Of a stretch of 64,000 nucleotides of DNA, positions 1 to 64,000 are shown one piece after another. Position numbers and translations under genes: made by a program. Position 1 is the first letter of the stretch. Every line of letters begins with the position of its first letter. The notes below the pieces were generated by a model that worked only from the letters and a program-made list of their open reading frames with translations, was not told the DNA's origin and ran no database searches. Source of the stretch: Leptospiraceae bacterium (GTDB lineage: Bacteria; Spirochaetota; Leptospiria; Leptospirales; Leptospiraceae); the NCBI GenBank assembly GCA_022402465.1, contig JAKRSH010000033.1, positions 62,001-126,000 on the forward strand, in the 5' to 3' direction.

Positions 1-1367
1 CTCATTTGCACGCATTTTTAATTTATGCAATAGGAAATTTGGAACTAGATTTAGGATACCAGAGGAACAACAGAAGAGAGATACCAGGCAAAAATATTTT
101 TGCTCCCATCTATGCTGAATTAGTTGATCCGAATATAGAAGATTTTTCTAAGATTTATTCTATAGCACAAGTTAGCCAAAATCCATATAAAGAAAAACAA
201 GGATTGAATCTTTTTTTAGATACTACGACTTTTGATACTAAATTTCACCATAAGCCTATAGGAAATTTAAAGGGAACTCTTGGAGTTTCTGGGATGAACC
301 AAAGAAATTCTACCATAGGAAGAGAACCTCTCATCCCAGGTTATGGATTGGTGAATATAGCAGTTTTTATTCTTGAGCAGTATTCTATCAATGAGTCTAT
401 GAATCTAACTGCGGGCTATAGAATGGATAGACGAGGAATCGATTTCAAATCAAATGCAGATCTTGGTATAAGTCAAAATACTAAAAATTTTGAAGCAAAG
501 ACAGGAACCTTGGGCTACGTTTGGCGATTTAAAAAAGAAATGGCATTTGCAGCTAACTACGGTAAGGGATTTAGGGCACCAACACCTTTTGAGATGTTTT
601 CGAATGGTGTTCATGAAGGAACGGGTCGTTTTGAGGTGGGCTCCGAATTTTTAAAGCCTGAATATTCTGATAGTTATGATATAGCCTTACGATATATTTC
701 TAATAAAGTTAAGTCTGAAATTTCTATCTTTCAACAAAATATTCAAAATTTCATTTATTCTACCAATGCTGGTCGAATAGATGATGATAGTGGTCTGCCT
801 GTTTTTAATTATCGCCAAGACAAGGCAGTCTTGAAAGGTGGTGAAATTTCTTTAGAGGCTGAAATTACCAGATGCTTGGTGTTAAATGGAGGAATTGATT
901 TCCTTCATGGGACTGCTTACAAATCTTTAGACCAAAGAACTGCTCTTTCAATATTAAATGGGGAGACAGATGCTACCAAGGTTTTGGAAGATCTACAAAC
1001 AAATAATGGATCAGCCTTGCCGCGTATGACTCCGAATAGAGGAAGAGCTGGTATTAAGCTTACAACAAGCAAGTTAATCGGACTTGAAAACCCTTATTTA
1101 CAATTCTCAGGAAGATTTATCGACAGACAATACAGAGTCGATAAACTAGAAACCAGGACAGGTTCTTATAATTTATATGATATTAGTTTAGGTTGGGAAT
1201 TAAGTTCTCTTCAGAAAAATACAGACAGAGCTAGCTTTGATGTTATCGTACAAAATGTATTTAATAAGGATTATGTTGATCATCTCAGTAGATACAAAGA
1301 TTACGCCTTAAATCCAGGAATCAATGCTATTTTCAAAGCGAACATTCCATTTACAATTATTGAATAG
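1..1367 (+). CDS. TonB-dependent outer-membrane receptor, C-terminal part
   Basis: The reading frame is open to the left window edge, so the N-terminal signal, TonB box and plug lie outside. What remains is about 455 residues of alternating aromatic/polar beta strands typical of the barrel of ligand-gated TonB receptors. The stretch around GKGFRAPTPFEMF, followed by FLKPEYSDSYDIALRY, is the usual late-barrel signature of siderophore and cobalamin receptors, and the last strand carries the VFNKDYVDH block. It should sit in the outer membrane and import a ligand powered by TonB. The ligand cannot be told from this part. A small lipoprotein follows 22 bases after the stop codon and may be co-transcribed. 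Confidence 0.9.
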   Translation, partial: HLHAFLIYAIGNLELDLGYQRNNRREIPGKNIFAPIYAELVDPNIEDFSKIYSIAQVSQNPYKEKQGLNLFLDTTTFDTKFHHKPIGNLKGTLGVSGMNQRNSTIGREPLIPGYGLVNIAVFILEQYSINESMNLTAGYRMDRRGIDFKSNADLGISQNTKNFEAKTGTLGYVWRFKKEMAFAANYGKGFRAPTPFEMFSNGVHEGTGRFEVGSEFLKPEYSDSYDIALRYISNKVKSEISIFQQNIQNFIYSTNAGRIDDDSGLPVFNYRQDKAVLKGGEISLEAEITRCLVLNGGIDFLHGTAYKSLDQRTALSILNGETDATKVLEDLQTNNGSALPRMTPNRGRAGIKLTTSKLIGLENPYLQFSGRFIDRQYRVDKLETRTGSYNLYDISLGWELSSLQKNTDRASFDVIVQNVFNKDYVDHLSRYKDYALNPGINAIFKANIPFTIIE

Positions 1368-1389
1368 GCATTTAATGGAGAAAATTCAA

Positions 1390-1860
1390 ATGATTCAGAC
1401 TATGGTTTCACGAATTAAAAAACATAATATAAATTTTAGTCTTGCTACGATTTTTACTGAAACTAAAAAAATTAATATCTTAATCTTATTATTCTTTGGA
1501 TTATTTTTTCTTAGCTGTGATATAATGAATAGAACAGAATTGGATAAGAAGGAAAAAGAGTCTGCACGAAATGCGAATGCTCTTTTATTTCTTCTTAATT
1601 CAGAATCTACATCAGATTGTATCTTTTGTACGGATACACAAGCGAACCAAGGCAATTGTACATGTTATTCAAAAATTACACTTGGTACCTGCCAAGGCTT
1701 TAGCCTCGGTAAAGGAAAGTCAAATTCGTACAGAATTTCTTGTGAAGCACTTGTGAGTAAAGGGATTTGGACTCTTCTGGATGATGGATCACAATTTTGT
1801 CCTTACCAGTCTTGCCCAGTTGAGGCTTATAGAGCCGCCTTCACCGCATTTGGTGAGTGA
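1390..1860 (+). CDS. Cys-rich putative lipoprotein of unknown function
   Basis: A hydrophobic segment ending LFFGLFFLSC looks like a lipoprotein signal, with lipidation at that Cys. The mature part of about 115 residues has many cysteines, including CIFC, CTC and CPYQSC arrangements, suggesting disulfides in the periplasm or on the surface. I place the start at ATG 1390 because GGAG lies nine bases upstream; ATG 1375 and a start overlapping the receptor gene are alternatives. The leader is long (about 40 residues) for a lipoprotein. The position right after a TonB receptor suggests a receptor-associated lipoprotein, but this is inference and no family was recognised. Confidence 0.6.
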   Translation: MIQTMVSRIKKHNINFSLATIFTETKKINILILLFFGLFFLSCDIMNRTELDKKEKESARNANALLFLLNSESTSDCIFCTDTQANQGNCTCYSKITLGTCQGFSLGKGKSNSYRISCEALVSKGIWTLLDDGSQFCPYQSCPVEAYRAAFTAFGE

Positions 1861-1924
1861 AAAATTTTCCAAAAGAAATAGATAGGTCGTTACATAATTT
1901 GTCTCAAAAAAAATCATAACATAT

Positions 1925-2443
1925 ATGATTCAAAAAATACTATTATTTCTTCTCTCATTCTTTCTCTGTACCTGCTTGGGCATGCCTAAGCAAGTAAAAC
2001 CAGTCTCAGGATTCGAACTAGAAAGGTATCTTGGCAAATGGTATGAAATAGCTCGATTAGATCATTCCTTTGAAAGAGGATTGAGTCAAGTAACCGCAGA
2101 ATACAGCTTGAAGCGTGATGGTGGAGTTCTGGTAAGCAACAGAGGATATTCTGAGACCGATAGGGAATGGAAGGAAGCAGAAGGTATAGCATATTTTGTA
2201 AATGAGAAAACGGATGCTTATCTTAAGGTTTCTTTCTTTGGTCCGTTTTATGGATCCTATGTTGTGTTTGAGTTAGATAAAGAGAATTATCAATATGCAT
2301 TTGTATCAGGCCCAGATATAAATTATCTTTGGTTACTAGCAAGATCCCCAAAAATAGATCAGAAAATAATCGATACCTTCGTTCATAAAGCTTCCAACTT
2401 AGGCTTCGATACCAATCGCTTGATCTATGTAAAACACGAATAG
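1925..2443 (+). CDS. blc: Bacterial lipocalin (Blc family) lipoprotein
   Basis: This 172-residue protein has a signal peptide ending FFLCTC (lipid Cys probably 17) and the lipocalin first-strand signature YLGKWYEIAR, with Gly37-x-Trp39. Later strands match the Blc pattern, including LKVSFFGPFYGSYVVFEL and the YLWLLARSP segment. Blc lipocalins are membrane-anchored eight-stranded barrels that bind fatty acids or lysophospholipids and help envelope maintenance under stress. Length agrees with the family. It stands alone, convergent with the thioredoxin gene. Confidence 0.9.
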   Translation: MIQKILLFLLSFFLCTCLGMPKQVKPVSGFELERYLGKWYEIARLDHSFERGLSQVTAEYSLKRDGGVLVSNRGYSETDREWKEAEGIAYFVNEKTDAYLKVSFFGPFYGSYVVFELDKENYQYAFVSGPDINYLWLLARSPKIDQKIIDTFVHKASNLGFDTNRLIYVKHE

Positions 2444-2481
2444 AATCTCCATTGACTAGGAAATTTATTCCTAGCCAATCG

Positions 2482-2512
2482 TAAGACAAAAAAGTATCAA
2501 TTCTTTGTCTTA
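2482..2512. terminator. Inverted repeat between convergent blc and trxA, possible terminator
   Basis: A 9-bp perfect stem (TAAGACAAA with TTTGTCTTA) encloses a 13-base loop and includes the trxA stop codon. A second 7-bp hairpin, CTAGGAA/TTCCTAG, lies at 2456-2474. Neither has a clear T run, so termination is only suggested by position between two converging genes. Confidence 0.35.
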
Positions 2513-2824
2513 GATAAAATCTTTAAATTTTATTTTGATCTGTTCCTTAGGCATAGCTCCTGATACACGGTGGACTTCTTTTCCATTTTTGAATAAAATC
2601 ATGGTAGGAATTCCGGTTATATTAAACTGATTGGCGATTTCTGGTTTTTCATCTGTATTTAGTTTAATAACAGTTAATTGATCTTTCCAGTCCGCAGCAA
2701 GTTTTTCCAATTCAGGGCCTAACATCTTACAAGGGCCACACCAAGGTGCCCAGAAATCCACAAGAATAGGTTTGTCATGTTGGCTTATAAGGTCATTGAA
2801 GCTTTTAGGTAGTGTTTCGTTCAT
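2510..2824 (-). CDS. trxA: Thioredoxin
   Basis: The 104-residue protein is a complete single-domain thioredoxin. The redox motif WCGPC is at residues 28-32 and the cis-proline is in GIPT (Pro73). There is no signal peptide, so it works in the cytoplasm as a general dithiol-disulfide reductant reduced by thioredoxin reductase. AGAGGA precedes the ATG at good spacing. The gene is monocistronic, convergent with blc. Confidence 0.97.
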   Translation of the reverse strand: MNETLPKSFNDLISQHDKPILVDFWAPWCGPCKMLGPELEKLAADWKDQLTVIKLNTDEKPEIANQFNITGIPTMILFKNGKEVHRVSGAMPKEQIKIKFKDFI

Positions 2825-3127
2825 TTTTAATCCTCTATTATTTAGACTCTAATATAGGGCTAGGGGTATATAATAAAATTTGAAATATCACAGTCATTTC
2901 ATAGATTATCTCTATGCTCTAATAGTATATGGCTATTCCTTGCTTGTGCAAGAGAGCTGAGTCCCTATGAATATCAGAAGATCCTACCAAAGATACAAAA
3001 TCAATCCACCATTAAACTAAATAAGATTCTTTGAATCAATAATAGAGCATGCAGAGATGAAAATATATTGACTAATTTTAAATAATGGAATTTAATATGA
3101 AAAAGGTTTTTTAAGAAATATGTTTAA

Positions 3128-3448
3128 TTTTCGAATAAGGCTGATGAATCTAGGCGGAGTATCTCAAGAATTTATACATTTTCCGTTCCATCTTCTTTTG
3201 GTTTTACTACAGGATTCTATACTTCTGGGCTATTGCCTAATGGCAAAGCCTATGGTCTTCCCAGCCCAAGCGGAAAATTATTGATCTATGATTATCGAAC
3301 AGATGAAATTCGAATAAAAATGGACGAATTTTTGCTACCCCTACCAACCAAACAAACAAATGTACTTGTTGTAAATCTTTTTTCTAAAGAAGCTCGGTTG
3401 GATATTGTTCCTCAAGTTTATCCAAATAATTTATCACGTTACCCATGA
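3128..3448 (+). pseudogene. Decayed coding remnant of a secreted repeat-type protein
   Basis: The frame from 3128 to the stop at 3448 has no ATG start but reads like protein, with LLPNGKAYGLPSPSGKLLIYDY followed by TDEI, a pattern seen in beta-propeller or kelch-like repeats. After the stop, other frames to about 3630 still give protein-like fragments such as AVDGGIYHTSDLLPT. Upstream, 2945-3030 reads ELSPYEYQKILPKIQ before a stop. The picture is of one gene broken by several frameshifts and lacking its 5' end. The original family is uncertain. The remaining intergenic sequence from 2825 to 3127 and from 3631 to 3742 shows nothing else clear. Confidence 0.4.
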
Positions 3449-3742
3449 GGCAGCTTCCATAGCTGTGGATGGGGGAATCTACCATACCTCAGATTTATTG
3501 CCAACCAGGTGCTTGGCTGGGATCCACACTTTCTAGCAATGGAAAGGTCTATTTTTTTCGGGTATTGCAGACAGACCTGTTTTAGTGGTGGAGATCGGCG
3601 AAACATTTTGTAACTCTGTTCTTCTTTCATCTTATTTAAACAATATTTGAATAAAGATAATAATCCCTTATCTAAAATTTGAATTGAAGAAATCAGATTC
3701 CAATTTTAGTATAGGGCTACAGCTTGTAGATAGGATGGAAGT

Positions 3743-5254
3743 ATGAAACATATAGACAAATACCGACTTTTTCTTGGCCTTTTAATTTCACTGCCCTTGT
3801 TATATATTGCAGTTCTTTATTTTTCACGCCAAGAAAAAAGAACAGAGCCCAATTTTCCACCAAGCTACCTTACATCTTCAGAATATTGTAAAGATAAAAA
3901 GTCCAAACGATTGGAATTTGCAAGCAGAGATATCCAAGAGTTACAAATTGCACTCAATTCATTGCAAGAATGTACAACAATATTCTTGAAGCCTGGAGTT
4001 TTTGAATTCAACAACTCCTTATCAATCGCAAGTGTAAATGGAATAAGCTTGCAAGGCTCTGGCAAAAATGCTACAACCATACGTTTTGTGAATGCAGGCA
4101 ATGGGAACGGTGTGGATGTTGAGGCATCGAATTCATTTACCATACGAGACTTAAAAATTTTGGATAGCCCCAAGAATGGATTGGAAATTCGATTATCAGA
4201 AAACATCTTGATAGATAATATCATTGTTACATGGTCCAATACATCTGGCGAGGCTATGTCCAAAAATGGAGCCTATGGAGTGTATCCTGTTAATGTTGTT
4301 AATGTGCTTCTCCAAAATACTGAAACCTATTATGCTTCCGATGCGGGTCTCTATGTTGGTCAATGCATCAATGCTCTTGTTAGAAACAACCTTGCAGAAT
4401 ACAATGTGATGGGTTTGGAAATTGAGAACACTGTGAACGCGGATGTCTATAACAATATTGTTCGCAATAATACAGGGGGATTTTTAGCTTATGATTTAAA
4501 TAAAAATACTATAGTCTCACGTAATATTAAAGTACATAACAACACGATTATTAATAATAATTTTCCTAACTTCAGTAGTGCTGGTATAGTAAAGACTGTT
4601 CCTTCTGGAACAGGCATTATTCTAACCTCTCTTAGAGAGGCGGAAATATTTAACAACAAGATAGGCGGCAATCATTCGGTTGATATTGCTATTATGAATG
4701 GCCTTGTTTCTGAGACTCCAGATTTTTCGGCATGGCCTATGAACAATTGGCGTGTTCACAATATTTATATTCATGACAATGAATTTTTGGGAGGTTCTGG
4801 TACTGCAGTTGATAATGGAAACACAGATGAGAAGAATCGTCCCTTAGGAGTTTTGGTTGACATGGTGCATGAGGCTTATAATAAATACTTAGAATCACAG
4901 AACAAGCCTAAAGAAAATCTTGCCAATATACTCTATGATGGAGTGGATACAGGATTTACAATCTTAATGATGACAACTTGGTTTGGTAACAATCCTGGCA
5001 ACCATAACGAAATCTGTATTAAGAATAATACGAAAGGAAAAATTGTTCCCACAGTTTTAGATTTAAATTTGCCTGCTCTACTTGCCAATGCGGAAGAACC
5101 CACAAAAGAAAGTATAGCTTCAGCAATTGAGTCAGGCGATACTAGAGTTTATTTGCCGAATAGTGAGTCTCCTTATGGTGGTGCTCCAAGCAAGGGCTTT
5201 GATTGTGAAGGATTTGTAGCAACTGGTCTTCCCATTTCCTTTCCAGAGAAATAA
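3743..5254 (+). CDS. Parallel beta-helix repeat protein (TIGR03805-like)
   Basis: After one N-terminal hydrophobic segment (about residues 9-27), the 503-residue protein begins with a segment like that of pectate-lyase-fold proteins (IFLKPGVFEFNNSLSI, then GSGKNATTIRF). It continues with many short repeats such as VYNNIVRNNTGG, KVHNNTIINNN and YIHDNEFLG, which build a right-handed beta helix of the NosD/CASH type. It is probably exported or anchored and exposed to the periplasm. The next gene, 22 bases downstream, encodes the c-type cytochrome family (TIGR03806) that regularly neighbours TIGR03805 proteins, which strengthens the assignment. Biochemical function of the pair is unknown; periplasmic binding or cleavage of a glycan is a guess from the fold. 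Confidence 0.8.
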   Translation: MKHIDKYRLFLGLLISLPLLYIAVLYFSRQEKRTEPNFPPSYLTSSEYCKDKKSKRLEFASRDIQELQIALNSLQECTTIFLKPGVFEFNNSLSIASVNGISLQGSGKNATTIRFVNAGNGNGVDVEASNSFTIRDLKILDSPKNGLEIRLSENILIDNIIVTWSNTSGEAMSKNGAYGVYPVNVVNVLLQNTETYYASDAGLYVGQCINALVRNNLAEYNVMGLEIENTVNADVYNNIVRNNTGGFLAYDLNKNTIVSRNIKVHNNTIINNNFPNFSSAGIVKTVPSGTGIILTSLREAEIFNNKIGGNHSVDIAIMNGLVSETPDFSAWPMNNWRVHNIYIHDNEFLGGSGTAVDNGNTDEKNRPLGVLVDMVHEAYNKYLESQNKPKENLANILYDGVDTGFTILMMTTWFGNNPGNHNEICIKNNTKGKIVPTVLDLNLPALLANAEEPTKESIASAIESGDTRVYLPNSESPYGGAPSKGFDCEGFVATGLPISFPEK

Positions 5255-5276
5255 TCAATATAGTGAAGTTCTATAA

Positions 5277-6407
5277 ATGATTTATAAAAATAGAAATTGC
5301 ACACTATATCAGGTAAATTTAATTTTAAAGAGTATAATCTTTCTTGGATTAGGAATACTAGTCTGTACAAATTGTAAAGAAAAAGCTCGTCCGAATCAAA
5401 ATCCTCAAGAATTAGCTATTCTAAGTCAGCTTTCTGAATATGATTTATTTGATAAAGATGAGAATGGCAATCTTATTCCTAAACAATTTGGAACAAGCTA
5501 TACCTTAAATACATCTTTATTCTCAGATTATACTCATAAAGATAGAGTTATTTTTCTTCCTAAGAATTCCCAGATTCAATATGAATCGGACAAAGTGTTC
5601 ACTATGCCAATAGGGACTATAATCTCTAAGACATTTTCCATGCCTGCCGATCTGACCAAGCCTACTGAAGATTTACAAAAATTAGAAACTAGGTTACTGA
5701 TCAATCAACCCAAGGGTTGGTTCGCTGTTTCATATACTTGGAACCAGGAAGGAACAGATGCAGAAATTGCCTATGCTGGTAAGAATATACCTATCCAATT
5801 CAAAGACACAGATGGCAAAAAGGTGAACTTTACCTATTCAGTACCTTCGCGAAACCAGTGTACAAGCTGTCACCAATCTTATGAGGGAAGAAGTCAATCT
5901 ATAGTTCCAATAGGTCCCAAGGCAAAGCATTTGAATAAAGAAATTTCTACAATAGATGGCAACATTAAGAATCAACTTTCTATTTGGAAAGAAAAGGGTA
6001 TACTAGCAGGTCTTCCATATTTCGCAGTTCCTAAGTTAGTTGATGCATTTGATAATCATCACAGTGTAGAAGATAGAGCTAGAGCTTACTTAGATATCAA
6101 TTGCAGTCATTGCCACCAAGGGGCTGGAGCAGCTGGAATGAATTCCAAATTGATACTCACTGCAGAAGAAAGCAATCTTTCAGAACTCGGTTTGTGTAAG
6201 ACTCCTGGTTCCGCAGGTAAAGGAGGGGGCGGGCTTAGATATGATATAGTTCCAGGTAATGCCGATGCTTCCATTCTGTACTATAGAATGGCAACTCAGG
6301 ACAGTGGAGCCATGATGCCTCAAATTGGTCGTGCTCTAGTCCACAAAGAAGGTCTTGAGCTAATTCGCAATTGGATCAATTCTATGCCTGCTAAGGAATG
6401 TCCATAG
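5277..6407 (+). CDS. Two-haem c-type cytochrome lipoprotein (TIGR03806/HNE_0200-like)
   Basis: A signal segment ends CTNC, giving a likely lipid Cys33 with the Asn-before-Cys form common in spirochaetes. Two covalent haem motifs are visible: CTSCH at 195-199 and CSHCH at 276-280. The first is preceded by a beta-rich domain (YSVPSRNQ before it), and the second opens a C-terminal cytochrome-like region with GNADASILYYRM and AMMPQIG, where Met346 or Met347 could be an axial ligand. The protein should carry electrons at the periplasmic face. It directly follows the beta-helix gene, its regular partner. The DsbA-like gene after it could help keep the haem cysteines reduced or act on the pair, which is inference. 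Confidence 0.82.
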   Translation: MIYKNRNCTLYQVNLILKSIIFLGLGILVCTNCKEKARPNQNPQELAILSQLSEYDLFDKDENGNLIPKQFGTSYTLNTSLFSDYTHKDRVIFLPKNSQIQYESDKVFTMPIGTIISKTFSMPADLTKPTEDLQKLETRLLINQPKGWFAVSYTWNQEGTDAEIAYAGKNIPIQFKDTDGKKVNFTYSVPSRNQCTSCHQSYEGRSQSIVPIGPKAKHLNKEISTIDGNIKNQLSIWKEKGILAGLPYFAVPKLVDAFDNHHSVEDRARAYLDINCSHCHQGAGAAGMNSKLILTAEESNLSELGLCKTPGSAGKGGGGLRYDIVPGNADASILYYRMATQDSGAMMPQIGRALVHKEGLELIRNWINSMPAKECP

Positions 6408-6436
6408 ATAGATTCTTTTCTATCTCTAAGGCATCA

Positions 6437-7384
6437 ATGAGTTATAAGAAGATTATTTTACTTGGATTTGGAATATTTTTTTTTACAAATGGTTGCAATG
6501 AAACAAAATCAATTGAATTGCCCAGATATTTACCCAGTGAATCTGAAATCAAATTTACATTAAGTGATGAATCCACTTTCAAAAGATTAGAAGCTAAGGC
6601 TAGGTCTAAGGGTTTTGCAAGTGCGAAAGAATGGAAGATATCTGTCATATCCCAAATTACAGAATCAGACATGGATGCTATGGTTCGTTTGGACAAATCG
6701 CAGGGCATAAGTATCTTAAACCAAGATTCAAATATTTTAGAATATACGAATAAACTTAAGAACCGTTTAGCTTGGACTATTCTTTTTCAGGAAGAAAATA
6801 TTTCTCTCATTCAAAAATCACAATTGCCAGAAAAATCTCAAGCTATCTTAAATAAATTTCCAAACCTTCCCATCAAAGGAAATACTCAAGCAAAATTAAT
6901 CATTTTTGAATTTTCAGATTTTACCTGCCCATATTGTAGAAAATCGCACAGAGTCTCGGAAGAAATTTTTATAAAGTACAAAAAAGAAGTTTCTTGGGTT
7001 TTTATTGATTTTCCTTTAACAGACTTTCCCTTTCAAGATTCACCTGCTCATCTTTTGGGAGCATGTATCCATGAGGAAAATCCTAAGCTTTTTTGGGATT
7101 ACTACAAGCGCGTATTTACGATGGATGCTATGAGTTCGGAACAAAATGTATCTAGACTTGCTATTAAGCAATATGGTTTTACAGAAGATTCTTGGAAGGA
7201 CTGTAGAAATGGATCTGGAAAATTTAAAATATCTCTACATGAACTGCATTCCAAGAAGAAATATTTAGAAAGCCTAGGTGTATCAGCAAGGCCAAGCTTT
7301 CTTATAGGAGGACAATTTGTTCAAGGTTACCTCCCATTTCCTAAATTTGAAAAAATTTTAAAAACTCAATTAAATTCACTTTGA
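6437..7384 (+). CDS. DsbA-like thioredoxin-fold lipoprotein
   Basis: From ATG 6437 the protein has a 19-residue lipoprotein signal ending FFTNGC (Cys20), then about 120 residues of helical linker, then a DsbA-type thioredoxin fold. The redox motif CPYC spans about residues 164-167 (FSDFTCPYCRKS), and a cis-proline is in ARPSFLIGG near the C terminus. ATG 6437 with AAGG just upstream is preferred over ATG 6398, which overlaps the previous gene and would lengthen the signal. It should be a membrane-anchored periplasmic thiol-disulfide oxidoreductase. Being in line with the two-haem cytochrome gene suggests a substrate nearby, but that is inference. Confidence 0.82.
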   Translation: MSYKKIILLGFGIFFFTNGCNETKSIELPRYLPSESEIKFTLSDESTFKRLEAKARSKGFASAKEWKISVISQITESDMDAMVRLDKSQGISILNQDSNILEYTNKLKNRLAWTILFQEENISLIQKSQLPEKSQAILNKFPNLPIKGNTQAKLIIFEFSDFTCPYCRKSHRVSEEIFIKYKKEVSWVFIDFPLTDFPFQDSPAHLLGACIHEENPKLFWDYYKRVFTMDAMSSEQNVSRLAIKQYGFTEDSWKDCRNGSGKFKISLHELHSKKKYLESLGVSARPSFLIGGQFVQGYLPFPKFEKILKTQLNSL

Positions 7385-7436
7385 CTCCTTTTTTAAGATT
7401 CTTTAAGATCATACTTTGATAGGGGAAAGATTATAC

Positions 7437-8945
7437 ATGACCATTCAATTTAAGCAATCAATATTGGTTTGCCTTTGTTCATTAATATTAATCATTAATT
7501 GTGGAACGAAAGTTCAGATTTCTATGGTGACATCAACTTCGGCGGCTTCTGGCCAAGCCTTTGATGCTCTGAATGGAAAAATATGGAAGGCAGAAGAGGG
7601 TGCTGAATTTGTTAAGCTACATATTTATGCAGATGAGGTAATTCCGTTATCAAAAGTAGAGGCGATTTCTTGTGATAAGGAATTTAAAGATAGTGTTTTT
7701 GTATTTATCAACTTTGATGAAGTATTTAGATCTTCTGAAGCAAAGAAATCTTCAGCTCTTGTAAGCTATGATCCGCCCGTATCTGCTCGATCTATAACTT
7801 TTAACTTTCAAAAGAATTCTAATATTTGTCTTAAAGCAATCAATCTTTATGATGCATCTGGTAAGAAGTATAATGTTCAAACACCAGAAATCATTGAAGC
7901 TAAGGTGACAGCTTCCGAAACAGGAGCACCCCAGGCTTCCTATGATGTTATGAATCTTTTTGATAGTCGATATGAATATGCTTATGCAACAGACAAGGGT
8001 GCTAAGGATGTTACTATAAATTTAGCCTTTCAAGATGAAGTAGATATTGAATCTGTTAAAATTTGGAATGGATACCAACGATCAGATGTTCATTGTGTAG
8101 ACAATGGAAGGGTTACAAGGTTTCAACTTACGGGTGATAATGGCTATAAGGAAACAATAAGCCTTACAGATGAGCTTGGTTCACAAACTGTAGCTCTTCC
8201 TAAACCATTTTCTGGCAAAAATCTTCAATTTAAAGTAATAGATTATATCAAAGGTAGAAATGCAAAAGGTATAGTAATCAGTGAAATGCGCTTTTTCAAT
8301 GGGAAGCGATGGTTACTTCCCAACTCTTTTCCTACAACAAGAGCCATAGCTGAGTCCAACACCAAGCAATTTAAATCTGCTGGATTAGCTTCAATTTTGA
8401 ATCGTTCCATTGAAGGAGGCGATGAAATCTCAAGTAATAATGTTGTTGAGATGAATGTCCCTCAAGAAGGATCTACACCACAGGCAAGTGATGAATCCAA
8501 TTCAGTTGAGCTTACAGAAGAGGATATTCCAACGAGATCGAATTCAAATTGGATACTTAGATTTAGAACTGATGGAAGTATGTTTTTAGAAGGAACAACG
8601 GGACGATACATAGAATCTGATGTTGGAGAAGTGTATGAGAACCAAAGATTTTATGCACTTGGCAATTACGAAGTGAAAGAAGTTTCTGAAAAGGGAATGG
8701 TAGTTAGGATCTTCGGTTTCTTACGAAATACAAAAACATCAGAAGAAATTATTTATGGAGAAGGTGATTGCAATGGTTGTGGGAGAGACTGCAATAAACT
8801 GGGATCAGGTGCTGATCCTAATTCTATAGAAAAAATATTCCAAGAATATTTAGAAGTTACCAAAAAAGATGGAAAATTTTATATCAAGAATCAAAAGAAA
8901 ACTAAAAATTTAGATTTTGATTCCTTAGAACTTTCTCTTTATTGA
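7437..8945 (+). CDS. Lipoprotein with discoidin/NADase-type glycan-binding-like domains
   Basis: The protein (502 residues from ATG 7437, with AGGGGA upstream) starts with a signal ending LIINC. Two stretches look like F5/8C-type beta sandwiches. The first (about residues 25-150) holds SAASGQAFDALNGKIWK. The second (about 155-290) holds QASYDVMNLFDSRYEYAYAT, VDIESVKIWNGYQRS and ISEMRFFNG, matching the NADase-type glycan-binding pattern seen in many Leptospira lipoproteins. The C-terminal part has LRFRTDGSMFLEG and a Cys-rich GDCNGCGRDC turn. It is probably a surface or periplasmic lipoprotein that binds a carbohydrate. The substrate and any enzyme activity are unknown. Confidence 0.7.
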   Translation: MTIQFKQSILVCLCSLILIINCGTKVQISMVTSTSAASGQAFDALNGKIWKAEEGAEFVKLHIYADEVIPLSKVEAISCDKEFKDSVFVFINFDEVFRSSEAKKSSALVSYDPPVSARSITFNFQKNSNICLKAINLYDASGKKYNVQTPEIIEAKVTASETGAPQASYDVMNLFDSRYEYAYATDKGAKDVTINLAFQDEVDIESVKIWNGYQRSDVHCVDNGRVTRFQLTGDNGYKETISLTDELGSQTVALPKPFSGKNLQFKVIDYIKGRNAKGIVISEMRFFNGKRWLLPNSFPTTRAIAESNTKQFKSAGLASILNRSIEGGDEISSNNVVEMNVPQEGSTPQASDESNSVELTEEDIPTRSNSNWILRFRTDGSMFLEGTTGRYIESDVGEVYENQRFYALGNYEVKEVSEKGMVVRIFGFLRNTKTSEEIIYGEGDCNGCGRDCNKLGSGADPNSIEKIFQEYLEVTKKDGKFYIKNQKKTKNLDFDSLELSLY

Positions 8946-8956
8946 TATAGAATCTT

Positions 8957-9622
8957 ATGCGAATTTTTCAAAGATTCAATTCGAACATAACAATGTATAA
9001 GTTGCAATTGCTTAAGACATTCCTTGTTTTGCTTATTTTTATAAATTGTGGATCAGGTTCAGATAGTCCCCAAGATTTTTCTAAAGAAAATGCTGATGGA
9101 AGTAGAATTTCTAGACCAATTTCATTGACGAAATCAGATAAAGTCAATATCAATCTGGTTTGGGATTTTAAAAATTTACCCATTAGCTTAAAAGTAGAAC
9201 TTTATGAGCCACCATCCCAGAGGCCTTTTTCACTTTGGGAGACAGGCTCAGGCAAAGATGAATCGAAACTTGCCTTCTCCAAACCGATACTAGGCGATGG
9301 TAAATCTATTATCTTGAACCCTGGGACAAAGAAACAATTTGTTCTTGTTATACGAAATCCAAGCGACGAAACGATTCATTTTTTTGCAGCTCCCCACAGA
9401 GCCGAACCAGAGGAAGCTAGTCTGGGATTTAAATTTAAATGTCTATGTATCAATCACGCATTTACCATTCCACCCAAAGAAACTTGGTATAGAATCGTTG
9501 AACTAAAACTCTCAGATGGTTTCTTAGGAGACAGTCTTCTTGTAAGCCATTCTATTATTGGTATACCAAAAGAAAGGGTTAAGGACTTTCAGAAATCTGC
9601 TTCATCAGATCACGAACATTGA
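8957..9622 (+). CDS. Putative lipoprotein of unknown function
   Basis: A signal segment ends LLIFINC, with lipidation at the Cys. The start may be ATG 8957 or ATG 8993; the second gives a more usual 19-residue signal and neither has a strong ribosome site. The mature part of about 190 residues is beta-rich and includes FKCLCINHAFTIPPKETWYR, a block reminiscent of periplasmic cupredoxin-like or copper-chaperone proteins, and a His-rich end SSDHEH. I do not recognise the family firmly. It lies 11 bases after the discoidin-like lipoprotein and probably shares its transcript. Confidence 0.6.
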   Translation: MRIFQRFNSNITMYKLQLLKTFLVLLIFINCGSGSDSPQDFSKENADGSRISRPISLTKSDKVNINLVWDFKNLPISLKVELYEPPSQRPFSLWETGSGKDESKLAFSKPILGDGKSIILNPGTKKQFVLVIRNPSDETIHFFAAPHRAEPEEASLGFKFKCLCINHAFTIPPKETWYRIVELKLSDGFLGDSLLVSHSIIGIPKERVKDFQKSASSDHEH

Positions 9623-9691
9623 AAAATTTAGGTTTATTTGAAGCAAATTGGAAAGAGGAATCTAAATCAAAGTTAGAATCATTTCTATGAT

Positions 9692-10597
9692 TTACATCTT
9701 CATAAATCTATCGAAAGCTTCTCTTTCTTTTTTTCTGCGAGCTGCATCTTCATCTGTTTCTACTGGTGCAGTTTTAGGATTACTTGGATCAGAGCTTGGA
9801 GCATTTTTAATTTGTGGAATTGGATTGGGTACTGTAGCTGGGCTTGTCTGTGAGTTGCTGGAAGCAGTATTTTGATTCTCTGTGGTGGGATTTGTTGCTC
9901 CAACTGCTTTGAAATATTTTTCTTCTTTTTTACTTTCTATCAGCTTCGCTTTTTCTAAAGTGGAGACAAGTTTTACCTTGGAATCTTTGGTCTCTATACC
10001 CTTTTCATTCAAAGAAAGAATTTGATTCTTTTTAAGATTAACAACTTCACCATCAATATTGACCTCTGCTTCTCCTCTTGCCACCGCGACATCCAGAGCT
10101 TTAGGATTTTGTTTGGCAACTATAACATCGCCATCTTTTACCTTTACTGAGCCAGCAGAAGACTCAACCAGTATAGAGGTAGAGATGCTTTCTTGGATTT
10201 GTGTTTTCTTAACATTGATAGATCCCTTGGTGAAGTTGATTTTTTGAACTTTTTCACTAATTTCCAAAATAACCATAGTATCTTCATCCATTTGTATTTC
10301 CGTTCCATCTTTGAGCATCAGAGTTGCTTGCGATGATTTATCAGATCGTACAGAATCTCTATTGGACAGTGGGCTATTGGAATCTAGGTCTTCCCATACT
10401 ACTTCATTATCAAATTTTCTTTGAATCTTATTGTATTTAAAAGTTACATCTCCGATAATTTCTCTAGTTCCAATTCCCTTGCGTTTGTTTATATCAGCAT
10501 AGAAAATATATACAAATATTAGTGTATTCAAAAAAAGGAAAATCCCGAATTTCCATTCATTGATCCAAGATAATATTTGCAAAATACCTCTTCTCAT
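9692..10597 (-). CDS. FecR-domain membrane protein
   Basis: One transmembrane segment (about residues 17-34) is followed by a FecR domain (about 75-190) with SVRSDKSSQATLMLKDGTEIQ, VQKINFTKGSINVKK and the SSAGSVKVKDGDVIVA repeat-like block. The C terminus is low-complexity, rich in Asn, Pro and Ser, and ends in a charged helix. FecR domains act in the periplasm, either as sensors that signal to ECF sigma factors or as envelope-binding modules. No sigma factor is adjacent; instead the gene follows the cyclase by 7 bases, so the two are likely translated from one mRNA. It may transmit envelope signals to, or bind near, the cyclase; that is inference. Confidence 0.85.
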   Translation of the reverse strand: MRRGILQILSWINEWKFGIFLFLNTLIFVYIFYADINKRKGIGTREIIGDVTFKYNKIQRKFDNEVVWEDLDSNSPLSNRDSVRSDKSSQATLMLKDGTEIQMDEDTMVILEISEKVQKINFTKGSINVKKTQIQESISTSILVESSAGSVKVKDGDVIVAKQNPKALDVAVARGEAEVNIDGEVVNLKKNQILSLNEKGIETKDSKVKLVSTLEKAKLIESKKEEKYFKAVGATNPTTENQNTASSNSQTSPATVPNPIPQIKNAPSSDPSNPKTAPVETDEDAARRKKEREAFDRFMKM

Positions 10598-10604
10598 ACT
10601 CTAA

Positions 10605-12695
10605 TTATGCCCTGGCTCCTGATGAGCTTTTCGATTCTTGGAAAATAATAGCTCGTAATTCTTGGATAGACTTTGGTGCTTGTGAATCGTTAAGTCTCCC
10701 TAAGACTGCATAGATGACTTGTGGTTTCTTTTTACCTTTAACATGTATAGCTTTCATTTTTTTGACATTGTATTTATTGGCAACTTTAGAATATGCTGAT
10801 TCTGTAATGAGAATATCTGTTCCAAATTCTTTATTTAGACCTTCGACTCTGGATGCCAAATTTACTGCATCACCTATAACAGTAAATTCTAATCGTTCTT
10901 CCGAACCAATTTGACCTGCAATAACATCTCCAGTGTTAATTCCAATACCTATTCGAATGAAAGGTTTCTTTACAGTGCCCCTTGATTTATTGAATACTAC
11001 CAAAGATTTTCTCATTAAGAGAGCAGTCTCGATAGCACTTTCAGTATCGTTGTCAGTGCTACTGATGGCTCCCCAGACAGCCATAATGGAATCGCCTATG
11101 AATTTATCAACAATGCCTCCCTTCTGATTGACACAGGATACCATCTCAGTCATATAAAGATTCAAAAATTCAACTACATCCTCAGGTTGCATGGTTTCCG
11201 ACATCCCAGTAAAATTACGAATGTCTGAGAAGAAAATAGTGCATTCTTTTCTCTCTCCACCTAGACGCATACTTCCATGGAGAGCTTTTTCAGCAAGTTC
11301 TGGACTGACAAATTTACCAAAAGCATCCTTGATTTTATCTCTTTCTGAAAGTCCTTTGCCCATGTGAACAAAGGAACGTGTTAGCACTCCTATCTCATCT
11401 CCACTTGTCTCTTTGATATCAAGTTGGAATTCTCCTCTTTCTATCTTCTTTGAGGCTTCCACTAAGGAAAGAATTGGCTTTGTTAGGTTCTTGGAGTAGA
11501 TAAAAACAATCAAAATAGAAACATTCAGAATAATAATCATCAAGTAAAAGTTTCTTCTTTGGATATTATTCACTTCTTCCATTGCCTTTTCTTCGGGAAC
11601 CGAAGTGACAACAGTAAGATTTCCTAGTCCTAGTTTCTTGAAAGATGCTAGAAAAATTTCCTTATTCGCATTTTCATACTTCACCTGTCCATTGTTTATG
11701 GGACTCGCTTGGATCTTTTCATAGATAGGTAGTTCTTTGAAGCTAGTTTTATTATAGACTTCTTCTTTCTTACTGTGGGCAAGCACAGTTCCATCTTGGG
11801 TTAACATGAAATTGTCAGTGATCCCAGAACTTTTGAAAGAGTTAAGGATGCCGTCCATTTTGGCTAGGGCCACTATAAAGCCAGATCTATCTTCCATTTT
11901 GTAGGGATAAGATACAGCTATCAAAGGTTCTTTGTTGATACTTGAATTTAGAACTACGGTTTTACCCTTATAGGAACTTGAAAATGTTTTCAAATCACTC
12001 TTTACATTTTTATCTAATACAGATTTGTCCCAGTTCTTTTCTGTAAGAAAAATCGGATTATAGGATTTCTGATTCAGAGTAGCTTGGCCATTTTCCATAA
12101 CGTAAATGTATATGGCTATAAAACCTTCTTCACTTGATATATCATTCAATTCTGTGATTTCCGATTTATCTGCCAAGTTTATAGCTGAACCCTGGGATAG
12201 GGAGATAGCAGCAAGTTTTGCTGAGCGTATCAAGTTGGAAATATCCGATCGAGTCTTGGCTGCAATGAGTTCTGTGATCTCTAAGTTCTTTTCTTTGATT
12301 CTTAGTTCATTATCGTTCTTAAAGAAAAAAGTAGCTATGTAAATGATGGAACTAATGGAAAGTATAATAATGATAGATATAATAAAAACTAATTTGAGGC
12401 GTATGCTCCAATTATAAAAAAGGCGGCTTATCCAGCTTTTATTTTCTATAGGATCTTTGTCTTCTGGCTCTTGGGTATAAGTGTTGTTAGAGTAAGTCGT
12501 AAAACTTGCATCACTCTCATCGGATCGATCCCAGTCAGTTTCAAAATTGGATTCCGGAGCAGGATTAGACTTTGTTAGTTTACTCTTCTTTAAGGTAAAA
12601 GGCTTGGAAATGGATTTGGAATTTGTCGAAGATTTTCTCTTCAACAAGGGCATTGCCTTTTGTTTCTTTTTCTTTGAGGCAGTTTGCTTACGCAT
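10605..12695 (-). CDS. Membrane-bound class III adenylate/guanylate cyclase with extracellular sensor
   Basis: The order is: a Lys/Ser-rich cytoplasmic N terminus, a TM at about 100-125, a Cache-like periplasmic domain (about 130-375), a second TM, HAMP (LTKPILSLVEASKKIERG), a linker, and the class III catalytic domain. The metal-binding Asp residues are in FFSDIRNFT and FIGDSIMAVWG, and the transition-state Asn/Arg pair is in AVNLASRVE, so the enzyme looks active. The substrate-specifying position was not assigned, but this subfamily is usually adenylate cyclase. ATG 12695 is preferred over the upstream ATG 12731 because GGGAGAAGG lies just before it. Likely an operon with the FecR gene that follows. 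Confidence 0.92.
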   Translation of the reverse strand: MRKQTASKKKKQKAMPLLKRKSSTNSKSISKPFTLKKSKLTKSNPAPESNFETDWDRSDESDASFTTYSNNTYTQEPEDKDPIENKSWISRLFYNWSIRLKLVFIISIIIILSISSIIYIATFFFKNDNELRIKEKNLEITELIAAKTRSDISNLIRSAKLAAISLSQGSAINLADKSEITELNDISSEEGFIAIYIYVMENGQATLNQKSYNPIFLTEKNWDKSVLDKNVKSDLKTFSSSYKGKTVVLNSSINKEPLIAVSYPYKMEDRSGFIVALAKMDGILNSFKSSGITDNFMLTQDGTVLAHSKKEEVYNKTSFKELPIYEKIQASPINNGQVKYENANKEIFLASFKKLGLGNLTVVTSVPEEKAMEEVNNIQRRNFYLMIIILNVSILIVFIYSKNLTKPILSLVEASKKIERGEFQLDIKETSGDEIGVLTRSFVHMGKGLSERDKIKDAFGKFVSPELAEKALHGSMRLGGERKECTIFFSDIRNFTGMSETMQPEDVVEFLNLYMTEMVSCVNQKGGIVDKFIGDSIMAVWGAISSTDNDTESAIETALLMRKSLVVFNKSRGTVKKPFIRIGIGINTGDVIAGQIGSEERLEFTVIGDAVNLASRVEGLNKEFGTDILITESAYSKVANKYNVKKMKAIHVKGKKKPQVIYAVLGRLNDSQAPKSIQELRAIIFQESKSSSGARA

Positions 12696-13057
12696 ATAAT
12701 GAAACCTTCTCCCAGATTCTATGAAAATCATAGAACTAATTCTAATTCATACTTAAGATCAGACATAATATGTATTGTTTATACATATTCAATTCATTCT
12801 TACTATCTACTTAGGATTGGTATGCATTTGATCTTTTAGGAGCAAGCATTTTTATTTTTTTAAAAATTTCTAATCCTTAAAATGATAGTAATTTTTACAA
12901 TTTTTCTGGATTGCACCTATTTATCATTAAAGAATAGAAAAACATTTATTTTTTTGGTTCATAATTATGCGATCAAGTCTCAATTTAATCAAAAAAGATT
13001 TGCCAATAAGATCTATTTTTCAGAAACTTAGTCAAGTTTTTCAACATTGAGGTCTTT
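12696..13057. other. Divergent intergenic region, cyclase/GH31
   Basis: About 360 very AT-rich bases separate the cyclase and GH31 genes, which point away from each other, so promoters for both should lie here. I see no open coding frame, RNA gene or strong inverted repeat. GAGG at 13048-13051 serves as the ribosome site of the GH31 gene. Confidence 0.5.
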
Positions 13058-15319
13058 ATGAGTATGTTTAGTTTTAAACCGATGAGACAGAGTTTTTCTC
13101 TTCTTACTATTTCAATCTTATTTGGATTTTTGCATTGCACAGGAGCAGGTAAAATGCAGATTTCTCCCCCATCGGTTAATACTCAAATGATAGACAAGGG
13201 AGTTTCTTATTCTATTTCGGATGATTACCTCAAGATTCATTCCTCCATTCATGCAACTTCCATACTGGAGTTTCCCTTACATAAAGCATTTATACAAGCA
13301 TCCAAATCGGAATCGGAAGTATCTTATCGAATGGCGGCTTTTCAATTCAAAGATAAGTCTTTGGTGGAATGTAAAGACCAAAGTATAGATAAGATAGAAA
13401 TTTCCAATAAAACATTGGTTATACGAGGAAATCTTTATGGTGAGAATTGTGAGACAACATATATTTTAAGAATTCTTCCTGTTCATTCCCAAGAAGTAAA
13501 CTTTCAATTGGAACTAAATGATCCAAGCTTAAATCGAATTTCTTTAGAATTGCTATCCCAAGAAGAGGAAAGAATCTTTGGTTTGGGAGAACAGTTTACT
13601 CATTTTGATTTTAAAGGCAAGAAGCCATTTCTTTTCACTGAAGAACAAGGAATCGGAAGAGGGGATCAACCAATCACTGCAGGTGCAAATCTAATTGCAG
13701 GAGCAGGTGGAAATGAATATACTACTTATGCTCCTATCCCACATTATATAACATCTCTTAACCGATCTGTGTTTATAGAAAATTCTGGTTATTCCAAGTT
13801 TGATTTTAGTAAAGATGATTCAATTAAGATTCTCTTCTGGGATACAAACTTAGAAGGTAGTTTCAAAGGAACTGCTTGGATAGCATCCAATCCTCTTGAA
13901 CTCATTGAACTCTATACGAAGAAAACAGGTAGAATGCCAGATATGCCAGACTGGGCCTTTGGAACCATCTTGGGCTTGCAAGGTGGAACTAAAAAGGTGA
14001 CGGAAGTTGTAGACAAGGCAATTGCAATGAAGAATCCAATTACCGCACTCTGGATCCAAGATTGGTGTGGTAGAAGAGTTACAAATTTTGGTGATCAGTT
14101 GCAGTGGCGTTGGTATGCTGATGAGAGTCTTTACCCAGATTTTACGAAATTTGTAAAGACCATGAATCAAAAGAATGTAAAGGTCCTAGGATATATCAAT
14201 CCTTTCTTGGCAGACGTAGATCCTAAGAAACCAGGCGGTGATACCTTTACCAATCCAATGCTTGAAGAAGCCAAATCCAAGGGCTACTTAGTGAAAAATT
14301 CCGAAGGCAAACCTTACCTCATTCAGACTGTTGGTTTTCCAGCTTATTTAATTGATATTACAAATCCAGCTGCTGTGAAATGGACCAAAGATATTATCAA
14401 AAAAAATATGATAGCAGTAGGTCTTTCTGGTTGGATGGCAGATTTTGGGGAATGGCTTCCTGTAGATGCTGTCCTTCATTCTGGAGTTTCAGCAAAAGTC
14501 TACCACAATAGATATCCTGTGGATTGGGCTAAGCTCAACCGAGAAGCAATTAAAGAAGCAGGCAAGGAAGGCCAAATTGTATTCTTTACAAGGGCAGGAT
14601 ATTCTTACTCTAATAAATACTCTACCTTATTTTGGTTAGGTGACCAGATGGTAAGTTTTCAGAAAAATGATGGCCTACCTTCAGCTGTTCTGGGCATGAC
14701 AACTTCTGGTATCTCTGGAATTTCATTGAACCACTCTGACATTGGTGGCTACACAACTATTTCCAATCCCTTGAAGAATTACCATAGAAGTAAGGAGCTT
14801 TTACAAAGATGGGCTGAGATGTCCGCCTTTACCCCTGTTTTTCGTACCCATGAAGGAAATCGTCCTCTCAAGAACTGGCAAGTTTATGAATTTGAAAATT
14901 CTGAAAAAGTTAAATCCCAATCTGATTTAGATACGGGTTTGCACTTTGCGAAAATGGGCAGGTTGCATTTTGCTCTAAAGCCTTATATCAAAAACCTAAG
15001 CAAAGAAGCAAGCATCACTGGCTATCCTGTTGTTCGACATCCTTATCTTCATTTTCCAAAAGATCCAATTGTCATGAAATTGAAATACCAATTTATGTTA
15101 GGTGAAGATCTAATGATCTTACCGGTCCTTGAATCAGGAGCAGACGAAGTAAAAGGCTATCTTCCAGAGGGAAGATGGAAGCACACATCCTCAGGTAAGA
15201 TTTATGATGGAAATTCATGGCTTGAAGTAGAAGCAAAAATTGGTGAACCTGCTGCATTTATCCGTATGGGTGGCAAATCTCAAGCAATGTTAGAAAAAGC
15301 ATTGATAGGGACCAAGTAG
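13058..15319 (+). CDS. YihQ-like GH31 alpha-glycosidase lipoprotein
   Basis: A lipoprotein signal ends GFLHC. The catalytic domain follows the sulfoquinovosidase (YihQ) branch of GH31 closely: the nucleophile is Asp462 in GWMADFGEWLP, the acid/base is Asp529 in FWLGDQ, spaced 67 residues apart as in E. coli YihQ, and the HSDIGGY block ends at Tyr565. Of the residues that hold the sulfonate in YihQ, Trp304 and Tyr508 match Trp350 and Tyr565, but Arg301 aligns with Gln347 (FGDQLQWRW). The enzyme therefore probably cleaves an alpha-glycoside outside the cytoplasm, perhaps not sulfoquinovose. There are no neighbouring sulfoquinovose genes. The alignment to YihQ is from memory. Confidence 0.88.
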   Translation: MSMFSFKPMRQSFSLLTISILFGFLHCTGAGKMQISPPSVNTQMIDKGVSYSISDDYLKIHSSIHATSILEFPLHKAFIQASKSESEVSYRMAAFQFKDKSLVECKDQSIDKIEISNKTLVIRGNLYGENCETTYILRILPVHSQEVNFQLELNDPSLNRISLELLSQEEERIFGLGEQFTHFDFKGKKPFLFTEEQGIGRGDQPITAGANLIAGAGGNEYTTYAPIPHYITSLNRSVFIENSGYSKFDFSKDDSIKILFWDTNLEGSFKGTAWIASNPLELIELYTKKTGRMPDMPDWAFGTILGLQGGTKKVTEVVDKAIAMKNPITALWIQDWCGRRVTNFGDQLQWRWYADESLYPDFTKFVKTMNQKNVKVLGYINPFLADVDPKKPGGDTFTNPMLEEAKSKGYLVKNSEGKPYLIQTVGFPAYLIDITNPAAVKWTKDIIKKNMIAVGLSGWMADFGEWLPVDAVLHSGVSAKVYHNRYPVDWAKLNREAIKEAGKEGQIVFFTRAGYSYSNKYSTLFWLGDQMVSFQKNDGLPSAVLGMTTSGISGISLNHSDIGGYTTISNPLKNYHRSKELLQRWAEMSAFTPVFRTHEGNRPLKNWQVYEFENSEKVKSQSDLDTGLHFAKMGRLHFALKPYIKNLSKEASITGYPVVRHPYLHFPKDPIVMKLKYQFMLGEDLMILPVLESGADEVKGYLPEGRWKHTSSGKIYDGNSWLEVEAKIGEPAAFIRMGGKSQAMLEKALIGTK

Positions 15320-15362
15320 TTCGACCTAATTTTCAATAATTTATTTAATATAAAATCATCAT

Positions 15363-15388
15363 ATAGCATATTAATTATGATATGCTAT
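15363..15388. repeat. Perfect 9-bp inverted repeat upstream of MCP gene
   Basis: ATAGCATAT and ATATGCTAT form a perfect stem with an 8-base loop. It ends exactly where a TTGACA -35-like box begins. No T run follows, so it is more likely an operator or weak processing hairpin than an intrinsic terminator for the GH31 gene. Confidence 0.45.
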
Positions 15389-15416
15389 TGACAGACTCAC
15401 CTGATTGATTTGGATA
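15388..15416 (+). promoter_or_regulatory. Candidate sigma70 promoter of MCP-SCO pair
   Basis: TTGACA at 15388-15393 is followed after 17 bases by TGGATA, giving a perfect -35 and a partial -10 box about 45 bases before the MCP start codon. The call rests on consensus and spacing alone. Confidence 0.4.
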
Positions 15417-15461
15417 ACATAAAAAGTGGATATTGTATCCCCTATAATCCATAGGTAGTCT

Positions 15462-17006
15462 ATGAATTCTTCAAATCAAACACAATTAGAACAATATATC
15501 GATGAGAAATTCAAAATTGAGAATCTCAAAAATGACAAATTTATAATATTCTTATTATTTGCTCACATATTTTTCATTCAAATCTTTGCTATAGGTTATG
15601 GAACCTGGTTAATAGCCTTAGCTCCTTCTCTGCTTATCTTTGGTCTCAGCTTAGCTGCTTACATTTTTTTTAAAGGAAGATTGATTTCAAGATTGATCTT
15701 TAGCTTTGCTATAATGAGTTATTCATCTATTTTGATACTAGCTGAATTGGGAAGAATGGAAATGCATTTTCATGTTTTCTCAGCGATGGCATTTTTACTC
15801 GTTTATAGAGATTATTATACTATTATTACAGCGGCAGCAACAATAGCGGTTCAACATGCTGTTTTTAATTTGGCTCAAGAGTATGAAGTTACTTTAGGAA
15901 ATATTCCACTCATTACTTACAATTATGGACATGGTTGGGATATAGTTTTTTTACATGCAATTTTTGTAATATTTGAAGCTGGTGTTCTGATATATTTTTC
16001 TTATGTAATGAAAAAGCAATTTATCAAAGAAAGAACGGAATACCTAGAGGTAAAATCTATGATGCTTCGAAATGAACAAATAATTCAAGATATGGAATCT
16101 ATCACAAAACAAACTATTGAAACAATAGAATCCGTTACGAATAATTCGAATTCAATTGCTAATGAAGCAGAAAAGCAAGCTGCTTCCATAGAAGAAATTA
16201 CAGCAGCCATTGAAGAAATAACCTCATCTGTAGATAGTATTGCTCAGAACACTCAGAACCAATCAAACGAAACAAGAGACCTTAATAAATTAATGGATGG
16301 TCTTATATTGCTTAATACTACAGTTTCTGAAAAAATTCAAAATAGCAATCTTATACTAAAAGAAACGGAAGCTAAGGTTATTATTGGTGAAAGAATTTTG
16401 GACAAAATGTCCTCTTCAATAATGAATATTGAACAGACTTACGAGGGTATGAAAGAAATTATGGAAGGCATACAGGAAATAGCAGATAGAATTAATTTAT
16501 TATCTTTAAATGCATCCATAGAAGCTGCTCGCGCAGGACAATTTGGTAGAGGATTTGCTATAGTTGCTGATGAAATATCTAAGCTTGCGGATAATACGGC
16601 TGTCAGCATAAAGGAAAGTAGCAATTTACTGAAGGAAATAAAAAAACAATTGTCCTCGTCAAGTGAAGTGACTAAAGACGGTGTTACAACATTTTCAGAT
16701 ATCATTTCTAAATTTTCTATTGTTAGAGCAGAAGTTACTGATTTTTCTGAAGTTTCTGCCAAGCAAATTGAAAATTTCACGAAAATAAAAAATAAAATTA
16801 CTGATGTTTCACAATTGGCAGATGATATTCAAAACTCTACAGACGAACAAAAGCTTTCCATGAATGAGATCCTTTCTTCGATCTCATATGTAAATGAAAA
16901 TACGAATATTTTTGTACAGAAATCATTGAATCTAAACAGCGTAGCGATTTCTGCTGATTCGATCACAATCAAATTAAGGGATACTATGGATAGCTTAAAG
17001 TCATAA
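15462..17006 (+). CDS. Methyl-accepting chemotaxis protein with polytopic membrane sensor
   Basis: Residues about 25-195 contain six hydrophobic segments and no large periplasmic domain, so sensing probably occurs within or at the membrane. The rest is a coiled-coil signalling region whose hairpin tip is clear: [20 protein letters not shown] and [16 protein letters not shown], matching the CheA/CheW contact tip of MCPs. Gln/Glu-rich helices on both sides carry likely methylation sites. It should control flagellar rotation through CheA. An SCO1-like gene begins 13 bases after the stop, suggesting a link with copper, respiration or oxygen, which is inference. Confidence 0.92.
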
Positions 17007-17019
17007 GAGAAAAAATTAA

Positions 17020-17610
17020 ATGATGAAAAAGATATTCCTAATTTTTTTATCTATCATATCAATTGCAGTTTCTCTTTATTTGTTTTTTGGTTATTCAACT
17101 AATTTTTATGGATTACAAGTTTCTAATAAGATAGAAGAATTTTCTTTAGTTGACCAAGATGGAAATGAATTTTCAGAAAATAATTTCAAAAATAAACACT
17201 CTTTAGTTTTTTTTGGATATACTAAATGTTATACGGTCTGTCCAGTTTCAATGAGGAAGTTGGAAGCTCTTTCTAAAAGTATTAACTCCCCAAATCTACA
17301 AATTATTTACATAAGTATAGATCCATCCCGAGATGATTTAGAAAGCCTTAAAATCTATATCAATAAATTTGGTAGTCAATTTGTTGCATTAAACGGAACT
17401 AAGGAAAGGGTAAATAGACTGGGTCAAAAATTCCGAATTCAAGTATCCAATGTGAATTTTGGAGATGAATTTAATCCTCAGTATGAGCATTCGGGCCATA
17501 TCTATTTTGTAGATTCTAATGCAGAAATCAAAATGATTTATCCAACTAGTCTACAGGATATAGCGAAAATAACTCAGGATATTCAAATTCTAATGGAAAA
17601 GATAAATTAG
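17020..17610 (+). CDS. SCO1/SenC-family copper chaperone
   Basis: One N-terminal membrane anchor (about residues 5-24) is followed by a thioredoxin-like fold. The copper ligands are Cys70 and Cys74 in CYTVCP, with His157 in the EHSGHIYFVD block, the standard C-x3-C plus His set. SCO1 proteins insert copper into the CuA centre of cytochrome oxidase or reduce its thiols. Length (196) is normal. It is in line with the MCP gene and 1 base from the end of the convergent J-domain gene. Confidence 0.93.
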   Translation: MMKKIFLIFLSIISIAVSLYLFFGYSTNFYGLQVSNKIEEFSLVDQDGNEFSENNFKNKHSLVFFGYTKCYTVCPVSMRKLEALSKSINSPNLQIIYISIDPSRDDLESLKIYINKFGSQFVALNGTKERVNRLGQKFRIQVSNVNFGDEFNPQYEHSGHIYFVDSNAEIKMIYPTSLQDIAKITQDIQILMEKIN

Positions 17611-17611
17611 A

Positions 17612-18505
17612 TTATACCCTGCTCATCTTCGATTCATTGATCATTATAATTAATTTATTGTAATTTTCAATAATTTCTTTTGTCTTCTCTAAACCTCTCT
17701 TGTTGATATCGGGGTGGTATTTTTTTAAAAGTTCTTTGAATTTTTTCTTAAGATCTTCTTTCGTAAAACCATCTTCAAGATTGAAATAAGTTATTAACTC
17801 AAATAACTCTCTACTGTAGTGAGGTTTTCTTTTTTGTTTTTTTGATTTATCTTTTCTGAATTCTCCGAACAATTCATAGTAAGAACGATCTCGGAATTCT
17901 TTAGTTATATCTTTTATGTTTAAGATTTTTGTCGGAATCAATGCTTTTAAATAATCTCGCAAAAATACATCAGCTCCAGTCTCAGGATGAATTCTTCTAA
18001 AGCTCATGAATTCGAAGATGCAGCGATCTAGAAAAAAATCTATTTCAAATTTTTCGCTAATATATGCATCCACCGCATCATCATATTCCTGACTTGCTGT
18101 TGCGAGCAACAATAAGGTATCTTTATCTAGATCATGTCTAGCCAAGGATTCCTGGATGATATGCTTAAAATTTTCTCGAATTTCATAAAGGACTCTTTCA
18201 TCAAAATAGATGCCAGCGGTAGCAAATCGATCTTGGATTCCTGAAATATTTAAACAATATTGTAAAAATTCACAAAAGTAATCTCCATCTATTTCTGTAA
18301 ATCCCAGTCTAGTTTCTCTATCAGGTTTGGATGTTTTGAAATTATAGATTTTACGATAGAAATCTTCCTTTCCCAATTGCATTAGTTCTGCAAGTCTTTC
18401 CATAGAAATTGTCCACCGACATTCTAAGGCGGTGTTTTGAAGATCGAAGATTATATCATCTAAAATTTGATCTGGACTTAATTTCTCAGGCATAGCTACA
18501 TTCAA
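17612..18505 (-). CDS. J-domain protein with C-terminal J domain
   Basis: The first about 210 residues are alpha-helical and not recognised. The last about 65 residues form a J domain (YFNLEDGFTKEDLKKKFKELL, then KYHPDINKRG), with the HPD motif that stimulates the ATPase of DnaK. The glycine-rich and zinc domains of DnaJ are absent, so it is a specialised co-chaperone, not DnaJ. The J domain at the C terminus is the reverse of the common order. No signal peptide; likely cytoplasmic. Either ATG 18505 or ATG 18493 could be the start. Confidence 0.82.
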   Translation of the reverse strand: MNVAMPEKLSPDQILDDIIFDLQNTALECRWTISMERLAELMQLGKEDFYRKIYNFKTSKPDRETRLGFTEIDGDYFCEFLQYCLNISGIQDRFATAGIYFDERVLYEIRENFKHIIQESLARHDLDKDTLLLLATASQEYDDAVDAYISEKFEIDFFLDRCIFEFMSFRRIHPETGADVFLRDYLKALIPTKILNIKDITKEFRDRSYYELFGEFRKDKSKKQKRKPHYSRELFELITYFNLEDGFTKEDLKKKFKELLKKYHPDINKRGLEKTKEIIENYNKLIIMINESKMSRV

Positions 18506-18558
18506 GCTAGAGACAAAGAACAGCTTGGCAAGTAAATTATCTTGGATAATTTAGGGAT

Positions 18559-20301
18559 ATGATGAATCAAATAAATAATCCTGGATTAGAAAAATTTGAT
18601 ATTTCCGATTATAATGGAAGTAGTGGAGTAAATTTTTACGAGCAAGATAAAATCTTACAGAGGATGGTAGATAGATACTCTTCGTTTTTTACCCAAGACC
18701 ATAGAAAGGATATGCACAATCACTTGAGTGCTTATGGTAATCTGTTAGGTGGAATTTTGAATGACTTGACTCTTGCTTCCCATAAGGAAGGAAAATACGG
18801 CGAAATAAAAAAATATGATTCTGTTGGAAACAGGATAGATGAAATAATTTATTCAGAGGAACAATTACAATCTAGAAAGATTTCATATGATTATGGTGTT
18901 GTAAATCTTGACTTTCATAAATCGTGGAATCATAGTTTTCCATATATTCACCGTTACGCTTTAGCTTACCTTATGAATCTGAATGGGGAAGGTGGTGTTT
19001 CTTGTCCGCTTGCAATGACAGATGGATTGATATCTGCTTTGAAGCAAATTGGAACAGATGAACAAAGAAATAAATACCTTCCTCTGATAGCCGGAGAGGG
19101 AAGTTCTTCTCATTTTATGTGCGGACAGTATGTAACCGAAAGAGTCGGTGGTTCCAATGTTGGCGCTAATAGAACAATAGCTATCAAGCAAGAGAATGGA
19201 AAGTGGAAATTGATTGGTGAAAAATGGTTTTGTTCCAATCCAGGAGACCTTTGGGTGACAACGGCAAAAATGGAAGGAACTAATACGATTGGAATGTTTT
19301 TGGTTTCGAGGTTTAAAGAGGATGGAAGTCTGAATGAACACCATCTTTTGAGAAAAAAGGATATCATTGGATCAAGAGGTAAACTTACTGCTGAGATTAT
19401 TTATGATGGAGTTGAGGCTGAAGAACTTGGTAGAACTTCTCATGGTATTGTAAATTTAATAAGAATTATCATTAAAGCATCCCGTATACATGTAGGTTTG
19501 GGGGCATGTGGGAACTCTAGACGTGCAATTATGGAAGCCTCAGCTTATTCAAAGTTCCGAACAGCATATGGTAAAAATATTCATACTTTTCCAGCTTATA
19601 AATCTCAACTTGTTGAACTTCAGATACTTCAATCTATCTGCACAATATCTAATTTTAGAATGGTTTACCATGCGGAACAGAATACGAAGCTTCAAGATCT
19701 TTTGATTCCATTAATGAAATACAAGGCATCCTCTCTTGCATCTTATATTTGCAAGTCAGCCATGCTCTGTTTGGGAGGAAATGGAATTATTGCAGATTTC
19801 TCTCCTATTCCTAGGCTCTTAAATGATTCCATAATCAATGAATCCTGGGAAGGAACACATCTTATAATTAGCGATCATTGCATGCATGCCTTAGGTAAGG
19901 ATAAAGTTCGTAAGGAATGGAATGAGGAATTGAGTGCAAATATAAAACTCGCCTCATCCATCCAAGTTTTTTCTGACTTAATCGTATTTTTTCATAATTT
20001 ATTGACTAAGTGGGAGGAGCTATTCTCGAATTCGAAACAATGGAAAGATGCGAATCGACTTTTCATTATTGATAAAACATATGAAATATTTTCTCTATCT
20101 CTAATTATTCAAGAAGCAGCATGTCAATATGATAAACAAAATAAGATCCATTTCTACTATGAGCACCAAGAAGAAATTTACCAAGATATAGCATATGCAT
20201 ACAAAGAAATATTGGAATTCGGAGTTGGTGCTTACAAAGCTCCTAAGGGCATTTTTATGAACCAAGATAAATTGGATAGATTATTAGAATATTTAAGTTG
20301 A
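18559..20301 (+). CDS. Acyl-CoA dehydrogenase family protein
   Basis: At 580 residues this is longer than a standard acyl-CoA dehydrogenase and resembles the larger AidB/FadE-like members. Features visible are the substrate/FAD region FMCGQYVTERVGGSNVGANRT, EKWFCSNPGD, the middle beta domain, the KFRTAYGKNIHTFPAYKSQL helix and the ESWEGTHLIISDHCM block, whose Glu is at the position of the catalytic base. A C-terminal helical extension of about 130 residues follows. The likely reaction is alpha,beta-oxidation of a fatty acyl-CoA with FAD. It starts 53 bases from the divergent J-domain gene; the AEC carrier follows 24 bases later. Confidence 0.88.
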   Translation: MMNQINNPGLEKFDISDYNGSSGVNFYEQDKILQRMVDRYSSFFTQDHRKDMHNHLSAYGNLLGGILNDLTLASHKEGKYGEIKKYDSVGNRIDEIIYSEEQLQSRKISYDYGVVNLDFHKSWNHSFPYIHRYALAYLMNLNGEGGVSCPLAMTDGLISALKQIGTDEQRNKYLPLIAGEGSSSHFMCGQYVTERVGGSNVGANRTIAIKQENGKWKLIGEKWFCSNPGDLWVTTAKMEGTNTIGMFLVSRFKEDGSLNEHHLLRKKDIIGSRGKLTAEIIYDGVEAEELGRTSHGIVNLIRIIIKASRIHVGLGACGNSRRAIMEASAYSKFRTAYGKNIHTFPAYKSQLVELQILQSICTISNFRMVYHAEQNTKLQDLLIPLMKYKASSLASYICKSAMLCLGGNGIIADFSPIPRLLNDSIINESWEGTHLIISDHCMHALGKDKVRKEWNEELSANIKLASSIQVFSDLIVFFHNLLTKWEELFSNSKQWKDANRLFIIDKTYEIFSLSLIIQEAACQYDKQNKIHFYYEHQEEIYQDIAYAYKEILEFGVGAYKAPKGIFMNQDKLDRLLEYLS

Positions 20302-20325
20302 ATATTCTAATATAAATAAATACAA

Positions 20326-21228
20326 ATGACGAATCTTATTTTAATTTTCTTGTGCTTGTTACTTGGAATGTTAATCCGTCGTAGTAATAGGTTCCCACAA
20401 GCCGCACATCGCGCATTAAATGGATTTGTTATTCATGTATCCCTTCCAGCTTTAATTCTTTATCATATTCACTACTTAGAATTAAGATCTGATTTGTGGT
20501 TAGCTGTTTCTATGCCATGGATAGTATTTATTTTTGGGTTTTTTATCTTCTGGTCTCTCTATCTTTTGGGCTATCTAGAAAGAAAAACTGCTGCTTGTCT
20601 TATTCTGACTTGTGGATTGGGAAACACTTCCTTCGTAGGACTTCCCTTGATCGAAGCGTATTTCGGTAAGGAATTTTTAGGAATTGGAATCATCTTAGAT
20701 CAATTGGGAACCTTCCTTGCTCTCGGAACAGTGGGTGTATTGTTTGCGTTTTATGCAAAATCAGATACTTGGAATTTTTCAGAAATGGGGAAAATGGTTT
20801 TTAATTTTCCTCCAAGCCAAGCCTTAGCTCTCGCTTTTTTAAGTAAAATATTTCTCTATCCCGAATGGTTGGATAATGTCTTGCTACGCTTAGGTGACAC
20901 ATTGACACCAATAGCATTGGTTTCTATAGGTATGCAATTAAAAATATCAGACATCCGATTAGAAGCAAAATCAATCTTAATTGGCCTCTCATACAAATTG
21001 CTTCTAGCTCCACTCATCATTTTTCTGATCTATATTTTCAGTTTTAATACCAGATCAGATCATCTAAACGTAATAGTATTTGAATCAGGAATGGGGCCTA
21101 TGGTAACGGGAACAATTATAGCTATAGAGAACGAATTAAACGAACGATTAGCATCCGTTATACTAGGAGTTGGAATCCTTGTCTCAATGCTTTCTACCAA
21201 TATTTTGTTTTCTCTATTACAAATGTAG
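20326..21228 (+). CDS. AEC-family (auxin efflux carrier) transporter
   Basis: The 300-residue protein has about ten membrane segments in two halves, with the family features FVIHVSLPALILYHI in the first half and GLGNTSFVGLPLIEAYFGKE in the middle. The second half has DTLTPIALVSIGMQL, also typical. AEC permeases export or exchange organic acids such as malate in the inner membrane. The substrate is unknown. It follows the acyl-CoA dehydrogenase gene closely and may share its transcript. Confidence 0.9.
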   Translation: MTNLILIFLCLLLGMLIRRSNRFPQAAHRALNGFVIHVSLPALILYHIHYLELRSDLWLAVSMPWIVFIFGFFIFWSLYLLGYLERKTAACLILTCGLGNTSFVGLPLIEAYFGKEFLGIGIILDQLGTFLALGTVGVLFAFYAKSDTWNFSEMGKMVFNFPPSQALALAFLSKIFLYPEWLDNVLLRLGDTLTPIALVSIGMQLKISDIRLEAKSILIGLSYKLLLAPLIIFLIYIFSFNTRSDHLNVIVFESGMGPMVTGTIIAIENELNERLASVILGVGILVSMLSTNILFSLLQM

Positions 21229-21279
21229 TTCTAAATATAAGAATTGGATTTATTTTGAATTATAAAAGTATGGTTTAAG

Positions 21280-22176
21280 ATGCAGTCCAAACCTCCCACA
21301 AAGTTTTATATCTTGTTAATTATAGCTATGATCACTTGGGGTTTTGCATGGCCTTCGGGGAAGGCTATAGCAGGATTAGAGCCTGCGCCAGTAATCATTT
21401 TCTGGCGATTTTTGCTAACAGCTATTACTTTGCTTCCTATTATTTTACTTAAAGGAAAATCTCTCAAGCTTACTCATGTAACGGAATATCGTGATGTACT
21501 TTTAGGTGGTATTTTATATACAGTTTACAATCAATTCTTTCTTTATGGGCTTGAGAACGGCCTTGCTGGAGCTGGGGGAGTTCTTGTTACTACTCTAAAC
21601 CCAATTCTAACCTATATCTTAGTTCTCTCACTGGCTCGTAGACTTCCTACAATACGTGTAGCTCTGGGACTTACATTAGGTTTAATAGGAGGTTGTATTC
21701 TTCTCCGCATTTGGGATCTTAGTTTAGATTCTTTATTTGCAACAGGAAATTTTTATTTCCTTATTGCATCAATGTTTTGGGCACTTTTAAGTATGAATAG
21801 CCATTCGAGCGGTTCAAAAATTTCTCCAGAAGTTTATGGATTCTATGTGTATTCCATAGGAACTTTCATTGATTTTACTTTTGCTATACCTTATGGAATC
21901 TTCCATGTCTTCGAGCAATCCATAGTATTCTGGTTGCAGGTATCCTATCTTGCAGTAGTTTCAACTACCTTCGGAACAACTGTTTATTTTTTTGCTGCAA
22001 GTAGACTTGGATCTAGAACTGCATCTTCCTTTATCTTTTTAGTACCTGTCACAGCCTTATTTGGATCCTGGTTATTTTTAGGAGAGGTTCCAGAAGTATC
22101 TACTCTAATGGGAGGAGTTTTTGCAATTCTTGCTGTGATGATTTTAAATTCGAAAAAAGAAGAAATGAGTAACTAA
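21280..22176 (+). CDS. DMT-superfamily EamA transporter
   Basis: Ten predicted membrane helices in two EamA repeats fill 298 residues. ITWGFAWPSGKAIAGLEPAPVIIFWRF opens repeat one and VSTTFGTTVYFFAASRLGSRTASSFIFLVPVTALFGS marks repeat two. EamA carriers export metabolites such as amino acids across the inner membrane. It overlaps the end of the convergent TetR gene by four bases. Confidence 0.92.
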   Translation: MQSKPPTKFYILLIIAMITWGFAWPSGKAIAGLEPAPVIIFWRFLLTAITLLPIILLKGKSLKLTHVTEYRDVLLGGILYTVYNQFFLYGLENGLAGAGGVLVTTLNPILTYILVLSLARRLPTIRVALGLTLGLIGGCILLRIWDLSLDSLFATGNFYFLIASMFWALLSMNSHSSGSKISPEVYGFYVYSIGTFIDFTFAIPYGIFHVFEQSIVFWLQVSYLAVVSTTFGTTVYFFAASRLGSRTASSFIFLVPVTALFGSWLFLGEVPEVSTLMGGVFAILAVMILNSKKEEMSN

Positions 22177-22772
22177 ACCATCATCTTCATTATTTTTTCT
22201 GCAAGACCTCGTACTGTAATTTCCATAGATTTTGCATTTACTAGAGGAAAATCAGAGTCTATGGCAAGACTTGAATAACCGTGTACAATTGACCATGCAT
22301 ACATAGCGTATTCTTTGGAGTCTACAGATAGATTCCTTTCTTTAATATAATCTTTACTGAGTTGAACCAAGACTGAATAAGAGCGTATCATGGATCTTTT
22401 TAAAATTGCATCAGGTTGCAAATTTCGCCTTTGGAACATTAGTTGGTACCATCCAGGGAAGCGTAGTGAAAATTTTATATAAGCAAGACCCGCTCTACGA
22501 AATGAATCTTTAGAATCCTCTCCAAAAGTTGCTGCATTCGTTTGATAAATTGCAAGTCTATCGAATCCTAATGCAGCGATTTTGTTAAATAAAGACTCTT
22601 TATCTTTGAAGTGGCGGTAGACTGCTGAATGTGAAACTCCTGCTGATTTAGCAATTTCCCTCAGACTTAAATCTGATGCCTTTTTATCTTTAAGAAGAAA
22701 AAGGGAGGATTTTATAAGGCTATTTTCTAGATCTCCATGGTGGTAAGAACGTTTCCCTTTTTTCCTATTCAT
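22173..22772 (-). CDS. TetR-family transcriptional regulator
   Basis: The N terminus carries the TetR helix-turn-helix at about residues 35-56 (LREIAKSAGVSHSAVYRHF), followed by DKESLF. The C-terminal ligand domain resembles TetR_C domains that sense hydrophobic or acyl compounds. The gene is divergent from a hotdog thioesterase, and two similar 21-bp palindromes lie in the shared 110-bp gap, one 17 bases upstream of its own start. This is the usual layout of a local repressor that controls itself and the divergent gene. Fatty acyl-CoA or a phenolic acyl-CoA is a plausible effector given the neighbour. Confidence 0.93.
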   Translation of the reverse strand: MNRKKGKRSYHHGDLENSLIKSSLFLLKDKKASDLSLREIAKSAGVSHSAVYRHFKDKESLFNKIAALGFDRLAIYQTNAATFGEDSKDSFRRAGLAYIKFSLRFPGWYQLMFQRRNLQPDAILKRSMIRSYSVLVQLSKDYIKERNLSVDSKEYAMYAWSIVHGYSSLAIDSDFPLVNAKSMEITVRGLAEKIMKMMV

Positions 22773-22789
22773 TGGTTGATAATAAAATT

Positions 22790-22810
22790 AATGTGACCGC
22801 TAGCAACATT
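22790..22810. promoter_or_regulatory. TetR operator candidate 1
   Basis: An imperfect 21-bp palindrome with arms AATGT and ACATT around a central GACCGCTAGCA. It shares its arms and the ACC core with operator 2. It lies just upstream of the regulator gene, suggesting autorepression. Confidence 0.6.
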
Positions 22811-22850
22811 AATTTGTTTCCCTGATTGCACCTATCAAATACATTGGACA

Positions 22851-22871
22851 AATGTAACCACTGGTAACATT
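22851..22871. promoter_or_regulatory. TetR operator candidate 2
   Basis: A 21-bp palindrome with arms AATGT-n-ACCA and TGGT-n-ACATT around a single central base. It ends directly against the AAAGGAG ribosome site of the thioesterase gene, so a bound dimer would block transcription or initiation. Its centre is 61 bp from that of operator 1, close to six helical turns. Confidence 0.7.
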
Positions 22872-22882
22872 AAAGGAGATTT

Positions 22883-23353
22883 ATGAGCAATTTAAATAAA
22901 GAACAAATCGAAGAATTTTTATTTGAAATGAAAGAAAATATGAAGTCTAGCCCTATTCCGGTAAGGATTCCGCCACCCAGCTTTACGACCATGAAGGCAG
23001 AAATGGTTGAATACGTTAAGAACAAAAGTCTAATTGTATCTTTCCCTGTAGAAGATTACCAGACCAATCCTGCTGGATATATGCAAGGTGGATTTATTGC
23101 AGCAGCTTTTGATAATGTTTATGGACCTTTGAGCTATATGATTGCTAAGAGACCGACTACTACGATAGATATGAATATTCAATACATAAGAGCTGTCAAT
23201 ATAAATCAAAGGGTTTCTATAGAAGCTAAGCTAATTGCAAAAGGTTTCACAACTCTTCACATGTCTGCTGAGATGATAGGGGAAAATGGAAAGCTACTTG
23301 CTACTTCTACAACGAATTTACTTGTACTGAGAATTCCTAGTTCAGTGAAATAG
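22883..23353 (+). CDS. PaaI-like hotdog thioesterase
   Basis: The 156-residue protein has a hotdog fold of the PaaI/4HBT type. The key region is NPAGYMQGGFIAAAFDNVYGPLSYM, with the active-site Asp in AAFDNV, and TTIDMNIQYIRAVN follows as the central strand. It should hydrolyse an acyl-CoA or aryl-CoA thioester in the cytoplasm. AAAGGAG gives a strong ribosome site. It is divergent from a TetR gene and preceded by a palindromic operator, so it is probably induced by its substrate. Confidence 0.88.
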   Translation: MSNLNKEQIEEFLFEMKENMKSSPIPVRIPPPSFTTMKAEMVEYVKNKSLIVSFPVEDYQTNPAGYMQGGFIAAAFDNVYGPLSYMIAKRPTTTIDMNIQYIRAVNINQRVSIEAKLIAKGFTTLHMSAEMIGENGKLLATSTTNLLVLRIPSSVK

Positions 23354-23371
23354 AAGGTGAGGATAGGCAAG

Positions 23372-25057
23372 CTAAGCTCTAACCAAAAGTATAGTTAGAT
23401 CATCCTGAACGAGTAATTCACCACCTGAATATTCAATGACATCATCAACAATTTGTTGGCAAGCATTCGATGGTTCTAGGTTTCTATATTTATGAATTGC
23501 TTTTGTAAGCCTATCAATTTCAAAGAATTCTTCTTTGCTGTTTCTTGCCTCGGTAATTCCGTCGGTATAAAGTACGATTTGGTCACCTTGCTGAATATTA
23601 TAAACTCCTAATTCACAATTAGGTGGGAAATAAGGAAATATTACAGTTCCCGTGGGATTGATCTCTGTCCTAGAGCCATCTTTATGAACTATAAGAAGTG
23701 GCATGTGACCCGCTACAGCAAATCGAATCACTTTAGATTTTAGATCGATGCTAGAAAAAGTTGCTGTAATAAAATGCCGATCCACTTTTTTAGCGACTGT
23801 TTGGTGAATCATATTGGATGCTTTTACTACATCAGTTGGAAAATCATACCAACTTGAGAGGCCCATCTTCATCATCGTTGCAACAAATGCAGCTGCTACT
23901 CCATGCCCTGAAACATCACAAATGAATAAATTTAAGACACCATTCTCTTTGAAATATTGAATGTCTAGAAAGTCTCCTCCAACATCCATCATAGGGAAAT
24001 ATTGATACCCTATCTTAAAATCATTGATCTCTGGAATTGCATCTGGCAAGAGGTAAGTCTGAATGGATCTAGCCATTTTAATTTGGCTTTGAAATTCTTG
24101 GTTTTGCTCTTCAATAATTTTGGTTCGTTCTTTTACTTTTTTTTCTAGTTCTAGATTGTTATCGATTTGATTTGAAATTAAAGAGTTATTCTTTTCATCT
24201 CTCTCATTCAATAAGACAACTAAGCAATAGGACATTGTAATTTTGGAGAAGAGATAGATATCCAGAAAAATTAAAGTATTATTCAGTGATTTGATTCGAT
24301 TGGTAACCTCAGCAAATGGTCCAACTCCATGGATAGCATGATAAACAGCTATCGTTGAGAAAATAAACCCACCTAAAACTGTTCCAACATTTCTGTATCT
24401 TACAGCAAGAAATACCATGAAGGGAATGGGAATGAACATCAAAGGATCAGATACTGAGAACACATACCAAGCTACTTGGCTTATTATAAGAATACTAATT
24501 AAAAACTCTATTGTCTTACCTATTGAGAATACTTTGTAATTTTCTTTATTTAAGATGCTAAGTAGAAAGGGAGCTACAATAATGAATCCCTGCATTTCTC
24601 CAGCTAACCATGTAAAGAAAACATTCCAAAATGCCTCATTGGGAACAAAACCAAAAATCATAAGAGATCCCACACCAACAAAAGCACTGAAGGTAGCACC
24701 TGGTAAAGTTCCAAAAAACAAAAACACAAGTAAACTCTTCATACTTGCTAGTGGGTCAACTGCTCCAGTCAATTTCTTAAGTATCCAAAGATTTATAAGA
24801 GTACTTCCTGTGTTGCCAATAGCGATTAGGCTAGCAGTTGGTATATTTGGATTATTTACAAGGTTAGCTACAAAAGCTCCAAGCACAACTCCAGGAATAG
24901 CCTTACGACCCAAAAGCGCAATCGCCGCAAAACCTACACCTTCAGGTGGCCAAATTGGTGAGACCTGTGTATTTAGAAATGCTAAGAAAAATCCTAGCTG
25001 AGCTGCTAGGATATAAGATAGGGCAATAAATATGTTTATGAAAACGTTCTGAACCAT
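23372..25057 (-). CDS. MASE1-domain SpoIIE-type serine phosphatase
   Basis: The N-terminal half (about residues 1-275) is a MASE1 membrane sensor with eight or so helices and the motif VSPIWPPEGVGFAAIALLG. A coiled coil (LELEKKVKERTKIIEEQNQEF) links it to a PP2C/SpoIIE phosphatase domain with metal-binding Asp residues in MDVGGDFLDI and FICDVSGHG, and DGITEAR and QDDLTILLV at the end. It probably dephosphorylates an anti-anti-sigma protein or similar in response to a membrane signal. ATG 25057 is preferred; the TTG at 25108 would overlap the divergent transcript and add no membrane segment. Confidence 0.92.
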   Translation of the reverse strand: MVQNVFINIFIALSYILAAQLGFFLAFLNTQVSPIWPPEGVGFAAIALLGRKAIPGVVLGAFVANLVNNPNIPTASLIAIGNTGSTLINLWILKKLTGAVDPLASMKSLLVFLFFGTLPGATFSAFVGVGSLMIFGFVPNEAFWNVFFTWLAGEMQGFIIVAPFLLSILNKENYKVFSIGKTIEFLISILIISQVAWYVFSVSDPLMFIPIPFMVFLAVRYRNVGTVLGGFIFSTIAVYHAIHGVGPFAEVTNRIKSLNNTLIFLDIYLFSKITMSYCLVVLLNERDEKNNSLISNQIDNNLELEKKVKERTKIIEEQNQEFQSQIKMARSIQTYLLPDAIPEINDFKIGYQYFPMMDVGGDFLDIQYFKENGVLNLFICDVSGHGVAAAFVATMMKMGLSSWYDFPTDVVKASNMIHQTVAKKVDRHFITATFSSIDLKSKVIRFAVAGHMPLLIVHKDGSRTEINPTGTVIFPYFPPNCELGVYNIQQGDQIVLYTDGITEARNSKEEFFEIDRLTKAIHKYRNLEPSNACQQIVDDVIEYSGGELLVQDDLTILLVRA

Positions 25058-25203
25058 TGGATGTTGAATGAATAGGAGAATAATGGTAGAAGAAAGGTAT
25101 TTTGTCAATTAATATTAATCTTTTTGTCAAAAATATACAGCTTTGTACATATCTTGTTACTTATCAGAAAATTATTATTGAGTCTTTAACCGATAATAAG
25201 TTT

Positions 25204-26523
25204 ATGATATGGGAAAATCTTTCGCCTGGACAGGAAATTACTTTGCTTCTTGTTCTTCTAGCTAGCCTGCTCTGGATAACTGAAATCATACCTCTTCATA
25301 TAACCAGTTTTGTTATCCTTTTCGTCGAACTTGTTTGGCTTCTTCCAGAACTAAAAAAGGTGAATTCCTCTTTAAGCTCCGAGCTCTTCTTGGCTCCTTT
25401 TTTTTCTGATACCATACTGCTATTCTTAGGAGGATTTGTTCTGGCTAAGGCAGCTAACAAATATGAAATTGATGGTCGTGTAGCAAGAATTCTTTTAAAA
25501 TCGAAATCCAGTAACTCATTTAAAATCTTATTGAAAATTGTTTTTATAACATCGCTTTTATCTATGTGGATGAATAATACAGCGACTGCTTCGCTTATGA
25601 TAGGACTTTTAATGCCTGTAATGAATTTGGTCCCATCTGAGTCACATAAAAAAGCCTTATTGCTCGCTGTGCCTTTTGCAAGTAATATAGGTGGTATAGG
25701 AACTCCTGTAGGCACACTCCCCAATGCGATCGCAATGGAATACTTGCGTGGCTTAGGACTTGCACCAAGTTTTTTAGAATGGATGATTTATGCAGTTCCC
25801 TTAGTGATTATTTTAAATTTTGCTTTATGCTTCATTCTCTATCTATTTTTCTTCACTGGATCAAATTCTAAACTTGAAGATTTACAGATTTTTTCTTTAG
25901 AGATAAAAGCTGATTCAAGATCAAAAAAAGCAGATCAATTTATTATTGCAATCCTACTTATAACTATATCACTTTGGCTTACATCGGATCTGCACAAAAT
26001 TTCAATTGGAACTGTTGCTCTAATTCCTGTTATTTTATTATTTTCAACAAGAATCCTGGATTTAAAAGATTTTAAAAGTCTATCCTGGGATGTCTTGATT
26101 TTAATGGGAGGTGGAATTGCTTTGGGTAAAAGCATAGAAGTTTCACAATTGGGAACAGTCCTACTTTCTCCTTTTCATGCTGAGAGCTTTGGTGTCTTCA
26201 CCGTACTTGTTTTTTTTAGTTTTGCTACATTATTACTCTCTGCAATTATGAGCAACACCTCAATAGCCAATCTTATGGTTCCCATAGCAATTGGACTAGG
26301 TATGTTCTACCAAGATGGTCTTGTAATTTTTGTTGCTATTGCAGCATCCTTGTCCATGCCCCTTCCTATTTCAACTCCACCGAATGCAATTGCCTTTAGT
26401 TTTGGCATCTTAAAATCCAAAGAAATGTTGTATCCAGGGACATGTATGACCTTGACAGCTTGGGGCTTGCTTGTAAGTTTTGGGTATTGTTGGATGAAAT
26501 TACTCCAAATGGGACATTTATGA
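25204..26523 (+). CDS. DASS-family (SLC13) anion:sodium symporter
   Basis: About 12 membrane helices. The two SNT-type signature regions are visible: MWMNNTATASLMIGLLMPV in the first half and IMSNTSIANLMVPIAIGL in the second, plus GGIGTPVGTLPNAIAMEYL and STPPNAIAFSFG for sodium and substrate binding. DASS carriers import dicarboxylates, sulfate or phosphate with sodium across the inner membrane. ATG 25204 is chosen; the longer TTG-initiated form from 25102 overlaps the divergent phosphatase leader. The next lipoprotein gene overlaps by four bases (ATGA), so the two are translationally coupled. Confidence 0.9.
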   Translation: MIWENLSPGQEITLLLVLLASLLWITEIIPLHITSFVILFVELVWLLPELKKVNSSLSSELFLAPFFSDTILLFLGGFVLAKAANKYEIDGRVARILLKSKSSNSFKILLKIVFITSLLSMWMNNTATASLMIGLLMPVMNLVPSESHKKALLLAVPFASNIGGIGTPVGTLPNAIAMEYLRGLGLAPSFLEWMIYAVPLVIILNFALCFILYLFFFTGSNSKLEDLQIFSLEIKADSRSKKADQFIIAILLITISLWLTSDLHKISIGTVALIPVILLFSTRILDLKDFKSLSWDVLILMGGGIALGKSIEVSQLGTVLLSPFHAESFGVFTVLVFFSFATLLLSAIMSNTSIANLMVPIAIGLGMFYQDGLVIFVAIAASLSMPLPISTPPNAIAFSFGILKSKEMLYPGTCMTLTAWGLLVSFGYCWMKLLQMGHL

Positions 26524-27098
26524 ATCAAGGTATTTTAAAATTTATTCACCTATTTATCTTATTTTTTTTCTTTTTCCCTTTATTGTCCTGTTATAATTAT
26601 TTGAGTGAAGATATTCCTATCATAGCAAAACCTGTAATGGACAAACGATTTCCTTTTCTTTCTATTCAAGTTAAATCACCCGAAGGTGAGAAAGAAAGGC
26701 AAAGAATCTCAGATCTCTATGTCAAATACTTGGAAGATACAGGACATTTTGGGAGAGTACTTGGAAATGGAGTGAGGGCTCCTTTGCATTTTGAAATATT
26801 TACCTCAGTCATGGATGAATATGAGAATGCCTGGTATAGCTTTACTTCATCGCTCTTTTCTATAGGAACACTAGGATTATTACCAGCTTTTTATGGTGAA
26901 AGAAGGATTATGCGGGTGAAAATTTTTAAAGATAATTTGTTTCTAACTGAGAAAATTTACACACAAAAGCACGTCACATTGTACAGTATCATCTTCGTAT
27001 TTATTTGGGAATTGGGAATAGAAGAATCAGAAATCATAGAATACAATAAAGAAAAGAATTTAATTCACAATCTTGTGCAGGATCTCAATGAACTTTAG
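26520..27098 (+). CDS. Putative lipoprotein of unknown function
   Basis: From the ATG inside the ATGA overlap with the transporter gene, the protein has a strongly hydrophobic signal ending PLLSC. The mature part (about 170 residues) is a mixed alpha/beta domain (PFLSIQVKSPEGEKER, APLHFEIFTSVMDEYEN) followed by hydrophobic stretches SLFSIGTLGLLPAF and LYSIIFVFIWELG that may be membrane-associated. I did not recognise a family. The tight overlaps before and after argue for an operon with the transporter and the CAP-domain lipoprotein. Confidence 0.65.
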   Translation: MNQGILKFIHLFILFFFFFPLLSCYNYLSEDIPIIAKPVMDKRFPFLSIQVKSPEGEKERQRISDLYVKYLEDTGHFGRVLGNGVRAPLHFEIFTSVMDEYENAWYSFTSSLFSIGTLGLLPAFYGERRIMRVKIFKDNLFLTEKIYTQKHVTLYSIIFVFIWELGIEESEIIEYNKEKNLIHNLVQDLNEL

Positions 27099-27954
27099 AA
27101 CATTCACTTTTACTTATGCTCCATTTCGAATAAAGAAAATTCAAAGTTATTTCTTTTTATCATTCTTAGGAATTTGTTTAGTTTTTCAAATTTCATGTGA
27201 TACTAGTCCTGAAGTAAGGAAAGAACAAGCACCGAGTAATTCAGTTGTTTCTAAGCCTACAAGTGTCATAGACCAGGTTACGGAAACATCAGACTTAGAA
27301 ACTTTTGAGCTACCCAAAGCCAAGCTTTGGTCCCCTGAAAACTATAAACAATTCAATGAGGCTAATTATGAAAAATATCCTGCCTTCAATAAACGTATTG
27401 ATTTTAAAAATATTGATTATCCATTATTGAATGCTGCTGTATTTTATGAAACAAATGCTAGGCGAGTCCAGATGAAACTTCCTGCTCTTTCCTATTCCCA
27501 AGCCTTAGAACGAATTTGCATGGATCATTCTAATGATATGGTGAAGGCAGATTTTTATTCTCATAATTCGCCTGTTAAAGGTAGAGAGACCCCTGCTAAG
27601 AGAATGGAGATAGTCGGTATAAAGAATGCTTACTCTGCTGAGAATATCAACATAGGATATGGCATTACTTATAAAGACAATGAACCTGTTTATCCACCAT
27701 CAGAAAATAAATCAGGATACTTTAGTTATACTTTAAATGGTCCACCCATACCCAACCAAACCTATGCAAGTCTTGCAATGATGGTAGTTACTTCATGGAT
27801 GAATTCACCTGGGCATAGAAGAAATATCTTAAATGAGAATTTAAAATATCTGGGAGTTGGATCTGCTCACTACAAAGATGCTAAAGCCCATAATATGGAT
27901 AAATTCAAAATTACGCAAGCTTTCGCAAGTATTCCAGGTGAATACCCCAAGTAA
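27088..27954 (+). CDS. CAP/SCP-domain lipoprotein
   Basis: The signal ends FQISC, with the lipid Cys. After a low-complexity linker comes a CAP domain (about residues 120-285) with FYETNARRVQMKLPAL, the HSNDM His, the SAENINIG Glu and the SWMNSPGHRRNIL motif whose His completes the CAP cavity. CAP proteins of bacteria are secreted or surface-anchored, some with sterol-, lipid- or peptide-binding roles. ATG 27088 is used rather than TTG 27073. It overlaps the preceding gene by 11 bases. Confidence 0.87.
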   Translation: MNFRTFTFTYAPFRIKKIQSYFFLSFLGICLVFQISCDTSPEVRKEQAPSNSVVSKPTSVIDQVTETSDLETFELPKAKLWSPENYKQFNEANYEKYPAFNKRIDFKNIDYPLLNAAVFYETNARRVQMKLPALSYSQALERICMDHSNDMVKADFYSHNSPVKGRETPAKRMEIVGIKNAYSAENINIGYGITYKDNEPVYPPSENKSGYFSYTLNGPPIPNQTYASLAMMVVTSWMNSPGHRRNILNENLKYLGVGSAHYKDAKAHNMDKFKITQAFASIPGEYPK

Positions 27955-27972
27955 TTTATTACTTGTATTTAG

Positions 27973-28012
27973 TATGCATTGATTCGTATAATTTATGCAT
28001 TGATTCTTATAA
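27973..28012. repeat. Tandem 19-bp direct repeat upstream of bacteriophytochrome gene
   Basis: TATGCATTGATTC followed by G or T and TATAA occurs twice, at 27973-27991 and 27994-28012. The copies differ at one base of 19 and are spaced 21 bp apart, which is two DNA helical turns, so two regulators would bind on the same face. Confidence 0.6.
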
Positions 28013-28031
28013 AGTTATTTTAAATGATTGT

Positions 28032-28044
28032 CAACAAATTGTTG
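28032..28044. promoter_or_regulatory. 13-bp palindrome near the phytochrome start
   Basis: CAACAAATTGTTG is a perfect palindrome around one central base, 52 bases before the start codon, in an AT-rich region that could hold the -10 box. A possible operator; no direct evidence of a factor. Confidence 0.35.
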
Positions 28045-28096
28045 AATTATATTTTAATATAACAAGTTCAAAAGCTGATATTTAAGGTGGGTTTAA

Positions 28097-30334
28097 TTGC
28101 AGGATAATAATGACTTAAATTTGCATGGTTGTGACAAAGAACCTATTCATATTCCATCAGCGATTCAATCCCATGGATTTTTATTGGAAATATCAGAAAA
28201 GCAAGAAGTCTACCGTTGTTCAAATAATATTAGTGATTTTTTAGGCTATGAGTCTGAGGAAATCTTCCTTTTGGGAGTCCAGGCTCTTGCTCCCGATCTT
28301 CTACCTAAGATAAATTCCTTTCCAGCTCTGCTTTATGAACCTTCTGGAATTTTTAAATCAAGCCCAATTCAATTTCATCATAAGAATGGTGTTAAGCTTA
28401 CCTTTGATGCAATCATTTCAAAGTCTCGAAATGGATACCTAGTGGAATGTGAGAGAAGTGATGTTGCAGACGATATAGAAGATATTTCTAGCAATTTGCT
28501 TTCATCCATTATGAATGCAAGGGGTGAAGGCGAGCTTGGAGATTTTTTGACAAAAATATCAGATCAAATCAGAGCTACCACTGGCTATGAAAGAGTTATG
28601 ATTTATCGTTTCGATGATAAGTGGAACGGTGAGGTTGTAGCAGAATCGAAAAAAGAAGATCTCCATCCATTCTTGGGACAGAATTTTCCATCCTCTGATA
28701 TTCCCGCTCAAGCGAGACAGCTGTATCTAAGCAATCTAATAAGGCTGATACCAGATATTAGCTACAAACCAGCCTCGCTTATTCAGAATGCACTTTTAAA
28801 AGATAATTCAATTTTAGACCAATCGTATTCTGTTTTAAGGTCTGTTTCACCAATTCATATTGAATACCTTCAAAATATGGGTGTTAAAGGAACCTTAACT
28901 GTTTCCATTCTAATCCAAGGCAAGCTTTGGGGACTTTTAGCCTGCCACCAGTATAGCTCAGCTAAGTACTTATCTTTTGGAGTTCGAAATTCCATTTTAC
29001 TTTTAACGCAATTTACATCTCTAAAGATCGAATCTTTTCTAAGCCAAAAACGAGATGAGGCAGCTTTAAAATATGCAAGTATTCAGAACATTTTATTAGA
29101 ACAGATGGCCTCAGCTTCTAATTTCTTGGAAGGATTGATCAAAGGCAAAGTTACACTCTTGGATTTTATTGAATCCACAGGTGCTGCAGTATTACTGGGA
29201 AATGATATACTTACTCTAGGTGAGACTCCTGATTTAGAAACAATACAAGCTTTGGCTAGAACCTTTGAGAAAAAGCTGGACTCCAATCGCATTTTCACAA
29301 GCAATTGCCTTTCACAAATCGATTCTGCTTGGGAAAGATGGAAGGATACAGCCAGTGGTTTACTCATGGTTCAGATTAAATCCACATCGAATCTTAGTAT
29401 TCTTTGGTTTCGAAAAGAACGACCTTATTCTAAAGTATGGGGTGGAGATCCGAACAAAGCTGTAGGCTTAGATGGTAATAATCCGGAAAGACTTCATCCT
29501 CGAAAATCCTTTGAATCATGGTATGAAGAAGTTAAGCTAACATCTCTACCTTGGATAGACGTTGAAAAGCAAGCAGCGCTTACCTTGAAGCTTGCAATTA
29601 AAGGAACGATTCTTAAAAAATACAATGAAATCTCTAGTTTATTTTCGGAGATGGATTTAATTCGTTTCCGAGAAGAAAAAGCCACCACATCACTTAGAGA
29701 GAAAGAAATTCTTCTCAAAGAAATCCATCATAGAGTTAAGAACAATATGCAAATCATAGTTGCCTTACTTTATATGCAATCGGATATGAATCCACACCCC
29801 GATGTCAGACAAGCATTGATCGAAAGCCAAAACCGAATTAAAACAATGGCAATCATCCATGAAATTCTTTATGCAAATGATTCTTTTGCTCATATTGATA
29901 TGAATGAGTATTTTTCAGATTTGGTGGAGCATCTAGCTTCCTCTCAATCCTTGCAGCAAATGCCTGAAATATTAATCGATGTACAAGAAATACTCTTTTC
30001 TTTAGACACTGCAATACCTTGTGGTTTGATCCTGAACGAGGCAATCACCAATTGTTTTAAATACGCTTTTCCTTTGACCTCTAAGAATCTTTATCCCAAG
30101 ATTTATATACACTTGGCTCATATAGAAGATCGTGTGGAATTAAGTATTGCTGATAATGGAGTCGGCTTTCCTTCACCATCCAGTGAATCTACTAAGAAGT
30201 CGCTTGGACATACTTTGATTGAAGCTCTGTCCAAACAACTTGGAGCAAAATTAAGTTTTGGAACATTTGAATCCAGAGGTGCCAAAATTAAAATCGAATT
30301 TTCTGCTGACCGAATTTATAAAGGAAATAATTAG
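28097..30334 (+). CDS. Bacteriophytochrome-type HWE/HisKA_2 histidine kinase
   Basis: Domain order: PAS (about 15-110), GAF (about 130-310), PHY (about 320-500), kinase (about 530-745). The biliverdin site is intact: Cys12 in LHGCDKEPIHIP (the attachment position), Asp201 in FPSSDIPAQARQLY and His254 in VSPIHIEYLQNMGV, with the 53-residue spacing of D. radiodurans BphP. The kinase has phosphoacceptor His in KEIHHRVKNNMQ and the ATP boxes LNEAITNCFKY and DNGVGFPS. It should be a red/far-red light sensor. TTG 28097 is the start, with AAGGTGG 6 to 9 bases upstream. No haem oxygenase gene is seen nearby. A response regulator follows by 36 bases. Confidence 0.93.
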   Translation: MQDNNDLNLHGCDKEPIHIPSAIQSHGFLLEISEKQEVYRCSNNISDFLGYESEEIFLLGVQALAPDLLPKINSFPALLYEPSGIFKSSPIQFHHKNGVKLTFDAIISKSRNGYLVECERSDVADDIEDISSNLLSSIMNARGEGELGDFLTKISDQIRATTGYERVMIYRFDDKWNGEVVAESKKEDLHPFLGQNFPSSDIPAQARQLYLSNLIRLIPDISYKPASLIQNALLKDNSILDQSYSVLRSVSPIHIEYLQNMGVKGTLTVSILIQGKLWGLLACHQYSSAKYLSFGVRNSILLLTQFTSLKIESFLSQKRDEAALKYASIQNILLEQMASASNFLEGLIKGKVTLLDFIESTGAAVLLGNDILTLGETPDLETIQALARTFEKKLDSNRIFTSNCLSQIDSAWERWKDTASGLLMVQIKSTSNLSILWFRKERPYSKVWGGDPNKAVGLDGNNPERLHPRKSFESWYEEVKLTSLPWIDVEKQAALTLKLAIKGTILKKYNEISSLFSEMDLIRFREEKATTSLREKEILLKEIHHRVKNNMQIIVALLYMQSDMNPHPDVRQALIESQNRIKTMAIIHEILYANDSFAHIDMNEYFSDLVEHLASSQSLQQMPEILIDVQEILFSLDTAIPCGLILNEAITNCFKYAFPLTSKNLYPKIYIHLAHIEDRVELSIADNGVGFPSPSSESTKKSLGHTLIEALSKQLGAKLSFGTFESRGAKIKIEFSADRIYKGNN

Positions 30335-30370
30335 CCATATGCATACGTCTGATGCTTCATGGAATTGATC

Positions 30371-30727
30371 ATGAATGATAAAAAAGTTCTTATCGTAGAA
30401 GATGAAAAAATTACGGCACTTTTTATTGAACATTTTCTTTCCTCTAAAGGTTGCGAAATTGTAGGTAGTGTAACCAATGCCCTCGATGCTCTCAAAACTT
30501 TTGAAAGTGCGCAACCAGACATCGTTTTGATGGATGTGATATTGCATGGTGAGGCAAATGGAATCCAATGCGCCGAACAAATGCTATCTCAAAATCTTAA
30601 AAAATTGATTTTCATTACTTCCAATTCAGATGCAAAGACTCGCGAGTCCGCAAGCAGATTAGGGGATTATCCTTACCTAATTAAACCCTTAGATATGAAG
30701 AAACTTTTGGATTTAATTCAGAACTAA
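30371..30727 (+). CDS. Single-domain response regulator (CheY-like)
   Basis: A 118-residue receiver domain with acidic pair VEDE near the N terminus, phosphoacceptor Asp in DIVLMDVILHG, Thr/Ser in FITSNSD and Lys in LIKPLD. There is no output domain. It lies just after the phytochrome kinase and is the most likely phosphotransfer partner. ATG 30371 is used; ATG 30359 is four codons upstream. Confidence 0.92.
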   Translation: MNDKKVLIVEDEKITALFIEHFLSSKGCEIVGSVTNALDALKTFESAQPDIVLMDVILHGEANGIQCAEQMLSQNLKKLIFITSNSDAKTRESASRLGDYPYLIKPLDMKKLLDLIQN

Positions 30728-30771
30728 AAATTTCTTGCCCTAGAGTGACTAAACAAATATATACTTAATTC

Positions 30772-33048
30772 ATGACTGCATATTGGATCATGGATGCTTG
30801 GAACTCAGAAGAAGTCGTGCATCTATGGCTACGTGATGCAGATGGAAAGAATCATTTCCTGGAAGATGTCTACTATCCAAGGCTAGAGATTCGCACTTTC
30901 AGTGAACGAGGTAAGAGGATAGCGACGGGGCTTTGCAAGAGTGGAATCCTACGCTGGCAGGAGAGCAAACAAAGCGTAGATTTGTGGACAGGTAAGCAGG
31001 TTTCATCTACACTTTGTAGGATTCTTCAGATCTCTGCTTTTCGCAAATTATTTCGGGAGACCGATTTTGTCAGAGATCACATTGAATTCTATGGAGCGGA
31101 TCTTCTTCCTGTTCATGGATATCTACTGGAACAGAATACCTTTCCCCTTGCAAAAGTTCGAATCCTACCTATCCGCAACCAAAAGCTAGACTGGGGTGGT
31201 GAATGGAGGATTGAAACTCTCACGGATCGTTTTGCATTAGAGCGAGATCAATTTCCTGCCCTGAAGACAATTACTATGTTTGCTGATTTTGGAAAATATG
31301 TTCCGATTGGCCCTAAGAATCCGATTCGTGTCTTAGCCTCTGAGACTGAGATGATTCCTCTGGACGGTTCGCCACCAGAAATCCTTACTAAGCTGAACTT
31401 GATATTGCAGGAAGTTGATCCGGACATTCTGTTCACAAATGGAGGCGACGAGTTTCTGCTTCCCCAAATCTTTACCTGGGCGAAAGAATATAAGATGGCT
31501 TTGCTTTTGGATAGAGAGACAACAGCAACATTTCGCAATCTCAAGACAGTGTCTCGAACTTTTTACAGCTACGGGCGAGTGGTTCATAAGACTACCGCCT
31601 TTCCTCTGTTTGGTCGTATTCATTTGGATAAAAGAGAAAGTTTCTTCTATACGGAAGCAGACTTAGAAGGCATCTATGAAATGGCAAGATTTTCACGTCT
31701 TCCTCTGCAAAGACTTTCACGTTCCTCTCCTGGCACAGCCATGAGTGCCATGGAAGATGAGACGGCCTTGCTTAAGAATACTCTCATACCTAGAATCAAG
31801 GGCAAGGCTCCCAGTATAAAGCCGCTATCAGTTCTTCTGAAGACGGACCAAGGAGGTATGACCTTTCGGCCCAAGGTTGGTTACTTCGAAAATATTGTAG
31901 AGATGGACTTTCGTTCTCTCTACCCAAGTATCATGTCCGTGCATAATATTTCTGGAGAAACTGTGAATTGTGAATGCTGTGATTGGGATGGTGTCAAGAT
32001 ACCTGTTCCTGAAACACCTTACCATACATGCACGAAACGTAGAGGAATCGTAAGCGATACAGTTGAGATTTTACTTAGAAGACGTGATGAGATCAAAGAA
32101 TTTTTGAATCTAAACAAAGACCAGCTAAGCGAGGATGACCGCAAGGCATGGGATAGAAGGTCTACAGCCTTGAAATGGTGCCTAGTCACCTGCTTTGGTT
32201 ATACGGGATATAAGAATGCAAAATATGGCCGCAGGGAAGCCCATGAGTCCATTACAGCCTGGGGTCGTTATGCGATTCAGTCAGCCAAGGAAATTGCAGA
32301 ACAGATGGGCTATGAATTTTTGCATGGGCTTACAGATTCTCTCTGGCTTGTCTCCAAAGATACCAAATTACTAGAACAAGATGCTATCCAAGAGCTTCAT
32401 GCAAAAGTGAAAGACAAGCTCTCTCTTCGTCTTCTCTATGAGGCAAGTTATTCGTGGATCGTCTTTCCTACTTCAAAGGCTAGGGAAGGTTTTTCGGTTC
32501 CCACAAGATACTATGGCCGCGAGGTCAATGGAAAGATCAAATACAGGGGTATTGCACTTCGAAGGAGAAATACTCCTATTTTAGTCGACCATTTTCAGGA
32601 AGAACTCTTAGGCATACTTTCTTTATGTGCGAATGCAAGTGAAATTCGTAAGCATGAATCGGAATTTGATAGCATTCACAGATTCTACCGAGATGGGATT
32701 CGCAAGAGATCATTTCCTTTGAAAGAATTTATGGTCACTCAGAATTTGACTCGAAGATCTGGTGATTACAAGGGCAGGCACTCATCGAAGATTGTCCTAG
32801 ATGCACTCCTAGAAGAGGGCGTGGTCTTGGAAGGTGGGCAGAAGATAGAGTACATAGTGTGCAATAGAACTCATCCCATCCACAAGGAAAGATACAAACC
32901 CTACCACCAATTCCGTCCTGAGTCTGATCCTATTGATATTGCCTTCTACGAAGGACTACTTCTAGATGCTTGGTCTGAGGTTTTAGGAATTTTCTTTCCA
33001 GAGTCGGGTGAGCTTTTTGGAAAAACCCTTTCCAATTTGTCATTTTAA
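30772..33048 (+). CDS. Archaeal-like family-B DNA polymerase with altered motifs
   Basis: The protein has the family-B plan: N-terminal and exonuclease-like region (about 1-300), palm, fingers and thumb. Motif A is intact (Asp379 in DFRSLYPSI). Motif B reads KWCLVTCFGYTGYKNAKYG, with Val472 where KxxxNSxYG has Asn. Motif C reads LTDS at 520-523, so the first Asp of the DTD pair is Leu520 while Asp522 remains. The exonuclease I motif (DIE) reads FADF around 169-173, and ExoII keeps only NGGDEF, so proofreading looks lost. A Cys cluster (CECCDWDG, then HTC) follows motif A. It may be a repair or translesion enzyme, or an inactivated relative like archaeal PolB2. A separate transcript is likely; no repair gene is adjacent. 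Confidence 0.85.
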   Translation: MTAYWIMDAWNSEEVVHLWLRDADGKNHFLEDVYYPRLEIRTFSERGKRIATGLCKSGILRWQESKQSVDLWTGKQVSSTLCRILQISAFRKLFRETDFVRDHIEFYGADLLPVHGYLLEQNTFPLAKVRILPIRNQKLDWGGEWRIETLTDRFALERDQFPALKTITMFADFGKYVPIGPKNPIRVLASETEMIPLDGSPPEILTKLNLILQEVDPDILFTNGGDEFLLPQIFTWAKEYKMALLLDRETTATFRNLKTVSRTFYSYGRVVHKTTAFPLFGRIHLDKRESFFYTEADLEGIYEMARFSRLPLQRLSRSSPGTAMSAMEDETALLKNTLIPRIKGKAPSIKPLSVLLKTDQGGMTFRPKVGYFENIVEMDFRSLYPSIMSVHNISGETVNCECCDWDGVKIPVPETPYHTCTKRRGIVSDTVEILLRRRDEIKEFLNLNKDQLSEDDRKAWDRRSTALKWCLVTCFGYTGYKNAKYGRREAHESITAWGRYAIQSAKEIAEQMGYEFLHGLTDSLWLVSKDTKLLEQDAIQELHAKVKDKLSLRLLYEASYSWIVFPTSKAREGFSVPTRYYGREVNGKIKYRGIALRRRNTPILVDHFQEELLGILSLCANASEIRKHESEFDSIHRFYRDGIRKRSFPLKEFMVTQNLTRRSGDYKGRHSSKIVLDALLEEGVVLEGGQKIEYIVCNRTHPIHKERYKPYHQFRPESDPIDIAFYEGLLLDAWSEVLGIFFPESGELFGKTLSNLSF

Positions 33049-33066
33049 ATTATAATAAACAAAATT

Positions 33067-35055
33067 ATGAATTGGAAGTTTGCAATCTTAGTTGGATTCA
33101 CTTTTTGCCTTGGGCTTGGTGCTGAAAACCACATGACTGAGGTACTCGAGGGTAAGCCTCTCGAAGTACAGATTGCCATTACCCAACCCAATCTTTCTTC
33201 CCAATCCATCATTTATGAAAATATGGATCCTGGATTCTCAAGATCAATTATGGATCGATACGCTAGCTATGGTTATACGAAACAAACTGTATGGATCAAA
33301 TTAGATATTGTAAACGATAGTAAGGATAAAGAATTTATAGTAAATTTGGGGAACAGTCATATTGATAGAATTGAAATGAGCAGAAAATCCCAAAGCAAGG
33401 ATCAATCTCAAATAGGAGGAGATTTGCTCGCATTTAAGGATTGGCCAGTTAAGGAGTATAGAATTGCTTTTCCAATAAAGATGAATGAAGGAGAAAGAGA
33501 TACCTTCTTCTTTCGCATTGATACAACTTCTACTGTGAACTTTTATGCGACCATCCATACTCCTGAAAAGTTCTACCAATCCTTCTCCTCTACGAAATTG
33601 CTACTTGGGTTTTTCTATGGAGCCATTTCTATTATGGTTCTTTATAATTTTATAATTTATCTCATGCTATGGGATAGAACCTATCTTTATTATTCTCTAG
33701 CCATCTTTTCGAATTTACTCTTGCAGATTTATTTAAATGGAATGGATTATCCTTATTTTTTAGGAAATCATCCTGAACTAAGAAATAGGCTTTCTATATT
33801 GATAGTTGGTTCTAGCTGTGTTTTTGGTGTACAATTTGCACGTCATTACCTTCAGACTAAAAACAGTATGTCGCTAATGGATCGTTATATGGTTATGCTT
33901 CGCAATACAGTTTTGGTTGCAGCCCCCTTAATTTTTTACTTAGCTGAAATTCGACATTTGATAGTATCATCCAATATTGTCGCACAATTGTTCTCAATAT
34001 CCATACTTGCAATTATCATTCGAGGAATGATGAGCAGGAATAAAGATGCAAAGTTGTATCTGCTTGCCTGGTCTCTTCTTTTGGTTGGAATAGTAACCTG
34101 GACTTTGCTTGAAATAGGAGTGGTTCCTTATAATTTTTTCACAGTGTATTCAAATCAATTGGGTTCTATCATTGAAGCTTCCATCTTATCACTTGCCTTG
34201 GCAGAAAGAATCAATACTCTCAAGCAAGAAAAGCAGGAATTACAAGCAGCAGCTCTTGTGGATCTGGAAGAAAAGGTACAAGAAAGAACTTCCGCACTAA
34301 ATTTGAGTTTAGATACCATTCGAAAGGATATCTATATGGCAAAGAGAATCCAAGAGGATTCCATTCCCACTAAGACTATCCAATATCCACATGTTAATTT
34401 TTCACGTCTCTACGAACCAATGTCTATAGTGGGCGGAGATTATTTTGATATCTTCCAAAGAGAAAAGAAAAAATACCGAGTCTTTTTAGCTGATGCCACT
34501 GGGCATGGTGTCCAAGCTGCTTTGATAACAATGGCTATACGGTCAGAATATGAGGGCCTTAAATACAAGATTTCAAGTCCGAATGAAATTCTTCATGAGT
34601 TGAATGAAATTTTCATCAAAGATTATTATAGCCTTCACATTATATTTTCCTGTGTTGTTGCTGATATCTTAATTTCTCATGATGAGATACAATTTGCATC
34701 TGCGGGACATCCAGATCAATTGCTTGCAGCTGGACATACGATTAAGCGTCTACCAAGAACAGGTCGTATAATTGGTTTATCCAAGGATTCTAAATACACC
34801 AAATCAAAGTTTCATTATTCTACGGGAGATAGACTTTATCTTTTTTCAGATGGAATTGTAGAACAAAAAAATAAGGAAGAACAATCTTATGGTGAAGATC
34901 GTTTGATTGAATCCTTAAAATTTATGCATGAGTATCCCTTGGTAGACGTTCCAGGTAAATTGCATGAAAGTCTAAATCTTTATAGAGACCGCAGGGAACA
35001 AGAAGACGATTTAACCTTTCTTGCCATGGAAAGAATCGAAGAACAAGATGATTGA
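33067..35055 (+). CDS. 7TMR-DISM receptor with SpoIIE-type phosphatase
   Basis: Order: signal peptide, a periplasmic 7TMR-DISMED2 beta domain (about 30-165, with YGYTKQTVWIKLDI and RIAFPIKMNEGERDTFFFRID), seven membrane helices (about 178-390), a coiled coil (LEEKVQERTSAL), and a PP2C domain with SIVGGDYFDIF, FLADATGHGVQAALIT and ASAGHPD. Catalytic Asp residues are present. It likely reads an envelope ligand and dephosphorylates a partner protein in a regulatory switch. It starts 18 bases after the polymerase gene and overlaps the following small gene by eight bases. Confidence 0.92.
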   Translation: MNWKFAILVGFTFCLGLGAENHMTEVLEGKPLEVQIAITQPNLSSQSIIYENMDPGFSRSIMDRYASYGYTKQTVWIKLDIVNDSKDKEFIVNLGNSHIDRIEMSRKSQSKDQSQIGGDLLAFKDWPVKEYRIAFPIKMNEGERDTFFFRIDTTSTVNFYATIHTPEKFYQSFSSTKLLLGFFYGAISIMVLYNFIIYLMLWDRTYLYYSLAIFSNLLLQIYLNGMDYPYFLGNHPELRNRLSILIVGSSCVFGVQFARHYLQTKNSMSLMDRYMVMLRNTVLVAAPLIFYLAEIRHLIVSSNIVAQLFSISILAIIIRGMMSRNKDAKLYLLAWSLLLVGIVTWTLLEIGVVPYNFFTVYSNQLGSIIEASILSLALAERINTLKQEKQELQAAALVDLEEKVQERTSALNLSLDTIRKDIYMAKRIQEDSIPTKTIQYPHVNFSRLYEPMSIVGGDYFDIFQREKKKYRVFLADATGHGVQAALITMAIRSEYEGLKYKISSPNEILHELNEIFIKDYYSLHIIFSCVVADILISHDEIQFASAGHPDQLLAAGHTIKRLPRTGRIIGLSKDSKYTKSKFHYSTGDRLYLFSDGIVEQKNKEEQSYGEDRLIESLKFMHEYPLVDVPGKLHESLNLYRDRREQEDDLTFLAMERIEEQDD

Positions 35056-35368
35056 AGATTTATACTATTACTGCAGAGAGCTAGAAGCTTTTATTCATAA
35101 GAACCAAATCCAAGAACTGCAAATGGAATCTATGGATACCTTATTCATAGAGAATCTTTTGACAGAAATCCAAAAAGAATCTCAAAAAATTCCAGAGCAT
35201 TACAAACGAATTCATTCTCAGATTCCTTGGCAAGACATGGACAGTTTCTGGCAAGACAAACTGACTCGTGCCTACGAGTATGTAGATTTGAAAATGTTGT
35301 ATGCTATTGCTGCTCATACTGTTCCTAAGATTGCGGCAGAGCTACATATTTTAATCAAACGAAACTGA
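35048..35368 (+). CDS. Small HepT-like (DUF86-type) protein lacking the catalytic motif
   Basis: The 106-residue, all-helical protein from ATG 35048 overlaps the DISM-phosphatase stop codon by eight bases. Its plan follows HepT toxins: IPEHYKRIHSQIPWQDM, then YEYVDLKMLYAIAAHTVPKIAAEL, which parallels the HepT blocks W-x-x-I...RN...H-x-Y...D...L-W...P-x-L. The RNxxxHxY nuclease motif reads QDKLTRAY, so Arg, Asn and His are replaced and only the Tyr is kept. No MntA-type antitoxin gene is adjacent. A regulatory or adaptor role with the phosphatase is inferred; the family link is moderate. Confidence 0.6.
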   Translation: MIEDLYYYCRELEAFIHKNQIQELQMESMDTLFIENLLTEIQKESQKIPEHYKRIHSQIPWQDMDSFWQDKLTRAYEYVDLKMLYAIAAHTVPKIAAELHILIKRN

Positions 35369-35451
35369 ATAAATCTTCTAAATGAATATTTGTTTCCTAT
35401 CTAGATTTTCTTATCAGAACAAAGTTCTATTACTTTAGTTGGGATTCCAAC

Positions 35452-35480
35452 TTGACCTTTCTATGAAAAAATGCTTTTAT
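35452..35480 (+). promoter_or_regulatory. Candidate ilvC promoter
   Basis: TTGACC at 35452-35457 and TTTTAT at 35475-35480 are separated by exactly 17 bases, 70 bases before the ilvC start. A short hairpin, AGTTGG/CCAACT, lies just upstream (35437-35452). No leader peptide or T-box was seen. Confidence 0.4.
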
Positions 35481-35507
35481 CTAGGGATTTAATTCCCAAT
35501 CTGGTAA

Positions 35508-36551
<1,044 letters not shown>

Positions 36552-36580
36552 TCCTATAATCATTACTCGAAAGAAAATTG

Positions 36581-36612
36581 AGCATGCAAATTGAATTGCA
36601 TGCTTTTTTTTT
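36581..36612 (+). terminator. Intrinsic terminator of ilvC
   Basis: AGCATGCAA and TTGCATGCT form a perfect 9-bp stem with a 6-base loop, followed by nine Ts, 29 bases after the ilvC stop codon. Confidence 0.93.
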
Positions 36613-36745
36613 AAATTTTAAAATCAAAACTCATAGAAAATTTCAAATTACTCACCAAAAAGAAAGAAGAAAGTAGCAGAAGAATAGAAAGAATATAAGG
36701 AAGACAAGGAAGGTTCCTTAGATTCAGTTGGTGCTTGGATTCTAA

Positions 36746-38566
36746 CTAAGGGATTAAATCATTGTTCGGTTTTGCTATAGGTAAATAAACTTTAAATTCA
36801 GTTTTACCTGGTTCAGAATCAACCTTGATTGTTCCTTTGTGTTTTTCAATGATTCCTTTAACGATACCAAGACCAAGTCCTGAACCTTCCCCTTGGTCTT
36901 TAGTTGTGAAAAATGGATCCCAGATTCTATCTTTTATTTCCTTAGTAATTCCTGTTCCATTATCAGAAAAAGTTATTAGCACATATGGATTTCCAGCAAG
37001 CTCTTTGGTGCTAGTTGAAATTGTAATCCGTGGAGATTTTGCATTCTTAAGTGCATGAATGGCATTATTTACTAAATTCGTCCAAACTTGATTCAATTCA
37101 TCAATATTGCAATATACCTTAGGAATAGGATTGTATTCTCTTTGGATATCTATGCCCTGTTTGATTTGATTGTGTAATATAATAAGAGTATTTTCGATTC
37201 CTTCTGTAATATCCGCTTCACCGTAAGAAGATTGGTCGAGATGGGAGTAGTATTTTAGAGCTTTTACGATTCTTACCACATTTTGAATGGAATATTTAAT
37301 ATTTTTAATATTTCGAGCTGCACCCACTCCATTCTTCAAAATCTCCATTACAGTGTGTGCTTTATTTTTATATAAAACAGCTACATCTTCCATTAAATCT
37401 AAAATATTATTATCTACTATAAATTGGGAACCGTCATTTGCATCAGAGTCACTTACTCCAAGCTTAAGCAAATTTTCTTTGATTTCTCTTTTAAGCTTAA
37501 ACTTTTGGGATGGATCAATGCGAGTTCTTTGTGTATCTCTTAATAGTTTCACTAATAACTTTCGAAAACTTCGTCTAACAACTATGTTATTTAAATAGGG
37601 CTGAAGATCATTTACATGTAGATATGTATAGAGCATATTTCCTTCTAAATTATCAGAAGCAGCATTAATGACTCCTGCTGGAGTATTTATCTCATGAGCG
37701 ATTCCAGCTACCATGACTCCCAAGGATGCCATTTTCTCTGACATAACGAGTTGGGATTGGGTTTCTTCAAGCTCACGGGTTCTTTCTTTGACTTTTGCTT
37801 CTAGAGTCTCTGTCATCGTGATTAATTGGTTATAGAAGCTTGCATTGGATAAACTTAAGGTAGATACTTCAACTATTTCACTTAGCCTTTCTATATCATC
37901 TAAGGTATAAATTCCATCTTCACTATTTTTTCTAGAAATAGTAAGTATTCCGAGTAAACCGCTATTTAATACTAAGGGAACAATGATGTGAGCATTTGTT
38001 TTCTCAAAAAACTCTTTTCCCTTGTTCAATGTTAGTGGAAGATGACTTAGTACCATTTCTAGATCACTAGGAATAACCAAGCGAGGATTATCTGATAACC
38101 AAAGAACAAACGGATCATAAACGTAAAAGAAAAAATGATTTGAATCATTTTTAGGTAGGGGTTTTGGATGGAATGCACCCGAAGATTCTTCCCAAAGGTA
38201 AACTATAGCTTCTTCGGAATTCAATGATTGCTTAATATAACTGGTAATTTTTTGGCAGACTGCTATGGGTTCGTTGATTGAGATCAGTGCACTTTTGAAC
38301 TCATCTAAGGAGGTGAGATACTCCATGATATCGGCTTTCCTGTAGCTGCGTTGCAAAAGTTTATCAACTTGCACTATTTTTTTCAGATTACGAAATTTGA
38401 TGATACCATAGGCTAAAATTACAGTAAGCAGTGAACCTAAGATTAGGAAAAGAGTAGATTGAATCTGGAAATAAATAGCTAAATTCATCAATGAAAAAAG
38501 ACTTAGCATAAAGGCAAGGAATTCTGCCTCATAAGCAAAGGTAATTTTTTTGAGTTTGGAAAACAT
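36746..38566 (-). CDS. GAF-domain sensor histidine kinase
   Basis: Two N-terminal hydrophobic segments (about residues 14-55), a GAF domain (about 85-245, NAHIIVPLVLNSGLLGILTIS), a coiled coil (LEAKVKERTRELEETQ), and a kinase core. The phosphoacceptor His is in VAGIAHEINTPAGVI; a long helical insert of about 150 residues follows before the ATPase domain, which has NNAIHAL, DNGTGITKE and GSGLGLGIVKGII. No response regulator is adjacent, so it is an orphan kinase. ATG 38566 is preferred to TTG 38581. Confidence 0.9.
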   Translation of the reverse strand: MFSKLKKITFAYEAEFLAFMLSLFSLMNLAIYFQIQSTLFLILGSLLTVILAYGIIKFRNLKKIVQVDKLLQRSYRKADIMEYLTSLDEFKSALISINEPIAVCQKITSYIKQSLNSEEAIVYLWEESSGAFHPKPLPKNDSNHFFFYVYDPFVLWLSDNPRLVIPSDLEMVLSHLPLTLNKGKEFFEKTNAHIIVPLVLNSGLLGILTISRKNSEDGIYTLDDIERLSEIVEVSTLSLSNASFYNQLITMTETLEAKVKERTRELEETQSQLVMSEKMASLGVMVAGIAHEINTPAGVINAASDNLEGNMLYTYLHVNDLQPYLNNIVVRRSFRKLLVKLLRDTQRTRIDPSQKFKLKREIKENLLKLGVSDSDANDGSQFIVDNNILDLMEDVAVLYKNKAHTVMEILKNGVGAARNIKNIKYSIQNVVRIVKALKYYSHLDQSSYGEADITEGIENTLIILHNQIKQGIDIQREYNPIPKVYCNIDELNQVWTNLVNNAIHALKNAKSPRITISTSTKELAGNPYVLITFSDNGTGITKEIKDRIWDPFFTTKDQGEGSGLGLGIVKGIIEKHKGTIKVDSEPGKTEFKVYLPIAKPNNDLIP

Positions 38567-38686
38567 AAGAAATTGGTTCAACTGAATCAGGAGATTCTAT
38601 TTAGGGCAATCTATTTTGGATTCTTCCAATAAAAAGTTTACTTAGCATAGCAAAGAAAGGATTCCTAGGATAGTGACTTTTTCCCT

Positions 38687-39637
38687 ATGAGCAATTTAAA
38701 ACAACTCTTTCGAATCTCTAAAATTTTTGGTGCTTATTATGAAATATTTTCCTATGAGAATGGATCAAATCTTGCTACCCTTAGAGGTAAACTGCGCCTA
38801 GAATCCAAGAAAGATCGCCATCCATTCGTTGTAGGCGATCTAGTTTATGCTATATGGAATGATTCAACATGGATTATTGATTCTCTTGTTGAAAGAAAAT
38901 CTATTTTGCATCGAAAATCAAGTGCAAAGGATGCCCATGCTCTTTGTGCTAATGCAGATTATGCCGTCTTAATTGCTTCCTTAAAAGAGCCAGAAACTAA
39001 ATCAGGATTTATAGATAGATTTCTTGCTGCTGTTTCGGTCTCTGGAATGGAACCAATTTTAGTTTTCAATAAAACTGATTTAGTCTCAGAGCTTGAAATG
39101 AACACGGCAACGAGTTACTATCACTTTTTAGGATATAAAATTTTTACTGTATCTATTCATAAGGAAGATTCTATTCAGGAATTAAAAAATTTCTTACGAG
39201 GAAAGGTTAGTTTTCTTTCTGGTAATTCCGGTGTGGGAAAATCTTCTATCGTAAATATACTCGCAGAATCGAAGATTCAATCCACCCAAGAAATCAGTGG
39301 TTCGACTTCTAAGGGCAAACACACAACTACAAATTCAACTGCAATTTTTCTTCCTGATGATACCGTTTATATTGATTCTCCTGGCATTAAAGAGTGGGGA
39401 ATCCTACATTTAGAAAGGGAAGATTTATTGCTCAGTTTTCCAGAACTTTCTAAGGCTAGAGAGGAATGTTCTTCTGAGTTTTGTTGTGAGTTTGGAGAGA
39501 ATTGTAGGATCCAAGAAATTTTTCAAGAGCTTCCTGCTGAGAGGTCTAAGAGTATGGAATCAATGTTAGAAAGTTTAGAGACTCCTTTTCGAACTACAAG
39601 GCGAGATCATTGGAATCGATCAGAAAGAGGACGTTAG
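38687..39637 (+). CDS. rsgA: Ribosome small-subunit biogenesis GTPase RsgA
   Basis: The circularly permuted GTPase order is clear: an OB-fold domain (about 20-75), the G4 motif NKTD, then the P loop LSGNSGVGKSSIVN and G3 DSPGIKEWG. The C-terminal zinc region has Cys-rich SSEFCCEFGENC. RsgA helps mature the 30S subunit and hydrolyses GTP on the ribosome. Length (316) is normal. The next gene begins near its end. Confidence 0.95.
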   Translation: MSNLKQLFRISKIFGAYYEIFSYENGSNLATLRGKLRLESKKDRHPFVVGDLVYAIWNDSTWIIDSLVERKSILHRKSSAKDAHALCANADYAVLIASLKEPETKSGFIDRFLAAVSVSGMEPILVFNKTDLVSELEMNTATSYYHFLGYKIFTVSIHKEDSIQELKNFLRGKVSFLSGNSGVGKSSIVNILAESKIQSTQEISGSTSKGKHTTTNSTAIFLPDDTVYIDSPGIKEWGILHLEREDLLLSFPELSKAREECSSEFCCEFGENCRIQEIFQELPAERSKSMESMLESLETPFRTTRRDHWNRSERGR

Positions 39638-39691
39638 TTGCACTTTATTATTTCCAACAATAATTCAAATCTTGTTGAGCGGAGTCTTTTC

Positions 39692-40744
39692 ATGAGAGAT
39701 CAATGGAAGTTTTATACAACCATACTTAGCTGTTTTTTATTCATCCTATCTTGTGGTGCAACCAATCCCTATTTTAATCCAGAGAAAATGCATCATACCT
39801 CATCAGGTTTTAAGAACCCAAGCAAAGACTTCGAATCACATGGATTAGGTGGATTGATAAGATGGACTTCTTCTCGTTGGATGAATGAGGAGGATAATAA
39901 TCCTGAACATTTTGATTTTAAGAAAACGGAGAACGATGGAAGTCAGATCAAAAATTTTAAAGGTCTTTGGTCAGTCACGTGGATAGGACACGCAAGTAGT
40001 TTGATCCAATGGGAAGGATTGAATATCTTAACTGATCCTATTTGGTCAGAGAGATGTTCTCCTGTTAGTTGGGCAGGACCCAAGAGGTATACTCAGCCAG
40101 GAATTGATATGGATAATTTACCAAAAATCGATTTGGTAGTAATTAGCCACAACCACTACGATCATATGGATTTGGATACTTTGCTAGAATTAGAGAAAAG
40201 ATTTTCTCCAACCTTTATAGCTGGATTAGGAAATAAAAAGTTTCTACAAGATGCAGGTTTAACTCAGGTGATAGAGATTGACTGGTGGGATGAAGTTTTA
40301 GTCCAAGGCAAAAGAGTTATTTTCACACCCACCCAGCATTTTTCGGCAAGAGGTATCTTCGATAGAGATGAGACACTTTGGGGTAGCTACGCTTTTATAG
40401 GTTCTAAATCCAAAATCTATTTTGCAGGAGATACGGGCTACTTCAAGGGATTTAAAGAAATAGGGGAAAAATTCGGAGGCTTTGATCTTGCGATTCTACC
40501 TATAGGTGCATACAATCCACGTTGGTTCATGGAGCCAGTGCATGTAGATCCTAGCCAATCTGTGCAAGCATTTATGGATCTTAAGGCAAATTATATGATG
40601 CCCATGCATTATAAAACCTTTGTTCTCTCTGATGAGGCCTTGGATCAACCTTTAAAATCTACCTTGTACAACTTTGAAATAAAAGGTATAGATAAGAAAA
40701 GGCTATTAGCTTTGAATATTGGAGAAAGTTTTTTTAGGAACTAA
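39692..40744 (+). CDS. Metallo-beta-lactamase-fold lipoprotein (NAPE-PLD-like)
   Basis: From ATG 39692, with GGAG seven bases upstream, the signal ends FLFILSC. The catalytic domain has the zinc motif SHNHYDHMD (HxHxDH), VTWIGHASSLIQWEG early, QHFSARG, YFAGDTGYF (metal Asp), and PMHYKTF. This pattern and the GPKRYTQPGI region match N-acyl-phosphatidylethanolamine phospholipase D and its bacterial relatives. It is probably an extracytoplasmic phospholipase or related hydrolase. The upstream start at 39638 would put the lipobox too deep. Confidence 0.88.
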   Translation: MRDQWKFYTTILSCFLFILSCGATNPYFNPEKMHHTSSGFKNPSKDFESHGLGGLIRWTSSRWMNEEDNNPEHFDFKKTENDGSQIKNFKGLWSVTWIGHASSLIQWEGLNILTDPIWSERCSPVSWAGPKRYTQPGIDMDNLPKIDLVVISHNHYDHMDLDTLLELEKRFSPTFIAGLGNKKFLQDAGLTQVIEIDWWDEVLVQGKRVIFTPTQHFSARGIFDRDETLWGSYAFIGSKSKIYFAGDTGYFKGFKEIGEKFGGFDLAILPIGAYNPRWFMEPVHVDPSQSVQAFMDLKANYMMPMHYKTFVLSDEALDQPLKSTLYNFEIKGIDKKRLLALNIGESFFRN

Positions 40745-40795
40745 TTGCAAACTTTCGAATGGGTTTCTAAAATGACTAAAAAAGAAGGGGAATAA

Positions 40796-42253
40796 ATGCG
40801 TCATCTATCTTCAACATTGTTACTTACTGTTCTATTGACTTTTGCGGGAACAAGCTTTAGTCTAGTTGCCCAAGAAACATCCGAATCTCCAGAGATTCAA
40901 ATGGAACAGCCTAGCGAGGCTACTGCTGGAAGCGAAGAAAATCATAAAGGCGAGGATTTGCCTTATTGGACAGTAATTCCTTTTGTCTTTATTCTTCTGT
41001 CTATTGCAGTCTTGCCGATTGCATCGCATACAACTATGCATTGGTGGGAAGATAATAATAATAAATTAATCGTCGCTATCGCTTTGGGTGCTTGTTCCTT
41101 CTTTCCCTTAGTTTATTTTGGTTGGTTCCATACCATAGTTCATACAATAGTCTTTGAATATATTCCGTTTATTGTATTATTAGGCTCCTTGTATTATATT
41201 TCAGGTGGTATAGTTCTTAGAGGTGATATTGAAGCGACTCCCTTGAACAATACCTTATTCTTAATTGTTGGAACTTTGCTATCTTCCTTTATCGGAACAA
41301 CAGGAGCTTCTATGCTTCTAATTCGACCAATATTGAATACCAATTCAGAGCGTAAGCATGTAGTCCACACTGTAATCTTTTTTATCTTTTTGGTTTCCAA
41401 TATCGGTGGATCACTTACTCCTCTTGGTGATCCTCCTCTATTCCTTGGGTATTTACAAGGAGTTCCTTTTACTTGGACATTTAAATTATTCCCAGAGATG
41501 CTGCTCGCATCAGTTATCCTACTGATCATCTATTTCATTTGGGATTCCATCAAATACAAATCAGAAGCTATTAAGGATATCAGGAAAGATAAATCACAGA
41601 TTGTTCCCATTTCCCTTAGCGGACAGGTAAATTTCATCTGGTTACTCGGTGTTATATTTTCTGTTGCCTTTATCAATAAGAATTACTTTCCAGAGATTGA
41701 AGAAAATCACCTTTTGGGTTTCAGTAGAGAAATAATAATGCTAATTATGGTTGTACTATCTATTTATACTTCCAAGAAAAGAGATAGAGAGGCCAATAAA
41801 TTCACCTTGCATCCTATTGCAGAAGTCGCTTATCTATTTATTGGTATTTTTATCTGCATGATTCCAGCTTTGATTCTTTTGGAATCCAATGGTAAGACCC
41901 TAGGCATTACAGAACCTTGGCAATTTTTCTGGGCAACTGGTTTATTTTCTTCCGTCCTAGACAATGCTCCTACCTATCTAACTTTCTTAAGCTTGGCAAA
42001 AGGATACTTGGGTTATACAACGGTTCAACAAATTCTTGCCAATCCAGCGGCTGAAGCCTTGTTGAAAGCTATTTCGGTCGGTTCAGTGTTTATGGGAGCA
42101 AATTCTTACATAGGAAATGCACCTAACTTCATGGTTAAGTCAGTTGCCGAAGAAAACAAAATTAAGATGCCATCCTTTGGTGCCTACATGCTATTTTCTT
42201 TTGGTATACTCTTTCCAGTTTTTATCTTATTAACTTTTGTGTTTTTTCTATAA
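40796..42253 (+). CDS. NhaD-like sodium:proton antiporter
   Basis: After a signal-like N terminus and an acidic linker, about 11 membrane helices fill the protein. GTTGASMLLIRPILNTNSERK, SNIGGSLTPLGDPPLFLGYL and SSVLDNAPTYLTFLSLAKG match NhaD and related ion-transporter family antiporters. It should expel sodium in exchange for protons. Some family members are annotated as citrate or arsenite carriers, so substrate is inferred. Confidence 0.85.
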   Translation: MRHLSSTLLLTVLLTFAGTSFSLVAQETSESPEIQMEQPSEATAGSEENHKGEDLPYWTVIPFVFILLSIAVLPIASHTTMHWWEDNNNKLIVAIALGACSFFPLVYFGWFHTIVHTIVFEYIPFIVLLGSLYYISGGIVLRGDIEATPLNNTLFLIVGTLLSSFIGTTGASMLLIRPILNTNSERKHVVHTVIFFIFLVSNIGGSLTPLGDPPLFLGYLQGVPFTWTFKLFPEMLLASVILLIIYFIWDSIKYKSEAIKDIRKDKSQIVPISLSGQVNFIWLLGVIFSVAFINKNYFPEIEENHLLGFSREIIMLIMVVLSIYTSKKRDREANKFTLHPIAEVAYLFIGIFICMIPALILLESNGKTLGITEPWQFFWATGLFSSVLDNAPTYLTFLSLAKGYLGYTTVQQILANPAAEALLKAISVGSVFMGANSYIGNAPNFMVKSVAEENKIKMPSFGAYMLFSFGILFPVFILLTFVFFL

Positions 42254-42271
42254 TTAGAAAAGCAAATTTTG

Positions 42272-42291
42272 GGCTAGTAGAAATGCTAGCC
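42272..42291 (+). repeat. Hairpin just upstream of the aromatic amino acid lyase
   Basis: GGCTAG and CTAGCC form a 6-bp stem with an 8-base loop that ends seven bases before the ATG. The lyase start has no clear Shine-Dalgarno sequence, so this hairpin could affect initiation. No T run follows. Confidence 0.35.
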
Positions 42292-42298
42292 TAAAGAC

Positions 42299-43729
42299 AT
42301 GAATCTTTCTTATCTTCAATTTCTAAGCATCGTCTACGAGAAGGATTCTTATTCTGAAAAATTTTGGAATCTCCCTCTTATTCAAGAATCTCACTTATCT
42401 TTAGAAGCATATCTCTCTCAGACTTCAGGCAAGAAGCTTCTTTATGGTGTTGATACTTCTTTTGGTCCTCATGCATTTTCTAGCAATGAAGCCAAGTTAG
42501 ACTTGCAAAAGTCATTGATCTATCATTTATCCGTACAGAATGAATCTTCCCAAATTTTAGATCCCCTTGAATCAAGAGCAGTCCTTTTAGCGAGACTTCA
42601 TGTCTTAACTAGAGGATATTCTGGAGTAGATGAAAGTCTTTTGAAGATTTTGCAAGATATGGTCAACAAAGATGTTATTCCTATCTTTCCATTGAGGGGT
42701 TCCTTGGGTGCTAGTGGAGATTTGATTCCCTTATCCTCTATTGGTCTCTTGCTAATGGGTGAGTCTATTAGCCAAGGAAAAGGGGATTTGAAATCCATAC
42801 AAGGTCTTCCAAGGAATTTAAAAGTAAAGGAAGGAATTGCATTGACGAATGGAACTTCCTTTATGGTTGGAAGTTCTGCTGTGCATCTTCACCAATCCAA
42901 GGTCATGGTAGAACATGCCCTTGGTCTTATTAAAAAATTATTTACCAAGCTTCCTATCTTTCCAGACGCTTTTCATATGGATCTTGCTGAATTAAATTCA
43001 TCTCGTGGTATGAAGAAAGTATGCGATACCCTGAGTGAAGCTCTCTTGCATAGAGATAAACTTGCAAACACCAGAGTCCAAGATTCTTACATACTTAGAG
43101 CCATACCTCAGATATTCGGATCAATCTTGGACGAGTTGGAAGACCTAGAAATTCGAATTACAAAAGAGATAAATTCTGTATCTGATAATCCTGTGTATTC
43201 TCCTAATGATAAAAGATTTATAGAAACAGCAATGTTCTATGGTTCTTATATAAGTTCTGGAATAGATAGATTGAATCTTTGCTTAGTAAATTTTGCAAAC
43301 TGGCTAGATAGGATGGTGCAATTCTTACTTGATCCCAATGAAAATGAAAAAAGGTTACCGCTTATGCTTTCCTCTTCACCTGGTAAGCATGCAGGGCTTG
43401 CTGGTCTTGGCTTACTTGCTACTCATTTAACTGCGGAAATGCGAAGAGACGCACACCCTGCCTCTATACAATCTTTGCCAACTAACGGTGGTAATCAAAA
43501 TATAGTGCCTATGGGTGGAATTGGAATAGCTCGAAATAAACGCACAATTCGTGATACAAAAACATTGCTCGCAATTTTTGACCTTTGCATACAGCAATCA
43601 ATTGCGCTCTTAGACAGAAGCGATAAAGATTTGATCGTAAAAGAAGATCGTTCCCTTGCTAAAGATCTGCAAATCCTTGAAAAAAGTTTGGAATCCTCCT
43701 TTTTTTCCTTAGAATCAGTTTTGCCTTGA
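42299..43729 (+). CDS. Aromatic amino acid ammonia-lyase (HAL/PAL/TAL family)
   Basis: The MIO prosthetic group forms from Ala138-Ser139-Gly140 in RGSLGASGDLIPLSSIG. The N-terminal loop has Tyr49 in YGVDTSFG. The selectivity pair, Ser-His in histidine lyases, Phe-Leu in Phe lyases and His-Leu in Tyr lyases, reads His76-Leu77 (SLIYHLSVQ), so tyrosine is the predicted substrate. The NQEDHVSM block of HutH also differs (NQNIVPMG). The product would be p-coumarate, but Tyr aminomutase or a diverged histidase cannot be excluded. No hut genes are near. Alignment of the pair is from memory. Confidence 0.82.
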   Translation: MNLSYLQFLSIVYEKDSYSEKFWNLPLIQESHLSLEAYLSQTSGKKLLYGVDTSFGPHAFSSNEAKLDLQKSLIYHLSVQNESSQILDPLESRAVLLARLHVLTRGYSGVDESLLKILQDMVNKDVIPIFPLRGSLGASGDLIPLSSIGLLLMGESISQGKGDLKSIQGLPRNLKVKEGIALTNGTSFMVGSSAVHLHQSKVMVEHALGLIKKLFTKLPIFPDAFHMDLAELNSSRGMKKVCDTLSEALLHRDKLANTRVQDSYILRAIPQIFGSILDELEDLEIRITKEINSVSDNPVYSPNDKRFIETAMFYGSYISSGIDRLNLCLVNFANWLDRMVQFLLDPNENEKRLPLMLSSSPGKHAGLAGLGLLATHLTAEMRRDAHPASIQSLPTNGGNQNIVPMGGIGIARNKRTIRDTKTLLAIFDLCIQQSIALLDRSDKDLIVKEDRSLAKDLQILEKSLESSFFSLESVLP

Positions 43730-43774
43730 CTTGAGAGTCTACTTTTTCACTGTGGATGGGAATTAGGAGGTTTT

Positions 43775-45478
43775 ATGAGTAAACCATTAATCGTTCAAAG
43801 CGATAAAACTATGCTTCTTGAGGTGGATAATTCCGAATTTGAGGCATGCAGGGAGATCATTTCTCGGTTTGCTGAACTTGAAAAAAGTCCAGAATACCTT
43901 CATACTTATCGAATCTCTCCCTTATCATTGTGGAATGCTGCCTCTTCTAAGATGACAGCAGATGAAATTGTAGAAGGGATGCAGAAATATGCTCGATATG
44001 ATGTTCCTAAAAACGTTATCAATGAAATTCGCGAGCAAATATCTCGTTATGGTAAAGTTAAATTAGTTAAAGAAGAAACAGGAGACTTAGTAATTGTCTC
44101 TCATGAAAAAGGTTTCTTGCAAGAGATAGGTGCACATCGTGCTGTTCAACCTTTTATTGAATCAGTTACACCTGAGAAAATTCTCGTTAAGAAAGAATAC
44201 CGCGGTCATATCAAACAAGCATTGATAAAAATAGGTTTTCCTGTGGAAGACTTAGCAGGTTATGATGAAGGAAATAAATACGCATTCAATCTAAAAGCTA
44301 CAAGCAATACAGGTACTAAATTTGGAATGCGAGATTACCAAAGAGCAAGTGTGGAAGCCTTTCATTCTGGTGGTCGCAATGATGGTGGTTCTGGTGTTGT
44401 AGTTCTTCCTTGTGGTGCTGGAAAGACCATAGTTGGTATGGGTGTTATGCAGATCGTAGGAGCAGAGACTCTTATTCTTGTCACGAACACTTTGTCCATT
44501 CGCCAATGGAAAAATGAGATCTTAGATAAAACCGATATCCCTGAATCAGACATCGGAGAGTATTCTGGCGAAGTGAAAGACATTAAGCCTATAACAATTG
44601 CTACTTATAACATTCTAACGCATCGCAAGAAAAAAGGGGGAGATTTTACTCACTTCCACCTATTCAGTGCTAAGAATTGGGGACTTATCGTTTATGATGA
44701 GGTTCACCTTTTGCCGGCACCTGTTTTCAGAATGACTTCGGAACTCCAATCCAAAAGAAGACTGGGTCTTACTGCAACCCTCGTCCGAGAAGATGGACTA
44801 GAAGAAGATGTATTCTCTCTGATTGGTCCTAAGAAATATGACGTCCCATGGAAAGAACTAGAAGCGAAGTCATGGATAGCGGAAGCAAAGTGTGTGGAAA
44901 TTCGAATTCCTATGGAGGAAGATCTAAGACTCAAATATTCTGTGGCAGATGATAGAGAAAAATTTCGACTCGCTTCTGAAAATCCTGAAAAGATGAGAGG
45001 TATTCGAGCTATCATTAAAAAGCACCAAAACTCGCATCTACTTGTAATCGGTCAGTATATCAATCAATTGGAAGAAATCTCTAGAACTTTTGAAATTCCT
45101 TTAATCACTGGTAAGACACCTTTAGGGGAAAGACAAGAACTTTACCAAGCATTTAGATCGGGTGAAATTCGCCAATTGGTTGTTAGTAAGGTTGCAAACT
45201 TTTCCATCGATTTACCTGATGCTAACATAGCAATCCAAGTCTCTGGGACATTTGGTTCTAGACAAGAAGAAGCGCAAAGGTTGGGTCGAATCTTGAGACC
45301 TAAATCCAAGGATAATACGGCTATCTTCTATTCTTTGATTTCGAGGGATACCAATGAAGAAAGATTTGGTCAGAATAGACAATTGTTCTTAACCGAGCAA
45401 GGTTATGAATACCAAATTTACATCTTGGATCAGTTTATCCAAGACCAAGAAGACAACGCGCAGACAGTCACTGTATAG
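43775..45478 (+). CDS. XPB/Rad25-type DNA helicase
   Basis: The N-terminal helicase-C-3-like region (about 1-170) precedes a superfamily 2 core: Q-like RDYQRASVEAF, Walker A LPCGAGKT, DEVH box YDEVHLLPAPV, motif III LTATLVREDG (a XPB trait), and motif VI QRLGRILRPK. This is the bacterial XPB family, an ATP-dependent 3'-5' helicase that opens damaged DNA. The usual partner nuclease Bax1 is not adjacent. AGGAGG precedes the ATG. The next gene starts 29 bases later. Confidence 0.92.
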   Translation: MSKPLIVQSDKTMLLEVDNSEFEACREIISRFAELEKSPEYLHTYRISPLSLWNAASSKMTADEIVEGMQKYARYDVPKNVINEIREQISRYGKVKLVKEETGDLVIVSHEKGFLQEIGAHRAVQPFIESVTPEKILVKKEYRGHIKQALIKIGFPVEDLAGYDEGNKYAFNLKATSNTGTKFGMRDYQRASVEAFHSGGRNDGGSGVVVLPCGAGKTIVGMGVMQIVGAETLILVTNTLSIRQWKNEILDKTDIPESDIGEYSGEVKDIKPITIATYNILTHRKKKGGDFTHFHLFSAKNWGLIVYDEVHLLPAPVFRMTSELQSKRRLGLTATLVREDGLEEDVFSLIGPKKYDVPWKELEAKSWIAEAKCVEIRIPMEEDLRLKYSVADDREKFRLASENPEKMRGIRAIIKKHQNSHLLVIGQYINQLEEISRTFEIPLITGKTPLGERQELYQAFRSGEIRQLVVSKVANFSIDLPDANIAIQVSGTFGSRQEEAQRLGRILRPKSKDNTAIFYSLISRDTNEERFGQNRQLFLTEQGYEYQIYILDQFIQDQEDNAQTVTV

Positions 45479-45507
45479 TAGAACATGGCATTCTAGGGAG
45501 AATACGA

Positions 45508-46722
45508 ATGAAATTTGTGGCAAAGAGATTGGATGTAGTCGAGCCTTCACCTACACTCGCAATAACCGCTAAGGCAAATGCCTTAAAGGCTAGCGGAATT
45601 GATGTTGTTGGATTCGGAGCAGGGGAACCTGACTTTGATACACCAGAACATATTAAGGTTGCTGCTAAGCGTGCAATGGACCAAGGGAAGACAAAATACA
45701 CTCCTGTTTCTGGAATTCCAACTTTGAAAGATGCAATCATTGCAAAATTTAAGAAGGAAAATAATCTAGATTACGAAAAGAATCAAATCATTGTTGGGAC
45801 AGGTGGTAAACAAGTTATTTATAATTTCTTTATGGCTACCATCAATCCAGGAGATGAGGTAATAATTCCTGCACCCTATTGGGTTAGTTATGCGGATATA
45901 GTTCGATTGGCTGAAGGAACTCCTGTAATTGTTCCAACAACTTTAGAAAATAATTTCCAAATTACACCCACACAATTGAAGAAAGCTATCTCCCCTAAGA
46001 CAAAGGTATTTTTGTTCAATTCACCTTCCAATCCGACTGGATCTGCGTATTCTAAAAATGATGTTTATGATCTTTGTGAAATACTCGTCAAAGAAAGAAT
46101 AATCACTTTAAGTGATGATATCTATGAAAAGATAATCTACGATGGTTTAGAATTTATCAATCCTGCTATGGTTAGTCCTGAGATGAAAGAAAAAACCTTC
46201 ATCATCAATGGAGTCTCTAAGGCTTATTCAATGACTGGTTGGAGAATAGGATATGGTGCAGGAAATGCTGAAATAGTAAAAAATATGGATACTATGCAGG
46301 GTCAATCGACTTCGAATGCTAGCTCAATATCCCAAGCGGCTGCAGAAGAAGCATTAAAAGGCGATCAGTCGGAAGTGGAAGTTATGCGAAAAGCATTTGA
46401 TGTTAGAAGGAAACTTATTGTTGATTTATTAAATCAAATTCCAGGAGTCAATTGCAGAATGCCCCAAGGTGCTTTTTATGCATTCCCTTACATTGACAAA
46501 TTGTACAATCTTCCCAAGTTTGATAAAATTTTTTCAGAAGCGAATGAGAAAAGTCGAAGCAAAGTATTCTGTGATATTCTATTGGAGAAATACAATGTCG
46601 CTGCCGTTCCTGGAGTTGCCTTTGGTGATGATAATGCATTAAGATTATCCTATGCCTTAGGGGAGGCTGATATTAGAAAAGGACTAGAAAGAATTCAGAC
46701 TATGGTGAAGGATCTCTCATAG
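45508..46722 (+). CDS. aspC: Aspartate aminotransferase-like PLP enzyme
   Basis: A class I aminotransferase of 404 residues. The PLP-bound Lys is in INGVSKAYSMTGWRIGYG, with GFGAGEPDFDTPEHIK and NSPSNPTGSAY as further fold signatures, and Arg of RLSYALG near the C terminus for carboxylate binding. It most resembles class Ib aspartate (or aspartate/prephenate) aminotransferases. It transfers amino groups between Asp and 2-oxoglutarate. It is in line with XPB and the next secreted protein gene. Confidence 0.92.
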   Translation: MKFVAKRLDVVEPSPTLAITAKANALKASGIDVVGFGAGEPDFDTPEHIKVAAKRAMDQGKTKYTPVSGIPTLKDAIIAKFKKENNLDYEKNQIIVGTGGKQVIYNFFMATINPGDEVIIPAPYWVSYADIVRLAEGTPVIVPTTLENNFQITPTQLKKAISPKTKVFLFNSPSNPTGSAYSKNDVYDLCEILVKERIITLSDDIYEKIIYDGLEFINPAMVSPEMKEKTFIINGVSKAYSMTGWRIGYGAGNAEIVKNMDTMQGQSTSNASSISQAAAEEALKGDQSEVEVMRKAFDVRRKLIVDLLNQIPGVNCRMPQGAFYAFPYIDKLYNLPKFDKIFSEANEKSRSKVFCDILLEKYNVAAVPGVAFGDDNALRLSYALGEADIRKGLERIQTMVKDLS

Positions 46723-46725
46723 TCT

Positions 46726-47754
46726 TTGGTCAAATTTACTTTAAGCTTAATATGCCTTATTCTATGTTATACGAATAAGGCATATTCTGAATCTAATATA
46801 ATAAATTCTAAGAAAACTCAGAACCGATTCATTTATTTTGTAAATGGCTTTGAAGCAAAACTTTATTTATACCCAGATAAGAGTTCTGAGATCCTTCAAG
46901 ACTTACCTTATGGGACTTTCTTAGAATCAGTATCACCGAGTATCCTTCTAGATGATCCTAATTGGATTTCTATACAAACAAGCTCAAAGCTTTCAGGTTT
47001 TGTGCTTTCTGGTGAAGTTGTAAAGTTTCCTTACAAATTTATCTTTAAGAATGTTTCAAATGATGTTATAGATAAATTTACATTAATACATTTAAAGAAA
47101 GATGCAAATGCTTGGCAACAGATTACCAACTTCCTCTTTCAAGCTTCCGAAAATGGAGATTACACGGGAGAACAATATGTATTCTTTCGTGTGTTTTCTG
47201 GTGAAGCTCTGGCAAATGCTATAGAGGCAATGCATATAGTAGAATCAAATTCTCTAAGTGATAATTCTATTTCAGTCAATCCTACGAAACAGATTGAGAG
47301 CAATGATTTTCTAAATAAATATAAAGACTATCTTACTAAAGATTCGACAACAAATCAAATTCGCTTAGATGAGAATTTCTTCTGGAAATATGCTTCTCTA
47401 AATTCTAATTCTAAGTATGCAGAAATTGCTGGAAGATTCGCTATGCAACAGACAGCCCGTAAGGATTGTAAAGGGGAACCAATTTGTTTTCTTCTATCAC
47501 TCAATAATAGAGAATTCAGATACCTTCGATTTTTTCCCGAGTCAAAAGAAAGAAAAAAACTTTCTAGAGCCATCACCAATCAATTAGAAAAATACACAAA
47601 AGAAAGAGAACTCATAGCTTGCTTTCTTCCCCAGCAGGATTATAACTATCAAATTTTTAAGCAACTTAAATACAATAGATACTATATTCATAATTCAGAA
47701 CTTATGAAATATGATAAATATATCTCTATCATTACTGAAGAGTGCTTCCCTTGA
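46726..47754 (+). CDS. Secreted SH3-like domain protein of unknown function
   Basis: A signal peptide (about 21 residues, ending KAYSES) is followed by an SH3b-like region: FEAKLYLYPDKSSEILQDLPYGTFLESV, then WISIQTSSKLSGFVLSGEVV. The rest (about residues 110-342) is helical and not recognised, with a few cysteines (KDCKGEPICF). There is no in-frame ATG near the start, so TTG 46726 is used; it begins three bases after the previous stop codon. It probably acts in the periplasm. It overlaps none of its neighbours and is followed by a hydrolase gene one base later. Confidence 0.65.
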   Translation: MVKFTLSLICLILCYTNKAYSESNIINSKKTQNRFIYFVNGFEAKLYLYPDKSSEILQDLPYGTFLESVSPSILLDDPNWISIQTSSKLSGFVLSGEVVKFPYKFIFKNVSNDVIDKFTLIHLKKDANAWQQITNFLFQASENGDYTGEQYVFFRVFSGEALANAIEAMHIVESNSLSDNSISVNPTKQIESNDFLNKYKDYLTKDSTTNQIRLDENFFWKYASLNSNSKYAEIAGRFAMQQTARKDCKGEPICFLLSLNNREFRYLRFFPESKERKKLSRAITNQLEKYTKERELIACFLPQQDYNYQIFKQLKYNRYYIHNSELMKYDKYISIITEECFP

Positions 47755-47755
47755 C

Positions 47756-48556
47756 ATGAAATTAAATTACAGATACTATCCTTTTCTTTCCCAAACTAAT
47801 AATATGGGGGCAAATATTCCTAACATTGTCATACTCCATGGACTCTTCGGTTCCTCCAAGAACTGGGTATCTGTAGCCAAGCAATTGACAGAGTATGCCA
47901 ATGTATATGCCTTAGACCAAAGGAACCATGGAGATTCCCCACATTCATCCTCACACACACTTCATGATATGGTCGCTGACCTTAGTGAATTTTTACAAAT
48001 GAATAATCTACAGGATTGTATTTTACTGGGTCATTCCATGGGTGGCCTGGTTGTAATGCTTTATTGTCTCTCGAATCCACCGATACAAGCCTCAAAAATT
48101 ATCATCCAAGATATTGCTCCTAGGGACTATGCCTTTGTCTACGATCAAGAAGTTGCTGCAATGAGTCTTCCAGTCTCTGAGGCTAAGTCAAGATCTGAAA
48201 TTGATGAGAAGATGGCAAAGCTTGTTCCTAATACTTTTATTCGTCAATTTCTGCAAATGAATTTAGAGCGAGACTCAAAAGGTGGTTACTTTTGGAAGAT
48301 TAATGTGGATTCTATAAGTAAGTCTAGACAAATGTTTGAAAAAGAGTTTGAATCCATCCAAGGAAGCTTCTCTAATGTGAACGCCTTGTTCTTATTAGGT
48401 GGTAAATCGGAATATATAACAGCTAATGATTTAATTTTAATCCAAAAATATTTCCCACATGCGAAGATAGAAGAAATTCCTGAGGGTGGTCATTATATCC
48501 AATTTACGCATAACGAAGAATTCATGAAAAAGCTAATTGCTTTTCTTACTTCTTAG
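47756..48556 (+). CDS. Alpha/beta hydrolase (YbfF-like esterase)
   Basis: The start is ATG 47756, one base after the previous stop. The fold shows the oxyanion-hole region ILHGLFGSSKNW, DQRNHGDSP, the nucleophile Ser in LLGHSMGGLV, and the C-terminal His in PEGGHYIQFTHNEEF. This set and the length (266) match the YbfF family of cytoplasmic esterases acting on acyl-CoA or short esters. The end overlaps the convergent symporter gene by 24 bases. Confidence 0.9.
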   Translation: MKLNYRYYPFLSQTNNMGANIPNIVILHGLFGSSKNWVSVAKQLTEYANVYALDQRNHGDSPHSSSHTLHDMVADLSEFLQMNNLQDCILLGHSMGGLVVMLYCLSNPPIQASKIIIQDIAPRDYAFVYDQEVAAMSLPVSEAKSRSEIDEKMAKLVPNTFIRQFLQMNLERDSKGGYFWKINVDSISKSRQMFEKEFESIQGSFSNVNALFLLGGKSEYITANDLILIQKYFPHAKIEEIPEGGHYIQFTHNEEFMKKLIAFLTS

Positions 48557-49999
48557 CGAAATCAAAGTAATTCCAAAACCTAATATATATAAGCTATAAA
48601 AATTTAAGATTCCATAAGCTACTATCCATGTAAAGGGCATAGCAAAATAAACCTTACCTAAGAAGGTAAGAACTATACTGAAGACTAGGACAAGTGGAAA
48701 GAAACTGGGATGAAACTTTTTTCTTTCGGGAAGTGGAAAAACTTCTAAGAAAAATAAGGCAACCATAGGGCCAAAAACATAGGAAGCAAAGCTTAGCCCA
48801 AGTTCAACTATAGAATTTTTCGTAGTCTCATCTAGGATAAATGGAACTAAGGAAGAAACTAATAGCATAATTCCCCAAAGTATAGTGATCCAGATGGGAC
48901 TCGAAGAAGATTTGAACCTCAATTTCATATCCACCTGAGTTGTGAGAGTTAAAGAATTCAATGTGCTAGATAGTGTTGACATGGAACTTGCAAATACTCC
49001 AGCAAGAATTACACCCTTCCATGGAGTATTGAGAATATTCACTATATAGTCTGAGAACACTCTGTTCGGTGTCGGAACAGAAGGAAGTGCATATACTAAA
49101 TATGCTCCTATAGTCAGAAAGATCACAAATTGAAAAAAGACTACAAAGCCTGAGAATATGAGTGCTAATCTGCTTTCCCTTAGATTCTTGCATGCGAGTA
49201 GTCTTTGTACTAGCATTTGGTCTGTTCCATGAGAACCAAGTGCTAGTAGAATGCCTCCAGGTATGGAGAATAGAAAGTAGTAAGGATCTAATTCAGATTT
49301 GGAATTAGTGAATGTGAAATGAAAGATTTTCCATTTATCAGGTTCGGTTGAGATTAGTTTAGTTATAGATCCATATTCTATGCCCAACAATACAACTACA
49401 ATTACACCACCTAAACAGTACACTATGAACTGTAAGAAGTCAGTCCATACTACAGCTCGAAATCCACCATAGGCTGAATAGAGAATGGTTGCTGTTGATA
49501 GAATAACAAGACTTAGTATGGATATTTCTTGGAAGCTCCAACTAGAAGGAAAGAGCTGGACTATCATAAAAGAAAGAGGAAGTGATGCTGCATAAAGACG
49601 AACTCCATCTGATAAAATTCGAATGATGGAGAATAGAACGGAAAGGGTAATTTGAGATCTAGTTCCAAATTTTAAACCTACCCATTGGTAGATGCTTAGA
49701 AAATTCCCAGTCATGTATTGCGGGAGAATGAATACCGCAGAGATCAGTCTACCAATTACAAGTCCTATCGCTAAAGAAAGAAATGAAAAGTCTCCCGAAT
49801 AAGATAAGGCAGGAATTCCCAAAAAGGTTAAGGTAGACGTTTCGGTTGCAACGAGGGATAAGGATAAAGCCCACCAAGGCAGATTTCTTCCGCCTAAGAA
49901 ATAATCTGATTCAGAATTTGATTTGCGATTCGAGCTATAGCCTATATAAAAAGTAAGTAAGAAAAATCCTAAAATGATAAGAGAGTCAATAAGATTCAT
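48533..49999 (-). CDS. Sodium:solute symporter (SSS family)
   Basis: A 488-residue carrier with 13 predicted membrane helices. The family opens with SDYFLGGRNLPWWALSLSLVATETSTLTFLG and has YSAYGGFRAVVWTDFLQFIVYCLGG and GVFASSMSTLSSTLNSL. It imports a nutrient with sodium; substrate unknown. It is the last gene of a tight minus-strand run that starts with a D-aminoacylase-like enzyme, which suggests an amino-acid-derived substrate. Confidence 0.93.
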   Translation of the reverse strand: MNLIDSLIILGFFLLTFYIGYSSNRKSNSESDYFLGGRNLPWWALSLSLVATETSTLTFLGIPALSYSGDFSFLSLAIGLVIGRLISAVFILPQYMTGNFLSIYQWVGLKFGTRSQITLSVLFSIIRILSDGVRLYAASLPLSFMIVQLFPSSWSFQEISILSLVILSTATILYSAYGGFRAVVWTDFLQFIVYCLGGVIVVVLLGIEYGSITKLISTEPDKWKIFHFTFTNSKSELDPYYFLFSIPGGILLALGSHGTDQMLVQRLLACKNLRESRLALIFSGFVVFFQFVIFLTIGAYLVYALPSVPTPNRVFSDYIVNILNTPWKGVILAGVFASSMSTLSSTLNSLTLTTQVDMKLRFKSSSSPIWITILWGIMLLVSSLVPFILDETTKNSIVELGLSFASYVFGPMVALFFLEVFPLPERKKFHPSFFPLVLVFSIVLTFLGKVYFAMPFTWIVAYGILNFYSLYILGFGITLISLRSKKSN

Positions 50000-50004
50000 A
50001 AGAT

Positions 50005-50616
50005 TTATGCAAAGATATTTATTCTAGGTCTATTGATAATTAAGCGAAGAATATCGGATCTAGTTATTATTCCAATTAGCTTTTGGTTAGATGATAATAC
50101 GGGCAAGCATCCAATTCTTTCATTGATCATTACTTTGGCAGATTCGCGTATTGTTGCATCTGAAATCGTAGTTAATACTCTCATATTCATTAGTTCTTTA
50201 ATGTTAGTGTCTGAACTTATGTCCTCCGCAAGAGCTCTGAGAATATCTCTCTCACTAATGATTCCAAGAAGAGTATCTTCAGAATTTACTATGGGAATAT
50301 GGCGGAACTTCTTTTTTGCAAATGTAGCTTTAACCGAAGATAAAGTTTCATCCATGGAAAGAGTGAACACAGGAGAAGACATGATTTCATAAATAAATGA
50401 AACCTTATCTCCAGGTTCTAGGGTCTTCTCATTAGCCTTATACACATCCTGGGGCAGGGGATGTATACCTGGATTTGGTTGATTCGTTGAATTTTGTTGC
50501 TGATCTACAAGTTCAGAGGACCTTTGGTTGCCATACGTTTTTGGAACTTTTATTTGGGTAGAAGTCTGCGGGATGTAGGGTTCAAGTACTCCTGTATTTA
50601 CCCAAATAAAAACCAT
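50005..50616 (-). CDS. Two-CBS-domain protein
   Basis: About 75 N-terminal residues are low-complexity (Gln, Pro, Asn) and then two CBS domains (about 75-200): SPVFTLSMDETLSSVKATFAKKKFRHIPIVN and VLTTISDATIRESAKVMINERIGCLPVL. CBS pairs bind adenine nucleotides and act as energy or signal sensors. Starts one base after the UspA stop and ends five bases before the symporter start, so it may regulate the symporter. Confidence 0.85.
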   Translation of the reverse strand: MVFIWVNTGVLEPYIPQTSTQIKVPKTYGNQRSSELVDQQQNSTNQPNPGIHPLPQDVYKANEKTLEPGDKVSFIYEIMSSPVFTLSMDETLSSVKATFAKKKFRHIPIVNSEDTLLGIISERDILRALAEDISSDTNIKELMNMRVLTTISDATIRESAKVMINERIGCLPVLSSNQKLIGIITRSDILRLIINRPRINIFA

Positions 50617-50617
50617 A

Positions 50618-51049
50618 TTACCTAACTACAGTTACGGAGCAATGTGCGTGGTGAACAACCTTGTCAGAAACAGATCCAACAAGAAACCTACCTACGGCTC
50701 CCATACCTCTTGAACCTATAACAATCAGGTCAAATTTCCCATCTTCTGATACCTTCAGAATTTCATCAGCCGCATAACCTTCTTTTATAGTTCTTGTCCA
50801 TTGAATGGAACTATCATCAAGAATTGTATGGACTTTTTCGAATCTTTGTTCTGAGATCCATTTAACACGATCTTTGCCAGGAGGTGCAGCATCATAGTAT
50901 CCAGGAAGAGGACCAAAATCTTCTATAACTTCTAATACAGTTACTTTTGCATTAGCTGCCTTAGCTATTGCAATACCAAATTCTAGAGCTCTCTTTGAGC
51001 TTTCTGAGCCATCTATAGGGATTAAAATTTTTTGAATATACTTATCCAT
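50618..51049 (-). CDS. Universal stress protein UspA family
   Basis: A single Usp domain of 143 residues. [15 protein letters not shown] opens the fold, and the ATP-binding motif G-x2-G-x9-G-S reads [20 protein letters not shown]. It should be a cytoplasmic ATP-binding stress protein. ATG 51049 is used, with GTG 51055 two codons upstream. Co-directional with the CBS and symporter genes. Confidence 0.92.
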
Positions 51050-51109
51050 GCTCACAGTTTCTTATTTTGAAAAACATTGTAAAGGTAAAAATCCTCCCAT
51101 TCTATGAAA

Positions 51110-52951
51110 TCAATTTGAAACTGTTGGTTTGATTGCAAACTGAGGTTGCTTGCTATCTTCCAAATTAGAATCAAAAATTTGAATTGGCTCAAAGATTGGT
51201 TCAGTGCTGTTTCTTGCGAAGCATTCTAGAAAGGTTCCAAATCCTGATTCCTTACCCAATTCCTTTTTAGGTTGCCCATCTTCAACGGCGATTTTCCCAT
51301 TGACGATAACTGCTTGGATAGCCTTGTCATTTCTTCGAACTAAACGTACGAAATTTTTGAACTCTGGAATTTCAGCTTCCACATCTTCTTCCAATTTTTC
51401 ATCTAATCCTTCTGGACGAACTATCACAATGTCTGCTCTCTTGCCTATTGCAATCTTGCCTGCATCAATTCCAAGCCATTCTGCTATTTCTCCTGTTAGG
51501 CGCCATACTGCTTTTTCTATACTCATAAATGGTTTCTTAGCTAAATCTGCATCACGAACCATTTTTAAGAGTCTTAATGGAAAATTATAATGCGCCATTC
51601 CACGCAAATGAGCACCAGCATCACTAAATCCTATCATCACATCGGGATGGCTCACGATAGCCTGAAGAGGTTTCAATCTATCATTGGCAATGACAGTATA
51701 CCAACGAATATCATTACCAAATTCCGCACAGAGATCTAGAAAAGTATCCACTACATGCTGCTTTCTTTCTTTGGCTATAGAAGAAAAGGATCTTCCAATT
51801 AAATCTTTATTGGGGCATTCTACAATTTTAGAATCATTGAAATCTCTATGAAATACTCTGGGTAGAAATATATTGGTCCATTGCCTACGAAACCAGTTTC
51901 TATACTTCGTATCTTTCAGTAACTTCTTACGCTCTACCATATCTTGCAGATGAATGGCAGCAGTTCCTGCGCCGAACTCTTCGAATACTACTACATCTAC
52001 CCCATCTGCATAAAGATCAAATTTTTCAGGAAGAGCTTGGTAACGAAAATCTGCATTGAAAACTTTATTTAAAATTCGAGAAAGAACACCTAGCAACCTA
52101 TAGATAAGTCTGTTGCTTTTGACATCCATCATGGATATGATAGTAGTCTTTAGTTTGTTTCTAAAAATTCCAGTGCTTTCAGCCATAAACAAAATAAGAT
52201 TGTATTTGGAAGATACGTTCGGTACGCCTTGGAAAATTCTGCCCCATTTGCGAAGTGTACGATTGAAGAATCTATACTCCGACCATTTTGCAAAGGTGGA
52301 AGGGAGAGGTTTGGACCTGAATCTATCACCATCCATTTTATCCCAAATCAAAGTATTAATACTAAGTCCCATGAATCCTTCTTCAAGTGCTTCTTCAAGG
52401 AGCTCATTCATTTGGTTTAATTCTTTCGTTGTGGGTTTTTGTTTAGGATTCAGAGAACGATCCAAGCCCATAACATAGGCTCTTAGGCAGGAATGTCCTA
52501 GGAAGGAAGTTACGTTTGGTCCTAAAGGAAGAGATTTTAAATGTGACTTGTAAGTTCGAATGCTATTCCAATTCTTAACTTTTCTTAAGAGTGGGAGAAC
52601 TTCTTCCCTTGGTATGGCTTCTACTCTAGAAAACATATCAGCAAGATCTTCAGGGCTGCCTAGAGCTAGGCTAAGAGAGCAACTTCCAAGTGAAACAGTT
52701 GTTACTCCATGGCGTATTGATTCTTTCAAACCTGGCGAAGCTTCAATCTCAGCATCATAGTGTGTATGAAAATCTATAAACCCAGGCATAACCCAATTGC
52801 CTGCAGCGTTGATTACCTTAGTGCCTTGGCTTGCCTTAATTTCATCTGAAGTAATATCTACGATTTTTCCATTGCGAATTAGAATGTTTTTGTGTTTTGC
52901 GGCTTTTTCTTCACCAGTGAACACTAAGCCATTATTGATCAATATTTCCAT
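51110..52951 (-). CDS. D-aminoacylase-like amidohydrolase
   Basis: The N-terminal small beta domain is followed by the metal-binding GFIDFHTHYD and SIRHGVTTVSLGSC, typical of N-acyl-D-amino acid deacylases in the amidohydrolase superfamily. Later IGFSDAGAHLRGM carries a further Asp, and the C terminus (GKIAIGKRADIVIV) closes the small domain. At 613 residues it is longer than characterised D-aminoacylases, so it may use another N-acyl substrate. GGAGG precedes the ATG. First in the minus-strand run with uspA, CBS and symporter. Confidence 0.88.
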   Translation of the reverse strand: MEILINNGLVFTGEEKAAKHKNILIRNGKIVDITSDEIKASQGTKVINAAGNWVMPGFIDFHTHYDAEIEASPGLKESIRHGVTTVSLGSCSLSLALGSPEDLADMFSRVEAIPREEVLPLLRKVKNWNSIRTYKSHLKSLPLGPNVTSFLGHSCLRAYVMGLDRSLNPKQKPTTKELNQMNELLEEALEEGFMGLSINTLIWDKMDGDRFRSKPLPSTFAKWSEYRFFNRTLRKWGRIFQGVPNVSSKYNLILFMAESTGIFRNKLKTTIISMMDVKSNRLIYRLLGVLSRILNKVFNADFRYQALPEKFDLYADGVDVVVFEEFGAGTAAIHLQDMVERKKLLKDTKYRNWFRRQWTNIFLPRVFHRDFNDSKIVECPNKDLIGRSFSSIAKERKQHVVDTFLDLCAEFGNDIRWYTVIANDRLKPLQAIVSHPDVMIGFSDAGAHLRGMAHYNFPLRLLKMVRDADLAKKPFMSIEKAVWRLTGEIAEWLGIDAGKIAIGKRADIVIVRPEGLDEKLEEDVEAEIPEFKNFVRLVRRNDKAIQAVIVNGKIAVEDGQPKKELGKESGFGTFLECFARNSTEPIFEPIQIFDSNLEDSKQPQFAIKPTVSN

Positions 52952-53089
52952 CTTAGAAAGCCTCCAATCAGGTCTTATATTTTATGAAGCTTGATAAGTT
53001 TTGTCAAGGCTTCTAAAATAAATTCTTGCAACAATCTTTGAGATACACTTCTATTGGATGATACAAAAAATTGAGAAGGATGATTTCTG

Positions 53090-54997
53090 ATGAATAAACC
53101 TAAGGCTAGATGGTTTTATGATCTTTTGACCAATGTTTCTGAACAGTTTCCAAATAAGGTTTCTTTTCGTAAGCGTGCCAAAGACTCTAAAGATTTTCCT
53201 GGATTTACTTTTCTTGATTTAAAGACAAGAGTCGATGAACTTACAGCGGGTTTAATTGCAGAAGGAGTTTCTATAGGAGATAGAATTACTTATCTTTGTG
53301 ATGCCACTCCTCATTGGATTCAGGCTGATTTGGCTATTATCACTACAGGAGCTGTTTCTGTGCCTAGAGGTACGGATGTTGTCGATGAAGATATCATTTA
53401 TATAATCTCTCATTCAGAGAGTAGATTTGCCATAGTCCAAACATCTGTTGAGAAGGAACGCCTGCTCAAGTTAAAGGATAAAAATTTCCCATTTCTTGAG
53501 AAAATATTTATTATGGAAGTAGAGAAGGCAGTTGATTTGGCTCAGACAGAGGATAGTATTGAAATACTCCGGGAAAAAGGTAGGAAATATTTAATTTCAA
53601 ATCCAAATGCTGTCAAAGATAGACTGAACCAAACAAATCCAGATGCTTTGGCAACCTTGATTTATACATCAGGAACTACTGGATCTCCCAAAGGAGTAAT
53701 GCTCTCTCAGACAGGTTGGATTACTGGTATAACTTCTGTTATAGATAGACTTTCCTTGAACGCGAATGACAGAGGCGTAAGCTTACTTCCTCCCTGGCAT
53801 GCTTTTGAGAGAGCTGTAGAATATGCAATCCTAGCTTTAGGAATAGAGTTCACAGTATCCAACATGGGTAGTCTTAAAGAGGATTTAAAAGATTTTAAAC
53901 CCACTATATTCCCTTCTGTTCCAAGAATTTGGGAATCTGTTTATTCGGGTATCCTCGGAAAGATATCCAAGGCGGGTGGATTTAAAGAAAAATTATTTAA
54001 GTTTTGTTTGGCGGTGGGAGTTTTTTGGTCTAAGCAAAAAGCTATACTTTTTGATTATGATCCAAAGATTTTCAAATTGAATTTTTTTATAAGTCTGATT
54101 AGACGAAAGCTCGCCTTTGTTCTCTTGGTTTTAATTTCACCTTTAAAGCTGATTGCAGTTTTGGTTTTTATGCCCATACATAAAGCATTGGGCGGAAGCT
54201 TAAGAATTTCTATTTCGGCGGGTTCAGCCTTGCCAAGTATAGTAGATACTTTTTTGTCAGCTATTGGTATAAAAGTATTGGAAGGTTATGGAATGACCGA
54301 GACTTCTGCCGTAGTTTCTATAAGAGCAATAGAGAAGCCGACTAAACTAACGGTAGGTATTCCTATAACAGGCTATGATGTTAAGATTAAAGATGATAAC
54401 AATAATGATGTAACAAGCACAGGTAAGAAAGGAACTCTCTGGGTTAGAAGCAATCAGATTCTGAAAGGATATTATAAGCGTCCTGAACTGAATGACAAAG
54501 TCTTTGATAAAGAAGGTTTCTTTGATACAGGTGATATCATGATGATCAATTACCGAGGAGAATTGATGTTTGCAGGAAGAGCGAAGGATACTATAGCACT
54601 TGCTGGTGGGGAGAACGTTGAACCCATTCCTATTGAGGACAAATTGCACGAATCTCCATACATTGATCAAGTAATGGTTGTAGGCCATGATAAAAAGACT
54701 CTAGGAGCTCTGATTGTTCCAAATTTTGAAAATGTTAAATCACAGATACCATCTTCACCTTCAGATACCAAACTTTGGAATGATGACAAGGAAATAAGAA
54801 ATTTATTCAAAAAAGAGATCACAAGCCTAGTATCCAAGCATAACGGTTTCAAAAATTTTGAACAGATTCCTGGGAATTGTTTTTATTTAGCGGCTCAACA
54901 ATTTAATCCTGATACTGAAATGACAAGAACATTGAAGATGAAGCGTAATGTAATCCAAGAAAATTATCAAAAACAAATTGATAATATGTATAAATAA
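53090..54997 (+). CDS. AMP-forming long-chain acyl-CoA synthetase
   Basis: The AMP-binding motif LIYTSGTTGSPKGVMLSQ, the A5 motif LEGYGMTETSAVVS and the adenylate-binding DTGDIMMINYRGELMFAGRAKD are all clear. At 635 residues with a membrane-prone insert (LLVLISPLKLIAVLVFMP) it resembles the FadD15/ACSL long-chain group. It activates fatty acids with ATP and CoA. It leads an acyl-CoA operon with the dehydrogenase and MaoC genes. GAAGGA precedes the ATG. Confidence 0.95.
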   Translation: MNKPKARWFYDLLTNVSEQFPNKVSFRKRAKDSKDFPGFTFLDLKTRVDELTAGLIAEGVSIGDRITYLCDATPHWIQADLAIITTGAVSVPRGTDVVDEDIIYIISHSESRFAIVQTSVEKERLLKLKDKNFPFLEKIFIMEVEKAVDLAQTEDSIEILREKGRKYLISNPNAVKDRLNQTNPDALATLIYTSGTTGSPKGVMLSQTGWITGITSVIDRLSLNANDRGVSLLPPWHAFERAVEYAILALGIEFTVSNMGSLKEDLKDFKPTIFPSVPRIWESVYSGILGKISKAGGFKEKLFKFCLAVGVFWSKQKAILFDYDPKIFKLNFFISLIRRKLAFVLLVLISPLKLIAVLVFMPIHKALGGSLRISISAGSALPSIVDTFLSAIGIKVLEGYGMTETSAVVSIRAIEKPTKLTVGIPITGYDVKIKDDNNNDVTSTGKKGTLWVRSNQILKGYYKRPELNDKVFDKEGFFDTGDIMMINYRGELMFAGRAKDTIALAGGENVEPIPIEDKLHESPYIDQVMVVGHDKKTLGALIVPNFENVKSQIPSSPSDTKLWNDDKEIRNLFKKEITSLVSKHNGFKNFEQIPGNCFYLAAQQFNPDTEMTRTLKMKRNVIQENYQKQIDNMYK

Positions 54998-55007
54998 AAG
55001 GAATTCA

Positions 55008-56600
55008 ATGGCAAAATGGAATCCATTTTTAACAGAAGAAGATTCTGATTTTTATAATTCAGTCTTCGAATTTTCTAAAGATAAAATCTTTCCAAGTGCA
55101 GAGCATAGAGATGAAAAGGAGATTTGGGACCCAGAAATCTGGAAGCAAATAGCTAAGGCTGGGCTTACAGGTCTTCCTATTCCCTCTCAATATGGGGGAC
55201 AGGATGCGACTTGCTTTCAATGTTGTTTGGCGACAGAAGCTTTTGCATCTGGTTCAATTGACGGAGGCCTAGGTCTAAGTTGGTCAGCACATATGATTAT
55301 TGGTTCTATGCCTATCGTTCTGCAAGGCAATGAATCACAGAAAGAAAAGTATCTACCAAAACTTGCATCAGGCGAATGGATAGCTGGTCTTGCATTAACG
55401 GAAGCTAGTTCTGGTTCAGACGCTGCCTCACTCTTAACAAAGGCCGAAGAAGTCGATGATGGATACATATTGAACGGATCTAAAATGTATATCACCAATG
55501 GACCTGTGGGTCAATTGTTTATAGTCATGGCTCGAACAGGAACTAAGTCTAGAGGGCCGATGGGAATCTCTGCCTTTTTGGTTGAAAGTACTTATCCAGG
55601 TTTTAAAGTAAGCAAGGTATTACGTAAATTAGGTCACCACACTTCTACGACTGCTGAATTAGTATTTGAAGATATGTTTGTTCCCAAAGAAAATCTTCTA
55701 GGTCCACTAGGGTCTGGTTTTCTAAGAATTGGAAAAGCAACCTTAGAGTGGGAACGAACTGTACTAATTGCTGGTGTAGTTGGTGCTATGGAATATGCCT
55801 TAGAAGCCTGTCTATATTATTCAAATCAAAGAGAACAATTTGGTAAGCCTATAGCCAAGTTTTATGCGATTCAAGAAAAGATCGTTAAACTATGGTTATA
55901 TATGAACTCAGCGAGACTACTTATCTATAAAGCAGCCAAAGAAAAAGACAAGGGAGCATCTCTGCCTCTAATGAGTTCAGTGTGTAAGTTGTACGCTTCT
56001 GAAGTAAGTGAAATCGCTGCAAATGATACCATTCAAATTTTTGGAGGGTATGGATTTATGAGAGAATACCAAGTGGAAAGATTCTACCGCGACATTAAGC
56101 TCGCAACCATAGGCGGTGGAACCTCTGAAATTCAAAGGAGTATTATATTTTCTGCATTTAGTTCGGAGAAAGATCCAACTTATTTATTCTCTAATTTGAA
56201 TGAGATAGCAAAGAATGAGAGCTTAATAGATGAAATGAATTTAGATATAAATTATTTTTCTTACTTCTTAGATGCTTTAAATGAACTACATTTTAAATCC
56301 AAAAGTTTAAAGCATAACTCTCTTGAATTTGCGCTAACAGATATTCTTACATTTGCCCTTGTACTAGATACTTATCTAGCTTGTGTAGGGAATAAAGACA
56401 CGAAATGGTATTCAAGCGAACAAAAGATTTTAGATATTCAAATGTTGATTCCGATTTTATTTGCAAAATACCTTCATTCTTTTCAGAATTTACAATCCTA
56501 TAGTTCTAAATTGGCTGAATTTAATCAGCTTAGTATGCAATGTAAATTAGATTATCATGCTGTAGAAAGATCTTTTGAATTTCTGGAGTCTAGAATATGA
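55008..56600 (+). CDS. Acyl-CoA dehydrogenase
   Basis: Standard domains: N-terminal helices, LALTEASSGSDAASLLTKAEE, the middle beta domain with the GSKMYITNG FAD region, and the C-terminal helix with QREQFGKPIAKF. The base position reads GGGTSEIQR, with Gly where MCAD has Glu, as in isovaleryl-type and long-chain enzymes that take the base from another helix. A C-terminal extension of about 140 residues is present. ATG 55008 is preferred, 10 bases after the ligase stop with AAAGGAA upstream. Confidence 0.92.
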   Translation: MAKWNPFLTEEDSDFYNSVFEFSKDKIFPSAEHRDEKEIWDPEIWKQIAKAGLTGLPIPSQYGGQDATCFQCCLATEAFASGSIDGGLGLSWSAHMIIGSMPIVLQGNESQKEKYLPKLASGEWIAGLALTEASSGSDAASLLTKAEEVDDGYILNGSKMYITNGPVGQLFIVMARTGTKSRGPMGISAFLVESTYPGFKVSKVLRKLGHHTSTTAELVFEDMFVPKENLLGPLGSGFLRIGKATLEWERTVLIAGVVGAMEYALEACLYYSNQREQFGKPIAKFYAIQEKIVKLWLYMNSARLLIYKAAKEKDKGASLPLMSSVCKLYASEVSEIAANDTIQIFGGYGFMREYQVERFYRDIKLATIGGGTSEIQRSIIFSAFSSEKDPTYLFSNLNEIAKNESLIDEMNLDINYFSYFLDALNELHFKSKSLKHNSLEFALTDILTFALVLDTYLACVGNKDTKWYSSEQKILDIQMLIPILFAKYLHSFQNLQSYSSKLAEFNQLSMQCKLDYHAVERSFEFLESRI

Positions 56601-57022
56601 TTTACAAAAAAGGAAAAACTTTCGAAGAAATTCAAATTGGAGAATCGGCTTCCTTTTCTAAAACAATCACCGAAGCGGATATTATACTATTTGCAGGAAT
56701 TTCAGGAGATTTTAATCCTCTTCATATGAACGATGAGTATGCGAAGACAACGATTTTTGGTAAACGAATAGCTCATGGTGGTTTGGCTGCTTCCTTACTT
56801 GCTCCAGTTCTAGGCAACCAACTTCCTGGACTTGGAACAGTTGCTCTTGAAACCGTAACGAAATTTCGAAAGCCAACTTACATAGGTGATACGATAACTT
56901 GCACAGTTCAAGTTGTATCCAAAAATACCAGAATGCAATCAGTTACAATGAAGATTCTCTGGACTAATCAAAAAGAAGAAGTGATATGCAAGGGAGAATG
57001 TAAGGTAATACCACCTAGTTAG
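56597..57022 (+). CDS. MaoC-like (R)-specific enoyl-CoA hydratase
   Basis: The hydratase-2 motif is GDFNPLHMNDEYAKTTIFGKRIAHGG, with catalytic Asp and His. At 141 residues it is a single hotdog domain of the PhaJ type. It hydrates the trans-2-enoyl-CoA made by the dehydrogenase encoded just before it; the genes overlap by four bases (ATGA), so coupling is expected. Confidence 0.93.
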   Translation: MIYKKGKTFEEIQIGESASFSKTITEADIILFAGISGDFNPLHMNDEYAKTTIFGKRIAHGGLAASLLAPVLGNQLPGLGTVALETVTKFRKPTYIGDTITCTVQVVSKNTRMQSVTMKILWTNQKEEVICKGECKVIPPS

Positions 57023-57034
57023 ATTTTAAAAGTT

Positions 57035-57367
57035 TCAAGAATTCTCAACATAAGTTTCTTCTAGAAAATCTTTGATTTCTTCCAGCTCATAATTGTCTAC
57101 AACCTCATGAAGATGTTCTTCACCTTCAGTATCTTGTTCCAATCGTAGTACGCAAAATCCGCCTACTTCTGAATGAAAGCCATCGGATTCTAGGTTGATT
57201 AAATCGAGATCACCATCTTGTATAGGTGAGGTGAGGAGGTATTCTCTATCTTCAATCGAGAAGGCATAAACAACTTCAACAGAATATTCTCTTCCTAATT
57301 CATCTGAGAATTCAATGACTTCTTTATCAGAGGAAAATTCCGAAAACGGATCATTGGGAATTGCCAT
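57035..57367 (-). CDS. DUF1292-like small acidic protein
   Basis: The 110-residue acidic protein has an Asp/Glu-rich middle (EFSDELGREYSVEVVYAFSIEDREYLLTSP) and ends with LEEIKDFLEETYVEN, resembling the YrzB/DUF1292 family of unknown role. Cytoplasmic, no membrane segment. The start ATG shares a base with the stop codon of the HNH gene, so the two are coupled. Confidence 0.75.
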   Translation of the reverse strand: MAIPNDPFSEFSSDKEVIEFSDELGREYSVEVVYAFSIEDREYLLTSPIQDGDLDLINLESDGFHSEVGGFCVLRLEQDTEGEEHLHEVVDNYELEEIKDFLEETYVENS

Positions 57368-57639
57368 TATGGTTGAAAATCTTGGGGTAGTGAATATTTT
57401 TTCTTATTATTGCAGTCTTTGCATGAGGGTACAAGATTAGCTTTTATAGAAAGTCCGCCTCGAATAATGGGTATTAGATGATCCATGGTTAATTCATTTG
57501 GCTGGAAATGATTACGACAATAATGGCAGATTCCACTCGCTTTTTTATTCTTCCACCAAGATGTATTTTTTAATTCTTTCGCCTTTCTTCTTTCGCGTTG
57601 GATAGTTTCTTCCCCAACCATAGGAGCAAATTCTTGCAA
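57367..57639 (-). CDS. Small HNH-endonuclease-domain protein
   Basis: A compact HNH domain: CHYCRNHFQ, then LTMDHLIPIIRGGLSIKANLVPSCKDCNNKK, with the metal-binding Cys pairs (CxxC twice) and the catalytic His in MDH. The TTG at 57639 is used because AGGAGGG lies nine bases upstream and overlaps the stop codon of the CBS gene; the alternative TTG 57690 would overlap that gene by 37 bases. Its substrate DNA and the reason for this neighbourhood are unknown. Confidence 0.8.
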   Translation of the reverse strand: MQEFAPMVGEETIQRERRKAKELKNTSWWKNKKASGICHYCRNHFQPNELTMDHLIPIIRGGLSIKANLVPSCKDCNNKKKYSLPQDFQP

Positions 57640-57653
57640 ATGATTGAGCCCTC

Positions 57654-58106
57654 CTATTTTCGCAGTTCTTCGTGAGTCTTTAGATACCAACCCGCTAGAT
57701 CCATTAAGGAAACGATTCCTACAACTCTTCCTTCATCTATAATGGGTATGGAATGGATTTGGTAATCAACAAAAATTTTAAGAGCTTCAATGAGATATGC
57801 ATTTGAAGGCAAACTCATAAGATTTTGTTCTTTTACTAATTGCTCTACGGTAGTTCTAAGCATATCTGCATTTGATTCACTAAAGGTATCCTCATAGGAT
57901 ACTTTCATTAAATCATAAGCTGAAATCATATACTTTGGTTTTGTATCTTTCATTACCAGTAAGGCGTGCAATCTGTTCTCTAGCATCAATCTACTAGCCT
58001 TACCAATTAAGTCATCATGGTCTATGGTTATGACCGTTTTGTTCATAACATCGCTAACTTTGACCTTGAGTAATTTTTCTGTACGAGATGATGATTCTGT
58101 ATTCAT
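57654..58106 (-). CDS. Two-CBS-domain protein
   Basis: Two CBS domains fill the 150 residues: VSDVMNKTVITIDHDDLIGKAS and ALLVMKDTKPKYMISAYD form the first, MSLPSNAYLIEALKIFVDYQIHSIPIIDEGRVVGIVSLMDLAG the second. It probably binds an adenine nucleotide. It begins 8 bases after the acyltransferase stop and ends inside the ribosome site of the HNH gene. Confidence 0.9.
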   Translation of the reverse strand: MNTESSSRTEKLLKVKVSDVMNKTVITIDHDDLIGKASRLMLENRLHALLVMKDTKPKYMISAYDLMKVSYEDTFSESNADMLRTTVEQLVKEQNLMSLPSNAYLIEALKIFVDYQIHSIPIIDEGRVVGIVSLMDLAGWYLKTHEELRK

Positions 58107-58114
58107 GGCTGCTC

Positions 58115-58783
58115 CTAAAATTTGAAAATACCTTTCTTCACAAGTTCTAATTGAATATTCGATTGGATACGAAACTTGACGTTATCCGTAACTTCTTTCA
58201 CGAACTTCTCATTTTTTATATCTTTTTTATCGTATTTCTGAAATGAAATAGGCTTCAGGAATTTTATTTTCCACTTAGCTGGTATAGGTAGAAGATTTAA
58301 GGGAATGGGAATTTTGGCACCAAATGATTTCTCAAACCAATTGATGGTTCCAAGGTTGATATAATTTTCCTCTGCACCCAAAATACAAACAGGAACTACA
58401 GTACAATTTGTCATCATAGCAAGAGCAACAAAACCTGGATTAAAATCTGTTAGCTGATACATCTTAATAGAAGGTTTAAAGTTACCATGTTCAGCTTCTG
58501 GAAAAATTATCATTAATTTATTTTTCTTGAGATACTTTATTGCTTTCTTAAAGTCAGGAGGAAAGAAACCAAGCTTCTTAGAGCCATTGCGGAAGAATTC
58601 ATTGGATTCCCAGAATGCATGAGCCATAGTTCTAGGTAGTCGTCTCAATGTTTTAAAAATTTCATAATGCAAAACCGCCGCATCCCAGCCAAGAATTCCA
58701 CTGTGATTCGGTATGAGCATAACTCTACCAGTCTTTGGAACATTTTCCAGACCTTCTACTTCCAACATTGTAAAATCTCTCAA
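58115..58783 (-). CDS. Lysophospholipid acyltransferase (PlsC-like)
   Basis: The catalytic region is VMLIPNHSGILGWDAAVLHYE, with FPEAEHGNFKPSI as motif III and CTVVPVCILGAEE following. This is the LPLAT branch that acylates glycerolipids at the inner membrane. The usual start would be TTG 58783 or ATG 58768, but the frame is open and protein-like for another 33 codons upstream without any ATG, GTG or TTG. A strong ribosome site precedes an ATC at 58882 (see separate entry). The true protein may be 255 residues. Confidence 0.85.
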   Translation of the reverse strand: MRDFTMLEVEGLENVPKTGRVMLIPNHSGILGWDAAVLHYEIFKTLRRLPRTMAHAFWESNEFFRNGSKKLGFFPPDFKKAIKYLKKNKLMIIFPEAEHGNFKPSIKMYQLTDFNPGFVALAMMTNCTVVPVCILGAEENYINLGTINWFEKSFGAKIPIPLNLLPIPAKWKIKFLKPISFQKYDKKDIKNEKFVKEVTDNVKFRIQSNIQLELVKKGIFKF

Positions 58784-58895
58784 ATATTCTGCGTAGATTC
58801 TTGGAAATGCACGAAAGAATATATATTCTGGTGATTTGCCGATTAATTCATGCCATTTGGGAATGGAAAAGATGTCTTTGATAAAAAACCCCTTA
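58784..58895 (-). other. Likely 5' coding extension with non-standard start (ATC) and SD
   Basis: Thirty-three in-frame codons upstream of the acyltransferase start (IKDIFSIPKWHELIGKSPEY, then IFFRAFPRIY) have a protein-like composition, aromatic-rich as in LPLAT N termini. The block begins with ATC at 58882-58880, preceded by six Ts and AAGGGG (58894-58889). No ATG, GTG or TTG codon occurs in it. A frameshift or assembly error is the main alternative. Confidence 0.4.
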
Positions 58896-58986
58896 GATCA
58901 GATTTCCTTATTATGAATTGAAATTCAAAGCATTCTGTAAAGGAAAATTTCTAGGAAAAAACACCATCCTATGAAAATCTGATCTT

Positions 58987-60099
58987 GTGACCCTAGCAAC
59001 CAATCGTCTACTCTATTTGGATAACCTTCGCTCCTTTGCCTTATTGCTGGGTTTGGTTTTTCATTCGGCTATAGTGTATACCGAATCTGTTGGTTATGCT
59101 ATCAAAAGTGTAGAGACTTCTATTTGGTTTGATCATTTCTGTTATTTTATTCATGCATTTCGAATGCCTTTATTTTTCTTCTTATCTGGCTATTTCTCAG
59201 AAATGGTTTGGAGTCGAAAAGGTTGGAAGATTTATCTAAACACAAGATCCACTCGATTGCTTTTGCCCTTTCTTATTGGTGTTTTGTTTTTGGCACCTAT
59301 TCAATATTATATTATGCATAGAAACAAAGCAGGACAGGATTCATATTTAGAATTTTATATCCAAAATTGGATTCGTGGCTTTGACGGATTATCCCATCTT
59401 TGGTTTTTGCAGTATTTGATTTTGTATTGTATCATATTAGTTTTGTTTTCTAATTTGCGAGAAAATTCTTTTTTTCAAAAACTTCCCAATTGGTTGATCT
59501 TCTTCAAATACGCTTGTATATCTTTCTTTATCACCTTACTCACGAACTTGTTTTTTTTAAAAGGGACAAAATTCTTACACATAGATCCTTATTTATTTTT
59601 CTTTTATTTAAGTTTCTTCTTGGTTGGTATTTTTTCTTACAAAAATCAAATTGTGTTTTCAGGAAAAAGCCTAACCAAATTTCAATTGCTTGTTTTATTC
59701 ATCGTTTCATTTGTTCTTTTCATAGTATTCGAATCAATAGAAAAGTCAGATCCTCTTTGGATGAGTCCATTTTGGGGAAGGGAGTTAAAGCGAAGCATGC
59801 ATATCGCTATTGCTTCCTTGGTAGCGTGGAGTTTGATTTATTTATTTATAGAAATATTTCGTAGGATATCTAATTGGGAAAATAAATTCTCTATTTACCT
59901 TAGAGAGAGTAGTTTACCAATTTATTTAATCCATCATCCTATATCATTAGCACTTGCCTTTCTTCTACTGCCAATAGAGATTTCTGTTTTCTATAAATTC
60001 TTTATCCAAACATCCCTTGTATTTTTATTGAGCTTTTGGATTTATGATGTTTTCATTCTTCCTTCAACTTTGATGAGAAAGCTTATGGGAATGAAATAA
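58987..60099 (+). CDS. Acyltransferase family 3 membrane protein
   Basis: The N terminus NRLLYLDNLRSFALLLGLVFHS carries the usual Arg/His region of the OafA/MdoC family, followed by about ten membrane helices and RMPLFFFLSGYF, another family hallmark. It likely transfers acetyl or acyl groups to envelope glycans in the inner membrane. GTG 58987 is the only start near the family N terminus; there is no good ribosome site. Divergent from the acyltransferase operon. Confidence 0.88.
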   Translation: MTLATNRLLYLDNLRSFALLLGLVFHSAIVYTESVGYAIKSVETSIWFDHFCYFIHAFRMPLFFFLSGYFSEMVWSRKGWKIYLNTRSTRLLLPFLIGVLFLAPIQYYIMHRNKAGQDSYLEFYIQNWIRGFDGLSHLWFLQYLILYCIILVLFSNLRENSFFQKLPNWLIFFKYACISFFITLLTNLFFLKGTKFLHIDPYLFFFYLSFFLVGIFSYKNQIVFSGKSLTKFQLLVLFIVSFVLFIVFESIEKSDPLWMSPFWGRELKRSMHIAIASLVAWSLIYLFIEIFRRISNWENKFSIYLRESSLPIYLIHHPISLALAFLLLPIEISVFYKFFIQTSLVFLLSFWIYDVFILPSTLMRKLMGMK

Positions 60100-60143
60100 A
60101 ATGATAAAAAGTAAAGCAGATCTTTACATATTCAAATAGAATT

Positions 60144-60185
60144 TTCTATGCTTGCTTAAGTATTGAAACAAGCACAGAATTTTTT
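60144..60185 (+). terminator. Intrinsic terminator after the acyltransferase-3 gene
   Basis: TTCTATGCTTG pairs with CAAGCACAGAA (10 of 11 bp) around a 14-base loop and is followed by six Ts, 44 bases after the stop codon. Confidence 0.75.
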
Positions 60186-60238
60186 GTCAGAATAAGAATT
60201 TCAAAATCAAGTGGCTAGTTGAATATTGGGTTTAAATT

Positions 60239-60268
60239 AAAAAAAGCCACCTCCTTAAGGGGGTGGCT
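60239..60268 (-). terminator. Intrinsic terminator overlapping the amine oxidase stop
   Basis: AGCCACCTCC and GGGGGTGGCT form a 10-bp GC-rich stem with a TTAA loop. On the minus strand it is followed by a run of six Ts. The stem includes bases of the amine oxidase stop codon. Confidence 0.88.
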
Positions 60269-61586
60269 AGGTAATTTTCCTAACCGCAAGAATCGCACTC
60301 GAAATTGCAGCTTCCATAGTTCCTGAAACTTCCCCTACGTGCTCACCTGCAAAATGTATGGGACCAAAGGAGGAACTCAATTCTTCTTTGATGCCATAAG
60401 TCGAAGGGTTATAAATGGAAACAGCTCCGCTACCAAAACCTTCTCGACTTTGTCCTAAACTAAGGAAGGATGTTGCAACTTTTGCTCCCATCGATTTTGC
60501 AAGAAGTCCTTGTGCTATCGACGAATTAGAATTTTCTAATGCGATTGCTCTTCCTTCAGATATTGTGATTGTTGCATAATTGTTGTTAGATGGTAGTATC
60601 CAATCTATGATTCCTTCTCCTTTTTCTGGACTTAAGATAGGTGTCTCAAGTTCAATGATTTCTTTATGAATTTTTCCATATCCTATTCTAAGTAGTCCAT
60701 AGATTTTTTCTCTAGGCAATCCTGGTTCGAACTTAATTTGAGATACGGCTGGAGCAGGTAGAGTGCAAATCAATTCTTTGGCTTTGAGACGTCGTCCTGA
60801 TTCAAGTATAACTTCTATTCCTTCTTTAGTCTGACTTACAATTACAGCTTTATCAGAGAGAATTATATCATTGGAATTGAGAATATTCACTAGTTTAGAA
60901 ATGATTTGGTAGGCTCCTCCTTCCACCTTATAAAAATTTTGAAATAGAGATTTCTTAGATTCAAGGCTAGATAGAAGAGCATAGGAAGAAATATTTTTAG
61001 AGGACTCACCATAAAATGTTTTAACAACTAAATCCAACTCATCCAATTCCATATCCGAGAAGCCTTGGTAACGTAGGTATCGAAAAAGAGATATTTTATC
61101 GAGACCTTCAATTTGGTTGTTTGGAATTTTGGATTGGTATTCAATTAATTTCTCAAGATTTTCTTTGGATTTCAGACTAAATTTATTCATATCCCAAAGA
61201 GTAGGGCCAGAAGTCCAATTTGGTCTCACTAAGGTTAAACCTAAATTTGCAACAAGCTTTCTTGTTAAACTATGAAAATCACCTATCCATTCTCCACCTA
61301 AATCAAACATACTTTGGTCCTTAGGATTTTGAATACTTAGTATCCTGCCACCAAGTCTAGGGCTTGCTTCTACCAGTTGGATTTGGACACCTTTCTTTTT
61401 CAGAAGATTTGCTGCGTAGAGACCAGAGAGTCCGCCACCTAAAATAATAACAGAATTTGATTTACTAGGATTGGAAGAAGAGTTCGTATTGCTAGTTTGC
61501 CCGAAAAGGTTTTTACTTCGTACACTTAAAGCAGCGAGGGTAGCAAGACCTATGGTTTTAATAAATTTTTTACGGTTAACGATCAT
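60267..61586 (-). CDS. Exported flavin-dependent amine oxidase
   Basis: A FAD-binding fold with SVIILGGGLSGLYAANLLKKKGVQIQLVEASPRLGGRI and the closing FAGEHVGEVSGTMEAAISS motif of monoamine-oxidase-type enzymes, 439 residues. The N terminus, NRKKFIKTIGLATLAALSV, looks like a Tat signal but has Arg-Lys, not two Arg, so export by Tat is possible but unproven. A low-complexity Ser/Asn linker follows. It probably oxidises an amine in the periplasm, making H2O2. Divergent from the DISM gene. Confidence 0.88.
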   Translation of the reverse strand: MIVNRKKFIKTIGLATLAALSVRSKNLFGQTSNTNSSSNPSKSNSVIILGGGLSGLYAANLLKKKGVQIQLVEASPRLGGRILSIQNPKDQSMFDLGGEWIGDFHSLTRKLVANLGLTLVRPNWTSGPTLWDMNKFSLKSKENLEKLIEYQSKIPNNQIEGLDKISLFRYLRYQGFSDMELDELDLVVKTFYGESSKNISSYALLSSLESKKSLFQNFYKVEGGAYQIISKLVNILNSNDIILSDKAVIVSQTKEGIEVILESGRRLKAKELICTLPAPAVSQIKFEPGLPREKIYGLLRIGYGKIHKEIIELETPILSPEKGEGIIDWILPSNNNYATITISEGRAIALENSNSSIAQGLLAKSMGAKVATSFLSLGQSREGFGSGAVSIYNPSTYGIKEELSSSFGPIHFAGEHVGEVSGTMEAAISSAILAVRKIT

Positions 61587-61671
61587 AATTTTTCCTTTTT
61601 AATAGAAAAAGACACAGAAATCATATTTTTTTCTTTGCCAACATGGATTTCTGACATAGTGTTGTCTCGAA

Positions 61672-63750
61672 ATGAGAATCTTCCTGCTATTTTTTCTATT
61701 ACTATTTTCGGGTCTTTTGGCAAACTCACAAGTACCTTTTACATTAAATTCAAGTCTTCAAAAGGAAGATCTCACTTCAGTTCTTTCTATCCATGAAGAT
61801 AAAGTGGGTAAGCTTGAAGTTTCTGATCTCAAAGAGCAGTTCTTTACTCCGCTTACTGAGTCAAACATGGGCTATTCCGACTCAACCTTTTGGGTAGAAT
61901 TACCTGTAAGGAATCCAGATTCTACTTCAAAGAAATGGTATCTTGTTTATGAATCCTCCGTAATTGATCGTATTGAGCTCTATCGAAAAGGAGAAAAGCA
62001 GCCTTTACTAATATTAGGAGACCAAGTAGCCTTTGGAAATCGAAGTGTTGATTATCGATTTCCAACTTTTGCATTAGAAGAAAAGGCCAAATCTGAAACT
62101 ATCTATTATTTAAAAATCAAATCCCAATCTACCATCCCTATCCAAATCTACGCCTACTCTGAGATTGATTTAATTAATTTCATATCTTCTGAACAAATCG
62201 TACTTGGATTGTATTATGGATGGATGTTTGTAATGGTTTTATATAATTTATTTCTTTATATTTCAACTCGTTACAAATCCTATATCTACTATGTTTTATT
62301 TATTTGGAGTTTTTCTTTCTTCCAATTCATTTTGAATGGTTTAGGTTTTCAATTTTTATGGCCGAACTCGTTCTATTGGGCCAATACTAGCCTTTTAGTA
62401 TTTATGATTATGGCAACACTCACAGGATCTATGTTTGCTGCAAATTTTTTGAAATCACGACAAGTGTTCTGGCTTTATAGAATTTATGAGAGCATATGGG
62501 TTCTGGGTTTTATTCTTTTAGTATTATCCTTTTTTATTTCCTATTCTATTAGTATCAAATTATCAACCTATTACGCAGGTCTTGTTGCCTTACTTTTAAT
62601 ATTCAATGCAATATACGCTTGGAATATAGATATTAAGCAAGCTAAAATCTTTTCCTTGGCTTTTGGAGTCTTCATCCTTGGTGTAATTCTCTTTACTTTG
62701 AAATCAACAGGAATTCTTCCTACGAATATTTATACGAGTTGGACAATCCAAATAGGATCAGCCTTAGTCGTTCTACTCTTGTCTCTTGGGCTTGCCGACA
62801 AAATCAATGAACTTTCAGGTGATTTAAAAATCCGTGTGGATGAATTAGGCGAACTCAATGCAAAGTTAAACCAAAGTGAAAGAAGATTCCGTGAACTCTT
62901 TCATGGAGTAGGTGATATTATTTTCGTTTTGGATTCAAATTGGAATTTTATAGATGTAAATCGAGCTGTTACTAAACACATGGGTTTTAAACAAGATGAG
63001 ATTAAGGGTAAAAATATACTAGAGTTCATTTATAAGAATAAAGGAATCAATGATACCTACAATCGAATCTTTGTTATGGAAAAGTTGGAAGAACTGATGG
63101 AGACTGGAACGCCAGTCGAATTCCAATCTGAGTTTCGTCAGAAATATGTTATGGAACCCAAGGAACTTTATCTTAAGTTGCAATTTGTTGAATTGGATGA
63201 GACTAAGGAAATCTTAGGAACGGCATCGGTGATCATTGAAGATGTTCTAAACCGCTATATAAAATCTGAACGCATCTCTTTCGGAATCAATAACTACCTT
63301 CGCAATGCGGAAATCTTCAGTCAGAAACTAACATCTCATATTTCTAAGTTTTCCGACAATGATACCGCTCTTGCCGTCAAAACCTCCCTTAGGGAAATTA
63401 TAATCAATGCGATTGAACATGGAAATCTGAATATTACTTTTGATGAAAAAACTAAGGCTATGAGTGATGGAAACTATTTATCATTTATTCAGCAGAGACA
63501 AGAAGATCCACGTTATAGAGATAAGACCGTTAATATTGAATACGTCCTCGATACGAAGAAAGTTGCTTTTCGCATAACAGATGAGGGCAATGGTTTTGAT
63601 CATAAGAAGACTATGGAAACTAAGTTGGATAAACTCAACCAAGAGAACATACAACATGGACGAGGAATCATGATGACTAAGGATGTATTTGATATAATTG
63701 AATATAATGATATAGGAAACCAAGTCAGTTTAGTTAAATACTTTCGATAA
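61672..63750 (+). CDS. 7TMR-DISM receptor with PAS and RsbW-like ATPase domain
   Basis: Order: signal peptide, DISMED2 beta domain (about 25-165, MGYSDSTFWVELPV and DYRFPTFALEEK), seven membrane helices (about 180-375), a coiled coil, a PAS domain (about 400-500, FHGVGDIIFVLDSNWNFIDVNRAV), and a C-terminal ATPase of the anti-sigma type (SLREIIINAIEHGN, ITDEGNGFD, HGRGIMMTKDVFD). There is no His phosphorylation domain, so it acts like RsbW, not a kinase of the usual form, and may bind or phosphorylate an anti-anti-sigma protein. It parallels the DISM-phosphatase at 33-35 kb. Confidence 0.9.
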   Translation: MRIFLLFFLLLFSGLLANSQVPFTLNSSLQKEDLTSVLSIHEDKVGKLEVSDLKEQFFTPLTESNMGYSDSTFWVELPVRNPDSTSKKWYLVYESSVIDRIELYRKGEKQPLLILGDQVAFGNRSVDYRFPTFALEEKAKSETIYYLKIKSQSTIPIQIYAYSEIDLINFISSEQIVLGLYYGWMFVMVLYNLFLYISTRYKSYIYYVLFIWSFSFFQFILNGLGFQFLWPNSFYWANTSLLVFMIMATLTGSMFAANFLKSRQVFWLYRIYESIWVLGFILLVLSFFISYSISIKLSTYYAGLVALLLIFNAIYAWNIDIKQAKIFSLAFGVFILGVILFTLKSTGILPTNIYTSWTIQIGSALVVLLLSLGLADKINELSGDLKIRVDELGELNAKLNQSERRFRELFHGVGDIIFVLDSNWNFIDVNRAVTKHMGFKQDEIKGKNILEFIYKNKGINDTYNRIFVMEKLEELMETGTPVEFQSEFRQKYVMEPKELYLKLQFVELDETKEILGTASVIIEDVLNRYIKSERISFGINNYLRNAEIFSQKLTSHISKFSDNDTALAVKTSLREIIINAIEHGNLNITFDEKTKAMSDGNYLSFIQQRQEDPRYRDKTVNIEYVLDTKKVAFRITDEGNGFDHKKTMETKLDKLNQENIQHGRGIMMTKDVFDIIEYNDIGNQVSLVKYFR

Positions 63751-63792
63751 AAAAATTGAGAAAATAAAGTTCTATTGATTTTCTGAAAAATT

Positions 63793-64000
63793 ATGAGAAA
63801 ATTAATTATCTCAGGTTTATTTTTCGTTTTATTGTTTTTTCTCTAACTGCATTCCTTTCAAGGAGAGCGAATTAGATTCCAATTCAGCCTTGAGTTGGCT
63901 TTACCAGCTCTACCTCCTTAACAGAATCAATAATGGCATTAATTATTATGTGATTGATACAGAAGCTCGTTCACCCTACTATCCTGGGATCTACTACACT
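63793..64000 (+). pseudogene. Frameshifted lipoprotein gene, cut by window end
   Basis: From ATG 63793 the frame gives MRKLIISGLFFVLLFFL and stops at 63844. A run of six Ts lies at 63835-63840; with five, the reading would continue as LLFFSNCIPFKESELDS, a perfect lipobox, and then stay open to the window end. The gene is thus a lipoprotein broken by one extra T, either a real phase-off state, a decayed gene or a sequencing error. The family of the mature part (LSWLYQLYLLNRINNG) was not recognised. Confidence 0.6.

Follow-up and report, generated by a model that had tools for sequence, protein, structure and literature searches.

A predicted exported GH31 enzyme of the sulfoquinovosidase group from a Leptospiraceae bacterium with glutamine at the position of YihQ Arg301

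The window analysed here is a stretch of 64,000 nucleotides from a Leptospiraceae bacterium. ORF 13058-15319 on its plus strand is an uninterrupted reading frame of 753 aa, in which Pfam recognised the GH31 barrel (PF01055, 148 bits) and the GH31 C-terminal domain (PF21365, 63.8 bits), with the N-terminal domain PF13802 marginally below its cut-off (26.4 vs 27). Among the NCBIfam models the protein matched NF007746 (PRK10426, the YihQ model), which has a cut-off of 553, with a score of 884.7 bits. The gene and its domains are:

13058..15319, plus strand: GH31 enzyme of the YihQ/sulfoquinovosidase group, Gln-type, predicted to be exported (Pfam, NCBIfam, alignment, tree, fold)
13058..13138, plus strand: predicted signal peptide and lipobox-like FLHC, with Cys27 at 13136-13138 (sequence only)
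13940..14896, plus strand: GH31 TIM-barrel domain, residues 295-613 (PF01055)
15020..15271, plus strand: GH31 C-terminal domain, residues 655-738 (PF21365)

The neighbouring genes encode a cyclase, a FecR-domain protein, an MCP and SCO1/SenC, and scans for promoters and terminators yielded none exceeding shuffles. Within the genome, the GH31 matched itself alone at E<=0.001.

The closest sequence relatives in the PDB are all sulfoquinovosidases (SQases), namely 8r56 (485.5 bits), YihQ 5aed (471.9 bits), 6pnr (454.4 bits) and 5ohy/5ohs (423/421 bits), and the first other GH31 enzyme to follow is YicI with 128 bits. An AlphaFold2 model built from 36 rows reached a mean pLDDT of 89.7, with residues 1-38 lacking a confident fold. 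Superposed on nine SQase entries across some 660 residues, the model gave Z-scores of 54.6-57.1 and deviations of 1.6-1.8 Å. A transglucosylase came next among the GH31 enzymes by fold (Z 40.9); as modelled, the overall structure resembles SQases more closely than it does the rest of GH31. The fold is the same as in the solved SQases (YihQ 5aed/5oht, A. tumefaciens 5ohs, B. megaterium 8r56 and E. rectale SftG 6pnr), with which the protein also shares the match to NF007746, the equivalents of Trp304 and Tyr508 and a pair of Asp residues spaced by 67 residues.

For the active site we used E. coli K-12 YihQ, taken from the K-12 genome, as reference in a MAFFT alignment. The residues concerned are:

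13979..13981, plus strand: Gln308, equivalent to YihQ Gln262 (MAFFT alignment)
14057..14059, plus strand: Gln334, equivalent to YihQ Gln288 (MAFFT alignment)
14096..14098, plus strand: Gln347 (CAG codon) at the YihQ Arg301 position (two alignments)
14105..14107, plus strand: Trp350, equivalent to YihQ Trp304 (MAFFT alignment)
14324..14326, plus strand: Gln423 at the YihQ Glu366 position (alignment, column scan)
14441..14443, plus strand: Asp462, aligned with YihQ Asp405, the nucleophile (MAFFT alignment)
14642..14644, plus strand: Asp529, aligned with YihQ Asp472, the acid/base (MAFFT alignment)
14750..14752, plus strand: Tyr565, equivalent to YihQ Tyr508 (MAFFT alignment)

An earlier sequence-only reading of this gene had assigned Asp462 and Asp529 as the catalytic pair, spaced by 67 residues as in YihQ, and had equated Gln334, Trp350 and Tyr565 with Gln288, Trp304 and Tyr508; the alignment agrees on each of these points. 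Its key observation, that Gln347 lies opposite Arg301, is likewise borne out: the stretch has no gaps, a second, larger alignment gives the identical register, and a proper alignment puts no Arg at this site. Trp304 and Tyr508, together with Gln262 and Gln288, form what we take to be the sulfonate site of YihQ. The two glutamines are shared between YihQ and the enzyme of the window; 5ohy has Lys and Glu there. All four solved SQases compared (5aed, 8r56, 6pnr and 5ohy, not counting the YihQ mutant 5aee) carry Arg at the 301 position, and from the solved enzymes ours differs in Gln347 for this Arg and in Gln423 for the acid at position 366. At position 300 it has Asp346, as opposed to Lys300 in YihQ; should this Asp point into the pocket, anion binding could be weaker. 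At position 305 it has Arg, as opposed to Asn in YihQ. The combination of Asp-Gln with Arg305 was found in nine rows, comprising our enzyme, seven close relatives and one f21 row.

That the protein is a decayed or non-catalytic GH31 relative is highly improbable: we found a single substitution at position 301 and nothing further in favour of decay, whereas the frame is open, the catalytic pair and the signature are intact, the predicted fold is confident and a GH31 relative is present in 29 of the 48 genomes of the host class.

Relatives were gathered from genome scans, plasmids and K-12, and sequences <450 aa were excluded from the alignment and the trees. Among the 99 aligned rows with Trp304, position 301 is occupied by Gln in 58 and by Arg in 36, with Ile (3), Leu (1) and Pro (1) in the remaining ones, and Gln is found in both exported and cytosolic enzymes. 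Both residues occur within a single spirochaete genus, g34, which has one Gln row (L123) and four Arg rows (L028, L029, L126, L129). The careful tree comprises 56 rows hand-picked from 104, without rows L160, L162, L163, L164, L165, L190 and L078, and was built with the site columns excluded. It separates 52 rows of the SQase group from 4 outgroup rows (100/99) and contains an exported clade of 26 rows (100/100), whose sister is a cytosolic clade, also of 26 rows (100/99). The enzyme of the window belongs to the exported clade, as a sister to the cytosolic SQases and outside their clade. An exported branch, as proposed by the sequence-only reading, therefore exists as one clade of the 56-row tree. 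The supposition that this branch is defined by a Gln where YihQ has Arg was rejected, as the exported rows are mixed (42 with Gln and 10 with Arg at position 301), cytosolic Gln enzymes exist too, and the AU test rejects the Gln rows as a single clade (p=8.7e-5).

The tree also bears on the direction of the change. YihQ falls, with the plasmid SQases of proteobacteria, in an Arg clade of 11 rows (100/99) that sits inside a set of Gln lineages. Parsimony required 5 steps with Gln at the root vs 7 with Arg; the difference is two steps, the root was placed by four distant outgroup rows, and the row set was hand-picked. The nesting and the lower step count favour reading Gln as the older state, changed more than once, over reading it as a replaced Arg in this branch; nine Gln/Arg changes were counted in a larger quick tree. 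Gln is thus common at position 301 among the aligned rows, and probably ancestral.

N-termini were scored in 48 of the 52 exported rows (without L013, L019, L023 and L078) and in 37 of the 42 cytosolic Gln/Arg rows (without L153, L160, L162, L163 and L164). A hydrophobic N-terminus was present in 43 of the exported rows, 30 of these with a Cys after it, and in only one cytosolic row, L123, whose start is doubtful. The five exported exceptions include two rows that are cut short (L022 and L155) and two with a badly chosen start (L034 and L047). In the enzyme of the window the hydrophobic segment is followed by Cys27 (FLHC), and in close relatives this position is likewise Cys (YLHC, YLQC, LVYC). 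A His preceding the lipobox Cys is unusual. Of the earlier claim of a lipoprotein, the hydrophobic N-terminus and Cys27 are there to be seen, and lipidation of Cys27 is a prediction. Similar N-termini were also noted for many rows of the more distant set of 49.

The Arg of the four solved SQases and Asp346 in place of Lys300 favour the view that Gln347 abolishes sulfonate binding, and that members of the exported branch act on a plain alpha-glucoside or on one with a different 6-substituent, as the sequence-only reading had proposed. The conservation of the remaining pocket speaks against this view, which we consider unlikely. Gln262 and Gln288 are each invariant in the 52 exported rows, and position 508 has Tyr in 48 of them, Phe in 3 and a gap in 1, whereas the 49 more distant rows diverge at 304 and 508 (Trp at 304 in 5; at 508 Tyr in 21 and Phe in 27). 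Trp304 was also found in 52 of 52 exported rows; the tree rows were selected for Trp304, with five outgroup rows added, and the Trp304 counts within tree clades are partly a product of this selection. In the unselected alignment Trp occupies position 304 in every row from L002 to L061 that has letters there. The presence of Arg members inside the exported branch is a further point against a different glucoside as the substrate.

Gene neighbourhoods of the cytosolic relatives point the same way. At least two core sulfoquinovose (SQ) genes were present in 7 of the 17 neighbourhoods of cytosolic Gln-type enzymes vs 10 of the 21 of Arg-type enzymes (Fisher p=0.75); the marker set was without sulfo-ED and sulfo-SMO genes, so that the Arg-type counts are probably low. 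The 17 Gln neighbourhoods include those of L163 and L164 and the 21 Arg ones that of L162; these three rows and L160, all cytosolic, have lost Tyr508 and may, judged by this residue, not be SQases. The Gln-type enzyme L146 is encoded in a sulfo-TK-like cluster with genes for an SftI-like isomerase (sole NCBIfam match SftI, 206.7 bits, below the cut-off of 700), a split transketolase, an RpiB-like protein, an Fe-ADH, a TauE exporter and a DUF4867 protein. This gene set agrees with the sulfo-TK pathway as given in excerpts of PMC9594981 and PMC12890257, and the excerpt of the latter names Spirochaetes among the carriers. The cluster of L151, again Gln-type, encodes an SftI-like isomerase, a DUF4867 protein, a transaldolase-family protein and a hydroxyisobutyrate dehydrogenase family protein, for which HIBADH was the best match (196.8 bits) and the sulfolactaldehyde reductase model remained below its cut-off (149.5 bits). 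In L159 one cluster is flanked by an Arg enzyme and a Gln enzyme. The cytosolic Gln-type enzymes of Spirochaetota (L146, L151, L156, L159 gene 12, and L134, which is the enzyme of L196) share Gln301 with the enzyme of the window and, like it, keep Gln262, Gln288, Trp304 and Tyr508; they differ from it in having no signal peptide and in being encoded inside SQ-degradation clusters. With Gln-type enzymes in both sulfo-TK-like and transaldolase SQ clusters, and with the SQ signature otherwise kept, the gene context makes it unlikely that Gln means no SQ, and the claim that Gln marks another substrate loses ground here. Further probable SQases encoded in SQ clusters carry Gln too, and on the strength of this gene context we treat Arg301 as a feature of the solved enzymes and not of the SQase group.

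Exported members present another picture, and one that favours a different glucoside: core SQ genes were found beside none of them (0 of 37 Gln and 0 of 8 Arg neighbourhoods, that of the window included). An apparent match in the outgroup (1 of 37) turned out to come from the L054 gene itself, as its second fragment. The idea of reading the substrate from the adjoining operon was rejected, as the neighbours here are non-SQ genes and 0 of the 45 exported genes have a core SQ neighbour. The absence of an adjoining SQ operon, along with the exported N-terminus and its lipobox-like Cys, sets our enzyme apart from the solved SQases. In two loci of Bacteriovoracales an exported Arg-type GH31 is immediately preceded by a GH1 gene whose product has a signal-like N-terminus. 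GH1-like genes are present in 36 of the 48 class genomes, and the copy in the genome analysed here is without a signal peptide. We dropped an exported GH1/GH31 pair as a general glycolipid system, given that it concerns two loci and that the GH1 here has no signal peptide.

We then turned to SQ pathways elsewhere in the genome and its class. SftI-like isomerases were found in 0 of the 48 class genomes (control: 51 of 392 phylum genomes, 20 of them strong) and AGE-family isomerases in 0 of 48 (control: 2 of 14 known genomes). Two luciferase-like monooxygenases are encoded in the genome of the enzyme under study. A SmoC-like protein at L244:5581-6795 matched 7oh2 with 448 bits and 7olf with 441.5 bits, the next entry being the alkanesulfonate monooxygenase 7jv3 with 199 bits. 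A SmoB-like aldo/keto reductase at L244:4634-5581 matched 7bby/7bbz with 271 bits (next entry 221). We take 7oh2/7olf to be SmoC and 7bby/7bbz to be SmoB; the four structures reportedly come from Sharma et al. 2022. For neither protein did any NCBIfam model exceed its cut-off. The two genes overlap by one base, and a sodium/solute symporter gene lies 44 bases from the smoC-like gene on the side opposite the smoB-like gene. The adjacency of SmoC-like and SmoB-like genes is shared with the sulfo-SMO pathway of A. tumefaciens and Novosphingobium (SmoA, SmoB, SmoC). Unlike in Agrobacterium, whose sulfo-SMO cluster presumably has an ABC importer, a symporter adjoins the smoC-like gene here, and the GH31 enzyme is exported and encoded on a separate contig. 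The single flavin reductase gene of the genome (PF01613) is on another contig. An excerpt of PMC13372026 takes co-localised SmoB and SmoC, both present, as the criterion for sulfo-SMO and reports such clusters in Spirochaetota generally; by this rule, as far as the excerpt gives it, the gene content of the genome would count as sulfo-SMO positive.

Among the 392 phylum genomes the smoC-like gene occurs in 7 (E<=1e-60), all of which belong to the same taxonomic order as the genome analysed here. Beside it the smoB-like gene is present in 7 of 7 cases and the symporter in 5 of 7, and in one of the two cases without a symporter the contig starts at the smoC-like gene. The exported GH31 was found in 6 of these 7 genomes, the exception being G004, which is 75% complete. 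In the genome G023 the two genes are 10.2 kb apart. Within the class, the SmoC-like protein is absent from 23 of the 29 GH31-bearing genomes and the association of the two is not significant (Fisher p=0.22), which can be held in favour of another glucoside as substrate; the smoC-like and smoB-like genes in the very genome of the Gln347 enzyme stand against it, and against the claim that Gln marks another substrate. The 23 carriers may possibly use another pathway or the lipid part of the substrate. On balance the sequence-only reading was correct in what it observed, and its main inference, for which gene context and history give no support, mostly fails.

Quite improbable in our view is an enzyme that removes SQ, or a different head group, from glycolipids of algae or plants extracellularly and thereby provides the lipid part, and not the sugar, as the nutrient. 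Leptospira lives on fatty acids. In line with such a role, the enzyme is exported and probably lipid-anchored, most class carriers have none of the SQ pathways searched for, and GH1 genes with a signal-like N-terminus precede the GH31 in the two Bacteriovoracales loci; the GH1 of our genome, however, lacks a signal peptide, and with smoC-like and smoB-like genes in this same genome SQ itself is probably used there.

A further difference between Gln-type and Arg-type enzymes concerns position 366, which was among the matches listed in an uncorrected scan of 418 column-residue pairs. In the cytosolic rows Arg301 goes with Asp or Glu at 366 in 25 of 26 cases, Gln with an acid in 1 of 16; the Fisher test on this coupling ignores relatedness, and few independent changes underlie it. 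Genus g34 follows the pattern, with Asp at 366 in the Arg rows and Val in the Gln row. Exported rows are uncoupled (acid at 366 in 2 of 10 Arg and 7 of 42 Gln rows), and the coupling was rejected as a group-wide rule, being confined to the cytosolic enzymes. As a lead from the alignment, the acid at 366 may hold Arg301 in place.

Taken together, we put the probability at roughly two in three that the product of this gene is a retaining alpha-sulfoquinovosidase, exported and probably lipid-anchored, which frees SQ for import and oxidative desulfonation. The Asp462/Asp529 pair would cut SQ from SQ-glycerol or SQDG outside the cytoplasm, with the sulfonate held in a Gln-type pocket made up of Gln347, Trp350 and Tyr565 together with Gln308 and Gln334, a pocket that appears to be older than the Arg pocket of YihQ. 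The freed SQ would be imported, most likely by the symporter encoded beside the smoC-like gene, and the SmoC-like monooxygenase and the SmoB-like reductase would convert it to glucose and sulfite, as in the known pathway; the activity on SQ, the location of the enzyme in the cell, the transport step and the physiological link from GH31 via symporter to SmoC/SmoB are all parts that we infer. More tentatively, and with somewhat less than even confidence, we propose two interchangeable sulfonate pockets, an older one with Gln and a younger one with Arg that is coupled in cytosolic enzymes to the acid at 366, the Gln pocket serving exported Leptospirales lipoproteins that split SQ off sulfolipids extracellularly and feed symporter and SmoC/SmoB.

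In the open-licence literature we saw no Gln variant of GH31 SQases in titles and abstract starts among the matches listed, and found no paper that pairs SQ with Leptospira; an excerpt of PMC11465081 describes a changed residue in GH188 SQases, which are unrelated. One could treat Arg301 as diagnostic of SQases. If it is true that Gln enzymes cut SQ, filters based on Arg301 would miss a large part of the group, the exported branch included, and estimates of SQ turnover in spirochaetes, Bacteroidota and Bacteriovoracales would come out too low. An SQase and an SQ-desulfonating pathway would then also occur together in Leptospirales.

The genome of the window carries smo-like genes on contig C35 (at about 42-46 kb; locus L244), a contig other than that of the exported Gln-type GH31, and these probably represent a sulfo-SMO (sulfoquinovose-monooxygenase) cluster with its adjoining symporter:

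L244:4634-8576, smoB-like, smoC-like and sodium/solute symporter genes

SmoC-like genes (E<=1e-60) were found in 7 of 392 Spirochaetota genomes. In one spirochaete (L159:3171-15093), a sulfo-TK-like (transketolase-type) cluster has an Arg-type GH31 on one side and a Gln-type GH31 on the other.

In the family of the window, a rhodanese-domain protein adjoins the exported GH31 at five loci, two of them listed here and the other three (L216, L185 and L032) carrying relatives:

L167:10396-11256, rhodanese-domain protein (PF00581)
L184:10476-11357, rhodanese-domain protein (PF00581)

Unlike these loci, the window has no rhodanese-domain protein beside its exported GH31. The window contains a run of five genes, several with lipoprotein-like products as judged by eye:

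3743-9622, right-handed beta-helix protein, cytochrome-like protein (by eye), DsbA-like thioredoxin, NADase-translocation domain protein and one other

Within the wide set of GH31 relatives (L062-L110), many of them titled as Myxococcota or Deltaproteobacteria, Trp304 is mostly absent and signal-like N-termini are frequent. A very divergent GH31 on Entomospira culicis plasmid p98 (L190:5004-7007) reads Pro-Phe-Asp in the sulfonate stretch. In two Bacteriovoracales records a GH1 gene extends into the start of an exported Arg-type GH31 gene, and the two possibly form a glycolipid-processing pair:

L040:6683-8044, GH1 (PF00232), signal-like N-terminus
L059:6356-7777, GH1 (PF00232), signal-like N-terminus
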